From Methanocalculus taiwanensis (GTDB lineage Archaea; Halobacteriota; Methanomicrobia; Methanomicrobiales; Methanocorpusculaceae): 50,084 bases of DNA. The stretch covers positions 1 through 50,084 of the forward strand of contig NZ_VOTZ01000018.1 of NCBI RefSeq assembly GCF_024372745.1. The letters run 5' to 3'. A model generated the notes under the pieces. That model saw nothing but the letters and a program-made list of their open reading frames with translations, did no database searches and was not told where the DNA came from. Shown one piece after another: positions 1 to 50,084 of the stretch (position 1 is the stretch's first letter; the number at the start of each line of letters is the position of its first letter). Made by a program: the position numbers and the translations under genes.

Positions 1-488
1 AGGCCCGTGACGAGATGTTTGCCGGGATGAAGAATGAGGACAAGGTGCGTGACAGAACCGGTCTTGGTGCAATGGATCGCGAACTCTCGCTCTATGAGAT
101 CGCACAGATGACCCGTGCGGGAACGGCAAAGACGCTTGGTCTCTCCCACATGTATGGGTCACTGACACCCGGCCTTGAAGGCGATGTTGCTGTCTATGAT
201 TATAACCCCCAGACCGCATCAGATCCGGAATCAATTGAATCTGCGTTTGGCAATGCCGCGTTCCTCTTCAAGCAGGGTGAGCTGATCATCAATGACGGCG
301 AGATTGTTTCCAACGGCAACAAGAGAACACTCTGGGTGAATGTGAAGACGAACGAGAATGCACAGGTCGAGCGCGATATCGCCCTGAAGTTCAACAAGTT
401 CTACACGGTCTCACAGAAGAACTACGAGGTGTATGCACACCACTATGTGCCTAACCCGTACGTATTCGAGATCGATGCAACTGTCTGA
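1..488 (+). CDS. fwdA: Formylmethanofuran dehydrogenase subunit A, C-terminal part
   Basis: This is the 3' end of a gene that begins before the window; the first whole codon is at base 3. The 162 visible residues match the C-terminal end of the amidohydrolase-fold subunit of formylmethanofuran dehydrogenase, including the stretch ASGT-like 'RAGTAKTLGLSHMYG', the 'PGLEGDVAVYDYNP' segment of the amidohydrolase beta-sandwich and a C-terminal 'VPNPYVFEIDATV'. In the family this subunit hydrolyses or forms N-formylmethanofuran with formate as a channelled intermediate, in the first step of methanogenesis from CO2. The metal-binding residues lie upstream and cannot be checked here. FmdA and FwdA paralogues cannot be told apart from this fragment. 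Confidence 0.9.
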   Translation, partial: ARDEMFAGMKNEDKVRDRTGLGAMDRELSLYEIAQMTRAGTAKTLGLSHMYGSLTPGLEGDVAVYDYNPQTASDPESIESAFGNAAFLFKQGELIINDGEIVSNGNKRTLWVNVKTNENAQVERDIALKFNKFYTVSQKNYEVYAHHYVPNPYVFEIDATV

Positions 489-502
489 GGTTTGGAGTTG
501 CG

Positions 503-706
503 ATGATCCTCTCGTCTGAATGCACCAGTCCAAATGACTCGAATCTCGCGTTGAAGCTGGGGGGGGAACCCCTCCCCCTCTGCCATACCCTGAAGGAGCG
601 GGTCATAGTCGTTGGGGTGAACTGCACCGATCCGGTTTTACGGATGCTTCTGATGCAGGAGGTACTCGCAGAGCTGTCAGAAGATTTTGGGGAAGACAAA
701 ACCTGA
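503..706 (+). CDS. Small hypothetical protein downstream of fwdA
   Basis: A 67-residue reading frame starts 14 bases after the fwdA stop, with a GGAG motif five bases before its ATG (494-497), so translation by coupling with fwdA is plausible. The protein has no recognised domain; its second half reads like a beta strand followed by a helix (ERVIVVGVNCTDP, then LRMLLMQEVLAELSEDFGE). The front half is coded by an odd G8 / C4-T-C5 tract at 559-578 that could equally fold as an RNA hairpin behind fwdA. I cannot decide between a real small gene and a chance frame over a terminator-like structure. Confidence 0.4.
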   Translation: MILSSECTSPNDSNLALKLGGEPLPLCHTLKERVIVVGVNCTDPVLRMLLMQEVLAELSEDFGEDKT

Positions 707-727
707 GAAAAAGAAGATGGGAGATGA

Positions 728-2641
728 TCAGGCTACAGTGAATTTTCTGTTTGCCTCAAGGGTCTCCTGGGATATCTCGGTGACCCGTGTTACCATGCTG
801 GCAACCTCATCGACGCTTGCTGACACCTCTTCTGTACCGGCTGCGGTATCGCCAGCTTCATGAGCAGTCCTCTCCATAAGGGCTGCCACCTCATGGATGC
901 TTGCAGTAATCTCCTCAACAGTCGCTGCCTGCTCTTCTGTCGCACTTGCGACTTCCTCGATGCTGCGTGAAATCTTTCCGACCGAGTCGACGATCTCGTT
1001 GAAGGCAAGAATGGTCTGCTGCATCTGATTGGATCCGTCCTTGACGACAGTATTGGCTCTCTTCATTGCATTTGATGCCTTTTCTGCGCCGGCCCTGAGA
1101 TTTCCGATCATCTCGGTGATATGCTCGGCAGAACTCCGGGATTCGGTTGCAAGGGCTTTGACTTCTGCGGCAACGACGGCAAATCCGCGTCCGGCATCCC
1201 CGGCGCGTGCCGCTTCGATTGCGGCATTGAGTGCAAGGAGATTTGTCTGGTTGGCCAGATCCGAAATGACACCAACGATCTTTCCAATTTCCACCATCTG
1301 GGTATTGATATCCCTGATGATCCCGTCGATCTCAGCAGTTGCAGTATTGATCTCGCTCATTCCGGCATCTGCCCGTTCTGCGACCTTTGCCCCTTCCTGC
1401 GATTTTTCGTCTGCGTTTCGTGAGAGTGCAGCAACAGATTCGGCACTCGCAGTCACCTCCTGGACAGCAGCTGAGAGATCTTCCATTGCCTGAAGGACCT
1501 GCTGGGCTGAGTGTGTGGCCTTCTCGATATGGCCGCTGACATTCCCGGTACTCTTTGCAATCTGCTGGGTTCCGGTAGAGACTTCGTCTATGCTTGTTTC
1601 AGCTTCACTGGCAGCTTCAACCAATGCCTCCATAAGCCTGTTTGTCCCTGAAATCAGGTATGAGACATCTGCTGAGACTTTGTTTAAGGCATTCTTCACG
1701 TCAACGAGGTCCCCACGGACATTCAGTTTCTCATCGATGTGAGCGGTAAAGTCACCGTCTGCAAATGCCCTTGCAACGCGAGTGATCTCTTTGACGGTAT
1801 TATTGAAGACCTTCCCCATCCGGTCAAGGGATTTCCTGAACTCTTCCCATTCCCCTTTCATCTGTATATTCGTATCAAAGGTCGCTGAGAAGTCTGCATG
1901 TGCAAATGAGCCGCATACACGCATTGCCTCCTGAACGGGTTTTGTAACTGCATCGAGCATTTCGTTGAGGCCAAGAATGCATTGCTGGAAATTTCCCTTA
2001 TGGCGGCTGGTATCTGCCCGGATGGTGAAGTCACCTTCTCTTAATCCCACAGTCGTGGTCTTTGCATCTTCCATCAACTGGTCAAGCGATGCCTTGAGGG
2101 TGACCAGGCTTTTATCTATTCTGGCGATTAAAGAGGCGAAATTCTTTGTGTCCTCGTCTGATGGAGTGGGTTGAAGATTAAATGAGGTGTCGCCTTCGGC
2201 AGCTTTTTTGAGGTTTGCGATCATCCGGGTGACTTCAGTAACAACAAAAGTATCCTGTTTCATCTTCCGGTTGATCTCTACTGTCATATCACGGCCGCTG
2301 CAACGGATTCCAAGAGCCCTGCCATTTGTATCTTTTGCCACAGTGCAGAGAAGTCCCACCCACCGTTCACTTCCGTTCTTATGTTTAATCCTGAATTTTG
2401 CCTCTTTCTCCTCCCGTTCACGGACAGCAAGGGCGCCTTTTACCGCATCAAGATCCTCTGATTTGATGATTCTTGTGAACAGGCTCTTATCCTTCAGAAA
2501 TTCTTCACGGGAATAACCTGTGATCCGCTGGCAGGATGGTGATGCATAGAAAAAAGTTCCGTCTGACCTAAGGAGAAACTCCCAGTCATGGGTTGCCTCG
2601 AGGACCTGGCGAAAAATATCGTTTTGTTCTGGCATTGTCAT
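728..2641 (-). CDS. Soluble PAS-domain methyl-accepting chemotaxis protein
   Basis: The 637-residue product has a PAS domain at about residues 8-130, HAMP-like linker repeats from about 150 to 330 (the recurring 'GDFT' and '[17 protein letters not shown]' pattern typical of methanogen receptors), and a full methyl-accepting signalling domain to the C-terminus. The hairpin tip that binds CheW and CheA is intact ([19 protein letters not shown]). There is no signal peptide or membrane helix, so it should be a cytoplasmic sensor, with the PAS domain probably binding a small ligand or cofactor. The start at 2641 has GGAG motifs a few bases upstream on the minus strand. It stands alone; no cheA or other che genes are adjacent, though a tandem CheW protein lies 20 kb away. 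Function as a chemoreceptor is secure by family; the stimulus is unknown. Confidence 0.93.
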
Positions 2642-2893
2642 GTACTCTCCAACTCCTTTACTATTGCAGGATATTGATGTTTACGCAGTTGCGAATAGCT
2701 CAAGCAATGGGTAATATTCATGGGTTTTATTTGTAATGCTATAAATGTATCCTTCTCTCTTCCGGAAAAACGATATTTACCATTTTCCTGTTAATTTGGC
2801 GTATACAGTGTCCTTTCCTCACGACTCCCAATACGGATTATAACTATATGTGAGTTCTTTCTATGCTCCATCTTTCTATGTGCTTATATTCTC
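2642..2893. other. Non-coding stretch upstream of the chemoreceptor
   Basis: An AT-rich segment with no convincing reading frame. It holds the probable minus-strand chemoreceptor promoter near 2740 and runs into the lipoprotein remnant described next. I see no repeat, tRNA or stable long hairpin in it. Confidence 0.5.
2739..2749 (-). promoter_or_regulatory. Putative TATA box of the PAS chemoreceptor gene
   Basis: The minus strand reads ACATTTATAGC here, about 98-108 bases before the ATG at 2641, which would give a leader of roughly 70-75 bases. It is the best TATA-like match upstream of the gene. Inference from sequence only. Confidence 0.4.
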
Positions 2894-3151
2894 GTGATTG
2901 CCCTTCTCTGTACTGCAGGGTGCATCCAGCCCGATGCTACGATTCAGCAGCCAATGCCTGATCCGGTTTTAACCCCCTCAAAAGGAACCGGTGGTTCCGG
3001 TATCTTCACTGGTCATTCCCAAACCATATATCGTCAGAGAAAAGGATCTCTCCCGCAGACACAGGCAGAGGTGAGGGATCCGGGGATTCCGTACAAAGTC
3101 CGGAGAACAACGCTCTATCAGATGAATCTAATAATAGTCGCTGTGGAATAG
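2840..3151 (+). pseudogene. Possible decayed lipoprotein gene
   Basis: In one frame the bases from about 2852 encode a hydrophobic stretch (FFLCSIFLCAYILVIALLCTAGC) that looks like a signal peptide ending in a lipobox cysteine near 2921, followed by a Pro/Thr/Gly-rich spacer as in archaeal lipoproteins. There is no ATG in that frame ahead of the hydrophobic core (only a GTG at 2894 inside it), while ATGs at 2863 and 2878 lie in another frame. After the spacer the sequence stops looking like protein and ends at 3151. This suggests a lipoprotein gene with a frameshift near its start and a lost 3' part. A short real lipoprotein starting at GTG 2894 is a weaker alternative because its signal peptide would be only about ten residues. 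Confidence 0.3.
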
Positions 3152-3221
3152 CCGGCTGAATCATCACAGGATCGCCAGGATCTGAAATATCCTTATAATT
3201 ATGGTACAACAATTGGTATTA

Positions 3222-3229
3222 GTATTTAA
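3222..3229 (+). promoter_or_regulatory. Putative TATA box of the small membrane protein gene
   Basis: The plus strand carries GTATTTAAG here, some 75 bases before the ATG at 3303. With a start of transcription about 25 bases downstream, the palindrome at 3269-3284 would sit in the beginning of the leader. Confidence 0.4.
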
Positions 3230-3268
3230 GTGTTGCAGTGAACGAAAACCTCAAATATCTTCAGGGCT

Positions 3269-3284
3269 AGTATAGTCCTATACT
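3269..3284. promoter_or_regulatory. Palindrome AGTATAG-TC-CTATACT
   Basis: A perfect 7-base inverted repeat with a 2-base spacer, lying between the putative TATA box and the ribosome binding site of the gene at 3303. It could be an operator for a dimeric repressor, or a small leader hairpin just ahead of the ribosome binding site. Confidence 0.5.
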
Positions 3285-3302
3285 CATCTGGAGGTGTGAG
3301 TC

Positions 3303-3509
3303 ATGACGATCCGAATAAAACCAGCCAAACCTGTGATATCATCAGATATACGGCCATCACGGAGGGTGCGGAGGCTCATGATGAACCAGACGGACTTTCC
3401 GGTATCATCTGAAGCTGTGATGAACCTTTTTGTACTTGGTCTTTTGACAATCACGGTTTCGATCACCGGGATCACCCTGGGTGTGGTTCTGAGAATGAGC
3501 GGTTACTGA
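3303..3509 (+). CDS. Small single-pass membrane protein
   Basis: A 68-residue protein with a basic N-terminal half (several Arg and Lys) and one hydrophobic segment near the C-terminus (about residues 40-63, NLFVLGLLTITVSITGITLGVVL). The ATG at 3303 is preceded by a strong GGAGGTG ribosome binding site at 3290-3296, which argues that this short frame is truly translated. A TATA-like box and a perfect palindrome lie upstream, so it appears to be an independently regulated unit. I do not recognise the family. It could be a membrane peptide that modulates a larger partner or a stress peptide; nothing in the neighbourhood decides this. Confidence 0.65.
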   Translation: MTIRIKPAKPVISSDIRPSRRVRRLMMNQTDFPVSSEAVMNLFVLGLLTITVSITGITLGVVLRMSGY

Positions 3510-3586
3510 TCCTGATTCTCTTTCCCCTCTAAAATCATATTCTTTATGGGCATAGATCGGGGGGAAAACCAGTTATTTTTCATTAT

Positions 3587-5212
3587 CTATAGGATATGGA
3601 TTCTTTTGCTCCAGTCAGCATTCTCCATACTTTGCCGCTTGATAGCAACGATGACCGGGTCGATATCCCGCACCGTTGTTCCCGCAAACTTCGGTCCTGC
3701 TGCCTCTGCAAGAGCATAATGGCCATCGCCCCCGGATGCAAGCCAGCTATTGACAACGACTGTATAGTTCTGCCCCTGTTTTAGCTCATCCCACCCGAAA
3801 GTTCCTAAAACCTCTATTCCGCTCACCCGTCCGCCGGGAGTCATAATCTCTGTTAGGTTCTTCCCATCGTATGTGCCGCAGAAGGGCTCTCCTTCTGTAT
3901 CAATGGTAAACCGGATCCCGGATACCTGGAGGAATCCTCCGGTCGGCGGCCGCTCCCCGGCAAAACTTTCATCCCCTGGAACCCTGAGCGCCGATGCCGA
4001 GATCTCGAGTGTCTCCTGGATCTCTTTCTCCGTCATATGTACAAGGACAAGTTCGCTCCCAAACGGAAGAATCTCCTGCATCATCCCCCAGGATACCGGG
4101 CCCGCAGGAAATATCCGGTCGCCCCGGATCGATCCTCCATTTATAAACGCAATATCTGCCTCAGGGAACCAGTCACGCCATGCATCGGTGATGAGATCTC
4201 CAACCGTGGCTTCGCCCCCTCTTACAATAAGCTTCCTGGTATCCAGTGGATAGGTGATCTCCCCGATTGGTTTCTTCATCTCATTTTTATATGAGGTAAT
4301 GAAGGGTGCAAGTATTGCAGAAACGGATGCATCCTTCCCGTCCGGTTTGAGTACCTCAAAACTCCACGTGATCATCTCTCTGTCTCTAAGTGTCAGCCTG
4401 AGTATCCCGAGGTTATCTCCATATTGACCTGCCTGCACAATAGGAATAATCCGGTTATCCGGGTTTGGCACTTCTTTTTGAAGAACGATATGATCATGTC
4501 CGCCGATGATCACATGAAGCCCGGCCACGTTCTCTGCCAGGCGGGTATCCTCAGCTTCTCCCATATGGGAGAGGCAGATGATTACGTCAACATCAGCCTC
4601 CTGAAGGGATTTGATTGCATCTTCTGCTGCTTCCAGAGGATCAGTGACCACAATACCGGGTCCAATCGGTGCAATTGAACTCAGTCGTGGTGTCATCAGA
4701 CCGAATATGCCTATTCTGAGGTCATTCTGCTCAATGATCGTCCATGGCCTTATGGTCTGATTCAGGGTTTCATTCGAACAGATCATATTTGCTGAGACGA
4801 TAGGAAACCCGGCATAACCGACGGCCCTGGCATATCCACTCTCTCCAAAGCCAAATTCGTGATTTCCAGGGCAGACTGCATCATACCCTGCTTGTGTCAT
4901 ACCCCGATATTCGGGTTCTCCATGAAAGAGGGAATAGATGGCACCTATCAGGTCATCGCCGCTTGACAGAAGGAGGGAGTATTCTTCTTTTGACCGTATT
5001 CTGTTCGCTGTTTCAGCAATAGCTTCCAGGCCCGGGCTATCGATGCCCTCCTCTACTCCGGGTGGAAAGATTCTGCTCTTTAGATTGGAAGTCGTCAGGA
5101 TTGTGAGGTGTATCTCTCTCTCCATTGCGGGCTGAGGGAAGGTAAGTGCTGCGAAGAGAATTATTCCAATAATAATAGCGGCAATAAGCAGGGTAGAACG
5201 TGGGGACGGCAT
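3587..5212 (-). CDS. 5'-nucleotidase/UshA-family metallophosphatase
   Basis: The 541-residue product has an N-terminal membrane anchor or signal peptide (residues 8-24), a calcineurin-like metallophosphatase domain (about 33-300) and a 5'-nucleotidase C-terminal domain (about 315-515, with the substrate-loop motif NGGSIRGD at 358-365). Metal motifs seen are SGDD (D86), GNHE (N117, H118), H216 in CLSHMG and GGHDH (H239, H241). The first motif, normally D-x-H in 'TNDxHG', reads TSNLKS, so both metal ligands are replaced (N43, K45). Family members hydrolyse nucleotides or other phosphomonoesters outside the membrane; whether this one is active is uncertain. The zinc-ribbon gene lies 46 bases upstream on the same strand, so the two may be cotranscribed. 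Confidence 0.88.
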   Translation of the reverse strand: MPSPRSTLLIAAIIIGIILFAALTFPQPAMEREIHLTILTTSNLKSRIFPPGVEEGIDSPGLEAIAETANRIRSKEEYSLLLSSGDDLIGAIYSLFHGEPEYRGMTQAGYDAVCPGNHEFGFGESGYARAVGYAGFPIVSANMICSNETLNQTIRPWTIIEQNDLRIGIFGLMTPRLSSIAPIGPGIVVTDPLEAAEDAIKSLQEADVDVIICLSHMGEAEDTRLAENVAGLHVIIGGHDHIVLQKEVPNPDNRIIPIVQAGQYGDNLGILRLTLRDREMITWSFEVLKPDGKDASVSAILAPFITSYKNEMKKPIGEITYPLDTRKLIVRGGEATVGDLITDAWRDWFPEADIAFINGGSIRGDRIFPAGPVSWGMMQEILPFGSELVLVHMTEKEIQETLEISASALRVPGDESFAGERPPTGGFLQVSGIRFTIDTEGEPFCGTYDGKNLTEIMTPGGRVSGIEVLGTFGWDELKQGQNYTVVVNSWLASGGDGHYALAEAAGPKFAGTTVRDIDPVIVAIKRQSMENADWSKRIHIL

Positions 5213-5258
5213 AGTGTAGGTTCAGTTCGCCCAGAGAATGGGGATGCGGGGTAACCGG

Positions 5259-5645
5259 TTATCTGATCACCGGATCGCAGTTCTCCTCCTCGATATCGCA
5301 TTTGCCGATATACTGGAGATTGAACTTATAGAACTGGGTAAACCCACAGTTCCTGCACCGCACGGTGAAATGGTTACACCCGACAAAGAGGTCATGGATG
5401 CCTGTTGTGTGGCAGTTTCTGCATTCAGCTGTCGGCTCAAGGTTCCAGACATCATAACAGGATATCGGTGTGAATGATCCGGTAGTACCGACTTCATGTA
5501 TTCGGGGGATGAAGACCCTGGTAGCGCCGCAGTTTGAACAGATGACCTGGGCCTGCTGTGGCACCACTTTTATCACCTGATCAGCATCAACATGGCAATG
5601 GTAGCAGTCTGTCTTATATTTGGTGTAAATGAAACCGGTCTTCAT
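5259..5645 (-). CDS. Multi-zinc-ribbon protein
   Basis: A 128-residue protein with repeated Cys pairs: CYHC (residues 14-17), CSNC (36-39), a lone Cys at about 63, CRNC (75-78), a GCNH segment, CRNC (97-100) and two further Cys near the C-terminus. This pattern fits two or three zinc ribbons or rubredoxin-like knuckles. There is no membrane segment or catalytic motif. Such proteins may bind nucleic acid or act as structural parts of redox complexes; no function can be assigned. It lies just upstream of the metallophosphatase and just beyond the thermosome terminator, so it probably starts its own transcript, but no clear TATA box was found. Confidence 0.75.
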   Translation of the reverse strand: MKTGFIYTKYKTDCYHCHVDADQVIKVVPQQAQVICSNCGATRVFIPRIHEVGTTGSFTPISCYDVWNLEPTAECRNCHTTGIHDLFVGCNHFTVRCRNCGFTQFYKFNLQYIGKCDIEEENCDPVIR

Positions 5646-5664
5646 AAAAGAGATTGAAGACGCA

Positions 5665-5701
5665 CAAGAAGAAAAAAGTACCCCTCCCGAAAGGGTGGGG
5701 T
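5665..5701 (-). terminator. Terminator after the thermosome gene
   Basis: Read on the minus strand, an 8-base stem with one mismatch (ACCCCACCC / GGGAGGGGT, loop TTTC) is followed directly by a T-rich tract (ACTTTTTTCTTCTTG). It begins 38 bases past the thermosome stop codon and sits before the next minus-strand gene, as expected for a terminator. Confidence 0.7.
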
Positions 5702-5738
5702 AAGATGGTATTTTTTAAAAGGGGTTGTATGTGGGATC

Positions 5739-7406
<1,668 letters not shown>

Positions 7407-7447
7407 GTAGTATCACCAGTGTTTGTTGATAAAGTTGCTTTGTGGTT

Positions 7448-7457
7448 CTATATAAAC
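7448..7457 (-). promoter_or_regulatory. TATA box of the thermosome gene
   Basis: The minus strand reads GTTTATATAG at this place, 42-51 bases before the thermosome ATG. It is a near-consensus archaeal TATA element and overlaps the end of the intergenic region after the HTH regulator gene. Confidence 0.75.
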
Positions 7458-7458
7458 A

Positions 7459-8382
7459 TTATTCGGGCATCAGGTCGATGAGATCCGATCCCTGTTCCAG
7501 AGAATAGAGCTGTTCTTCACCTATAACAAGCGTTTTTCCAATCTTTCTCTCTTTATTATAGTCGGAGAGGATGCAGAGGGAACGGGCGTGTGCGATCTGG
7601 GAGAGGTTCCCGATAAGTGCCGCGCGCCTGAACGTCTTCTGGGCCGTACCAAAACAGGCGAATATTGTGTTTTTTTCGAAGAGGGCAACAAGATGGAACG
7701 GAGCACGCCTGAATGGATGGAGTTCCAGCCCCATCTCTATGAGATGTCCTGCAGGCGAGACGGCTTCGATCTCATGGGAATAGATACTCTCTGTGAGATC
7801 GTGGGGCCGGTCCTTGAAGAGATCGATCGGCTGGACGATCGCCTCGTCAAAGAGCTCTTCCAGCTTCATTGCCATCTCAAGCGTTGTTCCCATGCCGCTC
7901 TCATATTTGCTGATGGTTCTCCGGGAGACGCCAAGGATATGTGCAAGATCCCCTAGCGAGAGATTATGTCGTTCTCTCATCTCGCGGAGGCGCGTCCCGT
8001 CGATACCGACATAGAGACCACCTGGAGAGGCATAGACGAGTGGAGGCACTCCTTCAACCAGGTAATCATAAAGTGTTGATGGTGCGACCGCAAAGAGGCC
8101 ATATCTGAGGTAGACGGCACTCCGTTCAAGCGGTGCATCGCGTGCCCTCTCTCCGATTATGATCGGTACTGCCTTGAGATGGTGTGCCATCGCCTCGAGA
8201 TCGAATGCGATCTCTTCAGAAACCGAATCAATCTGTGAGACGATCTTGATGATCACAAGCCCTTGTTTACCTGATGCGAGAAGGTCGAAGCTCCGGGGGC
8301 GGAGCAGGCATCGTTCAGAGACATCATACCCTGCGGTAAGGAGGATACTGATCACCGTTTGTATAAGCCGCTCCTGTACCAT
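7459..8382 (-). CDS. Archaeal HTH-type transcriptional regulator
   Basis: A 307-residue protein with a Cro/C1-type helix-turn-helix in its middle (about residues 128-185; LREMRERHNLSLGDLAHILGVSRR, then TISKYESG). The N-terminal third resembles a degraded restriction-endonuclease-like fold (FDLLASGKQGLVIIKIV), as in the conserved archaeal family of putative HTH regulatory proteins; the C-terminal third is a conserved domain of unknown role. It is probably a DNA-binding regulator that senses its ligand through the flanking domains. It is divergent from tiaS, with only 84 bases between the two starts, and lies directly upstream of the thermosome gene, whose TATA box follows its stop codon. Its targets are unknown. 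Confidence 0.85.
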   Translation of the reverse strand: MVQERLIQTVISILLTAGYDVSERCLLRPRSFDLLASGKQGLVIIKIVSQIDSVSEEIAFDLEAMAHHLKAVPIIIGERARDAPLERSAVYLRYGLFAVAPSTLYDYLVEGVPPLVYASPGGLYVGIDGTRLREMRERHNLSLGDLAHILGVSRRTISKYESGMGTTLEMAMKLEELFDEAIVQPIDLFKDRPHDLTESIYSHEIEAVSPAGHLIEMGLELHPFRRAPFHLVALFEKNTIFACFGTAQKTFRRAALIGNLSQIAHARSLCILSDYNKERKIGKTLVIGEEQLYSLEQGSDLIDLMPE

Positions 8383-8466
8383 CTCTTCTACAACCTACAT
8401 GGTGAATCTAAGATAATAAAGGATCTGACGATGTCCCTTATGGGCTGGGAGAGCAGATCTGTAGAT
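8383..8466. promoter_or_regulatory. Divergent promoter region between the HTH regulator and tiaS
   Basis: This 84-base gap must hold both promoters. A shared AT-rich element, AAGATAATAAAGG at about 8409-8421, reads as CCTTTATTATC on the minus strand and could serve either direction. Confidence 0.4.
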
Positions 8467-9732
8467 ATGTGGATCGGGATCGATGATACAGACTCTCCAA
8501 AAGGCATGTGTACTACCTACCTTGGTGCTCTCCTTGCCCGCCGCCTTGAGGAGTCCGGGATGGAGATCCGATCCCTCCGGCTCATCCGGCTGAACCCCAC
8601 TATCATCTGGAAGACCCGTGGGAACGCAGCAATCGCCATTGAGGCAGAGGGAGATCCGGATTATGCATTCAGAATCGCATCAGATCTCATAGAGGTGCTT
8701 GCCGATCTCTCCTGCGATAGGACCAATCCGGGTCTTGTTGTCTGTGATGGAGATCGCCCCCCAGCTGCCTTCGCAGAGGAGGCAATCACCGGTTTCTGTA
8801 CAATTGAAGGTGCAATTGCAGCCTGTAAGAGTGTTGGTGCACGGTATGCACTCTGGAAGAATGGCCGTGGTATCATCGGAGCTGTTGCGGCAGTGGCAGC
8901 GGAGCTTGAAGATGCCACATCCGAGTATCTCGTCTATCGCGATCTCCGCAGGCATGAGAGCAGGCGGTATGTTGATCCGTCAAGCCTCCGGCTTGCGGAG
9001 GAGATGACGTATCCTGGAACCTGGGATACCTGTGATCCTGGGAATAAGACGATTGTCTGTGTTCCGCATACCCCGGATCCGGTTCTCTTTGGAATCCGGG
9101 GAAATGATCCAGTCCATGTTTCGCTTGCAAGGAGCCTGGTCATCTCGGAGATTCCGGTACTTGAGGCGATCTTTGAGACGAACCAGGGAACCGATGCACA
9201 TCTGATCGCCGGAAAAATTCCGAACCTTGAAGAGGGGAGATCGTATATTGTTGCCGGAACTGTTGCATCCTCTCCAAAAACCGGGATCGGAGGGCATGTC
9301 GCCCTTTTGATCTCTGATCATGGTTACTACCTCACATGCATGGCATATGAGCCAACCAAGGGATTCCGTGATATCATACGGGCTCTTCTGCCGGGGGATA
9401 CGGTTATTGCCTGTGGAAGTTTTAAAAACGGTTCGCTGAATCTGGAGAAGATCCAGATCATCTCATCACCCCCGTTCCGGGTTGAGGATGCCCCTCTCTG
9501 TGATATCTGCGGTAAAAAAATGACCTCGGCTGGGAAAGGTAAAGGATATAAATGCCGGGTATGCGGGGCGAGGAGCAGGGAGCCCTGTATCAGCTATCAG
9601 GAGAGAACGCTTCATCCGGGGTGGTATGAGGTTCCTCCTTCTGCAAGGCGCCATCTTGCCCGCCCCCTCTGCAGGGGAGAGCCTGTTACTCCGGGTTTTC
9701 CAGAGGATTACAGTCGGGAGGATTATATCTGA
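8467..9732 (+). CDS. tiaS: tRNA(Ile2) 2-agmatinylcytidine synthetase TiaS
   Basis: The 421-residue product begins with the family signature MWIGIDDTDSPKGMCTTY, ending in an OB-fold and a zinc ribbon (CDICGKKM about 377-384 and CRVCG about 397-401). TiaS uses ATP and agmatine to convert C34 of the AUA-decoding tRNA-Ile to agmatidine, which is essential for reading isoleucine AUA codons in archaea. I chose ATG 8467 because the conserved protein starts exactly there; upstream in-frame ATGs (8431, 8440) and 8359 would add residues not seen in the family. No strong ribosome binding site is close to 8467. The length matches the usual 420 or so residues. Confidence 0.95.
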   Translation: MWIGIDDTDSPKGMCTTYLGALLARRLEESGMEIRSLRLIRLNPTIIWKTRGNAAIAIEAEGDPDYAFRIASDLIEVLADLSCDRTNPGLVVCDGDRPPAAFAEEAITGFCTIEGAIAACKSVGARYALWKNGRGIIGAVAAVAAELEDATSEYLVYRDLRRHESRRYVDPSSLRLAEEMTYPGTWDTCDPGNKTIVCVPHTPDPVLFGIRGNDPVHVSLARSLVISEIPVLEAIFETNQGTDAHLIAGKIPNLEEGRSYIVAGTVASSPKTGIGGHVALLISDHGYYLTCMAYEPTKGFRDIIRALLPGDTVIACGSFKNGSLNLEKIQIISSPPFRVEDAPLCDICGKKMTSAGKGKGYKCRVCGARSREPCISYQERTLHPGWYEVPPSARRHLARPLCRGEPVTPGFPEDYSREDYI

Positions 9733-9753
9733 TCCCGTCGACTCTTTGCTGAT

Positions 9754-10434
9754 ATGATCGATCTCTTTGCATCTGCTGAGGAGTCGGCTGCATTTACCAT
9801 AGCCATGATCCGGGATCATCCGGTAAGGGTTCCTCTTTTGATGGGTATGGTTGCTATTTTCCCCCTGATGTATGGGTATACGGCACGGATTTACCGTGGC
9901 GGATCAAAACCCCCGGATCTCTCAAAGCCCCTAGAACTCCTCATTGACGGAATCAGGCTTATATTCGTTTCATTCATTTATGCCCTCCCTTTTGTCGGGG
10001 CGGTCATCATCGTCGGATCACAGGGGGATCTCCTTCTGAATCTGATCACTCATGCTGAATCCGGCCTTCTCTTCTCAGAGATCGGTGTCGTCTTCTTTCT
10101 GATCGTTGGGATCATACTCCTGTATGCTGTTGTCATACTCTTCTCGATGATCGGGGTGATCCGAACCGCCAGAACGAAGAAGATCCGCGATGCTTTTGCA
10201 TTTGCTGCGATATTGGCTCATATCAGTAGGATTGGAGGCGTCTCATATCTCTCTGCGGTTGTCTTCTATACCGTCATCGCGTTCCTTGCCTCTCTCCCGG
10301 CAGGATACATGATGGAACTCTCTCTGCTTGGGTATATCCCGGCATTCTTTATCTATGCAATGGTGACGGTTTTTGCGGCACGGTACTTTACCCTCGTCTT
10401 TGAATCCGGCCTCCCCGATTCATCTGATCAATAA
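9754..10434 (+). CDS. DUF4013-like integral membrane protein
   Basis: A 226-residue protein with about five membrane segments (roughly residues 26-43, 66-88, 104-130, 158-178 and 184-206). The 'GYTARIYRGG' motif after the first helix, followed by a loop and a further hydrophobic stretch, matches the DUF4013 family of archaeal and bacterial membrane proteins. No enzymatic residues stand out and the function of the family is unknown. It starts 21 bases after tiaS and may be cotranscribed with it. Confidence 0.75.
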   Translation: MIDLFASAEESAAFTIAMIRDHPVRVPLLMGMVAIFPLMYGYTARIYRGGSKPPDLSKPLELLIDGIRLIFVSFIYALPFVGAVIIVGSQGDLLLNLITHAESGLLFSEIGVVFFLIVGIILLYAVVILFSMIGVIRTARTKKIRDAFAFAAILAHISRIGGVSYLSAVVFYTVIAFLASLPAGYMMELSLLGYIPAFFIYAMVTVFAARYFTLVFESGLPDSSDQ

Positions 10435-10510
10435 CCCAACCACGCTTTTTGGCAACAATTCTTCAATCAGAAGCGAGGTTTCATCTCTTCAGGAATAAAA
10501 AAACAACTGC

Positions 10511-11398
10511 ATGTCACAGGAACTTACCCTTCATTTTACTGTCCGCGAGGATGCCCAGCAATCTGTTCGCATTCTGAAGAAGTCAGGAGCATCTGCCCGG
10601 CTCACCGTTGAGATGACCCTCTCCTCTCTGGAGGTCGCTTTTGGCACAATAGATTCGTTTGGGATGTTTATTGGTTCATTATCTCATGAGAATGAGGGGG
10701 ATGAAGAGGCGCTTGGGCTCGCTTCTGAGATCGTAAGGCTTGAAGAGGAAGCATTTTCCCGGATCATTTCAGCGATCAAAGAAGATGGCGGCAGCTATCT
10801 CAGGACCGCATATGAGAACCCCGATTCACTCTCTGATGAGGAACTGGCTTCCCTTACGCAGGATGCCCGCAGGGTTCTTGAGTATGTCAGAGATGGGTAT
10901 GTTGAGGAGACAGATGATCGCCTTCACCTCATCAGGGAGGTCGATCCCGGGAGCCATATGGTTGCAGTGCCGATCCCGCTCCTTCTCTTCCCTGAGAAAG
11001 AGACACTGGAACGTGCAGGGTTGAGGGGTGAGCGGGTTGTTTCATCAGAGACACTCTTTTCGGTTCATCCAGGGATCGATGTGATCTTCTGTTCGGATCC
11101 AACAGATCTCATTGATTCGATCCAGGCAACCAATCCTGAAGAGGAGAGTTTTGTTGCATTTATCGAGCAGTTCTTCCTCCTGCTTACCCTGGCTGATGAG
11201 ATCGTTTCGGTGATACAGAAGGGCGCAACAACGTTACTTGAGATATCCAGAAGCATCCCGGCACAAACAGTATCCATTGATGAAGAAGCCTATCCTCTCA
11301 GGTTTGATGTATCACAGGAGATGGTGCAGCAGCTGGTGGATGCGCTCAGGTCTGCGGGGAGGATCAGTGGTAAGGACGGGCGTTTGAAGGTACGGTAA
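10511..11398 (+). CDS. Hypothetical protein, acidic, 295 residues
   Basis: The protein is soluble and acidic, with a mixed alpha/beta pattern and no membrane segment, Cys motif or recognised catalytic signature. The C-terminal 60 residues (DVSQEMVQQLVDALRSAGRISGKDGRLKVR) look like a small winged-helix module. It has normal codon usage for the region and stands between a membrane protein gene and a small hypothetical gene on the same strand. I do not recognise a family. Confidence 0.75.
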   Translation: MSQELTLHFTVREDAQQSVRILKKSGASARLTVEMTLSSLEVAFGTIDSFGMFIGSLSHENEGDEEALGLASEIVRLEEEAFSRIISAIKEDGGSYLRTAYENPDSLSDEELASLTQDARRVLEYVRDGYVEETDDRLHLIREVDPGSHMVAVPIPLLLFPEKETLERAGLRGERVVSSETLFSVHPGIDVIFCSDPTDLIDSIQATNPEEESFVAFIEQFFLLLTLADEIVSVIQKGATTLLEISRSIPAQTVSIDEEAYPLRFDVSQEMVQQLVDALRSAGRISGKDGRLKVR

Positions 11399-11444
11399 TA
11401 ACATTTATCATCTCTCCACCCCACTTTCGGTCTGGTGAGAGCAT

Positions 11445-11657
11445 ATGGCATACCGATGGAAGAACAGAATCGAGGTTGACGAAGCGGTTGTTGTGGTGAT
11501 GAATTCTCTTGAGAAGGGTCCGGATATCTCCCCATGGCTCGTCAGAACGATGAACGCTGCGATCAAAGACTCAGATCCGGCTTTTGGCACCTACTTCTTT
11601 GAGGAGATTAAAAAGCATGCGCCAGGAGCTGTCCGGTTCTTTGTGACAGAAGAATAA
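11445..11657 (+). CDS. Small hypothetical protein, 70 residues
   Basis: A short alpha/beta-looking protein (an N-terminal strand region VDEAVVVVM, then two helices, then a strand AVRFFVTEE). A GGTGAG motif lies about ten bases before the ATG. No family is recognised. It sits between an unknown gene and dys on the same strand, with 115 bases before dys, so it may be a separate unit. Confidence 0.6.
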   Translation: MAYRWKNRIEVDEAVVVVMNSLEKGPDISPWLVRTMNAAIKDSDPAFGTYFFEEIKKHAPGAVRFFVTEE

Positions 11658-11772
11658 CACGTGAGCATAAGGTGGGGGAGATTATATCTCCTCTATTCTC
11701 TTGTGATAGAATCCATAATGCATGAAGAGCTAATGGCTTAATCATGCGGGAAGCTAACCTGTATATGGTTGA

Positions 11773-12714
11773 GTGAGGATGCGACACGAATGTAATGATC
11801 CGGTAAGCCAGATGCATATCCGGCCGGGGATGACGGTTTCCGAGCTTGTGGATGCGATGGGTGCAGCTGGTGCATATAACGGTGGATCGCTTGCCGAAGC
11901 CGTCTCTATTACCGAGGCGATGTTCTCTGATCCAAAGGCAACCCGGTTCTTTGGCCTTGCCGGGGCGATGGTGCCTGCCGGCATGGGAGGGATCGTCTCG
12001 GACCTCCTTGAGTGCGGATACATCGACATCCTCGTCTCGACAGGAGCCAACCTGACGCATGATATCATCGAGGCGATCGGCTGCCACCATTATCATGGGA
12101 CTGAGATCTGCGATGATGTGGATCTCAGGCACGAAGAGATCAACCGGATCTATGATGTCTATCTTCCGACCGAGGCGTTCGAGCGGTTTGAGGAGTTTAT
12201 GCAGGATGTTTACTCCGAACTCCCCGAGGGTTCAGTCATCTCAATATCCGCTCTCCTCCGCCATATCGGGGATAGGCTGGACTCCGGGATCCTTGCAACC
12301 GCTGCCCGGAAGAATATTCCCATCTATTGCCCGGCGATCCAGGACTCGATGGTGGGACTCCAGTACTGGCTCTTCTCACAGACCGGCGGGGTTGTCATCG
12401 ATGCGTTCCTGGATATGAAGGATCTGATGAACCGGTGCTTCTCTCTTGAGCGTGCAGGGGCACTCCTTGTCGGCGGGGGTGTTCCAAAGAACTTCATCTT
12501 CCAGAGCATGCTGATGACCGAGAACGGTTTCTCCTATGCAGTGCAGCTCACCGGGGATCGCCCCGATCTCGGCGGACTCTCTGGTGCGACCCTTGACGAG
12601 GCACGTTCCTGGGGCAAGATTAACGAGGAGGCACGTGCAATGACGGTCTATGGCGATGCAACGATTACGCTGCCACTGCTTATTGCCGCAACTCTTGAGA
12701 GGCTGGTAACATGA
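11773..12714 (+). CDS. dys: Deoxyhypusine synthase
   Basis: The product of up to 313 residues matches deoxyhypusine synthase, which moves the aminobutyl group of spermidine to a lysine of initiation factor aIF5A using NAD. Visible signatures are FFGLAGAMVPAGMGG (NAD site), STGANLTHD, 'CHHYHGT', GGGVPKN and the C-terminal SWGKI holding the catalytic lysine (about residue 282). The long frame begins with GTG 11773; ATG 11779 is six bases later and ATG 11812 (MHIRPGMTV) further in, and no ribosome binding site decides among them; a GTATATGG element at about 11761 could be a TATA box too near for the first two. The stop overlaps the pyrF start (ATGA), so the genes are translationally coupled. Confidence 0.93.
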   Translation: MRMRHECNDPVSQMHIRPGMTVSELVDAMGAAGAYNGGSLAEAVSITEAMFSDPKATRFFGLAGAMVPAGMGGIVSDLLECGYIDILVSTGANLTHDIIEAIGCHHYHGTEICDDVDLRHEEINRIYDVYLPTEAFERFEEFMQDVYSELPEGSVISISALLRHIGDRLDSGILATAARKNIPIYCPAIQDSMVGLQYWLFSQTGGVVIDAFLDMKDLMNRCFSLERAGALLVGGGVPKNFIFQSMLMTENGFSYAVQLTGDRPDLGGLSGATLDEARSWGKINEEARAMTVYGDATITLPLLIAATLERLVT

Positions 12715-13346
12715 GTGCCCTGATCCTTGCTCTTGATGCCACCTCACGGAACGAGGCTCTCGCGATTGCAGAATCAACTGCCCGGTATATTGATGCGATT
12801 AAGATCGGCTACCCTCTTGTCCTTGGAGCGGGATTGTCGGTTGCCGGTGAGATTGCAGCACTCGGCGTTCCGGTGATTGCGGACTTCAAGGTTGCTGATA
12901 TCCCAAATACCAACACGCTCATCTGCGATTCTGTCTTTCAGGCAGGTTGTTCTGCTGTGATCTGCCATGCGTTTCCTGGTAGTGACTCGCTTGCCGCCTG
13001 TGTCGGGTCAGCACATGATCATGGAGGAGAATGTTTTGTGGTCTGCGAGATGAGCCATCCGGGAGGGGCGGAATGGTTCTCTGGCGGGGTGGCTGAGTCG
13101 TTCTGCATGATGGCGGCTGGTGCCGGGGCAGATGGGATCATTGCACCGGCGACCCGGCCCGCACGTGTTGCGGCACTCCGGGAGCTGATTGGGACACGGA
13201 AGATCTATTCTCCCGGTGTCGGTGCCCAGGGCGCATCTCCTGAAGATGTAAAAGAGCTCGTGGATGGGATTATCGTCGGCCGTGCCATCTATGGCGCAGC
13301 CGATCCGGCGGCAGCCGCAGCAGAGTACTCCCGCCGCTGCCGATGA
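12711..13346 (+). CDS. pyrF: Orotidine 5'-phosphate decarboxylase
   Basis: A 211-residue TIM-barrel protein with the catalytic D-x-K-x-x-D motif (DFKVAD, D58, K60, D63), the substrate Asp at the end of strand one (LALD), the Lys in DAIKIG, and the phosphate-binding 'SPGVGAQG' and 'IIVGRAIY' segments. It decarboxylates OMP to UMP, the last step of pyrimidine synthesis. The length is normal for the archaeal form. Its ATG overlaps the dys stop codon, giving a two-gene operon. Confidence 0.96.
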   Translation: MSALILALDATSRNEALAIAESTARYIDAIKIGYPLVLGAGLSVAGEIAALGVPVIADFKVADIPNTNTLICDSVFQAGCSAVICHAFPGSDSLAACVGSAHDHGGECFVVCEMSHPGGAEWFSGGVAESFCMMAAGAGADGIIAPATRPARVAALRELIGTRKIYSPGVGAQGASPEDVKELVDGIIVGRAIYGAADPAAAAAEYSRRCR

Positions 13347-13363
13347 TGAGAAATTCGTTCTGA

Positions 13364-13379
13364 CACCGGTTTGCCGGTG
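13364..13379 (+). other. Perfect hairpin after pyrF
   Basis: CACCGG-TTTG-CCGGTG forms a 6-base stem with a 4-base loop 18 bases past the pyrF stop. It is not followed directly by a T tract; a TTTTCTTTTT run further on (about 13432-13441) may be the actual point of termination. Confidence 0.35.
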
Positions 13380-13436
13380 GATGAAGAGCCCTATGAGTCA
13401 CTCTGAGGCAGCCTGATCCTCTGATGCCTGCTTTTC

Positions 13437-13446
13437 TTTTTATATC
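13437..13446 (+). promoter_or_regulatory. Putative TATA box of the zinc-ribbon membrane protein gene
   Basis: TTTTTATATC lies about 30-40 bases before ATG 13476, a distance that would give a nearly leaderless transcript. Confidence 0.45.
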
Positions 13447-13475
13447 AGGGGAACATTGATGCTCTCTCCGGGTGC

Positions 13476-13730
13476 ATGGCAATTATGCGGCGATGCCCAC
13501 AATGTGGAAGCAATGATCTCTTTCAGCTCGCCGGCGGGTACCTCGGTGCGGAGTACCGGTGTAAGCGGTGCGGGTACCATGGAGCATTCGTTGTCGAATC
13601 CGAAGAGGAGATGCCTCATCCAAAGGCTCCGGATACCGAATCTCGCGGCATGGATATCCCGCTCTGGGTCAGGATACTCGCGATCATCTTTCTTCTTATC
13701 ATCATCTGGATCGCCCTGCCGCGGTGGTAA
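13476..13730 (+). CDS. Zinc-ribbon protein with C-terminal membrane anchor
   Basis: An 84-residue protein with an N-terminal zinc ribbon (CPQCG at 7-11 and CKRCG at about 29-33), a short acidic linker and one C-terminal membrane helix (about residues 61-80, IPLWVRILAIIFLLIIIWIAL). The first ATG is used here; ATG 13485 is an alternative. The architecture is common in archaea and its role unknown. The nrdD-like gene starts 52 bases further on the same strand. Confidence 0.75.
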   Translation: MAIMRRCPQCGSNDLFQLAGGYLGAEYRCKRCGYHGAFVVESEEEMPHPKAPDTESRGMDIPLWVRILAIIFLLIIIWIALPRW

Positions 13731-13782
13731 GCGCCTTGCATCAACCCCTATCCTTTTATTCACCTTCTGCCTAATACTGCGC

Positions 13783-14145
13783 ATGCACGCAACTGACGAA
13801 CAGAAAAAGGCGATAGAGCGTTTTTCCAGCCTTGATGATATCCCGGCTGAAGAGCGGAGATATAAATGCCACACCTGCCATCACATTGTGGATGAGGAGC
13901 CATGTCCGGTATGTGGAGAGACGAAACTCCAGCTGATGTGCCCGGTTGACCACTGCCATTGCCCACATGATATCGTTGAATCTCTTGAATACTGCCCGCT
14001 CTGTGGTGCTCCGATCTGCCCCGAATGCGGATCACACGATGTCTCGCAGATCTCCCGTATCACCGGCTACCTCTCCGATGTCACCGGCTGGAATGCTGCA
14101 AAACAGCAGGAACTTAAAGATCGAGCCCATTACGATATTGGATGA
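13783..14145 (+). CDS. Stand-alone zinc-ribbon protein like the C-terminus of anaerobic ribonucleotide reductase
   Basis: The 120-residue product has eleven cysteines, mostly in pairs (C29/C32, C41/C44, C53, C58/C60, C71/C74, C79/C82), followed by SRITGYLSDV and WNAAKQQELKDR. That last part closely resembles the Cys4 zinc site and glycyl-radical loop of class III ribonucleotide reductase (NrdD), where the Gly of R-[VI]-x-G-Y-L carries the radical; here it would be G95. The large catalytic barrel of NrdD is absent. The start is ATG 13783, where the protein-like sequence begins; the longer frame from 13456 overlaps another gene. The stop overlaps the cbiZ start. It may be a separate radical domain, a regulator, or a structural remnant in use elsewhere. 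Confidence 0.75.
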   Translation: MHATDEQKKAIERFSSLDDIPAEERRYKCHTCHHIVDEEPCPVCGETKLQLMCPVDHCHCPHDIVESLEYCPLCGAPICPECGSHDVSQISRITGYLSDVTGWNAAKQQELKDRAHYDIG

Positions 14146-15017
14146 GATACTATCTCCGTGATGGCACCCTTGTTGTACGGGGGAATTTCGATGGCCTCAG
14201 TTCAGGGGTCGGTGGCGGTTATGCCCGGGTGACGACACTCCTGAACCATACGGTGCCATATGGGTATGATGCATCCGAGCCCAAGCGGACGCTTGGTCTG
14301 GTTGCTGCATCGCTTGGGCTTGGGGACTCTTTTTTCGGGCTGATGACGGCAGTGCCGATGCAGCATCTGGTGGTGCTCCGATATGATTTTCTGACCCTCT
14401 TCATCACCGCAGGAACAACACACCCGACACCTGATGGCCCAGGCACCATCAATATCATTATCACGAGTATCGAAGGCTTCTCGCAATCAGCCCTTGCCGG
14501 GGCATTCATCACCGCCACCGAGGCAAAAGTGCTCGCACTCCGGGACCGGGATCGATCCTATACCGGGACAACATCGGATGCAATAATTGTTGCATCGGAA
14601 GGTGGGATGGAACACCAGTATGCCGGTCCTGTCTCTGAAGCAGGCCGCCGGATTATGAGCTGTGTCCGGCACGGGGTTGCAGTTGCACTTGATCGTTATG
14701 AAGGGAGAGTACCATCAGATAAGCCGGCCTTCATCATTTACAGCCGGTTTAATGGTGGGGGCTGGGTAGAATGGACGCCCGTAAACTGCCCGTATTATCC
14801 CTGCCATTTCAAAGGTCAGCGATGTGATTTCTGTTACTGCCCACTGTACCCTTGCGGAGATGAATCACTTGGTGGCTGGGTGGAGAGTTCATCTGGGGGG
14901 AGGGTGTGGGCATGTACTGATTGTACATTAAATCATGATCCGGAGGTTGTCCGGCATCTGAAAAGAAATCCTGAGGCGACCCTGAGTGAACTGAAGGCCG
15001 TCTCAATGAAAAAATAA
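14142..15017 (+). CDS. cbiZ: Adenosylcobinamide amidohydrolase CbiZ with Cys-rich C-terminal domain
   Basis: Residues 1-200 match CbiZ, which cleaves the amide bond of adenosylcobinamide to adenosylcobyric acid so that archaea can salvage incomplete corrinoids. Visible are the N-terminal 'LSSGVGGGYARVTTLLNHTV', 'TAGTTHPTPDGPGTINIIIT' with its His, and TEAK. From about residue 215 a second module has nine or more Cys (CPYYPCHF, CDFCYCPLYPCGD, CTDC), the Cys-rich small domain often found by itself or joined to cobamide genes. It is likely to bind metal or an Fe-S cluster. The start ATG overlaps the stop of the nrdD-like gene by four bases. Confidence 0.9.
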   Translation: MRYYLRDGTLVVRGNFDGLSSGVGGGYARVTTLLNHTVPYGYDASEPKRTLGLVAASLGLGDSFFGLMTAVPMQHLVVLRYDFLTLFITAGTTHPTPDGPGTINIIITSIEGFSQSALAGAFITATEAKVLALRDRDRSYTGTTSDAIIVASEGGMEHQYAGPVSEAGRRIMSCVRHGVAVALDRYEGRVPSDKPAFIIYSRFNGGGWVEWTPVNCPYYPCHFKGQRCDFCYCPLYPCGDESLGGWVESSSGGRVWACTDCTLNHDPEVVRHLKRNPEATLSELKAVSMKK

Positions 15018-15019
15018 CG

Positions 15020-15214
15020 TTATTCGACTGCTATTCCGAGGGCAGCGGCAAGCTCTTCCAGCGGGATGCCATGAACCATTGCAGCTTCGCGGACGGTTTC
15101 ATTATGTGCGATGGCGCACCCGAGGCACCCCATGCCAAAGTTCTGGAGGATACCTGCTGATTCGGGTTTCTCCTTAATGAGTTCCATTATCGTTGAATCG
15201 AGGGTGATCGACAT
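15020..15214 (-). CDS. DUF1858 small redox-disulfide protein
   Basis: A 64-residue protein with the DUF1858 signature: an N-terminal amphipathic helix (TIMELIKEKPESAGILQNFGM), a C-x-x-C-like GCLGCA, and 'HGIPLEELAAAL'. The domain is found alone and in proteins linked to hybrid-cluster or redox enzymes, and its Cys pair is thought to be a redox disulfide or metal site. I took ATG 15214 because the conserved protein starts there; the rest of the much longer open frame on this strand lies antisense to the RPA gene. AAAGATAAATAGC at about 15237-15248 (minus strand) could be its TATA box, making the mRNA nearly leaderless. Confidence 0.85.
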   Translation of the reverse strand: MSITLDSTIMELIKEKPESAGILQNFGMGCLGCAIAHNETVREAAMVHGIPLEELAAALGIAVE

Positions 15215-15281
15215 AGGGAAAATATTAACCTGTGAGCTATTTATCTTTATTCTCCCCAACACTTTCACCCTCCGGTCAGAT

Positions 15282-15290
15282 CTATTATAA
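15282..15290 (+). promoter_or_regulatory. Putative TATA box of the rpa operon
   Basis: CTATTATAA lies about 35-42 bases before ATG 15324 and follows the divergent DUF1858 promoter region. Confidence 0.5.
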
Positions 15291-15323
15291 CCCCTGCCTG
15301 CAGATGCATTGTTGGAGATCATT

Positions 15324-17135
15324 ATGGATACCCACGAGATAACAGCAAGAATCTCCCAAAAACTGAAAGCACAGGAGATTGTAGCAGATTCAGAGCGTAT
15401 TGAAGCAAAGATTAACCGCCTCGTTATGGAATTCGGGGTGCCGCCAGCTGAGGCTGAACGGACCATCCTTTTGGATATCCTGAAAGAGCATGGCAAACAG
15501 ATGCCAAAGCCCGCAGCTTCCTCTTCTGCGGATATGGTTGCCATAGCCGATATCGCACCCGGTGAATGGGTGACGATCGAGGGTAAGGTTGTCTCGGTCA
15601 CCGATCCGCCATCGCCGGCGGTTGCCCAGAAAGGAGTAATTGCTGATGATTCAGGCGCCATCAGTTTTGTAATCTTTGCAAAAGGTGCGCCTGCCCTCCT
15701 CAGACAGGGTGAATGGTACAGGCTGGAGTCTGCCGTCGTCGATGAGTTTCGCGGCCTTGCGAACCTCAAGATCCATTCGGGAACGGTCGTCACTCCGATC
15801 AACGAAGACCGTCCTCTGGCTCCTGTCGTGACCAGGATTGCAGATCTCACGCCTGGTATTGCCTCTATAAGAGCCAAGGTAACCCAGAACTGGGATGTCA
15901 GGCATGATCGCATGCAGCAGACCGGGCTTCTTGGAGATGAGAGCGGAACTGTGAAGTTCACTGTCTGGAAAGGGGGATCAGATCAAAAGCTTGCAACAGA
16001 GCAGGCTTATCTAATAGGGTTTGCCTCTGTTGAGGAGTATAATGGCCGCCTCTCAGTGATTATCGATCCTGCATCCTGTTCTTTCCTGGAAGACGATGAT
16101 ATCGAGGCCAGAACAGGAAGTGCCGGTTCGATGGAGGAGGCGCTCCCCCGTATGGAGGTGAAGGTTGTCTCTCTTGAAGCATCTGCCTCTGATGCTATTG
16201 CCGCCCAGGGTATCATAGCAACTGCTGATGGAGAATATCCATTTACTCTCTGGGCTAATGCCGATATTTTGCCTCCTGAACAGGGACTGTGCTATGCGAT
16301 TGAGGGTGCGAAGATGGGTTCGTTCCGCGGCGCATCCAGGATCTCTATAGGGGAAGGTGCACTGATCACACCGATTGAGGATCGTTTCTTTCCGCCCCCT
16401 CCACTGACAACAGTCGCTGATCTCTCACCCGGGATAGCCTCTGTACGGGTTAAACTTGTCCAGGAGTGGGAAAGCCGGAGTGACCGGATGCTCCAGACCG
16501 GCCTTATCGGCGATGAGACCGGTGTTGTGAAATTTATCCTCTGGAACACTGGGGGTGCCTGCAAACTAGAGGAGAATACCGTCTATAACTTCTTCTATGT
16601 TATCGTTGACGAGTATAACGGGCGTTTATCAGTCAACCTGACGCACGCGACAGCTCTTCCTGAAGAGGAGGGCGATATTGAGGTTGCCCGTGACGGGACA
16701 ACGATCACTGGCGCACTCGTTCATATAGCCTCCGGATCAGGAATTGTGAAACGATGTCCCGAAGAAGGATGCAACCGCGTCCTCTCCCGCCAGAACTTCT
16801 GTCCTATCCATGAATTCAAGCCTGATTTCAAGTATGACCTTCGAATCAGGGGATCACTGGATGACGGGCATATCGCACGGAATATTCTGATTCCGCGTGA
16901 AGTGGTTGAATCCCTCTTCCAGATGACTCTTGCCGAGGCACAGGAGATTGCCGAGAACCAGCCGCTTGGAGCAGATGAAGTGATCCGTCAGCTCACCGAG
17001 CGGGCGCTCGGGCGATACCTGAAGGTCACCGCACGCCAGTTTGAAGATCTCTTCATCGCCAACCATGCCGACTGGCTCACCCCTGACATGAGCAGGCATA
17101 CTGCCCTTCTGAACCGTGCAGGAGGCGATTTTTAA
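15324..17135 (+). CDS. rpa: Replication protein A (single-stranded DNA-binding protein)
   Basis: The 603-residue product has an N-terminal helical part (about 1-60) followed by repeated OB folds at about 65-165, 175-270, a shortened one near 275-350 and another near 360-455; the second and fourth share the pattern 'LTPGIASIRAKV...GLLGDESGTVKF', a sign of internal duplication. A C-terminal zinc finger follows (CPEEGC and Cys/His of FCPIHE, about 478-498). It coats single-stranded DNA in replication and repair. ATG 15324 is chosen because GGAG lies seven bases upstream; the frame could extend to a TTG at 15309. The RPA-associated protein gene begins right after the stop. Confidence 0.95.
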   Translation: MDTHEITARISQKLKAQEIVADSERIEAKINRLVMEFGVPPAEAERTILLDILKEHGKQMPKPAASSSADMVAIADIAPGEWVTIEGKVVSVTDPPSPAVAQKGVIADDSGAISFVIFAKGAPALLRQGEWYRLESAVVDEFRGLANLKIHSGTVVTPINEDRPLAPVVTRIADLTPGIASIRAKVTQNWDVRHDRMQQTGLLGDESGTVKFTVWKGGSDQKLATEQAYLIGFASVEEYNGRLSVIIDPASCSFLEDDDIEARTGSAGSMEEALPRMEVKVVSLEASASDAIAAQGIIATADGEYPFTLWANADILPPEQGLCYAIEGAKMGSFRGASRISIGEGALITPIEDRFFPPPPLTTVADLSPGIASVRVKLVQEWESRSDRMLQTGLIGDETGVVKFILWNTGGACKLEENTVYNFFYVIVDEYNGRLSVNLTHATALPEEEGDIEVARDGTTITGALVHIASGSGIVKRCPEEGCNRVLSRQNFCPIHEFKPDFKYDLRIRGSLDDGHIARNILIPREVVESLFQMTLAEAQEIAENQPLGADEVIRQLTERALGRYLKVTARQFEDLFIANHADWLTPDMSRHTALLNRAGGDF

Positions 17136-17708
17136 ATGACACAGCCACGTACACAGAGTTATATTCGTGAACCTGCAAAACGGGTCTTTGCATCAGAGCT
17201 CCGTGATGCCCGGTATTCTTTCCGGGAAGGCGATGACGAGAAGAGCCCGACCTATATCCTCCTTCCGACAGGTGAGCGGTCAAACCGGATCTTTATCGTC
17301 GGTTCGCTCACCCAGAAGGAGAAACGGGGTGAACAGCACAGCATGTACCTGGCACGGGTTGCAGATCCAACCGGCACTTTCTTTGTCAGTGCGGGATCAT
17401 ACCAGCCTGAGGCAATGCAGCAGATCGCAAAGCTCGAACCGCCTGCCTTTGTTGCAGTAGTCGGGAAGCCGAATGCATACGAAACGCCTGACGGCAATGT
17501 CCTCATCTCGGTCCGGGCCGAGACAGTGACGGCAGTTGACCGGGAGATCCGGGATCTCTGGGTGCTCGATTGTGCAGAGGCAACGCTTGACCGGATTGAT
17601 GCGTTCGAGAACAGCCCTGATGCCGAAGCAGCACGCCGGGAATACAACCCGAACCTTGAATCCTATAAAAAGATTGTATATGATGCCTTAGCGGCGATCA
17701 GACAATAA
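17136..17708 (+). CDS. rpap: RPA-associated protein
   Basis: A 190-residue protein of the archaeal RPA-associated family (COG3390), which is encoded next to rpa in many euryarchaea and binds it. It contains an OB fold (about residues 45-130: RIFIVGSLTQKEK, then YLARVADPTGTFFVSAG) and a C-terminal helical region ending in YDALAAIRQ. The start codon follows the rpa stop without a gap, so the genes are one operon. The last 21 bases overlap the 3' end of the convergent ribB gene. Confidence 0.92.
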   Translation: MTQPRTQSYIREPAKRVFASELRDARYSFREGDDEKSPTYILLPTGERSNRIFIVGSLTQKEKRGEQHSMYLARVADPTGTFFVSAGSYQPEAMQQIAKLEPPAFVAVVGKPNAYETPDGNVLISVRAETVTAVDREIRDLWVLDCAEATLDRIDAFENSPDAEAARREYNPNLESYKKIVYDALAAIRQ

Positions 17709-18389
17709 ATTCTCTTTTTTCCACTCGTTCCACGCCTCGATGATCTCGTCACCGGTAACAAACGGGAACCCATGTTCATCTCCATATGCCCGTGCTTTCT
17801 CTTTTTCAAGGGCGTATCCGGTTTCGTCATCGAGCATCTCGCAGACGGTGACTGCCGGAGTCACCCCGGCCATAATGGCGAGGGCGATCGAGAGCTCGGT
17901 CTGGCCCTGCCGCTGGTCAAGGAGGGTGTCTGCGGCACGGAGTAGCGCCGAGTGGCCAGGGGTGCGGAACTCCCTTCCAAATGGTGGAAGCCCGCCGCCG
18001 TTCATGGCAGCATGGACATGCTCGGCAACCTTTGTGATCGTCAGGGCACGGTCGTGGTCGGTGATGCCGGTGAAGGTCTCGCGGTGGTTCACCCAGAGCG
18101 AGAATGAAGAATGGTTCTTCCGGTCATAGGGAACATCTCCCTCCTTCTCGCCGAGCTCGCCGCACCGGGAGAAGACATCGGTTGCAAATGGAAGACCGAG
18201 TGTCTTTGCCGCGTCAGGATGGACTGCGGTGCAGATCAGGCCGCCCCCATCCTTTCTCATCCTGAGAATATCCTGCGGTGTTACGGCATCAGATCTGATC
18301 GTAAGATCGGTCTCGCGTTCCCGGTTGTCAAAGTCGTAGATGAGGATGAATCTCCCCTCCCTGAGTGCATTGATAGCGTTGTTAATCAT
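17688..18389 (-). CDS. ribB: 3,4-dihydroxy-2-butanone 4-phosphate synthase
   Basis: A 233-residue protein that should make the four-carbon precursor of riboflavin from ribulose 5-phosphate. Seen are the acidic metal loop (DFDNRERETD), DGGGLICTA, the flexible-loop region 'SSFSLWVNHRETFTGITDHDRA', FRTPGH and RQGQTELS. In enzymes such as those of E. coli and M. jannaschii the last motif is GHTE with a metal-binding His; here it reads GQTE. The length is normal. The gene overlaps the end of ribK by eight bases and is the last of a six-gene minus-strand run; its 3' end overlaps rpap. Confidence 0.93.
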   Translation of the reverse strand: MINNAINALREGRFILIYDFDNRERETDLTIRSDAVTPQDILRMRKDGGGLICTAVHPDAAKTLGLPFATDVFSRCGELGEKEGDVPYDRKNHSSFSLWVNHRETFTGITDHDRALTITKVAEHVHAAMNGGGLPPFGREFRTPGHSALLRAADTLLDQRQGQTELSIALAIMAGVTPAVTVCEMLDDETGYALEKEKARAYGDEHGFPFVTGDEIIEAWNEWKKENLLSDRR

Positions 18390-19065
18390 ATCCGATCTCC
18401 ACCTCGATTATATCGTTATCTTCCAGCCCGAGTTCTTCCCTGAGCGGAACACCGGCAATAAGCTCGACGATATCCTCAGGGTAATGGGTTCTGCCCGGTA
18501 CAATCAGGGCACAGGGGATCCCCTGGATCCGGCAGGAAAGGCAGCGTGCCTCTCCAAACGTCCTGTGTTCGTCTGAGAAGCCAGGTATTGTTGTCCATTC
18601 AAGTGAATCAAGTTTTTTTCGTACCGGAACACTCTGCTGTATCAGCCTGAGGTTCAGGGTGCCGGGGTATGGCTCGAATCCGCAGTTGATCCGGAACTGA
18701 TTTTTGTAATGGTCAAGGGACATATAGTAGCGCCCCTCGCCGAGCCCTGAGATAACCGCTCCTTTCAGGATGAAATGCCCTCCGGTTCGTGAGAAGATCC
18801 GGCAGTATTCAGCATGTTCACGCCTGAGGATCTCCTCCCCGCCTTTTGTCACCTCAACCGACTGGCCAGAGGGATCAACGTTCCTCGTAATCAGGTGGGC
18901 TGAATCTAGTGATTTCAGGCGGCGGGATATCGTCTGGGGGCTAGTCCCGAGTGTGGTGCTGAGGCTCTGGGTTGATACCCTGACCGGTCCGCGGCACCCC
19001 CCGAGAAGAGCAATTGCTTTTAGTACAGGAAGATCCCCTGCATCAGGCATCTGCATGATCATCAA
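18382..19065 (-). CDS. ribK: CTP-dependent riboflavin kinase with N-terminal winged helix
   Basis: The 227-residue product has an N-terminal winged helix-turn-helix (about residues 10-85; TQSLSTTLGTSPQTISRRLKSL) joined to an archaeal riboflavin kinase domain (about 95-227) with GLGEGRYYMSLDHY, 'GFEPYPGTLNLRL' and the C-terminal 'EELGLEDNDIIEVEIGYD'. The kinase uses CTP to make FMN. The fused HTH means the enzyme may also regulate riboflavin genes. It starts 14 bases after the GNAT gene and overlaps ribB, so kinase and synthase are coupled. Confidence 0.95.
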   Translation of the reverse strand: MMIMQMPDAGDLPVLKAIALLGGCRGPVRVSTQSLSTTLGTSPQTISRRLKSLDSAHLITRNVDPSGQSVEVTKGGEEILRREHAEYCRIFSRTGGHFILKGAVISGLGEGRYYMSLDHYKNQFRINCGFEPYPGTLNLRLIQQSVPVRKKLDSLEWTTIPGFSDEHRTFGEARCLSCRIQGIPCALIVPGRTHYPEDIVELIAGVPLREELGLEDNDIIEVEIGYD

Positions 19066-19079
19066 ATTTGGGAGGCTCC

Positions 19080-20132
19080 CTATTTATGGCTATCGAAACC
19101 GGTGAGGATCAGTGGGCGTGCCGGCGTCCGCCTCATCGGGATCACCTCAGCCCCTTCAAGGTTTCCTGCAGCCCAGAGGTAACGCTCACGCACAGATGCC
19201 GGGAGATCTATCTCCGGGATCGGGATAAACCCAAACTCTGAGTAGAATTTTTTAAGGTGCTGTACCGCATACATTGTGAGCTCCTCGTTATAGCAGGCCT
19301 CAACAAGTGCTCCCACCACCTGCCTTGAGAATCCCCGTCCACGGTGTGTTTCGGGGGTATAGACCGCATCCACCTCAAACCCGTCGGGATGCCGTCTGCA
19401 CCGGGCAAGGGAGATGATCAGCTCCCCGTCAAAAGCAGCAAATACCCGGTCGGTCTGGGGATCGCCTTTTGTTTCATGGTAATCGATCCAGACCGAATCC
19501 GCCTCTGAAAACTCTCCTGATCGGAGTTCCCGGATCTCTATCCTGCCGCGAATCTGTTGTGGAATGAATACCGGGATGCCCGTAGTGAGAATGGTCTTCT
19601 GCTCAGCTGCGGATAATCTTCTTGGTATCATGATGAGTGAAGGATTCCGTGTGGATCCGACCCCGGCAAGCATTGCAAGTGGCTCCCCTGCTATCTTCTC
19701 TGTCGAGATTGTTGCAAGAGGGGCATGGAGTAAAATCTCTGGATCATCTTCCCCCTCGGTGAGGAGGTGCACTTCTTGGGCACTCACCTGATCGAGGAAT
19801 GCTGTGATCTGCTGTTTTGATTGCCGATCCTGAGGAACCCAGATGAGGAGATGGTCTGTGATCTGACGTGTATCCTCCCGCATCTCCTGTGGCACGAGGA
19901 GGAGATCTGCCACAATTGCCGGGTCTCTCTCCCCGATGACAAGGGTTGCTTTTGACTCAGCTGCAAGCATTCCCGGCTCTGCCTCTCCCATGGCCCTGAC
20001 CCGGATACCGGGGAGATCAAGTGTTTGCCCGCCCGGTACAATCACCTCGCGGGCACCGGGAATTCTCGATACCAGTGATTGGACTTTCGGTTTATCAGGG
20101 TCGTCTATCAGCAGAATGCGTCGTGGATCCAT
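19080..20132 (-). CDS. Two-domain GNAT acetyltransferase
   Basis: The 350-residue product carries a GNAT domain in its C-terminal half (about 198-320), with the acetyl-CoA loop HRGRGFSR at 263-270 and 'HLKKFYSEFGF' near 292-302. The N-terminal 190 residues form another alpha/beta domain (RRILLIDDPDKPKVQSLVSR at the start, later 'ATLVIGERDP') that I do not recognise. The substrate is unknown. It lies between a histidine kinase and ribK, with gaps of 17 and 14 bases, in one apparent operon. Confidence 0.85.
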   Translation of the reverse strand: MDPRRILLIDDPDKPKVQSLVSRIPGAREVIVPGGQTLDLPGIRVRAMGEAEPGMLAAESKATLVIGERDPAIVADLLLVPQEMREDTRQITDHLLIWVPQDRQSKQQITAFLDQVSAQEVHLLTEGEDDPEILLHAPLATISTEKIAGEPLAMLAGVGSTRNPSLIMIPRRLSAAEQKTILTTGIPVFIPQQIRGRIEIRELRSGEFSEADSVWIDYHETKGDPQTDRVFAAFDGELIISLARCRRHPDGFEVDAVYTPETHRGRGFSRQVVGALVEACYNEELTMYAVQHLKKFYSEFGFIPIPEIDLPASVRERYLWAAGNLEGAEVIPMRRTPARPLILTGFDSHK

Positions 20133-20149
20133 GGTCTGTCTTCCTCCAA

Positions 20150-21544
20150 TCAGGTGATCCTGTATCCTTCGGGTGGGATATGGATCACAAACCGTGCTCC
20201 TGCTCCCTCTTCACCCTCCTCATGGATCGTGATCCCGGTGATTGCAAGGATCTCCCGAGCCAGAAAGAGTCCATGGCCTGATCGTTCCGATCCCTCAGAG
20301 AAGAGCATTTCCTTTGCAGCATCCGGGATACCGGATCCGTTATCTTCAAAGATGAGTTGTAATCCGCCATCCTGGATCTGGTAGGTGACAATCAATGCAG
20401 TTGCTCCGGCTGCAGCGGCATTCTCTATCAGGTGCGTGAATGCGGCTGAAAGATGCGGATCAGCGAAGATCTCAACCCGTTCGCTCCAGGCATGGACTGT
20501 CATTCCGCCTGCATCAAGACGGCTTAATAGATCGAAAACCGTCTCCTGCACCGGCATCCATACCGGCGGCCGGGATCCAATCTCGCGGAAATCCCGTGAT
20601 ATTGCGATCTGCCGCCTGATCCCGTCTGCTGCTTTCTCTATCTCTTCGAGGAAGGTGAGCATTGCTGGATCATCAAATCTGATGCTTCCAATGGTGAGAT
20701 GGCGGTACAGCTCTTCCAGCCGTTCTGAAAGGCCATGCCGTATGATCCCACTTAGTGCGGCAAGCTGCCGGTTTGAATTCTGGAGGGCGGATCTCGTCCT
20801 CACCTCTTCTGTGACATCACGTATTGATTCAACAGCCCCGACGATCTCTCTATTGGAATCATAGAGTGGCGTTGCAGCGATTTTCAGGTAGGCGCCTTTT
20901 CCCTCCTTCAATGCCGGGGCAATGACGAGAGCCTCCATCATATTCCCATCTCTCCTGAGATCCTGATATCCCGACTCAGCATCTGCATCCGGGTGCATTG
21001 TATAATCGATCAGGATAGGGCGCCTCTCACCATAGAATGGAACCGCATACGCATAGTCGCCTTTTCCGATCATCTTCATCTTCGGGATGCCTGTCATCTC
21101 CTCAATTGCACGGTTCCAGGCGATAACAATTCCATTTTTGTCGGCTGCAAAGGTGGCATCGGGAAGAAATTCGATCAGGTCATAGAGTTTCTGCTCAGAC
21201 TGCCTCATGCGGATTGCAAGCAGCGATATGATTGCGCCGATAATGACATACACCATTCCCCTGGCGATAATGGATGCGGTTGTGAAGAGATCCTGTGGGA
21301 TCAGCAGGTATGCCGAGATACAGTAGGAAAGAGCAATCAGAACCGCAACCAGCGGGCCACGCCGTGGATACCAGTAACCCGCGATAATGATCGGAAAATA
21401 GATCAGGTGTGGGAAAACGGTGGTAATACCCAGGAAAAGTCCTGTAATATTGGATGAAAGAGCCAGGATTGCTGCTGCACTGACTAAGATGATCCGGCGC
21501 CGCTCGATTGGATCGGAGAGGAGTGGATGATTGAGTGCTGCCAT
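20150..21544 (-). CDS. Membrane PAS-domain sensor histidine kinase
   Basis: The 464-residue product has about four membrane helices (residues 18-110), a PAS domain (about 117-245), a short dimerisation region and a HATPase domain (about 355-462). The ATPase boxes are present: HLIENAA (N box), EDNGSGIP (G1) and GHGLFLAREI (G2). The presumed phospho-acceptor lies in IIRHGLSERL (H270); in most archaeal kinases of this type the motif is H-D-I-x-N, so the residues after the His are altered. It is probably a membrane sensor that signals by phosphotransfer, with the stimulus unknown. No response regulator is encoded nearby. It lies 11 bases after the Cache-HAMP fusion gene and 17 bases before the GNAT gene. 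Confidence 0.88.
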   Translation of the reverse strand: MAALNHPLLSDPIERRRIILVSAAAILALSSNITGLFLGITTVFPHLIYFPIIIAGYWYPRRGPLVAVLIALSYCISAYLLIPQDLFTTASIIARGMVYVIIGAIISLLAIRMRQSEQKLYDLIEFLPDATFAADKNGIVIAWNRAIEEMTGIPKMKMIGKGDYAYAVPFYGERRPILIDYTMHPDADAESGYQDLRRDGNMMEALVIAPALKEGKGAYLKIAATPLYDSNREIVGAVESIRDVTEEVRTRSALQNSNRQLAALSGIIRHGLSERLEELYRHLTIGSIRFDDPAMLTFLEEIEKAADGIRRQIAISRDFREIGSRPPVWMPVQETVFDLLSRLDAGGMTVHAWSERVEIFADPHLSAAFTHLIENAAAAGATALIVTYQIQDGGLQLIFEDNGSGIPDAAKEMLFSEGSERSGHGLFLAREILAITGITIHEEGEEGAGARFVIHIPPEGYRIT

Positions 21545-21555
21545 ATAATACCCAT

Positions 21556-23289
21556 TTACCGTGAACTCATCTGAAATACTCCATCAGGACAGTGGATCTC
21601 AAAGCGGCCGCCCTGTCGTGGATCTCCCGTTTCTTTCAGTTCGATGCCCGTGATTGCCAGTGCTTCCCGGGCGAGGAAGAGAAAATAGCCTTTTCCCGGG
21701 CTCTGTTCATGCGAGAAGAGCGTCTCTTTTAAAGGTGCCGGAATTCCGATTCCATCATCCTCTATTATGATGATTATGCTGCCTTTCCGTTCGTCACAGG
21801 TGATCGAGACTCTCTCAGCACGTCTTCTGATGGAATCGGTAATGATTGCCGTAATCGCCCCGGCTGCATAGTATCCTGCAAGCCTCATCGCCTCGTTCAC
21901 CGGTTCGGTGATCCGCTCAAGGGTCTTATTAAAACCGGCAATGATCCTCCTGTAACTACCGTGGAATGCTTTTTCATCGCCCCGGATCTTCAGATCCCCT
22001 GCCCATGCTGCTTCGGTCATCCTGAGTGTCTCTTTATGGAGGTGGTCAAGCGATTCCATCATCATGCGGATCGCGGGCCGGATCTCGTCGCGGTCATCCT
22101 GGATCTCGATCTCCTCGACATACTCCCCGTTTGCGAGACGCTTGATGTTTCCAACGATATTTATCTGGAGGTTTTCAGCAAATTCATCCATCGTTTCTGC
22201 CATAATACCGATTTCGTCTTTTCTCCTGAGATTCAGCCTGGCAGAGAGATGGCCGCTCCTGAGCTCCTTGATCATCAGCACAACCTGCTGGAGCGGTTCT
22301 GAGATAGATCTTCCAAAGAGAATGGCGACAACTGCTCCGACAATGATTGAAGACAGAATGACGATGACAAGGGTATCCCTGATTGTATTGATGGGTCCTG
22401 TGAAATCTGAGAGATCCGCCCGGGAGACGATATACCAGTCGAGGGGTTCGAAATAGGTATAGACATCAACATAATCCATGTTGTCCGCCTGATGGTACAG
22501 CACCCCTTCCCCTCCGGATTTGATTGATTTGAAGAATTCCTGATCTGCCCAGTTCTCCCCTTCCTGCGTCGGATGGACCACAACGTTGCCGTTTCCGTCC
22601 ATGACATACATATATCCGTTCTGGCCTATCACCGTCTGGCGGATACTGTTCTTGACGACATCGAGGGTCTGCTTCTCTTCGGTTCCGACAAAGAGGATGC
22701 CGATAACGTTCCCAAATCTGTCTTTGATCGGCTCATATGCAGTGACATACTGTATCCCGAACAGGTCGCGTGATCCATAAAAAGTCCTGTCTCCGACAAC
22801 CGAGTATTCATAGACATCCATGGTGAGCCATGTCCCGACTGCCCGTCCCCCCTCCTCATTTTTAACATTGGTGGCTATCCGGACGGCATGGTCGTCATAG
22901 ACCTGGAAGACCGTTGCCGCACCGCCGACAAGCGCCTGCACGCGGTCAACGATCTCGAAGTTGTCATTGACAACGTATTTACTGCCGTCTTCGCCGACGA
23001 GCGTCATCTGCCCGTTAATGATCTCGGGTGTACCGTGCTGGTAGAACTGCTGGCGCAGGACATTTAAATCACTATCCACCTTGCTTCTTGTCAGGGTATA
23101 GACATCATTTGTCCACCCTTTCATGTCTGTTCCCTGTGTCTGCAGGAGTGTCTCGATCTGCTGGGTGATGACGCCCGTTGAACTGGTGTATGAAACCACG
23201 CCGACAAGCGATGTCGGAATGATCGCAAGGAGAAGGCAGATCACCAGGATCTTTGTTCCAACTTTCATATCTGAGAAGAACCGTATCAT
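21556..23289 (-). CDS. Cache-HAMP receptor fused to a partial histidine-kinase ATPase domain
   Basis: The 577-residue product starts as a chemoreceptor: TM1 (about 13-35), an extracellular Cache sensor (about 37-300, with YGSRDLFGIQYVTAYEPIKD), TM2 (about 305-326), HAMP (about 327-380) and further HAMP-like linkers (to about 475, 'PVNEAMRLAGYYAAG'). In place of the methyl-accepting domain, residues 476-575 are the last part of a kinase ATPase domain: EDDGIGIP (G1) and GYFLFLAREALAITGI (G2), similar to the neighbouring kinase. The segment aligning with the N box reads AIITDSI in place of xxIENA, so the magnesium-binding Asn is not evident, and no H box exists. It may be a chimera by in-frame recombination that senses but does not phosphorylate itself, or that works with its neighbours. 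Confidence 0.88.
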   Translation of the reverse strand: MIRFFSDMKVGTKILVICLLLAIIPTSLVGVVSYTSSTGVITQQIETLLQTQGTDMKGWTNDVYTLTRSKVDSDLNVLRQQFYQHGTPEIINGQMTLVGEDGSKYVVNDNFEIVDRVQALVGGAATVFQVYDDHAVRIATNVKNEEGGRAVGTWLTMDVYEYSVVGDRTFYGSRDLFGIQYVTAYEPIKDRFGNVIGILFVGTEEKQTLDVVKNSIRQTVIGQNGYMYVMDGNGNVVVHPTQEGENWADQEFFKSIKSGGEGVLYHQADNMDYVDVYTYFEPLDWYIVSRADLSDFTGPINTIRDTLVIVILSSIIVGAVVAILFGRSISEPLQQVVLMIKELRSGHLSARLNLRRKDEIGIMAETMDEFAENLQINIVGNIKRLANGEYVEEIEIQDDRDEIRPAIRMMMESLDHLHKETLRMTEAAWAGDLKIRGDEKAFHGSYRRIIAGFNKTLERITEPVNEAMRLAGYYAAGAITAIITDSIRRRAERVSITCDERKGSIIIIIEDDGIGIPAPLKETLFSHEQSPGKGYFLFLAREALAITGIELKETGDPRQGGRFEIHCPDGVFQMSSR

Positions 23290-23304
23290 GCTATACCTCC
23301 CGGA

Positions 23305-24225
23305 TCACTGTTCCGGGTATGTGTTAATCTGAATGTTTGCTGTATTATCCTGTTCGTTGACAACCATCGACTCGTCAGTAAGGAGGGCTTTTCCGTCAAT
23401 GACGATCAGATCGCCTGTTATACCGATTAGGTGGCTTTTGGGGATTTTTGTCTCGGTTGTTGGTGGTGAGAAAGGTTTTTTCAGGTGTGATGTCCCCCTG
23501 ATCCGATCGACAAGCAGGCCGAATATCATCCTGCCGTCTGAGAGGATGATCACCCGGTTGAAGTCAGTCAATCCAGTTTCAGGCATCCGGAAGAACTTCC
23601 TGAGATCAACAAGGGAGATGATCCTTCCCCTGACAACCGATATCCCGGTGATGAATGGGGGGATTCCGGGAACCGGGGTAATGTCTCCGGTCAGTATCAC
23701 CTCCCGGACATACTGCATCTCGATAGCATACTCGACATACCCCAGAGAGAACCTGAGTATCTCCGGATAGGTGATCTGTTCATCCGCCTCATCAGGTGGA
23801 GCAATTGCCTGTGCGCGGTGCTCGAGGATCGTCTGTGTCTCTCTGTCTGCCGGGACCTGGATTGAACATGAGAGCGGCACAAGAGAGAGTTCATCGATGA
23901 TGATTGTTTCATCCTCTGCAATTGTCGTGCCTGTACTTTCACCCGGAACCGTAGGTTTTACTGCCTTTATTCCTTCGATTGCATCGGCACAGAGGGCGAT
24001 TGCCCCCTCTTTCATGGAGGTGATGATCAGGCAGTCTGATGCCTTGATCATCCGCGGAGTTCCGGGATTGAGATCAAGTGCGAACACAGGGATCTGCCTC
24101 CCATGAAAATTGATCACTCCTCCGGCCTCTTCATCAATGGTGACCATCTTTATGGTGGATCTGATGATGCTAAGCGGGAGGGCATACTTGTTCCCCTGTT
24201 CACAGAAGCGGATATGGTCTGTCAT
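23305..24225 (-). CDS. Tandem CheW-domain protein
   Basis: The 306-residue product contains two CheW folds, about residues 3-145 and 155-295. The first (FCEQGNKYALPLSIIRSTIKM, 'GVINFHGRQIPVFAL') and the second (FSLGYVEYAIEMQYVREVI, 'ISVVRGRIISLVDLRKFF') both keep the pattern of the five-stranded CheW barrel. CheW proteins link chemoreceptors to CheA. No CheA is near; a double CheW next to a Cache-HAMP protein that lacks the signalling tip suggests a modified array component. It is the first gene of the minus-strand run, 15 bases ahead of the Cache-HAMP gene. Confidence 0.9.
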   Translation of the reverse strand: MTDHIRFCEQGNKYALPLSIIRSTIKMVTIDEEAGGVINFHGRQIPVFALDLNPGTPRMIKASDCLIITSMKEGAIALCADAIEGIKAVKPTVPGESTGTTIAEDETIIIDELSLVPLSCSIQVPADRETQTILEHRAQAIAPPDEADEQITYPEILRFSLGYVEYAIEMQYVREVILTGDITPVPGIPPFITGISVVRGRIISLVDLRKFFRMPETGLTDFNRVIILSDGRMIFGLLVDRIRGTSHLKKPFSPPTTETKIPKSHLIGITGDLIVIDGKALLTDESMVVNEQDNTANIQINTYPEQ

Positions 24226-24333
24226 GGCAGATAAAAAGGTATCTTGTCTGAGGAAGAGATAACTGTTGTGGGATATGTTTCAAGGGTGATAACATCCCCG
24301 GGGAGATTTTCTGTTTGTAACCGGATAATTTTC

Positions 24334-24345
24334 CCGGATATCCGG
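24334..24345. promoter_or_regulatory. Palindrome CCGGATATCCGG
   Basis: A perfect 12-base palindrome in the intergenic region between the tandem CheW gene and the HTH regulator gene; a further half copy (CCGGATAA) lies at 24321-24328. It sits about 32 bases before the putative TATA box of the regulator and is a candidate operator. Confidence 0.45.
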
Positions 24346-24359
24346 ACTTCGTGAAATGT

Positions 24360-24373
24360 CGAACTTTTGTTCG
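24360..24373. promoter_or_regulatory. Inverted repeat CGAAC-TTTT-GTTCG at the regulator promoter
   Basis: A perfect 5-base inverted repeat with a 4-base spacer lying directly upstream of the putative TATA box, where the B recognition element would be. A protein bound here would block TFB, so it is a good candidate site for autoregulation by the HTH protein. Confidence 0.45.
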
Positions 24374-24375
24374 TT

Positions 24376-24385
24376 AGATATATCT
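24376..24385 (+). promoter_or_regulatory. TATA box of the HTH-HMG-CoA synthase operon
   Basis: AGATATATCT is a strong TATA-like element. Transcription would begin about 25 bases downstream, very near the GTG at 24409, so a leaderless mRNA is likely. Confidence 0.6.
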
Positions 24386-24408
24386 ATAACAAAACCATAG
24401 CAATACAG

Positions 24409-25119
24409 GTGAAATCCGGACATCGCCAGCAGCTTGCAGAAAAGATTGCGGGGGAGATCACGCTCTCGGATATGCCCGGCAAGGCACTGAAGAAATGGCG
24501 GACATGCTTCAAAATTTCGCCGGGAATCCTTGCCGAGCATCTAGGCTTCTCTCCTTCGGTGATCAGCGATTATGAGAGCGGAAGGCGCAAAAGCCCTGGC
24601 ACCGCAGTCGTCGGAAAGATTGTTGACAGCCTCTTTGCAATCGATGAGTCAAATGGCGGATCATGTGTTGAGAAGTACTCAAAGATGCTCTTCTCCAATC
24701 TCGATGAGGATGTCATCTATGATCTCCATGACTTCTCCGATGCGGTCCCGATGGTTGAAATCGCTGATCTGATCAACGGCCGTATCATCTGCGGGGATGC
24801 CGATCACAGTGTTGTCGGCTATACAGTTGTCAACAGCGTAAACGCGATCCTGACCCTCTCTCCAAATGAGTTCAACAGGATCTACGGATGGAGCACGGAG
24901 CGGGCCTTAATCTTCACGGATGTGTCAAGTGGAAAATCACCGATGGTTGCGATCCGCGTCACACCGTTCAAGCCCCCCTGTGTGATTCTCCAGGGAATAA
25001 GCCATGACATGGTGCATCCCCTTGTAAAAAAGCTGGCTGAGCGTGACCGGATCTGTGTCTTCTCGACAGAAGATTCGGTAAAGGAAATCATAACAAAACT
25101 GAGGAAACAGAAATGGTAG
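24409..25119 (+). CDS. HTH transcriptional regulator upstream of HMG-CoA synthase
   Basis: A 236-residue protein with a Cro/C1-type helix-turn-helix near the N-terminus (about residues 25-65; [27 protein letters not shown]) and a C-terminal ligand-binding-like domain (about 100-236). A gene of this kind stands before HMG-CoA synthase in many methanogens, so it may regulate the mevalonate genes. I chose GTG 24409 because it lies at the distance expected for a leaderless start after the TATA box and keeps the whole helical N-terminus; the frame remains open to a TTG at 24367, which overlaps the promoter. Its end overlaps the HMG-CoA synthase start by seven bases. Confidence 0.85.
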
Positions 25120-26162
25120 GCATAATCACCTACGGGGCATATATTCCCCGGTTTCGGGTAAAAGTCGAGGAGATTGCCCGCGTATGGGGTGCAAATCCAG
25201 CCGAGATCTCAGGAGGCCTCGGGGTCTTTGAGAAGTCGGTTCCGGATCTCGATGAGAACACGGCAACAATCTCGGTTGAGGCGGCTCGTTCTGCACTTGC
25301 ACGCAGGAAAATTAATCCTGATGATATCGGGGCGGTCTATGTCGGATCCGAATCTCACCCTTATGCGGTAAAACCAACAGCGGTGACCGTTGGTGAAGCC
25401 ATCGGAGCAACGCCTGTCATGACGGCGGCTGACTACGAGTTCGCCTGCAAAGCTGGAACTGCGGCAATACAAACCTGCATGGGTCTTGTCGGATCTGGTA
25501 TGATACGGTACGGCCTTGCAATAGGAGCGGATATTGCACAGGGCGCACCCGGAGATGCACTGGAATATACCGCAGCTGCCGGTGGAGCTGCATTCCTTAT
25601 TGGTAACGACGATCCGATCGCAGAGATCAATGCCACCCATTCGTATACGAGCGATACCCCTGATTTCTGGCGACGCGAAGGGCAGGACTATCCCCGGCAT
25701 GGTGGCCGCTTCTCAGGCGATCCCGGGTACTTCAAGCATGTACTCGGTGCAAGCCGCCTCCTCTTTGAGAAGGAAGGCACATGTCCTGCAGAATATGATT
25801 ATGCCATCTTCCACCAGCCGAATGCGAAGTTCCCAACCCGTGCAGCCCAGATCCTCGGGTTTAAAAAGGAGCAGTACCTGCCGGGGCTTGTTGTCCCGAC
25901 TGTTGGAAACACATACTCCGGCGCATCTCCGGTCGGACTGGCGGCAACACTGGATATTGCGCAACCCGGAGATCGGATCTTTGTCTGTAGCTACGGCTCG
26001 GGCTCGGGATCAGATGCCTTTGATATCACAGTGACAGATGCAATGAATACGGCAATAGATCGTTCGAAGGCCCCTAGTGTTGTGGAGCTTCAGAAGAATA
26101 TCAGGTATCTCGATTATGCATTGTATGCCAGACACAAAGGGAAGATAGTGATGCAAGAATGA
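25113..26162 (+). CDS. Archaeal hydroxymethylglutaryl-CoA synthase
   Basis: The 349-residue product matches archaeal HMG-CoA synthase, which condenses acetyl-CoA and acetoacetyl-CoA. The catalytic triad is visible: E80 in [10 protein letters not shown]112 in EFACKAGT and H234 in FHQPNAKFP. In archaea this enzyme works in a complex with the thiolase and the DUF35 protein, which are encoded next, passing the intermediate between active sites. Its stop overlaps the thiolase start (ATGA), so all are one operon. Length is normal. Confidence 0.97.
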
Positions 26163-27322
26163 GAGATGTGGCAGTAATCGGAATCGGCTGCACGAAGTTT
26201 GGCGAGCGCTGGGATACCTCGTTCCGCGAACTCTTTGTTGAGGCAGGGACCCTCGCAATCGAGGATGCCGGGATTGATGGCGAATCAATCGATGCACTGT
26301 ATGTCGGCAATATGAGTGCAGGCAGATTTGTTGAACAGGAGCATATCGGGGCATTAATCGCAGATTATGCCGGACTTACCCGTGCAGGCCATACTCCGGC
26401 GACACGGGTCGAGGCCGCATGTGCTTCAGGAGGGCTCGCCTTCCGGCAGGCTGTTCTTGCGGTTGCATCAGGGATGGAAGACATAGTCGTTGCTGCGGGT
26501 GTTGAGAAGATGACCGATGCAGGAGACTCGACCGATGTCCTTGCAGCAGCCGCTGATCGCGAATGGGAAGGGTTTGCAGGGGCAACGTTCCCAGGGCTGT
26601 ATGCGATGATTGCAACCGATTATATGCACCGCTATCCCCTCACGCGGGAACAGCTTGCGAGTGTTGCGGTCAAGAACCATTACCATGGGTCGATGAATCC
26701 GATCTCGCAGTTCCAGAATGAGATTACCATCGATACCGTCCTCAGATCAACACTCGTTGCTGATCCGCTCAGGCTCTTTGACTGCTCCCCGGTCTCTGAC
26801 GGAAGTGCGGCGGTTGTTGTTGCACCGCTTGAAATGGCGCGCGAATTTACTGATGCCCCGGTTGCCGTGATCGGCACCGCACAGGCGAGCGACACAATTG
26901 CCCTCCATGACAGGCGGGATATCTCGACCCTTGATGCATCGGTTGCCGCCGGGAAACGGGTCTTTGAACGGGCACGTGTTGATCGGAAGGATATCGATCT
27001 CATTGAAGTCCACGACTGCTTCACGATAGCGGAGATCTGTGCTGTTGAAGATCTCGGCTTTGTGAAGAAAGGCGAGGCAGGTATGCTCTATGAAGAGGGG
27101 CAGACGTATATCGGCGGTGATCTGCCGGTGAATACCTCAGGCGGTCTGAAAGCGTGTGGACATCCGGTTGGTGCGACAGGGCTGAAACAGGTCTGGGAGG
27201 TTGTCACCCAGCTTCGTGGAGAGGCCGGGAAGCGGCAGGTTGACGGAGCTGAGATCGGGATGACCCAGAATGTCGGCGGTTCCGGCGCTACAGTCGTCTG
27301 CCATCTCCTGAGGAGGGTGTAA
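26159..27322 (+). CDS. Acetyl-CoA acetyltransferase (thiolase)
   Basis: A 387-residue thiolase with the nucleophile C88 in EAACASGG, the HDCF motif (His near 287) and CGHPVGATG near 338. It makes acetoacetyl-CoA, the first step of the mevalonate route; this archaeal type is of the SCP2-like group that forms a channelling complex with HMG-CoA synthase and a DUF35 protein. Four-base overlap with the upstream gene; the DUF35 gene starts three bases after its stop. Confidence 0.95.
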
Positions 27323-27325
27323 AGA

Positions 27326-27715
27326 ATGACAGTAGCACGTTTCTGGAGGAAGATCCCCCAGAGATATAACCTGATTGGAACGAGATGCGAGACCTGCGGA
27401 ACGGTCTTCTTCCCGCCCCGCTCTCTCTGCCCGGATTGCCGGAGGGACGGCAGAATCGTTGATCATCACTGTTCCGGCCGGGGGAAAGTTATTACCTATA
27501 CGGTGATCAGAACGGCAAGCGACCAGTTTTCGAACCAGACACCGTATGTTCTTGCAATCATCGAGCTGGAAGACGGGTGCCGTCTCACCTCGCAGGTGAT
27601 CTGTGCTCCCTCTGAGATATCCTTTGGGATGCCGGTAAAATCGGTCTTTCGGGTGATTGCTGAAGACGGGCCTTCGGGTATTATTCATTACGGGACAAAA
27701 TTCGTCCCGGCTTAA
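27326..27715 (+). CDS. DUF35 OB-fold protein, scaffold of the thiolase/HMG-CoA synthase complex
   Basis: The 129-residue protein has an N-terminal zinc ribbon (CETCG about 21-25, CPDCR about 35-39) and an OB fold (about 50-129; GRGKVITYTVIRTAS). In archaea it bridges thiolase and HMG-CoA synthase and shares a CoA-binding site with them. It closes the operon; its stop codon overlaps the convergent Trm5-like gene by four bases. Confidence 0.94.
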   Translation: MTVARFWRKIPQRYNLIGTRCETCGTVFFPPRSLCPDCRRDGRIVDHHCSGRGKVITYTVIRTASDQFSNQTPYVLAIIELEDGCRLTSQVICAPSEISFGMPVKSVFRVIAEDGPSGIIHYGTKFVPA

Positions 27716-28623
27716 TCCTTTTTTATATCATAGACCGCATGCCATTTCCCTGCTGAATACGACCTGAGGTACCGCTCGGTTATGGTACTCTCCAGAATGA
27801 TCGATCTGATCTGATCAATATATTCTCCCTCCTGCTCCTGAAGTGCATAGAGGTGGATGGTGGCCCCAGGTTTTGTTATCTGATCGGCGATTGGGAGAAA
27901 ATCTATTGCAATCAGGGGGAGGTTCATCAGGACGCGATCAAATGTATCCGGGAAGAGCTCTCCAAGATGGCTGGCGTCTCCGAGCATCGGGAGGACATTT
28001 CCGGTATTGTTTGCCAAAAGATTCTCCCGCAGGAGGTGGATTGCGGCAGGATTCTTGTCGCAGGCAAGGATCCATGATGCCCTGTCCGAAAGGGCGATCG
28101 GAAACGGCCCCACGCCGCAGAACATATCGCAGATAACTTCGCCCTCAGCTATGTATGAATGAATCCGCTGTCTTTCGGTGGCGAGGCGGGATGAGAAATA
28201 TGCGAGGGAGAGATCAATTATGAGCCGGTGGCCATATTCCGAGATGGTCGTACGGGTGGTGGGAATACCTGCCAGGGTGGTGAATGACTTTGTCCGGAAT
28301 TCTCCCTTGACTGCACCTTCAGAACAGAGTACCGTATGGGTGGATGGACGTCCTTTCAGGATCTCTTCTGCTCCTGATACATCATTCTCCTGCATAATTG
28401 CGATCCCACCGACCTGTTCGTGCCTGGGCAGGGTAGGAGGTACCTGAATCTCCTCAAAGAGGGCGCGCTCTGTTCCGGGCGGCGAACCCGTAACCGGGAT
28501 TAAAAGATCTGATCCCTCAGCTCTTGGATGAAGCGTGCGATCCAGTGCATCGCCTGCGATCAGCTCCTGCCGTCTTCTCTCACCTTCAACTTTTTGTACC
28601 CTGACGGCCCATCCCTCGATCAT
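27712..28623 (-). CDS. Trm5-family tRNA (guanine37-N1)-methyltransferase
   Basis: A 303-residue class I SAM methyltransferase. The SAM loop DMFCGVGPF is at about 166-174, the acidic DKN at 189-191, and the catalytic NLP at 234-236, which in Trm5 positions the target guanine. The N-terminal part (about 1-110) corresponds to the D1/D2 RNA-binding region, here short. The family makes m1G37 in tRNA, needed to keep the reading frame; some archaeal paralogues act in wyosine synthesis (Taw22/Taw2), which cannot be excluded. It is divergent from cofH. Confidence 0.88.
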   Translation of the reverse strand: MIEGWAVRVQKVEGERRRQELIAGDALDRTLHPRAEGSDLLIPVTGSPPGTERALFEEIQVPPTLPRHEQVGGIAIMQENDVSGAEEILKGRPSTHTVLCSEGAVKGEFRTKSFTTLAGIPTTRTTISEYGHRLIIDLSLAYFSSRLATERQRIHSYIAEGEVICDMFCGVGPFPIALSDRASWILACDKNPAAIHLLRENLLANNTGNVLPMLGDASHLGELFPDTFDRVLMNLPLIAIDFLPIADQITKPGATIHLYALQEQEGEYIDQIRSIILESTITERYLRSYSAGKWHAVYDIKKD

Positions 28624-28675
28624 CAGTACAGGATGGTGCGGGTACTTCTTATTGGTGTCTGGTTAATCACTCTGT

Positions 28676-29767
28676 ATGGGAAAGGGTGTGCCGGAGATAC
28701 TCCGGGATGTAGCTCATGGCGTGCGGATGACGGAACAGGATGCGGCTGTCCTCCTTTCTGCAACCGGCAGGGATCTGCTCAGGATCGCACAAGCCGCTGA
28801 TGAAGCACGGGAGATTGCTGTTGGGGATGCTGTAACGTTTGTCAGGAACCAGAATATCAATGTGACGAATATCTGTATAAATTCCTGCGGTTTTTGTGGT
28901 TTTTCGAGAAAGCCGGGAGATCCGGATGCATATGAGCATTCGCTTGAGATTGTCCGGTTGAAGGCCGAAGAAGCGCAAAAGAAGCATCATATCACCGAGA
29001 TCTGTTCAGTCTCCGGTCTTCACCCCGCCTATGATGCCGACCAGTATGCCGGGATAATTACAGCAATCCGGGACGGTGCTCCGGGCGTCCATATTCATGC
29101 AGGAAACCCGATGGAGGTGGCATATGCGGCCCGCCAGAGCGGTATTCCGACCGAATATGTCTTAAAAGAGCTGAAAGAATCAGGCCTTTCTTCTCTCTGC
29201 GGAACTGCCGCTGAGATCCTGGTTGATTCTGTCCGTGACAGGATCTGTCCTGGCAAGATACCAACTGCCGAATGGGTGCGTATCATCTCCGAAGCCCATA
29301 GGATGGGTATTCCGACGACGGCAACTATCATGTACGGGCATATTGAATCAGATGCCGATCGCGCCCGCCATCTCGCTATTATAAGGGATATACAGGATGA
29401 AACGTCTGGTTTCACCGAGTTTGTACCGCTGTCATTCATCCACCAGCAGACCCCGATCTACAAGAAGGGGCTTGCGCGTGCCGGTGCCACCGGCAGGGAA
29501 GATATCCTGATGCATGCGGTATCACGGTTATTTCTTGATAATATCAAAAATATCCAGGTTTCATGGGTGAAGCTTGGGCAGAAGATGGCGCAGCTTCTGC
29601 TCCTTGCCGGTGCGAACGATCTCGGAGGGACGGTGTATGAGGAGTCGATCTCAAAGAGTGCCGGGGCTGTCCAGACAGATTTCCTCGATCCGTCCGTGAT
29701 GCGGCGGATGGCAGAAGATCTCGGCCGTCCTTTGAGGGAGCGGACAACGCTGTATCAGCTGATCTGA
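28676..29767 (+). CDS. cofH: FO synthase subunit 2, CofH
   Basis: A 363-residue radical SAM enzyme with C67-x3-C71-x2-C74 (CINSCGFC) for the iron-sulfur cluster and the CofH-typical 'CSVSGLHP', 'VPLSFIHQQTP' and 'GANDLGGTVYEES' segments. It joins 5-amino-6-ribitylaminouracil and tyrosine on the route to 8-hydroxy-5-deazaflavin FO, the core of coenzyme F420. Its partner CofG is not encoded in the window. The start at ATG 28676 is the first in frame; GTG 28688 is an alternative. Flavin and F420 routes share a precursor, but ribB and ribK lie 10 kb away. Confidence 0.94.
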   Translation: MGKGVPEILRDVAHGVRMTEQDAAVLLSATGRDLLRIAQAADEAREIAVGDAVTFVRNQNINVTNICINSCGFCGFSRKPGDPDAYEHSLEIVRLKAEEAQKKHHITEICSVSGLHPAYDADQYAGIITAIRDGAPGVHIHAGNPMEVAYAARQSGIPTEYVLKELKESGLSSLCGTAAEILVDSVRDRICPGKIPTAEWVRIISEAHRMGIPTTATIMYGHIESDADRARHLAIIRDIQDETSGFTEFVPLSFIHQQTPIYKKGLARAGATGREDILMHAVSRLFLDNIKNIQVSWVKLGQKMAQLLLLAGANDLGGTVYEESISKSAGAVQTDFLDPSVMRRMAEDLGRPLRERTTLYQLI

Positions 29768-29805
29768 TAAGCTATATAGGAACCGGCGTTCTTTAACTTT
29801 TTATT

Positions 29806-30078
29806 ATGGGATATGCAACCTGTGTATACTGTGGCAGGTATCTTTCAGCTGCCGGAACCGATCCAAAGGGTTCTTCCACAGCGGGTGCTGAAAGGGGAAA
29901 AAAACTTCCGGTATGTCTGGATTGCAGGCGGAGTAAACGAGATCGTCCCCTCACCCTGTGGCTTCGGATGCTGAAGAAGAAGGATCGGATGCGGTGGGAG
30001 AGGATAGTGAAGTACCATTCCCGAAAGATGGGGGGGCAGATCACATTGGAAGTGAAGCGGGTTGAGCGGGAACGGTGA
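29806..30078 (+). CDS. Small zinc-binding protein, HNH-like without the catalytic motif
   Basis: A 90-residue, strongly basic protein with CVYCG (residues 6-10) and CLDCRRSKRDRPLTLWLR (about 37-54). The spacing and the 'C-x-x-C-R-x-S-K' end resemble the treble-clef zinc knuckle of HNH endonucleases, but the Asp-His catalytic pair between the knuckles is absent. It is thus likely to be a nucleic-acid-binding protein of unknown role. It has its own gap upstream (38 bases after cofH) with an AT-rich tract (CTTTTTATT). Confidence 0.7.
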   Translation: MGYATCVYCGRYLSAAGTDPKGSSTAGAERGKKLPVCLDCRRSKRDRPLTLWLRMLKKKDRMRWERIVKYHSRKMGGQITLEVKRVERER

Positions 30079-30137
30079 TCTCTTCCTTTATGTCTCCTCT
30101 TCAAAAGCTACATTGCCCTGGATGAGAAAGACTGATC

Positions 30138-31346
30138 ATGGATCAGTATCGATCGGATCTGAGGGAAGGACGCCTGAAGCTGTACGCTCTTGAGAAGGTG
30201 CTTCCACCAGACGACGCAGTAACACTCCGAAGGGAGTATATTGAGGAGGAGACGGGATCTGATCTCTCTCCTCTGTCATCATATTCGATCCCGATTGACC
30301 GAATTGTTGCAAGGAACTGTGAAAATATGATCGGCTGTGTGCAGGTGCCGGTCGGGGTGGCGGGACCGGTTCCGGTGAAGGGGGAGTATGCTGATACGAT
30401 TGTGTGGCTCCCGCTTGCAACAACCGAGGGGGCGCTGGTTGCCTCGGTGAACCGGGGCTGTTCTGCGATTGCAAAAGCAGGGGGGGCAGAAGTCCGGATC
30501 CTCCGTGACGGGATGACCCGTGCTCCGGTCTTTGCTGCTGGATCTGTTGCTCATGCCCATGAGGTGGCGGCGTTTGCCGAAGATCACCTGATGGAGATCC
30601 AGGAGATTGCAGAATCGACAACCTCACATGGCGAGCTGATCGGGCTTGTCCCCTATATCGTCGGAACCAGCGTCTTCCTGAGGTTTGAGTTTGATACCAA
30701 AGATGCGATGGGGATGAATATGGTGACGATCGCATCGCAGAAGGCAGCAGACTACATCGCAGAGGAGACCGGTGCCCGGCTGGTTGCACTCTCCGGGAAT
30801 ATGTGTGCTGACAAAAAACCTGCTGCGATCAATCTCGTTGAAGGGCGGGGTAAGACCGTGACAGCCGGGGTCTTCCTTCCCGATGCCCTCTGCAAAGAGG
30901 TGTTCAAGTGCGATTCTGCATCACTTGCCGAGGTGAATATGCGGAAGAATCTGGTCGGCTCAGCCCGTGCGGGGGCACTTGGGTTCAATGCCCATGCAGC
31001 AAATATCATCGCCGCTCTCTATATCGCCTGCGGCCAGGATCCGGCTCATGTGGTGGAGGGCTCGTCCTGCATTACAACAGCTGACCTGATGGAGGGCGGT
31101 GTCTATGTGGCGGTGACGCTTCCCGCAGTGCAGGTAGGAACCGTCGGCGGCGGCACCGGCATTGCAACCCAGGCCGCCTGCCTCTCTCTTCTCAGGGTCG
31201 CAGGCAGCGGGGATCCGCCCGGTGCCAATGCAAAGGCTTTTGCCGAGATTGTGGCGGCTGGTGTGCTTGCAGGTGAGCTTTCGCTTCTCGGGGCACTGGC
31301 GGCACAGCATCTCGCACGGGCGCATAAGGAGCTTGGGAGAGGGTGA
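30138..31346 (+). CDS. hmgA: Hydroxymethylglutaryl-CoA reductase, class I
   Basis: A 402-residue enzyme that reduces HMG-CoA to mevalonate with NADPH for archaeal isoprenoid lipids. Signatures: ENMIGCVQVPVG (substrate), LATTEGALVAS with the catalytic Glu, 'MGMNMVT', CADKKPAA with the catalytic Lys, GQDPA with Asp, the GTVGGGT nucleotide loop and a C-terminal His. The length fits the archaeal soluble form with no membrane domain. It stands apart from the HMG-CoA synthase operon by about 2.4 kb. Confidence 0.97.
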   Translation: MDQYRSDLREGRLKLYALEKVLPPDDAVTLRREYIEEETGSDLSPLSSYSIPIDRIVARNCENMIGCVQVPVGVAGPVPVKGEYADTIVWLPLATTEGALVASVNRGCSAIAKAGGAEVRILRDGMTRAPVFAAGSVAHAHEVAAFAEDHLMEIQEIAESTTSHGELIGLVPYIVGTSVFLRFEFDTKDAMGMNMVTIASQKAADYIAEETGARLVALSGNMCADKKPAAINLVEGRGKTVTAGVFLPDALCKEVFKCDSASLAEVNMRKNLVGSARAGALGFNAHAANIIAALYIACGQDPAHVVEGSSCITTADLMEGGVYVAVTLPAVQVGTVGGGTGIATQAACLSLLRVAGSGDPPGANAKAFAEIVAAGVLAGELSLLGALAAQHLARAHKELGRG

Positions 31347-31398
31347 ATAAAGTTATACATCTCTATTCTCCCCAATATCCCTGAATCTCCCAGGAATG

Positions 31399-31443
31399 GT
31401 GATCACACCTATCAATGTGATACACATTGATAGAAACTGATAG
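31399..31443. promoter_or_regulatory. Operator-like palindrome upstream of the corrinoid cassette
   Basis: Bases 31409-31433 form a perfect inverted repeat: CTATCAATGTG, spacer ATA, CACATTGATAG. A third half site CTGATAG lies at 31437-31443, ten bases beyond, and GTGATCAC is a palindrome at 31399-31406. The block ends about 60 bases before the start of the corrinoid gene and about 27 bases before the TATA-like CTTTATCG (31471-31478). Such symmetry is typical of a binding site for a dimeric regulator. Confidence 0.75.
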
Positions 31444-31502
31444 ATCCCTCCCCTCTTCCCCTCTCCAAACCTTTATCGTAACCAAATCGCATTGAAAGAG
31501 CT

Positions 31503-32144
31503 ATGAAGAACGGAGGCAATGCGTCTTCGGTACAGGCACTTGAATCTGCCCTCCTCAGTTCAGATTCCAAAGGAGCCAGGGAGATACTGGTGGGATCATG
31601 CAACCCTGCTGATCCATATGCCTGCATCTCCACCCTGATTGAGCCTGCACTCAGGTCAATTGGAGAGCAATGGGCTCTGGGGGATGCCGCCCTCTCCCAG
31701 ATCTACGTGAGCGGCAGGATCTGCGAGGAATATATCCGCAGCCTGCCGCTTCCCATGTCAGGGATACGGGAAGATCAGCCAAGGATCGCGATTGCCGTTC
31801 TGGAGGATTTTCATACCCTCGGCAAGGAGACCGTCCTTGCTGCCCTCCATGCCTCTGGTTATTGCGTGGAGGACTATGGTGCCGGGATTACTGTTCCCGA
31901 GCTCCTCGAACTGGTAAAGCGGGATGGAATAGAGGTGCTCTTTGTTTCCACCCTGATGCTCCGTGCAGCACTTGAGGTGCGGCACCTGATGGATGGAATC
32001 CATGAGGATGGAATACCCGTCCGGGTGATCGTCGGCGGTGCTCCCTTCCTCTTTGATGATCTGCTCTGGAAAGAGGTCGGGGCGGATGCCTTTGCCCATG
32101 ATGCGGCAGAAGCTGTCGGTCTTCTGGAAGGAGGGGTTAAATGA
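31503..32144 (+). CDS. Corrinoid-binding (B12-binding domain) protein
   Basis: A 213-residue protein with the helical cap domain of methyltransferase corrinoid proteins (about residues 10-85, 'LIEPALRSIGEQWALGDAALSQIYVSGRI') followed by a Rossmann-like cobalamin-binding domain (about 92-210). The cobalt-ligand motif D-x-H-x-x-G is intact (D102, H104, G107 in EDFHTLG), and IVGGAPF near 176 fits the second loop. Related to MtaC/MttC-type proteins, which carry methyl groups in methylotrophic methanogenesis, but no substrate methyltransferase (MtaB, MttB) is present. A TATA-like element at 31471 would give a very short leader. The gene overlaps the UroD-like gene (ATGA). Confidence 0.9.
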   Translation: MKNGGNASSVQALESALLSSDSKGAREILVGSCNPADPYACISTLIEPALRSIGEQWALGDAALSQIYVSGRICEEYIRSLPLPMSGIREDQPRIAIAVLEDFHTLGKETVLAALHASGYCVEDYGAGITVPELLELVKRDGIEVLFVSTLMLRAALEVRHLMDGIHEDGIPVRVIVGGAPFLFDDLLWKEVGADAFAHDAAEAVGLLEGGVK

Positions 32145-33181
32145 GCGGAGATGAGATGACCCCGCTTGAGCGGACACTCACTGCTCTCTCCCATAAAGAG
32201 CCGGATCGGGTACCGCTCTTTTTAAACCTCACGATGCACGGGGCCCGTGAGCTTGGGTTATCAATCCGTGATTATTATCAGAAGGTGGAACATGTGGTCA
32301 AAGGCCAGGAGCTTCTTATGAAGAAGTATGGCAACGACTGCCTGACCGGCTTCTGTTACGGGGCAGCAGAAGTTGAGGCGTTTGGGGGGAGTGTCCGGTT
32401 CTTTGAGAACGGTCCGCCAAATGCCGGAGCCCCGCCCATCCGGGATCTCAGGATGATTAGCTCTCTTGATGTGCCTGATCCGGCAGACTGCCCTCCGCTT
32501 CAACGCATGCTCGTGGCAACCCGGATCCTGGCAGAACGGTATGGCGATTCTGTTCCGGTTGCCGGTGTTGCGATCTCCCCGTTTTCGCTTCCTGTCATGC
32601 AGCTTGGCTTCTCACGGTATCTTGATCTCCTCCTCAGGGATGATCCCCTCTTCCGGGACCTGATGGAGGTGAATTGCAATTTCTGTACCACATGGGCGAA
32701 CCTCCAGATTGAAGCCGGTGCAACCGCGGTCGTCTACTTTGATCCGGTCACCTCTCCGACGATTATTCCTCCTGATATTGCGAGAAAGACAGGATGTCGG
32801 ATCGCCCGCGAGGTCATTCGGACGATCAAGGGTGGGGTTGCTTATCACCTTGCTTCAGGCCGCTGCCTTGCGATTGCTGAAGATCTGATAGATTCCGGAG
32901 CAGTTGCCCTTGGTGTTTCGGCACTCGAAGATCTCAGTCTTTTAAAGGATACATTTGCCGGGAAGATGGCACTTATCGGAAATCTGGATGGCGTATCGAT
33001 GAGGCGATGGTCCGGGAAGGAGGCAGAAGCCCGGGTCCGGGAGGCTGTGTCAAAGGCTGGTCCCGGTGGAGGCTTCATTCTCTCTGATAATCACGGGGAA
33101 ATTCCCTGGCAGGTTGGGGATTCTGTCATCATGACAATTGCTGACGCCGCCAGAACATATGGGAGATACCCGATCGCATGA
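32141..33181 (+). CDS. UroD-family methyltransferase-like protein lacking the zinc cysteines
   Basis: The 346-residue TIM-barrel protein belongs to the uroporphyrinogen decarboxylase/MtaA-MtbA family (N-terminal 'RTLTALSHKEPDRVPLFLN', 'DPVTSPTIIPPDIA', 'LIGNLDG'). Methyltransferases such as MtaA bind zinc with H-x-C and a later Cys; here the sites read YHLASG (H236, Ala where Cys is expected) and SDNHGEI (no Cys, H318). It therefore may not activate a thiol such as coenzyme M in the usual way. Its coding sequence overlaps both the corrinoid gene before it and the kinase gene after it by four bases, so it most likely works with them. True heme-pathway UroD is unlikely in this setting. Confidence 0.88.
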   Translation: MSGDEMTPLERTLTALSHKEPDRVPLFLNLTMHGARELGLSIRDYYQKVEHVVKGQELLMKKYGNDCLTGFCYGAAEVEAFGGSVRFFENGPPNAGAPPIRDLRMISSLDVPDPADCPPLQRMLVATRILAERYGDSVPVAGVAISPFSLPVMQLGFSRYLDLLLRDDPLFRDLMEVNCNFCTTWANLQIEAGATAVVYFDPVTSPTIIPPDIARKTGCRIAREVIRTIKGGVAYHLASGRCLAIAEDLIDSGAVALGVSALEDLSLLKDTFAGKMALIGNLDGVSMRRWSGKEAEARVREAVSKAGPGGGFILSDNHGEIPWQVGDSVIMTIADAARTYGRYPIA

Positions 33182-34848
33182 AGGAGAAGGACGGCCTTGT
33201 TGGCATCCTTGCCTGCAGGAACCTTGATGATGAGGTTCGGTCTGCCCTTCGGGGCTCAGCGTATGAGAATATCAGGGCGATCTTCTTTGATCCTCATTGC
33301 AGCCTGCCGCTCCCTGAGTGGAACAAAGCGTTTGGAGAGGCATATGCGAATCTCTCAGCAGAAGTCGATCAGGTCTGTGTCCTGAGCTGCGGCTGCTCTT
33401 TTCCTGTGCCTGAGATCGGTTTCTCTGCCCATCTCAGATCTCCGGAAATGTTCCTTTCGAAACATGAACTCCGTTCACTCTCCGGGCCGGGTGTTTATAT
33501 GATCTCCTCGGGGTTTGCAGGGAGGTATCGCTCATCATTCCCCTGCCAGATATCCTCTCCGGGTGAAGAAAAACATCTCCCCGATACAGGGATTTCACGG
33601 ATCGTTCATCTCAGGACCCGTGATAATGGTACCGCCGATACCGGTGCCAGGGAGCTGGCGGATCGGCTCTCTGTGTCCCTCGCCATTGTGCCTGTTGATC
33701 TGGATCTCTTCTCAGCCAGGCTCCGGGAGACACTCGCCTCGCTTGAGTTGGTTGCCCTCAGGGAAAGGAAAATGGGGCAATTGAAAGGACTTGAGGAGCA
33801 GGTTGCGGATTACACGATGGCATTTGATCTTCTGAAGGATATTGCAGCCGCAGCCACTGAAAAAGAGGTGATCAGACGGATCGATCACCTCTTCAGACTC
33901 CTCTTCTCACCCTCTGTCATCAAACATTCTGATACTCTTTACGAAGAAGGGGCATCGGGTCTTCTTTTGCCGGTTGCATATGGAGGTGAGGTGCTCCTTT
34001 GGTTCCAGATTGATCACTTCGCACATCCCGAGTTTCTCGATGGATACAGGAATACTGCTGACGTCCTCCTTCCGGTTCTTGGCCTTGCGATTAAAAATGC
34101 CCGGACATACCAGCGGCTCCTTGATGCAAACGCAGAGAAGGATCAGGAGATTTCCGCAAGAAAAGAGGTTCAGGAAGCCCTTTCCCTGGCAAATAAGAAG
34201 CTCAACATTCTCACAGCGATCACACGACATGATATACTCAATGATATTATGGTTGCTTCCGCATACATTGATCTCGCCTCGGATTTTCCTATGTCTGACG
34301 AGGTGAAGACCTATTTCAGGCAGCTCGATGATCGGGTGTGTGCAATCCAGCATAAGATTGAGTTTACCCGTGACTATCAGGATATGGGTGTACAATTACC
34401 TTCGTGGCAGGATATTGGGTTATATATTGATTCCATAGCCCCGGATATCCTGAAGGTGTCGTCTCTTCGTCTTGAGAATGAACTGTCTGGTCTGGAAATT
34501 TTTGCGGATCCGATGCTCGACAAGGTGGTACATAACCTCTGCCAGAATGCCGTTTTCCATGCAGCTTCTGCAAGTAATCTCCGGTTTCGGGCTCTGGAGG
34601 ATTCCGGTGATCTCGTGATTTGTGTTTCCGATGACGGACCAGGGGTTCCGGATAACAAGAAGGAATCAATATTCAGGCCGGCATTTGGAAGAGGTCATGG
34701 TTTTGGCCTCTACCTGGTATCAGAAATTCTCTCGATCACCGGAATCACCATTGCTGAAACAGGGATAGCCGGTACAGGGGCTGAGTTTCGTATAAGAGTG
34801 CCTTCCGGCCGCTGGAGGAGGGGAAGGATGCCTCCTGCTGACTTTTAA
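33178..34848 (+). CDS. Histidine kinase with Cys-rich DUF1638-like N-terminal domain
   Basis: The 556-residue soluble protein has an N-terminal alpha/beta region (about 6-185) with cysteines C13, C41, C67, C71, C73 and C123, resembling DUF1638 proteins that occur near corrinoid methyltransferases; a coiled linker (about 190-215); a GAF-like region (about 215-315); and a histidine kinase: the phospho-acceptor H351 in TRHDILND, the N box NLCQNAVFHA, SDDGPGVP and GHGFGLYLVSEI. All kinase boxes are intact. It is the third gene of the cassette, overlapping the UroD-like gene, and has no membrane segment. This suggests that it senses the state of the corrinoid or methyl group inside the cell. No response regulator is adjacent. 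The DUF1638 assignment is by pattern only. Confidence 0.88.
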   Translation: MKEKDGLVGILACRNLDDEVRSALRGSAYENIRAIFFDPHCSLPLPEWNKAFGEAYANLSAEVDQVCVLSCGCSFPVPEIGFSAHLRSPEMFLSKHELRSLSGPGVYMISSGFAGRYRSSFPCQISSPGEEKHLPDTGISRIVHLRTRDNGTADTGARELADRLSVSLAIVPVDLDLFSARLRETLASLELVALRERKMGQLKGLEEQVADYTMAFDLLKDIAAAATEKEVIRRIDHLFRLLFSPSVIKHSDTLYEEGASGLLLPVAYGGEVLLWFQIDHFAHPEFLDGYRNTADVLLPVLGLAIKNARTYQRLLDANAEKDQEISARKEVQEALSLANKKLNILTAITRHDILNDIMVASAYIDLASDFPMSDEVKTYFRQLDDRVCAIQHKIEFTRDYQDMGVQLPSWQDIGLYIDSIAPDILKVSSLRLENELSGLEIFADPMLDKVVHNLCQNAVFHAASASNLRFRALEDSGDLVICVSDDGPGVPDNKKESIFRPAFGRGHGFGLYLVSEILSITGITIAETGIAGTGAEFRIRVPSGRWRRGRMPPADF

Positions 34849-34849
34849 A

Positions 34850-35107
34850 TCATCCGGTTATCATCCGGAGGATGCGGCGAAGAATGTACGGGGTGACAAG
34901 TGTCATAATAAGTGGTGCGATCCCCCCTTGTTTTGTCTCTGCTCTCTGCTCTCTTCCCTTCATGATTTTATTCGCCATAAAGGCGCCGATTCCCATTCCT
35001 CCCAGGAATGTGAAGAAGAGGGCAGGAATCGGGTGCCTTCTGACGCAAGATAGGTGATCCCGGGAGGCGCCCTTCTGTTTCTTTATTATCCTGGTTTTGT
35101 CTTTCAT
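34850..35107 (-). CDS. Small membrane protein, 85 residues
   Basis: The protein has a basic N-terminus, a probable membrane helix (about residues 27-45, PIPALFFTFLGGMGIGAFM) and a second hydrophobic stretch at 64-80. Family unknown. It is encoded six bases after the coiled-coil protein gene on the minus strand and thus likely belongs to its operon; its end abuts the stop of the histidine kinase gene on the other strand. Confidence 0.65.
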   Translation of the reverse strand: MKDKTRIIKKQKGASRDHLSCVRRHPIPALFFTFLGGMGIGAFMANKIMKGREQRAETKQGGIAPLIMTLVTPYILRRILRMITG

Positions 35108-35113
35108 ACCGGC

Positions 35114-35548
35114 TTACCTGAGTTTTGCTGCGATCAGGCCGACCAGAAACCCTGCCCCCGCAGCGATGGTGATCGAGGCGATCGGGTGATCGGCAACGAA
35201 ACTCTCGACAGTCTCGACCTTCTCCTGCATCACCTCGGCTTCTTTCTCTGCGAGGGTTTTTATCGTCTCTTCAGCATCATGAATCACCGCTTTGACAGTC
35301 TCCTGTACTTCTGCGGTATCCGGCACCTTCTCAGGGAGGAGGCTCTGCAGGGTTTCTTCCATATCCTTCACAAGAGCTTCCAGTTCCTCGCCCTCAATTT
35401 TGCTCCGGGCATTCTTCAGCTTTTTTGCCGCCTCTTCCATGGCTGCTGCAGCTTCTTTCTTCAGTTCTTCAAACTCTTTCTGGGCTTTCTCTTCCATTTC
35501 TGTTGCCGTTTCAGCAACCTTCTCTTCTGCTTCCTTTTTCGTGGTCAT
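35114..35548 (-). CDS. DUF883/ElaB-like coiled-coil protein with C-terminal membrane anchor
   Basis: A 144-residue protein rich in Glu, Lys and Ala, mostly predicted coiled coil (residues 1-110), ending in ADHPIASITIAAGAGFLVGLIAAK, the membrane helix and 'RP/HP' turn typical of ElaB/YqjD (DUF883) proteins. In bacteria such proteins tether ribosomes or respond to stress at the inner membrane; the archaeal role is unknown. A GAGGAG ribosome binding site precedes its ATG on the minus strand, and a TATA box lies about 65 bases upstream. Confidence 0.75.
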   Translation of the reverse strand: MTTKKEAEEKVAETATEMEEKAQKEFEELKKEAAAAMEEAAKKLKNARSKIEGEELEALVKDMEETLQSLLPEKVPDTAEVQETVKAVIHDAEETIKTLAEKEAEVMQEKVETVESFVADHPIASITIAAGAGFLVGLIAAKLR

Positions 35549-35566
35549 GATAGCCTCTCCTCAAAC

Positions 35567-35583
35567 GGCATGGAATTCATGCC
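35567..35583. promoter_or_regulatory. Hairpin/palindrome GGCATG-GAATT-CATGCC
   Basis: A perfect 6-base inverted repeat with a 5-base spacer, 19-35 bases before the start of the coiled-coil protein gene. It would lie in the 5' leader, or near the transcription start, if the TATA box at 35612 is used. Confidence 0.45.
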
Positions 35584-35611
35584 TTTCAACAGGTGTCTGT
35601 AGAAACTCGAA

Positions 35612-35620
35612 GTATAAATA
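35612..35620 (-). promoter_or_regulatory. Putative TATA box of the coiled-coil protein operon
   Basis: TATTTATAC on the minus strand, about 64-72 bases before ATG 35548. It is near-consensus. Confidence 0.55.
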
Positions 35621-35654
35621 TGTCTGCATGGAAGAGATCTGGCATCTGGTTATA

Positions 35655-36473
35655 TCAGAACGACCCGTTCCCGTTCTTCTTCCCGGTCAGATACCCAATG
35701 GCGCATCGGATCACTTCGGGATTTTTTGGCAGGCTGCTGTGGCAGAACTGGTGTGGACAGTTTAAAAAGAGCGAGGAATCCAGTGGAATGATCTCCGGTT
35801 GGATACCTGGCATGATCGAGTCCGAATGTGGGATCACCCCGTCTCCATCCCATGTTGTATCCCACGATCCATCTTCGTTAAAGATCCATGTCCTGCCGCC
35901 GAGTATCGGAAAAAATGTTTCTGTCCGGGTTATGTTCCGGCTGAGTATACACCGGTACCGGATATCGTCCCTCAGTCCGGCAGATCTCAATGTCGCCATG
36001 GTGATACTGCCGGGGCGGACTTCCTGTACAAGGCTGTCATCTTCAGGTTCGTAGCCGTGAGGAACAAATATGCCTTCAAGCAATCGGATCATCTCCTCCC
36101 CGTAGGCCGGATCACAGAAAAGTTCAGCCATTGATGAGCCATTATTCGGTGGTCCGATTCCGATGAACTGCCTCACCTGCTCAGCTTTTTCCTTTCCATC
36201 CTGGACCTCGAGGAGGAAGCGGGTGATATGGGTCCCCATGGAATGAGTGATGATATCTATCTTTCCACGGTATCGGTTCTTCCTCCGCATATCCTCGATG
36301 AAATCATGGAGATCCTCTGCTACTGATACCGGATGAGGATCGGGATTTTCCGCATAGCTGAAGTTCCATACAGGTATTCCTGCAGCTTCGAGTCCGGCAA
36401 TCATCCTCTTCCAGATTCCGGGATGGCTGTTCCATCCATGGATCAGGAGAACCGGGTGGGGGGTATCGTGCAT
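35655..36473 (-). CDS. Alpha/beta hydrolase, lipase/PGAP1-like
   Basis: A 272-residue protein with the N-terminal oxyanion-loop motif LLIHGWNSHP (9-18) and the nucleophile elbow THSMGTH (S78), followed by IGPPNNGS, which is usual in class 2 lipases and related esterases. No signal peptide is visible, so it would act inside the cell. The substrate is unknown. A similar fold acts in lipid or ester hydrolysis. The gene starts six bases after the NapH-like ferredoxin gene, so they may be cotranscribed. Confidence 0.85.
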   Translation of the reverse strand: MHDTPHPVLLIHGWNSHPGIWKRMIAGLEAAGIPVWNFSYAENPDPHPVSVAEDLHDFIEDMRRKNRYRGKIDIITHSMGTHITRFLLEVQDGKEKAEQVRQFIGIGPPNNGSSMAELFCDPAYGEEMIRLLEGIFVPHGYEPEDDSLVQEVRPGSITMATLRSAGLRDDIRYRCILSRNITRTETFFPILGGRTWIFNEDGSWDTTWDGDGVIPHSDSIMPGIQPEIIPLDSSLFLNCPHQFCHSSLPKNPEVIRCAIGYLTGKKNGNGSF

Positions 36474-36479
36474 GGACTA

Positions 36480-37265
36480 TCAAACCCTCTTTCGTCCGTA
36501 CACAAGCGCCCCATCTTTTGGGCAGACTTCGATGCAACGTCGGCAGAGGTAGCATTCACCTTTATTGTCACCTGCTTTTGCCTCGTTTGTCGGGCATGCT
36601 CTCTCGCATCTCCCGCATTCAATGCAGGCATCTGTTCTCCTGATTCTATAGATGGCCGGCAACGTGCCTATCTGGAGGATTGCCCCCATCGGGCAGATGA
36701 TTCTGCAGAACGGGCGATAGATCGGGATTGCTATGAGAAGGATTACGATAAAGACTAGAGTCCCTGTCGAGAACGTGAGCTTAAAGAAGTCCGGGAAGCC
36801 GAAATAATCGAGGAGTGCAATACCAAACAGAAATGGTCCTCCAATTATAGCAACAAGGAAGAGGGCACGTATCACACTCAGAATGCCTTTCTGTTGTACG
36901 AGAATCTTTTTTGTCGGGATAGTGTAGGCAGCTTCCTGTACAGCTCCGATCGGGCAGAGGTACCCGCAGAACTGGCGGCCAAAGAGCGCAGCAAGGAGTG
37001 TTAAAATGCCCAGTCCGATTATGCCTGAAAAGAGTATTGTGCCGATATGCTGTCCGTCTGCAAGGCGCTCGATTAACGACTGGAACTGATGTGGGATCAT
37101 CGGAGAGAAGGTGGCAAATCCGAGAATGATGGTGATGATGAGAAGCAGGTACCGCATTCTCGCAGAGAATCGTCCGCTTGTCCAGAGGTAAGCCGAGACA
37201 ATTGAGAGGGTGACCGCGTATACCAGACCGATGAGGAGCAGCGGATCGAAATTGGCACCATACAT
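36480..37265 (-). CDS. NapH-like membrane polyferredoxin
   Basis: The 261-residue product has about five membrane helices and two C-x3-C-P motifs in the loops (FCGYLCPIGA near 98 and FCRIICPMGA near 187), then two 4Fe-4S ferredoxin sites at the C-terminus (CIECGRCERACP and CYLCRRCIEVCP). Proteins like this (NapH/RnfB-linked, PF12801) pass electrons between a membrane pool and soluble partners. The partner is not in the window. A TATA box lies at 37312 on the minus strand. Confidence 0.9.
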   Translation of the reverse strand: MYGANFDPLLLIGLVYAVTLSIVSAYLWTSGRFSARMRYLLLIITIILGFATFSPMIPHQFQSLIERLADGQHIGTILFSGIIGLGILTLLAALFGRQFCGYLCPIGAVQEAAYTIPTKKILVQQKGILSVIRALFLVAIIGGPFLFGIALLDYFGFPDFFKLTFSTGTLVFIVILLIAIPIYRPFCRIICPMGAILQIGTLPAIYRIRRTDACIECGRCERACPTNEAKAGDNKGECYLCRRCIEVCPKDGALVYGRKRV

Positions 37266-37311
37266 AGTAATAATTCATCGATGAAAGACGAAATAGATTT
37301 GGTCTGGGATC

Positions 37312-37321
37312 ATTTTATATC
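37312..37321 (-). promoter_or_regulatory. Putative TATA box of the NapH-like gene
   Basis: GATATAAAAT on the minus strand, about 46-56 bases before ATG 37265. The octamer GATCATTT occurs on both sides of it on the plus strand (at about 37308 and 37328), a possible pair of binding sites. Confidence 0.5.
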
Positions 37322-37471
37322 AGTGAGATCATTTGGTAGAGGTGATTTCAAAGGGATCAGTCAGCTCTATAGCTACATGGCTTGTGTTCTGGGAGTGGTG
37401 TGATAGACGTCATTGGGTAGGGATTGCCCCTGGTGCCAATCCTCTTATACCCGTGCGATACACTACCATGC

Positions 37472-37810
37472 ATGCCGGATGTGAAAAGAGATGAGGTTGG
37501 GAGGAGGGTATTCCAGCTCAAGCAGCAGCAGAGTGTCGATGGAGCAATGGCAATCATGCGCACTGCACAGGGAAGAAAATGGAATGACATCTCCGAGGAG
37601 GACGTCGGGTCGCTGCGCCTGATGATTGAGGAACTCTGGTTAGAGGTTGATCGGGAGACCTGGAAACGCTACTCCTTCTCCCGGCTGACATTGAATGATA
37701 TCCTGTCGATTGTTCGAATGGGCTATTCCGTGAAGAATGGTACGCTCCCAAAGAAAGAGGCACTGAATCAACTTAGTGAGATATGTGGGCGTACAACATC
37801 AGATGCCTGA
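37472..37810 (+). CDS. Hypothetical helical protein, 112 residues
   Basis: A soluble, mostly helical protein with no recognised domain; it is rich in charged residues (MPDVKRDEVGRR at the start; NDILSIVRMGYSVKNG in the second half). I chose ATG 37472 because the protein-like part begins there and a TATA-like CTCTTATAC lies at 37441-37449, giving a probable leaderless mRNA; the frame also runs back to 37424. It lies by itself between the NapH-like gene and the ATP synthase leader. Confidence 0.6.
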   Translation: MPDVKRDEVGRRVFQLKQQQSVDGAMAIMRTAQGRKWNDISEEDVGSLRLMIEELWLEVDRETWKRYSFSRLTLNDILSIVRMGYSVKNGTLPKKEALNQLSEICGRTTSDA

Positions 37811-37986
37811 TATATTCTATTAAAAACGTCAAATAATCTTGCGCAAAGAAATTTAGAATCGAATCTCTACTTTTTTGAAAAAAATACGTTTTCGTGGATT
37901 TCAATTGCGCGTTCTATTTCGCACTTTCCGCTTTATGTTGGATTTTTAAAACAAGGTTTGCTCTTCAGAATGGCTTTTCAGGGAAG
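37811..37986. other. AT-rich non-coding stretch before the ATP synthase promoter
   Basis: No convincing frame. It contains TTTTTTGAAAAAAAT, which could end transcription of the small gene upstream, and two TTGCGC words (one in TTGCGCAA). Confidence 0.5.
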
Positions 37987-37996
37987 TTATAAATAC
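37987..37996 (+). promoter_or_regulatory. TATA box of the ATP synthase operon
   Basis: TTATAAATAC is a near-perfect archaeal TATA box and the best one upstream of atpH. Transcription from it would give a leader of some 245 bases. Confidence 0.65.
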
Positions 37997-38014
37997 TTAC
38001 ATTGCCATTACACC

Positions 38015-38263
38015 TTTGATTTCCGATGGCTGTTGCCGCCGGAAAATGGAGGTAACCATCACGATAAAACTCCCACTCAGCCCGATTCGACCCTGATTTT
38101 CGGAGGGCAAAGAGCTGCCTGCCAGCATCCGGTTTTCAGGGGTTAGAGGGCAGGGTTGCATTGGGTGGGTAAGAACCGAGTCCGCCTGACCGGAGGCGGC
38201 AATCCCGGCTCTCAGCTGGTGTCAGGTCGGGTAGACACGACTCAATTAAAAAAATGGTGAGGT
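38015..38263 (+). ncRNA. Long structured-looking 5' leader of the ATP synthase operon
   Basis: This GC-richer, gene-free stretch follows the TATA box. It holds hairpins CCGCCT-GACCGG-AGGCGG (38182-38199) and GTGTC-AGGTCGGGTA-GACAC (38219-38238), and a possible CTGCC/GGCAG pairing around 38113-38152. It ends with an A-rich run and GGTGAGGT next to the ATG. I did not recognise it as RNase P, SRP or a known riboswitch. It may control translation or early termination, or may be a separate small RNA. Confidence 0.4.
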
Positions 38264-38587
38264 ATGGTATCGGAACAATCGCTATTGCAGGCAATCCGGA
38301 AGAAAGAACTCGAGATGAATGTTCAAATCGAGCAGGCGCGATCTGATGCAGCAGTCCTGATCGAAGATGCTAAAAAAGAGGCCGAAGCGATTATTGGAAG
38401 ATCTATCGATGAAGGCGAAGAGGAAGGCAGGAATTACTTTGAAAAGGAAATCGAGGTGATAAACAAAGATATTGCTGATATCAGGAATTGGAGGCGGGAA
38501 GAGGAGATAACAATCCGGACGAAATGGGAGAAAAATGTACCAAAAGCGGTTGATACAATTATTGAACATGTAGGGGCAGGGTCGTAG
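38264..38587 (+). CDS. atpH: A-type ATP synthase subunit H
   Basis: A 107-residue, almost wholly coiled-coil protein (KKELEMNVQIEQARSDAAVLIEDAKKEAEA) that pairs with subunit E to make the peripheral stalk. It is the first gene of the canonical order H-I-K-E-C-F-A-B-D. GGTGAG lies just before the ATG. Subunit I starts three bases after its stop. Confidence 0.9.
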   Translation: MVSEQSLLQAIRKKELEMNVQIEQARSDAAVLIEDAKKEAEAIIGRSIDEGEEEGRNYFEKEIEVINKDIADIRNWRREEEITIRTKWEKNVPKAVDTIIEHVGAGS

Positions 38588-38590
38588 GCG

Positions 38591-40537
38591 ATGCTTCAGA
38601 GGATGGTTAAAGTTCAGGTCATTGGTCCGATAAAGGATCTCGATTCTATTGTTGATACTCTCTACCAGGCTGGAACCATCCATCTGGAGGATGCCTCACG
38701 GAGCCATGATCAGGGGGGGATCATTCTTCAAAAAGTCGTAGCAAAAGAAGCGGATGCGATCGCTGCAAGCCTCTCAAAGATCGAAGGAATTGCGCTTCTT
38801 CTCCCAAAACAACCTCCGGATATAAACCGTCAAAAGAAAATTATTCAAACCCTGGGCAAAGAGGGTCAGGAATCAGTACTTGGCCGGGCACAGGTGGTCA
38901 TAGATGAACTTGAGGCGACAACACGAAATCTCATCACCCGAAAGACCGATCTGGAGTTTACTATTGCTAACCTCTCACGGTACCAGACTGTCATTGAGAA
39001 GATCCTGCCGATCGAAGGTCAGATTCCTGTTCTCGAAGGATTTGAGATCACGATCATCCTGATTCAGGGAGAGTTTGAAGGAATCCTTGAGGTGATCAAG
39101 GAGAAACTAACCCTGATCACAAAGAACCAGTGCGAGTTAATCTCAGCTCCTATCGATGAAGAGAATATCGCAACAGTCGTCGTCTTTAATAGAAAATATT
39201 CGGCTGAAGTCCATAGTCTTCTTTATTCACAGAATGTTAACGAACTCAGGCTTCCTCCTGAATACTTAAACCGTCCGCTGAATGAGATCCTTGTTCTCAA
39301 TGAAGAGAGAAGAGTTGCAGCGATGAAAGAAGTTCAGGAGATCGAAAAGGAACTCATGGAGCTCTCCCGAAGCTGGCAGGATGAGGTTGCTGCACTTGCC
39401 CGCTTCTTAAAAGATAGGCATGAAGAGATCAAGGTCTTCAACAAATTCGGGCAGACCGACTACACTTTTGTGATGCTCGGCTGGATTCCAAAGAAATTTC
39501 TGGCCTCCACAAAGCAGGCGCTGTATGAGTTATATGGTAATTCGGTCGTTATTAATGAGCTGCAAGCAACCCCCGAGATGATGGATGAAGCCCCGACATT
39601 CTATGATAACCCTGCGATTCTCAAGCCATTTGAATATCTCCTGAGCGTCATCTCTCATCCGAAGTACCGCGAGATCGATCCCACTCCAATCTTTGCCGTC
39701 TTCTTCCCGCTCTTCTTCGGGCTGATCGTTGGGGATATTGCGTATGGTTTTATTATTCTGGGATTGGCGCTTGTGCTTAAGAAGATGTTTGGCGAACGGT
39801 TCGACTGGATACGCCCTCTCATGAACCTGATGATCATCGCCTCGTTTCCAACGATCATATTCGGCTTTATATTCGGGGAGTTCTTCGGAGATTTTGGAGA
39901 GCATATGGGCTGGTTGCACCCGCTTGAGATTATGGGTGTCACCTGGCACCGGCTTGATGCCCTGATCCCGATGCTCGTTCTGTCAATTGCAATCGGGGTA
40001 TTTCATATCATCTTTGGTCTCTGCCTTGGTATCATCAACCAGTGGACCAAGATGCGATGTACGAAGTACGTCTGCGAATGCAGGAAACATATATGTGAAA
40101 AAGCAGGGATGATCATTGTCATCTTCAGCATCCTTATCCTTCTTGGGGCAACGATACAGATTGTTCCGGAAATTCTGATGTATCCGGGGCTTGTGATGCT
40201 GACGATAGCCCTTGCCTTAATCATCTATGGCGGGGGGGTGATCGCCAGTATTGAAGTCATCAGTATCATCTCCAATGTCCTCTCCTATGCACGTATTATG
40301 GCAATAGGAACTGCATCAGTGATTCTTGCACTGATCGCCAACCAGGTTGGAGGGATGATGGAAGTGGCTGTGGTCGGGGTGATTGTCGCTGCATTAATTC
40401 ACCTGATGAATGTCCTGTTGAAGATGTTTGTTGCGTCACTCCATTCATTCAGGCTTCATATTGTTGAGTTTGCCCCCAAGTTCTCTGAAGGTGGAGGAAA
40501 AGTGTATAGTCCCTTTGGGAAGGGCGGCCGGGGTTGA
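38591..40537 (+). CDS. atpI: A-type ATP synthase subunit I (a)
   Basis: The 648-residue protein has a soluble N-terminal half (about 1-345) with coiled-coil arms that meets the peripheral stalks, and a C-terminal half with seven or so membrane helices that forms the ion half-channels. 'FGLIVGDIAYGF' near 378 and the C-terminal 'SYARIMAIGTASVILA' with the conserved Arg are typical. It starts three bases past subunit H. Confidence 0.96.
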   Translation: MLQRMVKVQVIGPIKDLDSIVDTLYQAGTIHLEDASRSHDQGGIILQKVVAKEADAIAASLSKIEGIALLLPKQPPDINRQKKIIQTLGKEGQESVLGRAQVVIDELEATTRNLITRKTDLEFTIANLSRYQTVIEKILPIEGQIPVLEGFEITIILIQGEFEGILEVIKEKLTLITKNQCELISAPIDEENIATVVVFNRKYSAEVHSLLYSQNVNELRLPPEYLNRPLNEILVLNEERRVAAMKEVQEIEKELMELSRSWQDEVAALARFLKDRHEEIKVFNKFGQTDYTFVMLGWIPKKFLASTKQALYELYGNSVVINELQATPEMMDEAPTFYDNPAILKPFEYLLSVISHPKYREIDPTPIFAVFFPLFFGLIVGDIAYGFIILGLALVLKKMFGERFDWIRPLMNLMIIASFPTIIFGFIFGEFFGDFGEHMGWLHPLEIMGVTWHRLDALIPMLVLSIAIGVFHIIFGLCLGIINQWTKMRCTKYVCECRKHICEKAGMIIVIFSILILLGATIQIVPEILMYPGLVMLTIALALIIYGGGVIASIEVISIISNVLSYARIMAIGTASVILALIANQVGGMMEVAVVGVIVAALIHLMNVLLKMFVASLHSFRLHIVEFAPKFSEGGGKVYSPFGKGGRG

Positions 40538-40710
40538 TTCCATGATATGAAGGGATTGTTCAGTGGTAGTGAGATACATGGCAGATGCACCACCCAGTCT
40601 GGTGATATCCCTCGTATGTGATCAGATCCCATATACGTTGTTGGTGCAGAAAATGAGTTGATATGTTGAATAAACGCACATCCGGGTAAATTGAGGAGTT
40701 GAGAGGAACT
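40538..40710 (+). other. Intergenic spacer between atpI and atpK
   Basis: No gene seen. GGAGTTGAGAGGAACT just before atpK offers a strong translation start. Such a spacer is unusual in this otherwise tight operon and would suit extra translation signals for subunit K. Confidence 0.5.
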
Positions 40711-40920
40711 ATGGACTTTGGTATGCCAATCGGGGCTGGCATTGCATTTGGTCTTGGGGCACTTGGTGCTGGGATCGCAATGTCGAGGATCGGTGCAGCA
40801 GGAGCAGGGACAGTTGCTGAAAAGCCTGAGCTTTTCGGCTATATGCTTATATTGCTTGCAATTCCTGAGACACTTGCTATCTTTGGGTTCGTCATTGCTG
40901 CAATGATCCTGATCATGTAA
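40711..40920 (+). CDS. atpK: A-type ATP synthase subunit K (c-ring proteolipid)
   Basis: A 69-residue hairpin of two membrane helices, the single-hairpin c-subunit form, with a Gly-rich first helix (GAGIAFGLGALGAGIA) and one ion-binding Glu in IPETLAIFG of the second helix. I chose ATG 40711 because GAGG lies 8 bases upstream; the frame opens at a TTG 12 bases earlier. A 173-base gap before it, without a frame, separates it from subunit I and may hold control of the high c-subunit stoichiometry. Confidence 0.93.
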   Translation: MDFGMPIGAGIAFGLGALGAGIAMSRIGAAGAGTVAEKPELFGYMLILLAIPETLAIFGFVIAAMILIM

Positions 40921-41027
40921 TCCGGCACGAGAAGCAGATCCACAAAAGGCCCCGGGCAACCGGAGTCATCGGGGATTGTTCTCCTGCAGGAAAATCAAAA
41001 ATTATTGAATGATGGATGGAGTGGCAG

Positions 41028-41606
41028 ATGACTGAAGAACTGATACAGGCAGTCGAGGAATCAGCTCAGGAGGAGATCCAGAGCATCCGGGAGCATGCAG
41101 CAGAACAGGCACGCCGTATTGTTGAGGAAGCGCAAGCAGAAGGTCTGAAATTGAAACAGCATTATCCCGAGTACTGGAAGAATTTGGCTGCTGTTGAGCG
41201 GACAGCTATTGTTGCAGCACGAGAAAAAGCCAGACTTGAACTATTGCAGATAAAGGAAGAGATCTTTGAGGAGACATTTTGTCGGGCCGAAGAAGAACTT
41301 GTAGCATTCAGGGATCGGCCCCATTATGAAGATTTCCTGAAATTCAGCATCCTTGAGGCACTGGCAGAGCTGGATGGCGCATCTGCGCATCTCCATGTTG
41401 ATTGCCGGGATGAAGCACTCTGCACGGGAATACTCAAAGATCTGAACCAACGCCATACAATCGTTGCCGACATCGAGTCTATGGGTGGTGTCATTGCCAG
41501 TACAACCGATGAATCAGTCATAGCGAAGAATACCATAGAAACCCGTTTAAAGAGATCGAGGGAAGTGCTCAGGAAAGAGATCTTTTCGATCCTGGATGGA
41601 GGATGA
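41028..41606 (+). CDS. atpE: A-type ATP synthase subunit E
   Basis: A 192-residue protein: an N-terminal helical stalk (about 1-90, EESAQEEIQSIREHAAEQARRI) and a C-terminal globular domain that caps the peripheral stalk on the catalytic head (VADIESMGGVIASTTDESVIAKNTIETRL, about 145-175). ATG 41028 has GGAG seven bases upstream; an earlier in-frame ATG at 41016 lacks this. A 107-base gap separates it from subunit K. Confidence 0.93.
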   Translation: MTEELIQAVEESAQEEIQSIREHAAEQARRIVEEAQAEGLKLKQHYPEYWKNLAAVERTAIVAAREKARLELLQIKEEIFEETFCRAEEELVAFRDRPHYEDFLKFSILEALAELDGASAHLHVDCRDEALCTGILKDLNQRHTIVADIESMGGVIASTTDESVIAKNTIETRLKRSREVLRKEIFSILDGG

Positions 41607-41612
41607 GGTTTC

Positions 41613-42674
41613 ATGGATGAGATGGATTACTCACATGCAAATGCCCGGCTCAGGGCTATGAAGAGCCGACTCCTTGGCCAACAGGCACTTGATGAACTTA
41701 TAAATAAACCAGATATTGATGCCCTCATTACTGCGCTTGAAGAAACAGCATATAGAACCGAGCTCCAGAAGGCAGGCATCGAGCATACCGGAATAATCCG
41801 GATTGAGACAGCATTGCGTCGGGATCTCGTCTACACATTCAGGAAGATCCTTCGTTTCTTCCGGGAAGAGGAAGAGAAGATATCTATCAGGATTATCTTA
41901 AACCGCTGGGATCTGCAGAATATCAAGACGATACTGCGTGGAAAAAAGATCAATGCACATCATGATGAAATTCAGGAGAACCTTGTTCCTGCCGGAGAGC
42001 TGGATTATGCTGCCCTGATTGAGCTCTCCCAGCAGCCTGATATCAGGGCTGTCATCGATCTTCTGGCTACCTGGAGGATCGAGTATGCACGTCCCCTCAC
42101 CCGGAAGTTACAGGAGTATCTCGAGAGGCGGGATCTTGCGATCCTCGAATTTGCCCTTGACCGCTTTTACTTTGAGAATGCCCGCTCAGCCTTAACAGGG
42201 GACGACAATTACAGCAAGGGTATTGTCCTGGATCTCCTGAAAACAGAGATCGATGTTGCGAATATCAGAATGGTATTGCGGGTGGTCAGGGACAAAATAT
42301 ATGTTGAAGAGCCAGGCGATTACCTGATTAAAGGAGGAAAATATCTCTCATTCGATCAGCTCGTCCAGATGCTGGCTGCACGATCCATTGAAGATATCGT
42401 AAAGGAGCTGATCCAGACACCATATGCATTTCTTGCAGGGGTGGGCAGGGAAGATCTCGTCTTCGAGCGGATCTCTGTTCTTGAACGTGAACTCGAACGG
42501 TTTATGATAAAAAAAGGATGTAGCAGCTTCCTTAAGGATCCGCTGAGTATTGCCATCCCGGTCGGGTATATCTGGGCTAAGCAGAATGAAGTGACGAATA
42601 TACGGATTATTGCCCGATCGATAATGGGCCTGGTTCCTGAGGCGGACATGAGGAGAGTGATGACGTATGTATAA
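41613..42674 (+). CDS. atpC: A-type ATP synthase subunit C
   Basis: A 353-residue, mainly helical protein of the V/A-type subunit C/d family (about three similar helical lobes, SHANARLRAMKSRLL at the start; 'NIRIIARSIMGLV' near the end). It forms the socket that joins the rotor shaft (D, F) to the c-ring. It begins six bases past subunit E and overlaps subunit F by eight bases. Confidence 0.95.
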   Translation: MDEMDYSHANARLRAMKSRLLGQQALDELINKPDIDALITALEETAYRTELQKAGIEHTGIIRIETALRRDLVYTFRKILRFFREEEEKISIRIILNRWDLQNIKTILRGKKINAHHDEIQENLVPAGELDYAALIELSQQPDIRAVIDLLATWRIEYARPLTRKLQEYLERRDLAILEFALDRFYFENARSALTGDDNYSKGIVLDLLKTEIDVANIRMVLRVVRDKIYVEEPGDYLIKGGKYLSFDQLVQMLAARSIEDIVKELIQTPYAFLAGVGREDLVFERISVLERELERFMIKKGCSSFLKDPLSIAIPVGYIWAKQNEVTNIRIIARSIMGLVPEADMRRVMTYV

Positions 42675-42987
42675 ATGTATGGTGGTCACCGATCCTGAAA
42701 CTGCCCCCGGATTCCGTATGGCAGGTGTTGAAGTGATCGAGCTTGAAACCCCCGATGAGGCTGAAAAACTCGTCATAAAGCTGCTCCATCGCGATGATAC
42801 CGGAGTTATTGCGATGAATGAAGATTTCATCGAGAAACTTGATCACAGGATTATGGAACGGATAGAACGGTCGTATCGGCCGATCATCATTCCGATCCCT
42901 TCAGCGAAGAAACAATCGGATAGGGAGAACTATATCGATCGTCTTCTGAGGAGAGCGATTGGCTATAATATTGTTGTGAGGCGATGA
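42667..42987 (+). CDS. atpF: A-type ATP synthase subunit F
   Basis: A 106-residue Rossmann-like protein ([20 protein letters not shown]) with a C-terminal helix that sits beside subunit D in the rotor stalk. It overlaps subunit C at its start and subunit A at its end, so translation of all is coupled. Confidence 0.95.
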
Positions 42988-44729
42988 TCGTGACGACAGG
43001 CAATATTTCACGAATTTCCGGACCGGTTGTAACCGCTGAGGGGCTGAGAGGATCGATGATGTATGAGGTGGTCAGGGTTGGGACTGATGCATTATTTGGT
43101 GAGATCATCCGGCTGGATAAGGATGAGGCGGTTATTCAGGTATATGAGGATACATCCGGACTGATGGTGGGTGAGAAGGTAGAGAGCACAGGAACACAGT
43201 TCTCTGTCGCACTTGGTCCCGGCCTTCTTTCATCAATCTATGATGGTATCCAGCGTCCTCTGCCGACCCTCTTCAAGATGAGCGGCGATTTCATATCCCG
43301 TGGAGTATTTCCCCCGGGCCTTGATCTCTCCAGAAAATGGAGTTTTACTCCCGCGGTTTCTGTGGGAGACACTGTGAAGGAGGGCGATCTGATCGGTTTT
43401 GTTCCAGAGTTCCATATCGAGCACCGGATTATGGTTCCACCATCTGTATCCGGGAAGATCAAAGAGATATATGAAGGTGACTTTTCGGTGACAGATCCGA
43501 TCTGCACACTTGATGATGGAACCTGTATTGCGATGATGCAGCTCTGGCCGGCCCGGAAACCCCGGCCATATCAGAAGAAGATGGATCCGGATACGCTCCT
43601 CATCACCGGGCAGCGGATCTTTGATTGTATGTTCCCTGTTGCCAAAGGCGGGACTGCAATGATTCCTGGAGGTTTTGGTACCGGGAAGACGGTTGCGGAA
43701 CAGACCCTTGCTAAATGGTCAGATACACAGATCGTCGTCTATATCGGATGCGGGGAACGGGGTAACGAGATGACTGATGTGTTGTATGAGTTCCCCGAAC
43801 TGATTGATCCCCGTACCGGCCTGCCCCTTATCGAGAGAACGGTTCTAATCGCCAATACATCGAATATGCCGGTTGCCGCCCGTGAAGCATCGATTTATAC
43901 CGGTATCACGATAGCCGAGTATTACCGGGATATGGGCTATGATGTCGCATTGATGGCAGATTCGACATCACGATGGGGAGAAGCCCTCCGTGAGATTTCA
44001 GGGAGGCTTGAAGAGATGCCCGGCGAAGAGGGTTATCCCGCATATCTTGCCACCCGGCTTGCTGCATTCTATGAACGGGCCGGCCGTGTTGTCTGCTATG
44101 GGGATGATGAGCGGATCGGCTCAATCACCATCATCGGGGCGGTCTCCCCCCCTGGCGGTGACTTCTCTGAGCCGATCACCCAGAATACGCTTCGCGTTGC
44201 CGGGACATTCTGGGCGCTTGATACTGCTCTTGCATACCGGCGGCATTTCCCCTCTGTCAACTGGATCAAAAGCTATTCTCTCTACCTTGAGAGTCTGGAG
44301 GACTGGTATGGGAAGGAGGTTGCAGAGGACTGGAAGGATCTTCGGGAGGAGGCGATCTATCTCCTCCAGAAGGAGGTCGAACTGCAGGAGATCGTCCAGC
44401 TCGTCGGTCCTGATGCTCTCCCTGACAGCGAGAAGCTCATCCTTGAGATCTCCCGGATGATTCGGGAGGATTTCCTTCAGCAGAGTGCTTTTCATGAGAT
44501 CGATTCGTTCTGTTCGCTTGATAAGCAGTACTGGATGCTGAAGGTGATTCTTAGCTTCCATGAAATTGCAAAGAGGGCGATGAACAGAGGTATTGGGATC
44601 GACTCGATCATGCAGCTGCCGGTGAAGAGATCGATCGGGCGTATGAAGGAGCTCCGGAATGCCGAAATGGTCAAAGGGCATATCGACACCATTGCCAGTG
44701 ATTTTACATCCCTCATGGAGGAGGACTAA
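42984..44729 (+). CDS. atpA: A-type ATP synthase catalytic subunit A
   Basis: The 581-residue catalytic subunit has the beta-barrel (1-70), the inserted non-homologous region (about 115-185), the nucleotide domain and C-terminal bundle. Motifs: P-loop [10 protein letters not shown] (about 228-237), [11 protein letters not shown] with the catalytic Glu, '[18 protein letters not shown]'. The P-loop is GGFGTGKT, not the usual archaeal GPFGSGKT. ATG 42984 overlaps the subunit F stop (ATGA). Length is normal. Confidence 0.97.
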
Positions 44730-46124
44730 ATGACAGCTGTCCTTGTTAGTCGGGAATATAAGACGATCAGCAATGTGGCAGGTCCCCTGATATTCATCAG
44801 TAATGCAAAGCACGTCTCATATGATGAGATTGTCAGGATCTATCTGCCAAATGGCGAGGAGAGATCCGGGCGGGTTCTTGAGATCTCAAGGGATATAGCG
44901 GTTGTCCAGGTGTTTGAGGGAACAACCGGGATAGATAATAGATCAACAAGGGTGGCGTTTACCGGCAGGCCTCTCATGATGAAGCTCTCCCCCGATATCC
45001 TGGGTCGAACCTTCAACGGGATCGGCAAGCCCCGTGACGGGGGTCCGGATATCATCGAGGAGATGGAGGTTGATGTGAATGGAATGCCGATCAACCCCGT
45101 TGCACGGGATAAGCCCGAGGATTTTATCCAGACAGGGATGTCCGCAATTGATGGCCTGAATACGCTTGTGAGGGGCCAGAAACTTCCGATATTTTCCGGA
45201 GCCGGTCTTCCTGCAAACAAGCTTGCTGCCCAGATCGGCAGGCAGGCAAGGGTCCTTGGAGAGGGAGAGCAGTTCTCGGTGGTCTTTGCTGCAATGGGGA
45301 TCACCTTCAGGGAAGCCTCCTTCTTCACCAGATCGTTTGAGAAATCAGGGGCTCTTGGGAGGGTGGTCTTCTTCATGAACTTAACCGATGATCCGACCAT
45401 CGAACGCCTGACAACGCCGCGATGTGCCCTTACGGTTGCAGAATATCTTGCTTATTCCCTCAACCACCATGTGCTGGTGATCCTTACGGATATGATCAAC
45501 TATTGCGAGGCTCTCAGGGAGATTTCAACTGCCCGCGAGGAGGTTCCGGGGAGACGGGGATATCCGGGGTACATGTATACTGATCTCTCGACGATCTATG
45601 AGCGTGCCGGGAAGATCAAAGGGAAGAGAGGTTCAATCACCCAGATCCCCATCCTGACGATGCCAGATGACGACATCACTCATCCTGTTCCCGATCTGAC
45701 CGGATATATCACCGAAGGACAGATTGTGCTGTCACGGGATCTCTTCAGGAGAGGTGGAGATCCTCCGATTGATGTGCTTCCCTGCTTATCAAGACTGATG
45801 AACTCCGGTATCGGCGAGGGGAAGACGAGGGAAGATCACAGGAATGTTGCCGATCAGCTTTATGCGTCCTATGCCTATGGGCGTGATCTCAGGCGTCTGG
45901 TGGCGATCGTTGGTGAGGAGGCACTGACCGAACTGGACAGGAAGTACCTCAAGCTTGCAGATGAGTTTGAAAAAACGTTCATATCACAGGCCGATGAGAA
46001 CCGCGGGATTGAAAGGACCCTTGAAATTGGCTGGAACCTTCTTGCCATGCTTCCTGAAGAGGAGCTCAAACGGATCGATGTGGGCTATATTGAGAAATAT
46101 CATCCCGGATACCAGGAGGCGTGA
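44730..46124 (+). CDS. atpB: A-type ATP synthase regulatory subunit B
   Basis: A 464-residue protein of normal length: beta barrel, then nucleotide domain without a P-loop lysine pattern ([15 protein letters not shown] in its place), '[26 protein letters not shown]' and '[32 protein letters not shown]'. It forms the non-catalytic sites and alternates with A in the hexamer. The ATG follows the atpA stop with no gap. Confidence 0.97.
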
Positions 46125-46127
46125 GGA

Positions 46128-46778
46128 GTGGAGCAGGCCAAGCCGACACGAATGGAGCTTATCAGGGTGAAAAACCAGATCAAGCTTGCAGAACAGGGAA
46201 AAGATCTCCTCCGGCAGAAGATGGATGCCCTGATTCAGGAATTCTTTCTGATCATGAGAGATGTGTCGGATTCCCGCTTTGAGCTTGAGGCGATTGATGC
46301 CTCTGCACGCCATTCACTCCATCTTGCTGTGGCAGTTGACGATTCCGTTGCTGTCCGTTCTGCTGCCCTTGCTACACGCAGGGGCGTATATCTCGATATT
46401 TCTGGTAAGAATATCATGGGTGTGCCGGTGCCCGTCCTCGAAAAGAAGGTGATCTCAAAAGGGACGTTTGAGAGGGGCTATAGTGTGCTTGGTGTCTCCG
46501 GCAGAATCGATGAGGTTGCCGAGAAGTTTGAACGTGAACTGGATTTAATCATCGCTCTTGCCGAGACCGAGACATCACTCAGGAGGCTTGGGGAGGAGAT
46601 CCAGATGAACCGGAGGAGAGTGAATGCCCTTGAGCAGGTTGTGATACCTGAACTCAAAGAGATGGCAAAGGAGATCAAGATCGCCATAGAAGAGCGTGAA
46701 CGTGAAGATCTCTTCCGTTTAAAGAAAGTAAAGAAGATAATAAACCGCAGGAAAGAGGCAGAGAAGGCAGAAGCATAA
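46128..46778 (+). CDS. atpD: A-type ATP synthase subunit D
   Basis: The 216-residue rotor-shaft protein forms a long antiparallel coiled coil (PTRMELIRVKNQIKLAEQGKDLL at the start; ALEQVVIPELKEMAKEIKIAIEEREREDLFRLKKVK at the end). The start codon is GTG 46128, with GGAGG at 46115-46119; it brings in the conserved PTRMEL, which the next ATG would cut. It ends the operon. Confidence 0.95.
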   Translation: MEQAKPTRMELIRVKNQIKLAEQGKDLLRQKMDALIQEFFLIMRDVSDSRFELEAIDASARHSLHLAVAVDDSVAVRSAALATRRGVYLDISGKNIMGVPVPVLEKKVISKGTFERGYSVLGVSGRIDEVAEKFERELDLIIALAETETSLRRLGEEIQMNRRRVNALEQVVIPELKEMAKEIKIAIEEREREDLFRLKKVKKIINRRKEAEKAEA

Positions 46779-46816
46779 GAGCCAGCTTAACTCCCCGGTT
46801 CTCTATGCCTCTCTAT

Positions 46817-47008
46817 TCAGAGCCCGTGCTGGTTCCGCAACACAGATGTGATGCCATATGAGGGGTTACAGGGTTTTGGTTTCCTCCCTTTTGGCCGCTT
46901 GAGGGCTTCATCGATCCGATCCCGGCATCGGGCAAGTGCCTGAGTCCTCAGTTTGTCGATGGTGCTTGATGCCTTGTCTGAACACCCACCGGACGATCGT
47001 TCATTCAT
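46817..47008 (-). CDS. Small basic Cys-containing protein with perfect Shine-Dalgarno site
   Basis: A 63-residue protein with basic C-terminal half (KRPKGRKPKPCNPSYG) and cysteines at about 9, 28 and 47. The start ATG 47008 is preceded by AAGGAGGTGA with five bases between, a perfect match to the 16S end; a GTG six bases-plus upstream in frame overlaps it and is not used. A TATA box lies 55 bases upstream. These signals indicate strong expression. Family not recognised; possibly a ribosome- or nucleic-acid-binding peptide. It converges with atpD. Confidence 0.7.
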   Translation of the reverse strand: MNERSSGGCSDKASSTIDKLRTQALARCRDRIDEALKRPKGRKPKPCNPSYGITSVLRNQHGL

Positions 47009-47062
47009 AGCGGTCACCTCCTTATGTTTGCCATCACTGGCTATGGTGTAATAGCGCTTGGT

Positions 47063-47075
47063 GTATTTATATTTA
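47063..47075 (-). promoter_or_regulatory. TATA box of the small basic protein gene
   Basis: TAAATATAAATAC on the minus strand, 55-67 bases before ATG 47008. Transcription would start near 47040 and give a leader of about 30 bases that just includes the ribosome binding site. Confidence 0.6.
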
Positions 47076-47239
47076 ATTTATCCTGTAAAAATTAAATGAT
47101 TCTGAATTGCCCATACCCTGTCAATGGTGGCAAAAAAAACGGTGCCGTGGTTTCAATAGTCGATTCTCTCGTCTCCTGATGCAACGTTTCCTATCCTCTT
47201 CCCGCAATGCTTATCATCTCCTGTGATAATGCGAGAACA

Positions 47240-47728
47240 ATGTATCATCATGCTCAAATTCCCCAGCCCAGAATGGTCAGGCCTGGCGATCTCGCCGCGA
47301 CATTCTCATTAAAGGATCAATCGGATGAGACCTTCAGCCTCCTTGAACACCATCATAAACGGGTTCTTCTTTCATTCCATCCGCTCGCATGGACAGATAA
47401 ATGTGCGGTCCAGATGCTCTCGCTTGAAGAGAATCGAGAAACATTCTCATCCCACAATACGGTTGCCGTTGGGATCAGTGTTGATTCTGTCCCCTGTAAG
47501 AGGGCATGGGCAAAGAGCCTTGGAATTACCAGTACTCCCCTTCTTTGTGATTTCTGGCCGCATGGTTTTGTTTCAAGGCTTTACGGGCTCTTCCGGGAGG
47601 GAAATGGATTCTGTGAGCGGGCAAATGTCATTGTAGATGTGGATCAGGCTGTCATATTCAGCAAGGTCTATCCTGTGCATAGTGTCCCTGATATTGGAGA
47701 GATCATTGCGTTCCTGGAATCTGATTAA
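47240..47728 (+). CDS. Peroxiredoxin (AhpC/TSA family)
   Basis: A thioredoxin-fold protein of about 162 residues from ATG 47240 (or 173 from ATG 47207; ATG 47273 is also possible as the family sequence begins around RPGDLAATFSL). The active site fits P-x3-T-x2-C (PLAWTDKC) and a later Arg is in place (CERANVIVD). Other Cys in SVPCKRAW, LLCDFW and GFCERA could serve as resolving residues. It would reduce peroxides in this oxygen-sensitive cell. It is a single gene. Confidence 0.88.
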   Translation: MYHHAQIPQPRMVRPGDLAATFSLKDQSDETFSLLEHHHKRVLLSFHPLAWTDKCAVQMLSLEENRETFSSHNTVAVGISVDSVPCKRAWAKSLGITSTPLLCDFWPHGFVSRLYGLFREGNGFCERANVIVDVDQAVIFSKVYPVHSVPDIGEIIAFLESD

Positions 47729-47793
47729 AGGTTCCAACTCTCTTCAGGGGTCATCAGAAACACTATAACCCCATACACCTGACTCAGTATATC

Positions 47794-49044
47794 ATGTTCT
47801 CAAAATTGCGTGCCTTCCTCGGCCGCCCGGATGAGCCCCCTGAAGCGGAGGTGATCCGATTCTTAAGCCTTCCTTCCTGGCTTGATGAACGGGAGAATGA
47901 GGTTGTCTCCCGGATTGCAGAGAAGTTCAAGGCTCCGATGGCAGAGTTTGAAATTGCGCTTGCAACTCTGGAGGATCTCATCCCTGTATTTGAGGAAGAG
48001 CCTGCGGGCCTTGAAGATGAGATCATGCTCCATCCGAAGGTAAAGTCTGTCTTAAAGACCGCCCGGCCCCAGACCGTCCGTTCACTCCGACAGGCAATCG
48101 AGAAAAAGCCCTCCGGTGATCCTGAGGCATACTATGGGGTCTCTACGGATATTCTCAAAGGAGTGATTGCAGCTGCAAAAGGGCCTGGAAAATATCTCCA
48201 TCTTGTCTATAAAGAGGAGATGCCTCAGATGCGCCGGATCATCAAAGAGATGGGGCGGGCAGTAAACGATATGACGGCTGCCCTGGCTGCCGGGACAAAG
48301 GAGAAAGATCAGATAAAAGAAATCAGATCCCGGTACCAGAGGCTTGAAGAGATTGGTCGGCTTGTGGGGGAGGCAGAGGATCGGTCACAGTCCGGTCAGG
48401 AGAGGGAAGCATCCATTATCAAGGATATTGAGAGTGCTGAAGAGGAACTCGCAGGCATCAGCACTGTTGCTGTGAAGGAGAAGGTCTCCTCTGCAAAACG
48501 GGATCTTGAGGTTGCACTTCAGAGCTATGCACAGGTGAGAGCCCCTGCTGCGGGTGTGATCCGGCGGGCAGAAAAACTCCTGAAACATCATAAGTCCCCG
48601 ATTGATACCCTCAAACCACTTCTGGATCTCTTGGAAAGACAGGTGCCGTATAAAGAATGTGCAATTGATTTCGAACCGGCACTTGGGACGATCAGATCCC
48701 TGATCACATCAGGTGAACTCCAGTTGAAGAACCGGGAGGAGCAGCAGCTCTTTGGTGATGGAAACCTTCCGGTGATGATGAAGATGGTGTCTGATGAGTA
48801 CTGGCGCCTTGAAGCTGAGCTTTGCCGGGTGCAGGAAGAAGCAGATTCGGATCCTGTTGTAATTGAAGAGAAACGGCTTCTAATGGAACTGGATCGAATG
48901 AAGAAAGAAGCAACTGGAGCCGGTTCAGCTGCTTCATCCGCAGAAGAGGAGAGAGGCAGGCTTCTGGAAGAGCAGGCCCGGCTGTGTGATGAGTTGCAGG
49001 AGATTCTTGGCAATTTTGGTAATTTTACCTGTGATCTCAGCTAA
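47794..49044 (+). CDS. Coiled-coil hypothetical protein
   Basis: A 416-residue soluble protein with long coiled coils (about residues 170-260 and 340-405, rich in Glu, Lys and Arg) and a more compact N-terminal part (1-130). No domain I recognise; it resembles the sort of structural protein that organises cell or chromosome components, but this is not evidence of function. Its stop overlaps the end of the convergent PH-like gene by four bases. Confidence 0.75.
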   Translation: MFSKLRAFLGRPDEPPEAEVIRFLSLPSWLDERENEVVSRIAEKFKAPMAEFEIALATLEDLIPVFEEEPAGLEDEIMLHPKVKSVLKTARPQTVRSLRQAIEKKPSGDPEAYYGVSTDILKGVIAAAKGPGKYLHLVYKEEMPQMRRIIKEMGRAVNDMTAALAAGTKEKDQIKEIRSRYQRLEEIGRLVGEAEDRSQSGQEREASIIKDIESAEEELAGISTVAVKEKVSSAKRDLEVALQSYAQVRAPAAGVIRRAEKLLKHHKSPIDTLKPLLDLLERQVPYKECAIDFEPALGTIRSLITSGELQLKNREEQQLFGDGNLPVMMKMVSDEYWRLEAELCRVQEEADSDPVVIEEKRLLMELDRMKKEATGAGSAASSAEEERGRLLEEQARLCDELQEILGNFGNFTCDLS

Positions 49045-49517
49045 TCTGCCCGAAAATAGATCTTGATCGTTTGTATCATCTCTTCCGGTTGCCGGGTGCC
49101 AAGGAGCACCCTCTCCCCGGATATTTTTCTGAACCGGATCACCTGATTACCGCTGACGATATAGGTGATCCCCTCCCCTCTACAATAGCGTATTCCCCAC
49201 CCTCCGCAGTCGCGGATCGGGCGGATTGTGATCAGATCGGCTGCTGCCAGATCGCTCCAGGGGATGATCCGTTCTTTTCGAACGATAGGAGGCATCCGGT
49301 AGCTGATCCCGTCAACCGATACGTGCGTCTCCAGCCTGAGTACCGCAAAGAAGAGGGGGAGGAGCACACCGAAAGCGAGGAGGATAAGGATCTGGACCGG
49401 CCCTGTTGCTGGTTCTGTCATAAGGACGCTGTACCAGGTGATGATGGCAACCCCGGCAATAAGTGCGATGATCCATGGCTGCCGGAAATACTGGATTTCA
49501 TGATACTCGAGGCTCAT
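49041..49517 (-). CDS. PH-like membrane protein (DUF6141-type)
   Basis: A 158-residue protein with two membrane helices near the N-terminus (about 16-34 and 42-60) and a C-terminal domain with the pattern of bacterial PH-like proteins: 'IIPWSDLAAADLITIRP', CGGWGIRY, 'GITYIVSGNQVI'. The GGWGIR and SGN motifs match the DUF6141 family as I remember it. Function unknown. Confidence 0.75.
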   Translation of the reverse strand: MSLEYHEIQYFRQPWIIALIAGVAIITWYSVLMTEPATGPVQILILLAFGVLLPLFFAVLRLETHVSVDGISYRMPPIVRKERIIPWSDLAAADLITIRPIRDCGGWGIRYCRGEGITYIVSGNQVIRFRKISGERVLLGTRQPEEMIQTIKIYFRAD

Positions 49518-49570
49518 GGGTGATAGCTCCTGTCTGTAGATGGCAATATGTTAATTATCTGTAAGAATGT

Positions 49571-49981
49571 ATGGGTATCTGTCTGATGATCCTGCAGCTT
49601 ACACCATTTGCGATTATCTATCTTGTAACAATAGCAATCGGCTTGTATCTCTTCCATCTGGCAAAAGATATTCCGTTTACACCGGGAAGAAAACTGGTCA
49701 GGCTGGTCATCGTCGGAACAATTATCTTAAATGGCATGTATGTGCTTCAGCTGCTCGTGATTGATCCCGGAGTATTCCTGATCTCAATCCTTATCGGGAT
49801 TATGGGCATATACATGATAATCTCGGCACTTCTCCTCTTCGCACTCTCCTATACCGGGCGTGAGCAATATGTAAACCCCCGGGCATTCGTCCTTCTGATG
49901 GTTCCCCCTCTCCTGATTCTATCAGCGGTTGCCACAAACCAGTACTTCTCTTTGTTCGTAACTGGTCAGCTATACCTGTAA
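49571..49981 (+). pseudogene. N-terminal half of a 7TM sensor (histidine-kinase N-terminal 7TM type), ending early
   Basis: The 136-residue frame has four membrane helices and the segment 'LSYTGREQYVNPRAFVLLMVPPLLILSAVATN', which closely resembles the middle of the HisKA_7TM sensor domain found before PAS and kinase domains in methanogens. The family domain is longer and should carry on; here TAA stops it at 49979. The frame remains open after the stop to the window end, and codons about 50026-50070 encode DPSFFFTVEIYPL, similar to the next helix of the family. It thus looks like a kinase gene broken by a stop codon, or a short membrane protein by design. Confidence 0.55.
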
Positions 49982-50084
49982 GCCACAGTGGGCATGAAGG
50001 GTTCTCTCCTGAATGCTCCTTTGATGGCGGCAAGTACTGACCCCTCATTCTTCTTCACAGTTGAGATATACCCTCTTACCCGGC

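Follow-up and report, generated by a model that had tools for sequence, protein, structure and literature searches.

Organization of the three-gene cassette

The window analysed here is the whole 50,084-nucleotide stretch of contig NZ_VOTZ01000018.1 (RefSeq assembly GCF_024372745.1) of the archaeon Methanocalculus taiwanensis. It contains three genes that lie head to tail on the + strand and that encode a corrinoid protein (COR), a protein of the uroporphyrinogen decarboxylase/MtaA fold (URO), and a sensor histidine kinase (HK). At both joints, the upstream TGA stop and the downstream ATG share bases in an ATGA overlap, as a first-pass annotation made from the sequence alone had claimed, and the three ORFs lie where it placed the cassette.

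31503..32144, + strand: COR ORF, 213 aa; stand-alone corrinoid (B12-binding) protein with a helical cap and a Rossmann-type B12 domain
32141..32144, + strand: ATGA overlap of COR stop and URO start, read from the sequence
32141..33181, + strand: URO ORF, 346 aa; URO-D/MtaA-fold TIM-barrel protein without zinc cysteines
33178..33181, + strand: ATGA overlap of URO stop and kinase start, read from the sequence
33178..34848, + strand: HK ORF, 556 aa; soluble sensor histidine kinase with a DUF1638-like domain, a GAF-like domain, and a methanogen-type kinase core

The corrinoid protein and its zinc-less partner

COR matches the Pfam families B12-binding (PF02310, E 2.7e-13) and B12-binding_2 cap (PF02607, E 9.2e-05), and its nearest solved relatives are 4jgi, 3ezx (monomethylamine corrinoid protein), and 7xcn (trimethylamine corrinoid protein). 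The D, H, and G of the DxHxxG motif are each found in 78/79 aligned family rows, with a gap in the remaining row, and COR combines this motif with the B12-binding domains as the corrinoid proteins of methyltransferase systems do. Its score against the curated corrinoid-protein family lies below the cut-off (63.8 vs 215.3 bits). We infer that COR binds a cobamide with H104 as the lower ligand.

31806..31823, + strand: DxHxxG cobalamin lower-ligand motif D102-F-H104-T-L-G107 of COR, from the family alignment
32846..32857, + strand: H236-L-A238-S239 of URO, at the site of the HxC zinc motif; His retained, first Cys gone
33086..33097, + strand: D316-N-H-G of URO, at the site of the second zinc Cys (GC) motif, from comparison with MtaA/MtbA-type proteins

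URO belongs to the URO-D/MtaA fold by both Pfam (URO-D, PF01208, E 6.8e-45, 154 bits) and structure comparison, as its AlphaFold2 model (pLDDT 95.6) has MtaA (4ay7) as the best Foldseek match with a TM-score of 0.84; the same structure is the best solved relative of the URO family profile. HemE, the uroporphyrinogen decarboxylase itself, is ruled out by the TIGR01464 score (30.1 vs 302.95 bits), and the cut-offs of the MtaA/MtbA-type NCBIfam models are not reached either (TIGR01463, 84.2 vs 235.4 bits; NF004889, 88 vs 244 bits). An alignment of the window URO, seven relatives, and a further twelve URO-D proteins of the window's archaeal phylum shows the zinc motifs HxC and GC in 10/12 of these additional proteins; these ten serve as canonical MtaA/MtbA-type controls. 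In the window protein and its seven relatives, HxAS or HxAA and DNHG stand in their place. URO thus lacks the zinc ligands of MtaA, MtbA, and CmuA (HxC and a second Cys), the description of the protein as zinc-less is borne out, and, since the triad proteins differ consistently from the controls, the absence of both zinc cysteines is a trait of the subfamily.

Across the URO family alignment, H236 and A238 are each present in 77/81 rows and DNHG in 80/81. The near-invariance of DNHG partly reflects selection, because the peptide DNHGEIPW served as one of the search patterns; the columns of H236, A238, and S239 had no part in that selection. Archaeal and bacterial copies share about 55% identity, a very strong conservation that could be the sign of a real catalytic role.

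A DUF1638 front end on exchangeable signalling outputs

The third gene encodes a histidine kinase with a HATPase_c domain (E 7e-15), the H-box with H351, the N-box at 453, and the G1 and G2 boxes at 485 and 504. Its highest 19-residue hydropathy mean is 1.54, with no transmembrane-like stretch, which is consistent with its earlier description as cytoplasmic. The first-pass annotation had not mentioned the N-terminal ~190 residues, which belong to the DUF1638 superfamily.

33187..33744, + strand: DUF1638-like N-terminal domain (PF07796) with cysteines C13, C41, and C73; AlphaFold2 pLDDT 89
33805..34122 (approximate limits), + strand: GAF-like linker domain; family consensus ADYAMAxDLL...LFxMLFAP...VCGLAIxNAR
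34228..34230, + strand: putative phospho-acceptor His H351, within TRHDILND, from the sequence
34516..34806, + strand: HATPase_c catalytic domain, residues 447-543

The window copy alone matches DUF1638 weakly (E 0.04-0.27, 11.5-14.1 bits, under the Pfam cut-off of 27 bits), and the assignment is carried by the family: 65/68 homologous N-termini match PF07796 at E ≤ 1 (best 9.6e-16), and 45/51 homologous full-length third genes match DUF1638 at E ≤ 0.01 (best 4.8e-15). Over 70 loci, in window numbering, cysteine occupies position 13 in 69/70, position 41 in 66/70, position 73 in 68/70, and position 88 in 60/70; this fourth family cysteine is Ser88 in the window kinase. Comparison of the DUF1638 model with solved structures gave no significant match, and a likeness to the SirB chelatase was set aside as too weak to indicate the fold (TM 0.36). 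The GAF label of the linker is tentative, because few third genes reach the Pfam GAF models.

Behind the same front end, relatives carry histidine kinases, hybrid kinases, or diguanylate cyclases, and among the 51 third genes we counted HATPase_c in 36, GGDEF in 10, and a receiver domain in 8. In Phaeobacter inhibens, mutant fitness data indicate that DUF1638 is needed for methionine synthesis together with a RamA-like reactivator, which ties it genetically to methionine synthase and corrinoid reactivation (PMC5764234), and in Ruegeria pomeroyi it has been placed with cobalamin recharging (PMC12478193).

Co-occurrence of the triad across Bacteria and Archaea

A search for relatives seeded with URO alone returned 180, and 80 loci were fetched. 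COR, URO, and a third gene with DUF1638 lie close together in 76 of these 80. Two of the four exceptions are at contig ends (L054 and L106); in L104, COR and URO are followed by a third gene without DUF1638, and in L081 there is no downstream third gene within the contig. No more than 30 nt separate the COR stop from the start of URO in 74/74 relatives, with −4 as the commonest spacing (33/74), and the joints are otherwise tight as well, with 70/76 at 60 nt or less. In a divergent paralogue (L063), COR and URO are fused and are followed by a stand-alone DUF1638 gene and then a kinase.

The hosts belong to roughly 15 phyla of Bacteria and Archaea, among them Desulfobacterota, Nitrospirota, Nitrospinota, Chloroflexota, Verrucomicrobiota, Kiritimatiellota, Lentisphaerota, Riflebacteria, Spirochaetota, Acidobacteriota, Bacillota, two archaeal phyla, and Pseudomonadota that include methanotrophs, Beggiatoa relatives, and magnetotactic cocci. 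The hosts are as different as methanogens, aerobic methanotrophs, and cable bacteria, and some, such as Geomonas, are in culture. Since the arrangement recurs in about 15 phyla, it is not due to chance. In the URO tree, the archaeal copies are scattered and form no single group. Pairwise divergence is correlated among the three proteins (Spearman 0.50-0.62, with 0/500 permutations as high), which is supporting evidence only, because a shared species history also predicts such a correlation.

Archaeal genomes were surveyed with no peptide-pattern seeding. Of 61 genomes of the window's class, 10 have the URO subfamily, and exactly these 10 have the DUF1638-kinase, with the two genes side by side. 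In the 295 genomes of the window's phylum, the URO subfamily has a sharp boundary (E < 1e-150, next best 3e-45) and is found in 19; COR adjoins URO in all of these and COR, URO, and a kinase are found together in 19/19. A DUF1638-type gene adjoins URO in 17/19, and in the other two the kinase has a short, divergent N-terminus. Most of the remaining DUF1638 matches are proteins of ~200-250 aa that stand alone, and their genomes lack the URO subfamily. A weak DUF1638-like front was also seen on one lone kinase (G083, L160). The first-pass annotation had proposed that the triple be sought in other genomes, and had held that its reading would fall if the three genes proved to be separate in relatives; the triple is conserved in both sets, and separation is not what the relatives show.

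Genomic neighbourhood

Among 115 neighbour genes scanned, Response_reg was found in 25 and HATPase_c in 20, and the rest of the 25 commonest families were further signalling domains or had few occurrences. A response regulator is thus frequent beside the relatives, but none adjoins the window cassette. No recurrent corrinoid methyltransferase was found among those 25 families, and neither the neighbour scan nor the archaeal flanks, which vary by genus and, judged by eye, hold largely unrelated genes, pointed to a constant target gene. The earlier reading had also been staked on there being no methyltransferase of known substrate that always accompanies the cluster, and we found no constant partner of this kind. 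With regard to its claim that substrate-specific methyltransferases are missing, the MttB part is borne out at the scale of the whole genome, which encodes no member of the MttB family; it also has no other URO-D protein over the cut-off. Ordinary methylotrophic methanogenesis was rejected for the cassette on these two absences and on the loss of the zinc cysteines. A RACo-type reactivator is encoded elsewhere in the genome, so the cell may have the means of keeping a corrinoid reduced.

A probable corrinoid-based sensory input module

We consider the cassette to be, with good probability, a corrinoid-based sensory input module in which the cobalt state of COR (methyl, redox, or ligand) is read by the DUF1638 domain. 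Genomic context gives good support to a sensory role, and the proposal that the three genes work as one unit in signalling has gained strong support from the co-occurrence across domains, the swapped outputs, the response-regulator and kinase neighbours, and the lack of a constant methyltransferase partner. That the methylation or redox state of a corrinoid is what is read finds indirect support in the DUF1638 literature (PMC5764234, PMC12478193) and in the conserved B12-binding motif.

In the mechanism that we propose, COR would carry a cobamide on H104. URO, which would derive from the MtaA/MtbA-type methyltransferase fold minus the zinc cysteines that activate the thiol acceptor, would dock on COR, and its barrel would hold a ligand or methyl donor that is presented to COR. 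Rather than making a bulk product, it would bring the cobalt of COR into a given state or probe that state (methyl-Co(III), Co(II), or Co(I)). The DUF1638 domain, with its conserved cysteines, would bind COR, alone or complexed with URO, and so read this state; the signal would then pass via the GAF-like linker to the kinase core, or to diguanylate cyclases in relatives. We predict the physical contacts among COR, URO, and DUF1638 from the order of the genes, from the paralogue in which COR and URO are fused, and from the fact that DUF1638 is known to be associated with corrinoid proteins. As candidate signals, we would rank the redox or methyl state of the corrinoid first and a specific URO ligand second; a redox or methyl signal fits the many hosts that are anaerobic or live in redox gradients.

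The strongest rival is a metabolic methyltransferase with its own regulator, in which COR and URO would form a substrate:corrinoid methyltransferase for an unknown donor, DUF1638 would keep the corrinoid active, and the kinase would merely regulate genes, as MecA may for mec. The MtaA-like fold of URO, its very strong conservation, and the precedent of the mec dichloromethane cassette, in which a kinase and a receiver are grouped with a corrinoid protein and MtaA/CmuA-like methyltransferases (PMC9768040), are in favour of it. However, no second methyltransferase, transporter, or catabolic gene was found to recur near the triad, the zinc cysteines of URO are gone, the hosts span methanogens, aerobic methanotrophs, and cable bacteria, and DUF1638 is fused to swapped signalling outputs and not to an enzyme, so we regard this explanation as improbable. 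A sensor of the cellular amount of cobamide or tetrapyrrole, reported by COR and also the URO fold and answered by the kinase with adjusted synthesis or uptake, would agree with the B12-binding motif and with the tetrapyrrole binding of other URO-D fold members, but it seems a shade less probable again, as no family for corrinoid synthesis or uptake recurs among the 25 commonest families of the 115 neighbour genes, and a methyltransferase-fold partner and a DUF1638 domain would be superfluous for pure level sensing. Least credible is a CarH-like light sensor with adenosylcobalamin on COR and a kinase output, which would leave URO without a role and place a photoreceptor in many hosts from anaerobe groups living away from light: of the published photoreceptor signature (GxxW, EH, GxxH, GxxxP; PMC11796333), COR has the G54xxW57 element, but EH is replaced by Q-V/I-Y (Q66 in 76/79 and Y68 in 77/79 rows) and GxxH is absent (position 101 is E/N/D/S), and on these residues we rejected a cobalamin photoreceptor.

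Returning to the sensory input module, its conservation across phyla with interchangeable signalling outputs makes the trio probably an undescribed sensor built from a methyl-transfer system. The broader proposal, that a whole corrinoid methyl-transfer unit (carrier, zinc-less transferase, and DUF1638 reader) was turned into a signal receptor, constituting an undescribed sensory class common to Archaea and many bacterial phyla and feeding kinases or cyclic-di-GMP synthases, is one that we hold to be evenly balanced. No published description of the triad was found in the open-access literature searched, which, given its open-licence scope, is weak evidence of novelty; nor did we find an experiment on any of its members. 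The component families are known; their assembly and their use as an exchangeable input module appear to be new, and we place the cassette with two-component or cyclic-di-GMP signalling that uses a cobalamin sensor, possibly as a new class. Protein-based cobalamin sensing in the literature that we found is mainly photoreception, while the cassette points to a widespread sensor made of methyl-transfer parts, whose distribution crosses domains with the archaeal copies ungrouped in the URO tree; if the proposal is true, this would be protein-based cobalamin sensing of a non-photic kind, directed at methyl or redox state. The cassette further suggests that DUF1638 may serve to read corrinoid proteins. 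The cassette is open to laboratory study, because Geomonas and other cultured hosts carry it and in some bacteria its front end is coupled to a diguanylate cyclase.

Comparison with known systems

URO shares the fold of the methylcobamide methyltransferases MtaA, MtbA, and CmuA and, like them, has a small corrinoid protein as its type of partner; CmuA carries its corrinoid domain as a fusion. It differs from them in that both zinc cysteines are replaced, in its DNHGE motif, in scores of 84-88 bits against cut-offs of 235-244, and in almost always adjoining a sensor kinase or cyclase. COR resembles the corrinoid proteins of the MtmC/MttC/MtgC type in its cap, B12 domain, and DxHxxG motif, but has a conserved W57, QxY, and GGAPFxxD and no cognate MttB-type gene. 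The front end of the third gene is homologous to DUF1638 (PF07796), which has been linked to corrinoid methyl transfer and reactivation in P. inhibens (PMC5764234), and likewise has conserved cysteines and lies beside corrinoid proteins; unlike stand-alone DUF1638, the domain in the cassette continues into a GAF-like linker and a signalling output within one protein.

Two further systems resemble the cassette as a whole. The mec cassette of dichloromethane fermenters (PMC9768040) also unites a kinase, a corrinoid protein, and an MtaA/CmuA-family methyltransferase in one cluster, but it has a PocR sensor domain in its kinase, several methyltransferases, a receiver, a transporter, a narrow host range, and a metabolic role; the window cassette lacks the multiple methyltransferases, PocR kinase, and transporter by which it would be recognized as mec. 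CarH and the photocobilin photoreceptors (PMC11796333) likewise use a B12-binding domain for signalling, including diguanylate cyclase outputs, whereas the cassette is without the photoreceptor signature and has its sensor split over three proteins, one of them a partner of the methyltransferase fold.

Variant loci and genomic context

In two archaeal loci, the third gene adjoining those for the B12-binding corrinoid protein (COR) and the URO-D-fold protein without zinc cysteines (URO) encodes a kinase (L151:3488-4900 and L155:3242-4654) in which the linker and kinase core are retained and the N-terminus is short and divergent, with the cysteine pattern absent. The URO gene of L155 (G159:C1, 2068669-2069691, minus strand) contains an in-frame TAG at the position where its close relative L151 has a Trp codon (QAWGG). 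The TAG would be a nonsense change, or possibly a read-through or pyrrolysine codon.

A divergent second copy from a Hyphomicrobiales bin (L063:183-2791) carries COR and URO joined as a single 663-aa frame, downstream of which lie a stand-alone DUF1638 gene and then a large kinase. The kinase at L160:3633-5399 (genome G083) has a weakly DUF1638-like N-terminus, and COR and URO are absent beside it; a nearby gene resembles, by eye, an arsenite methyltransferase.

Two small genes of 85 and 144 aa lie on the minus strand 3′ of the kinase in the window (34850-35548), and their position beside the cassette is kept in several same-genus relatives (L031-L033, L157, and L159). The window's genome also holds one RACo_C_ter gene, i.e., a RamA-type corrinoid reactivator (G000:C28:10728-11483), which is distant from the cassette.
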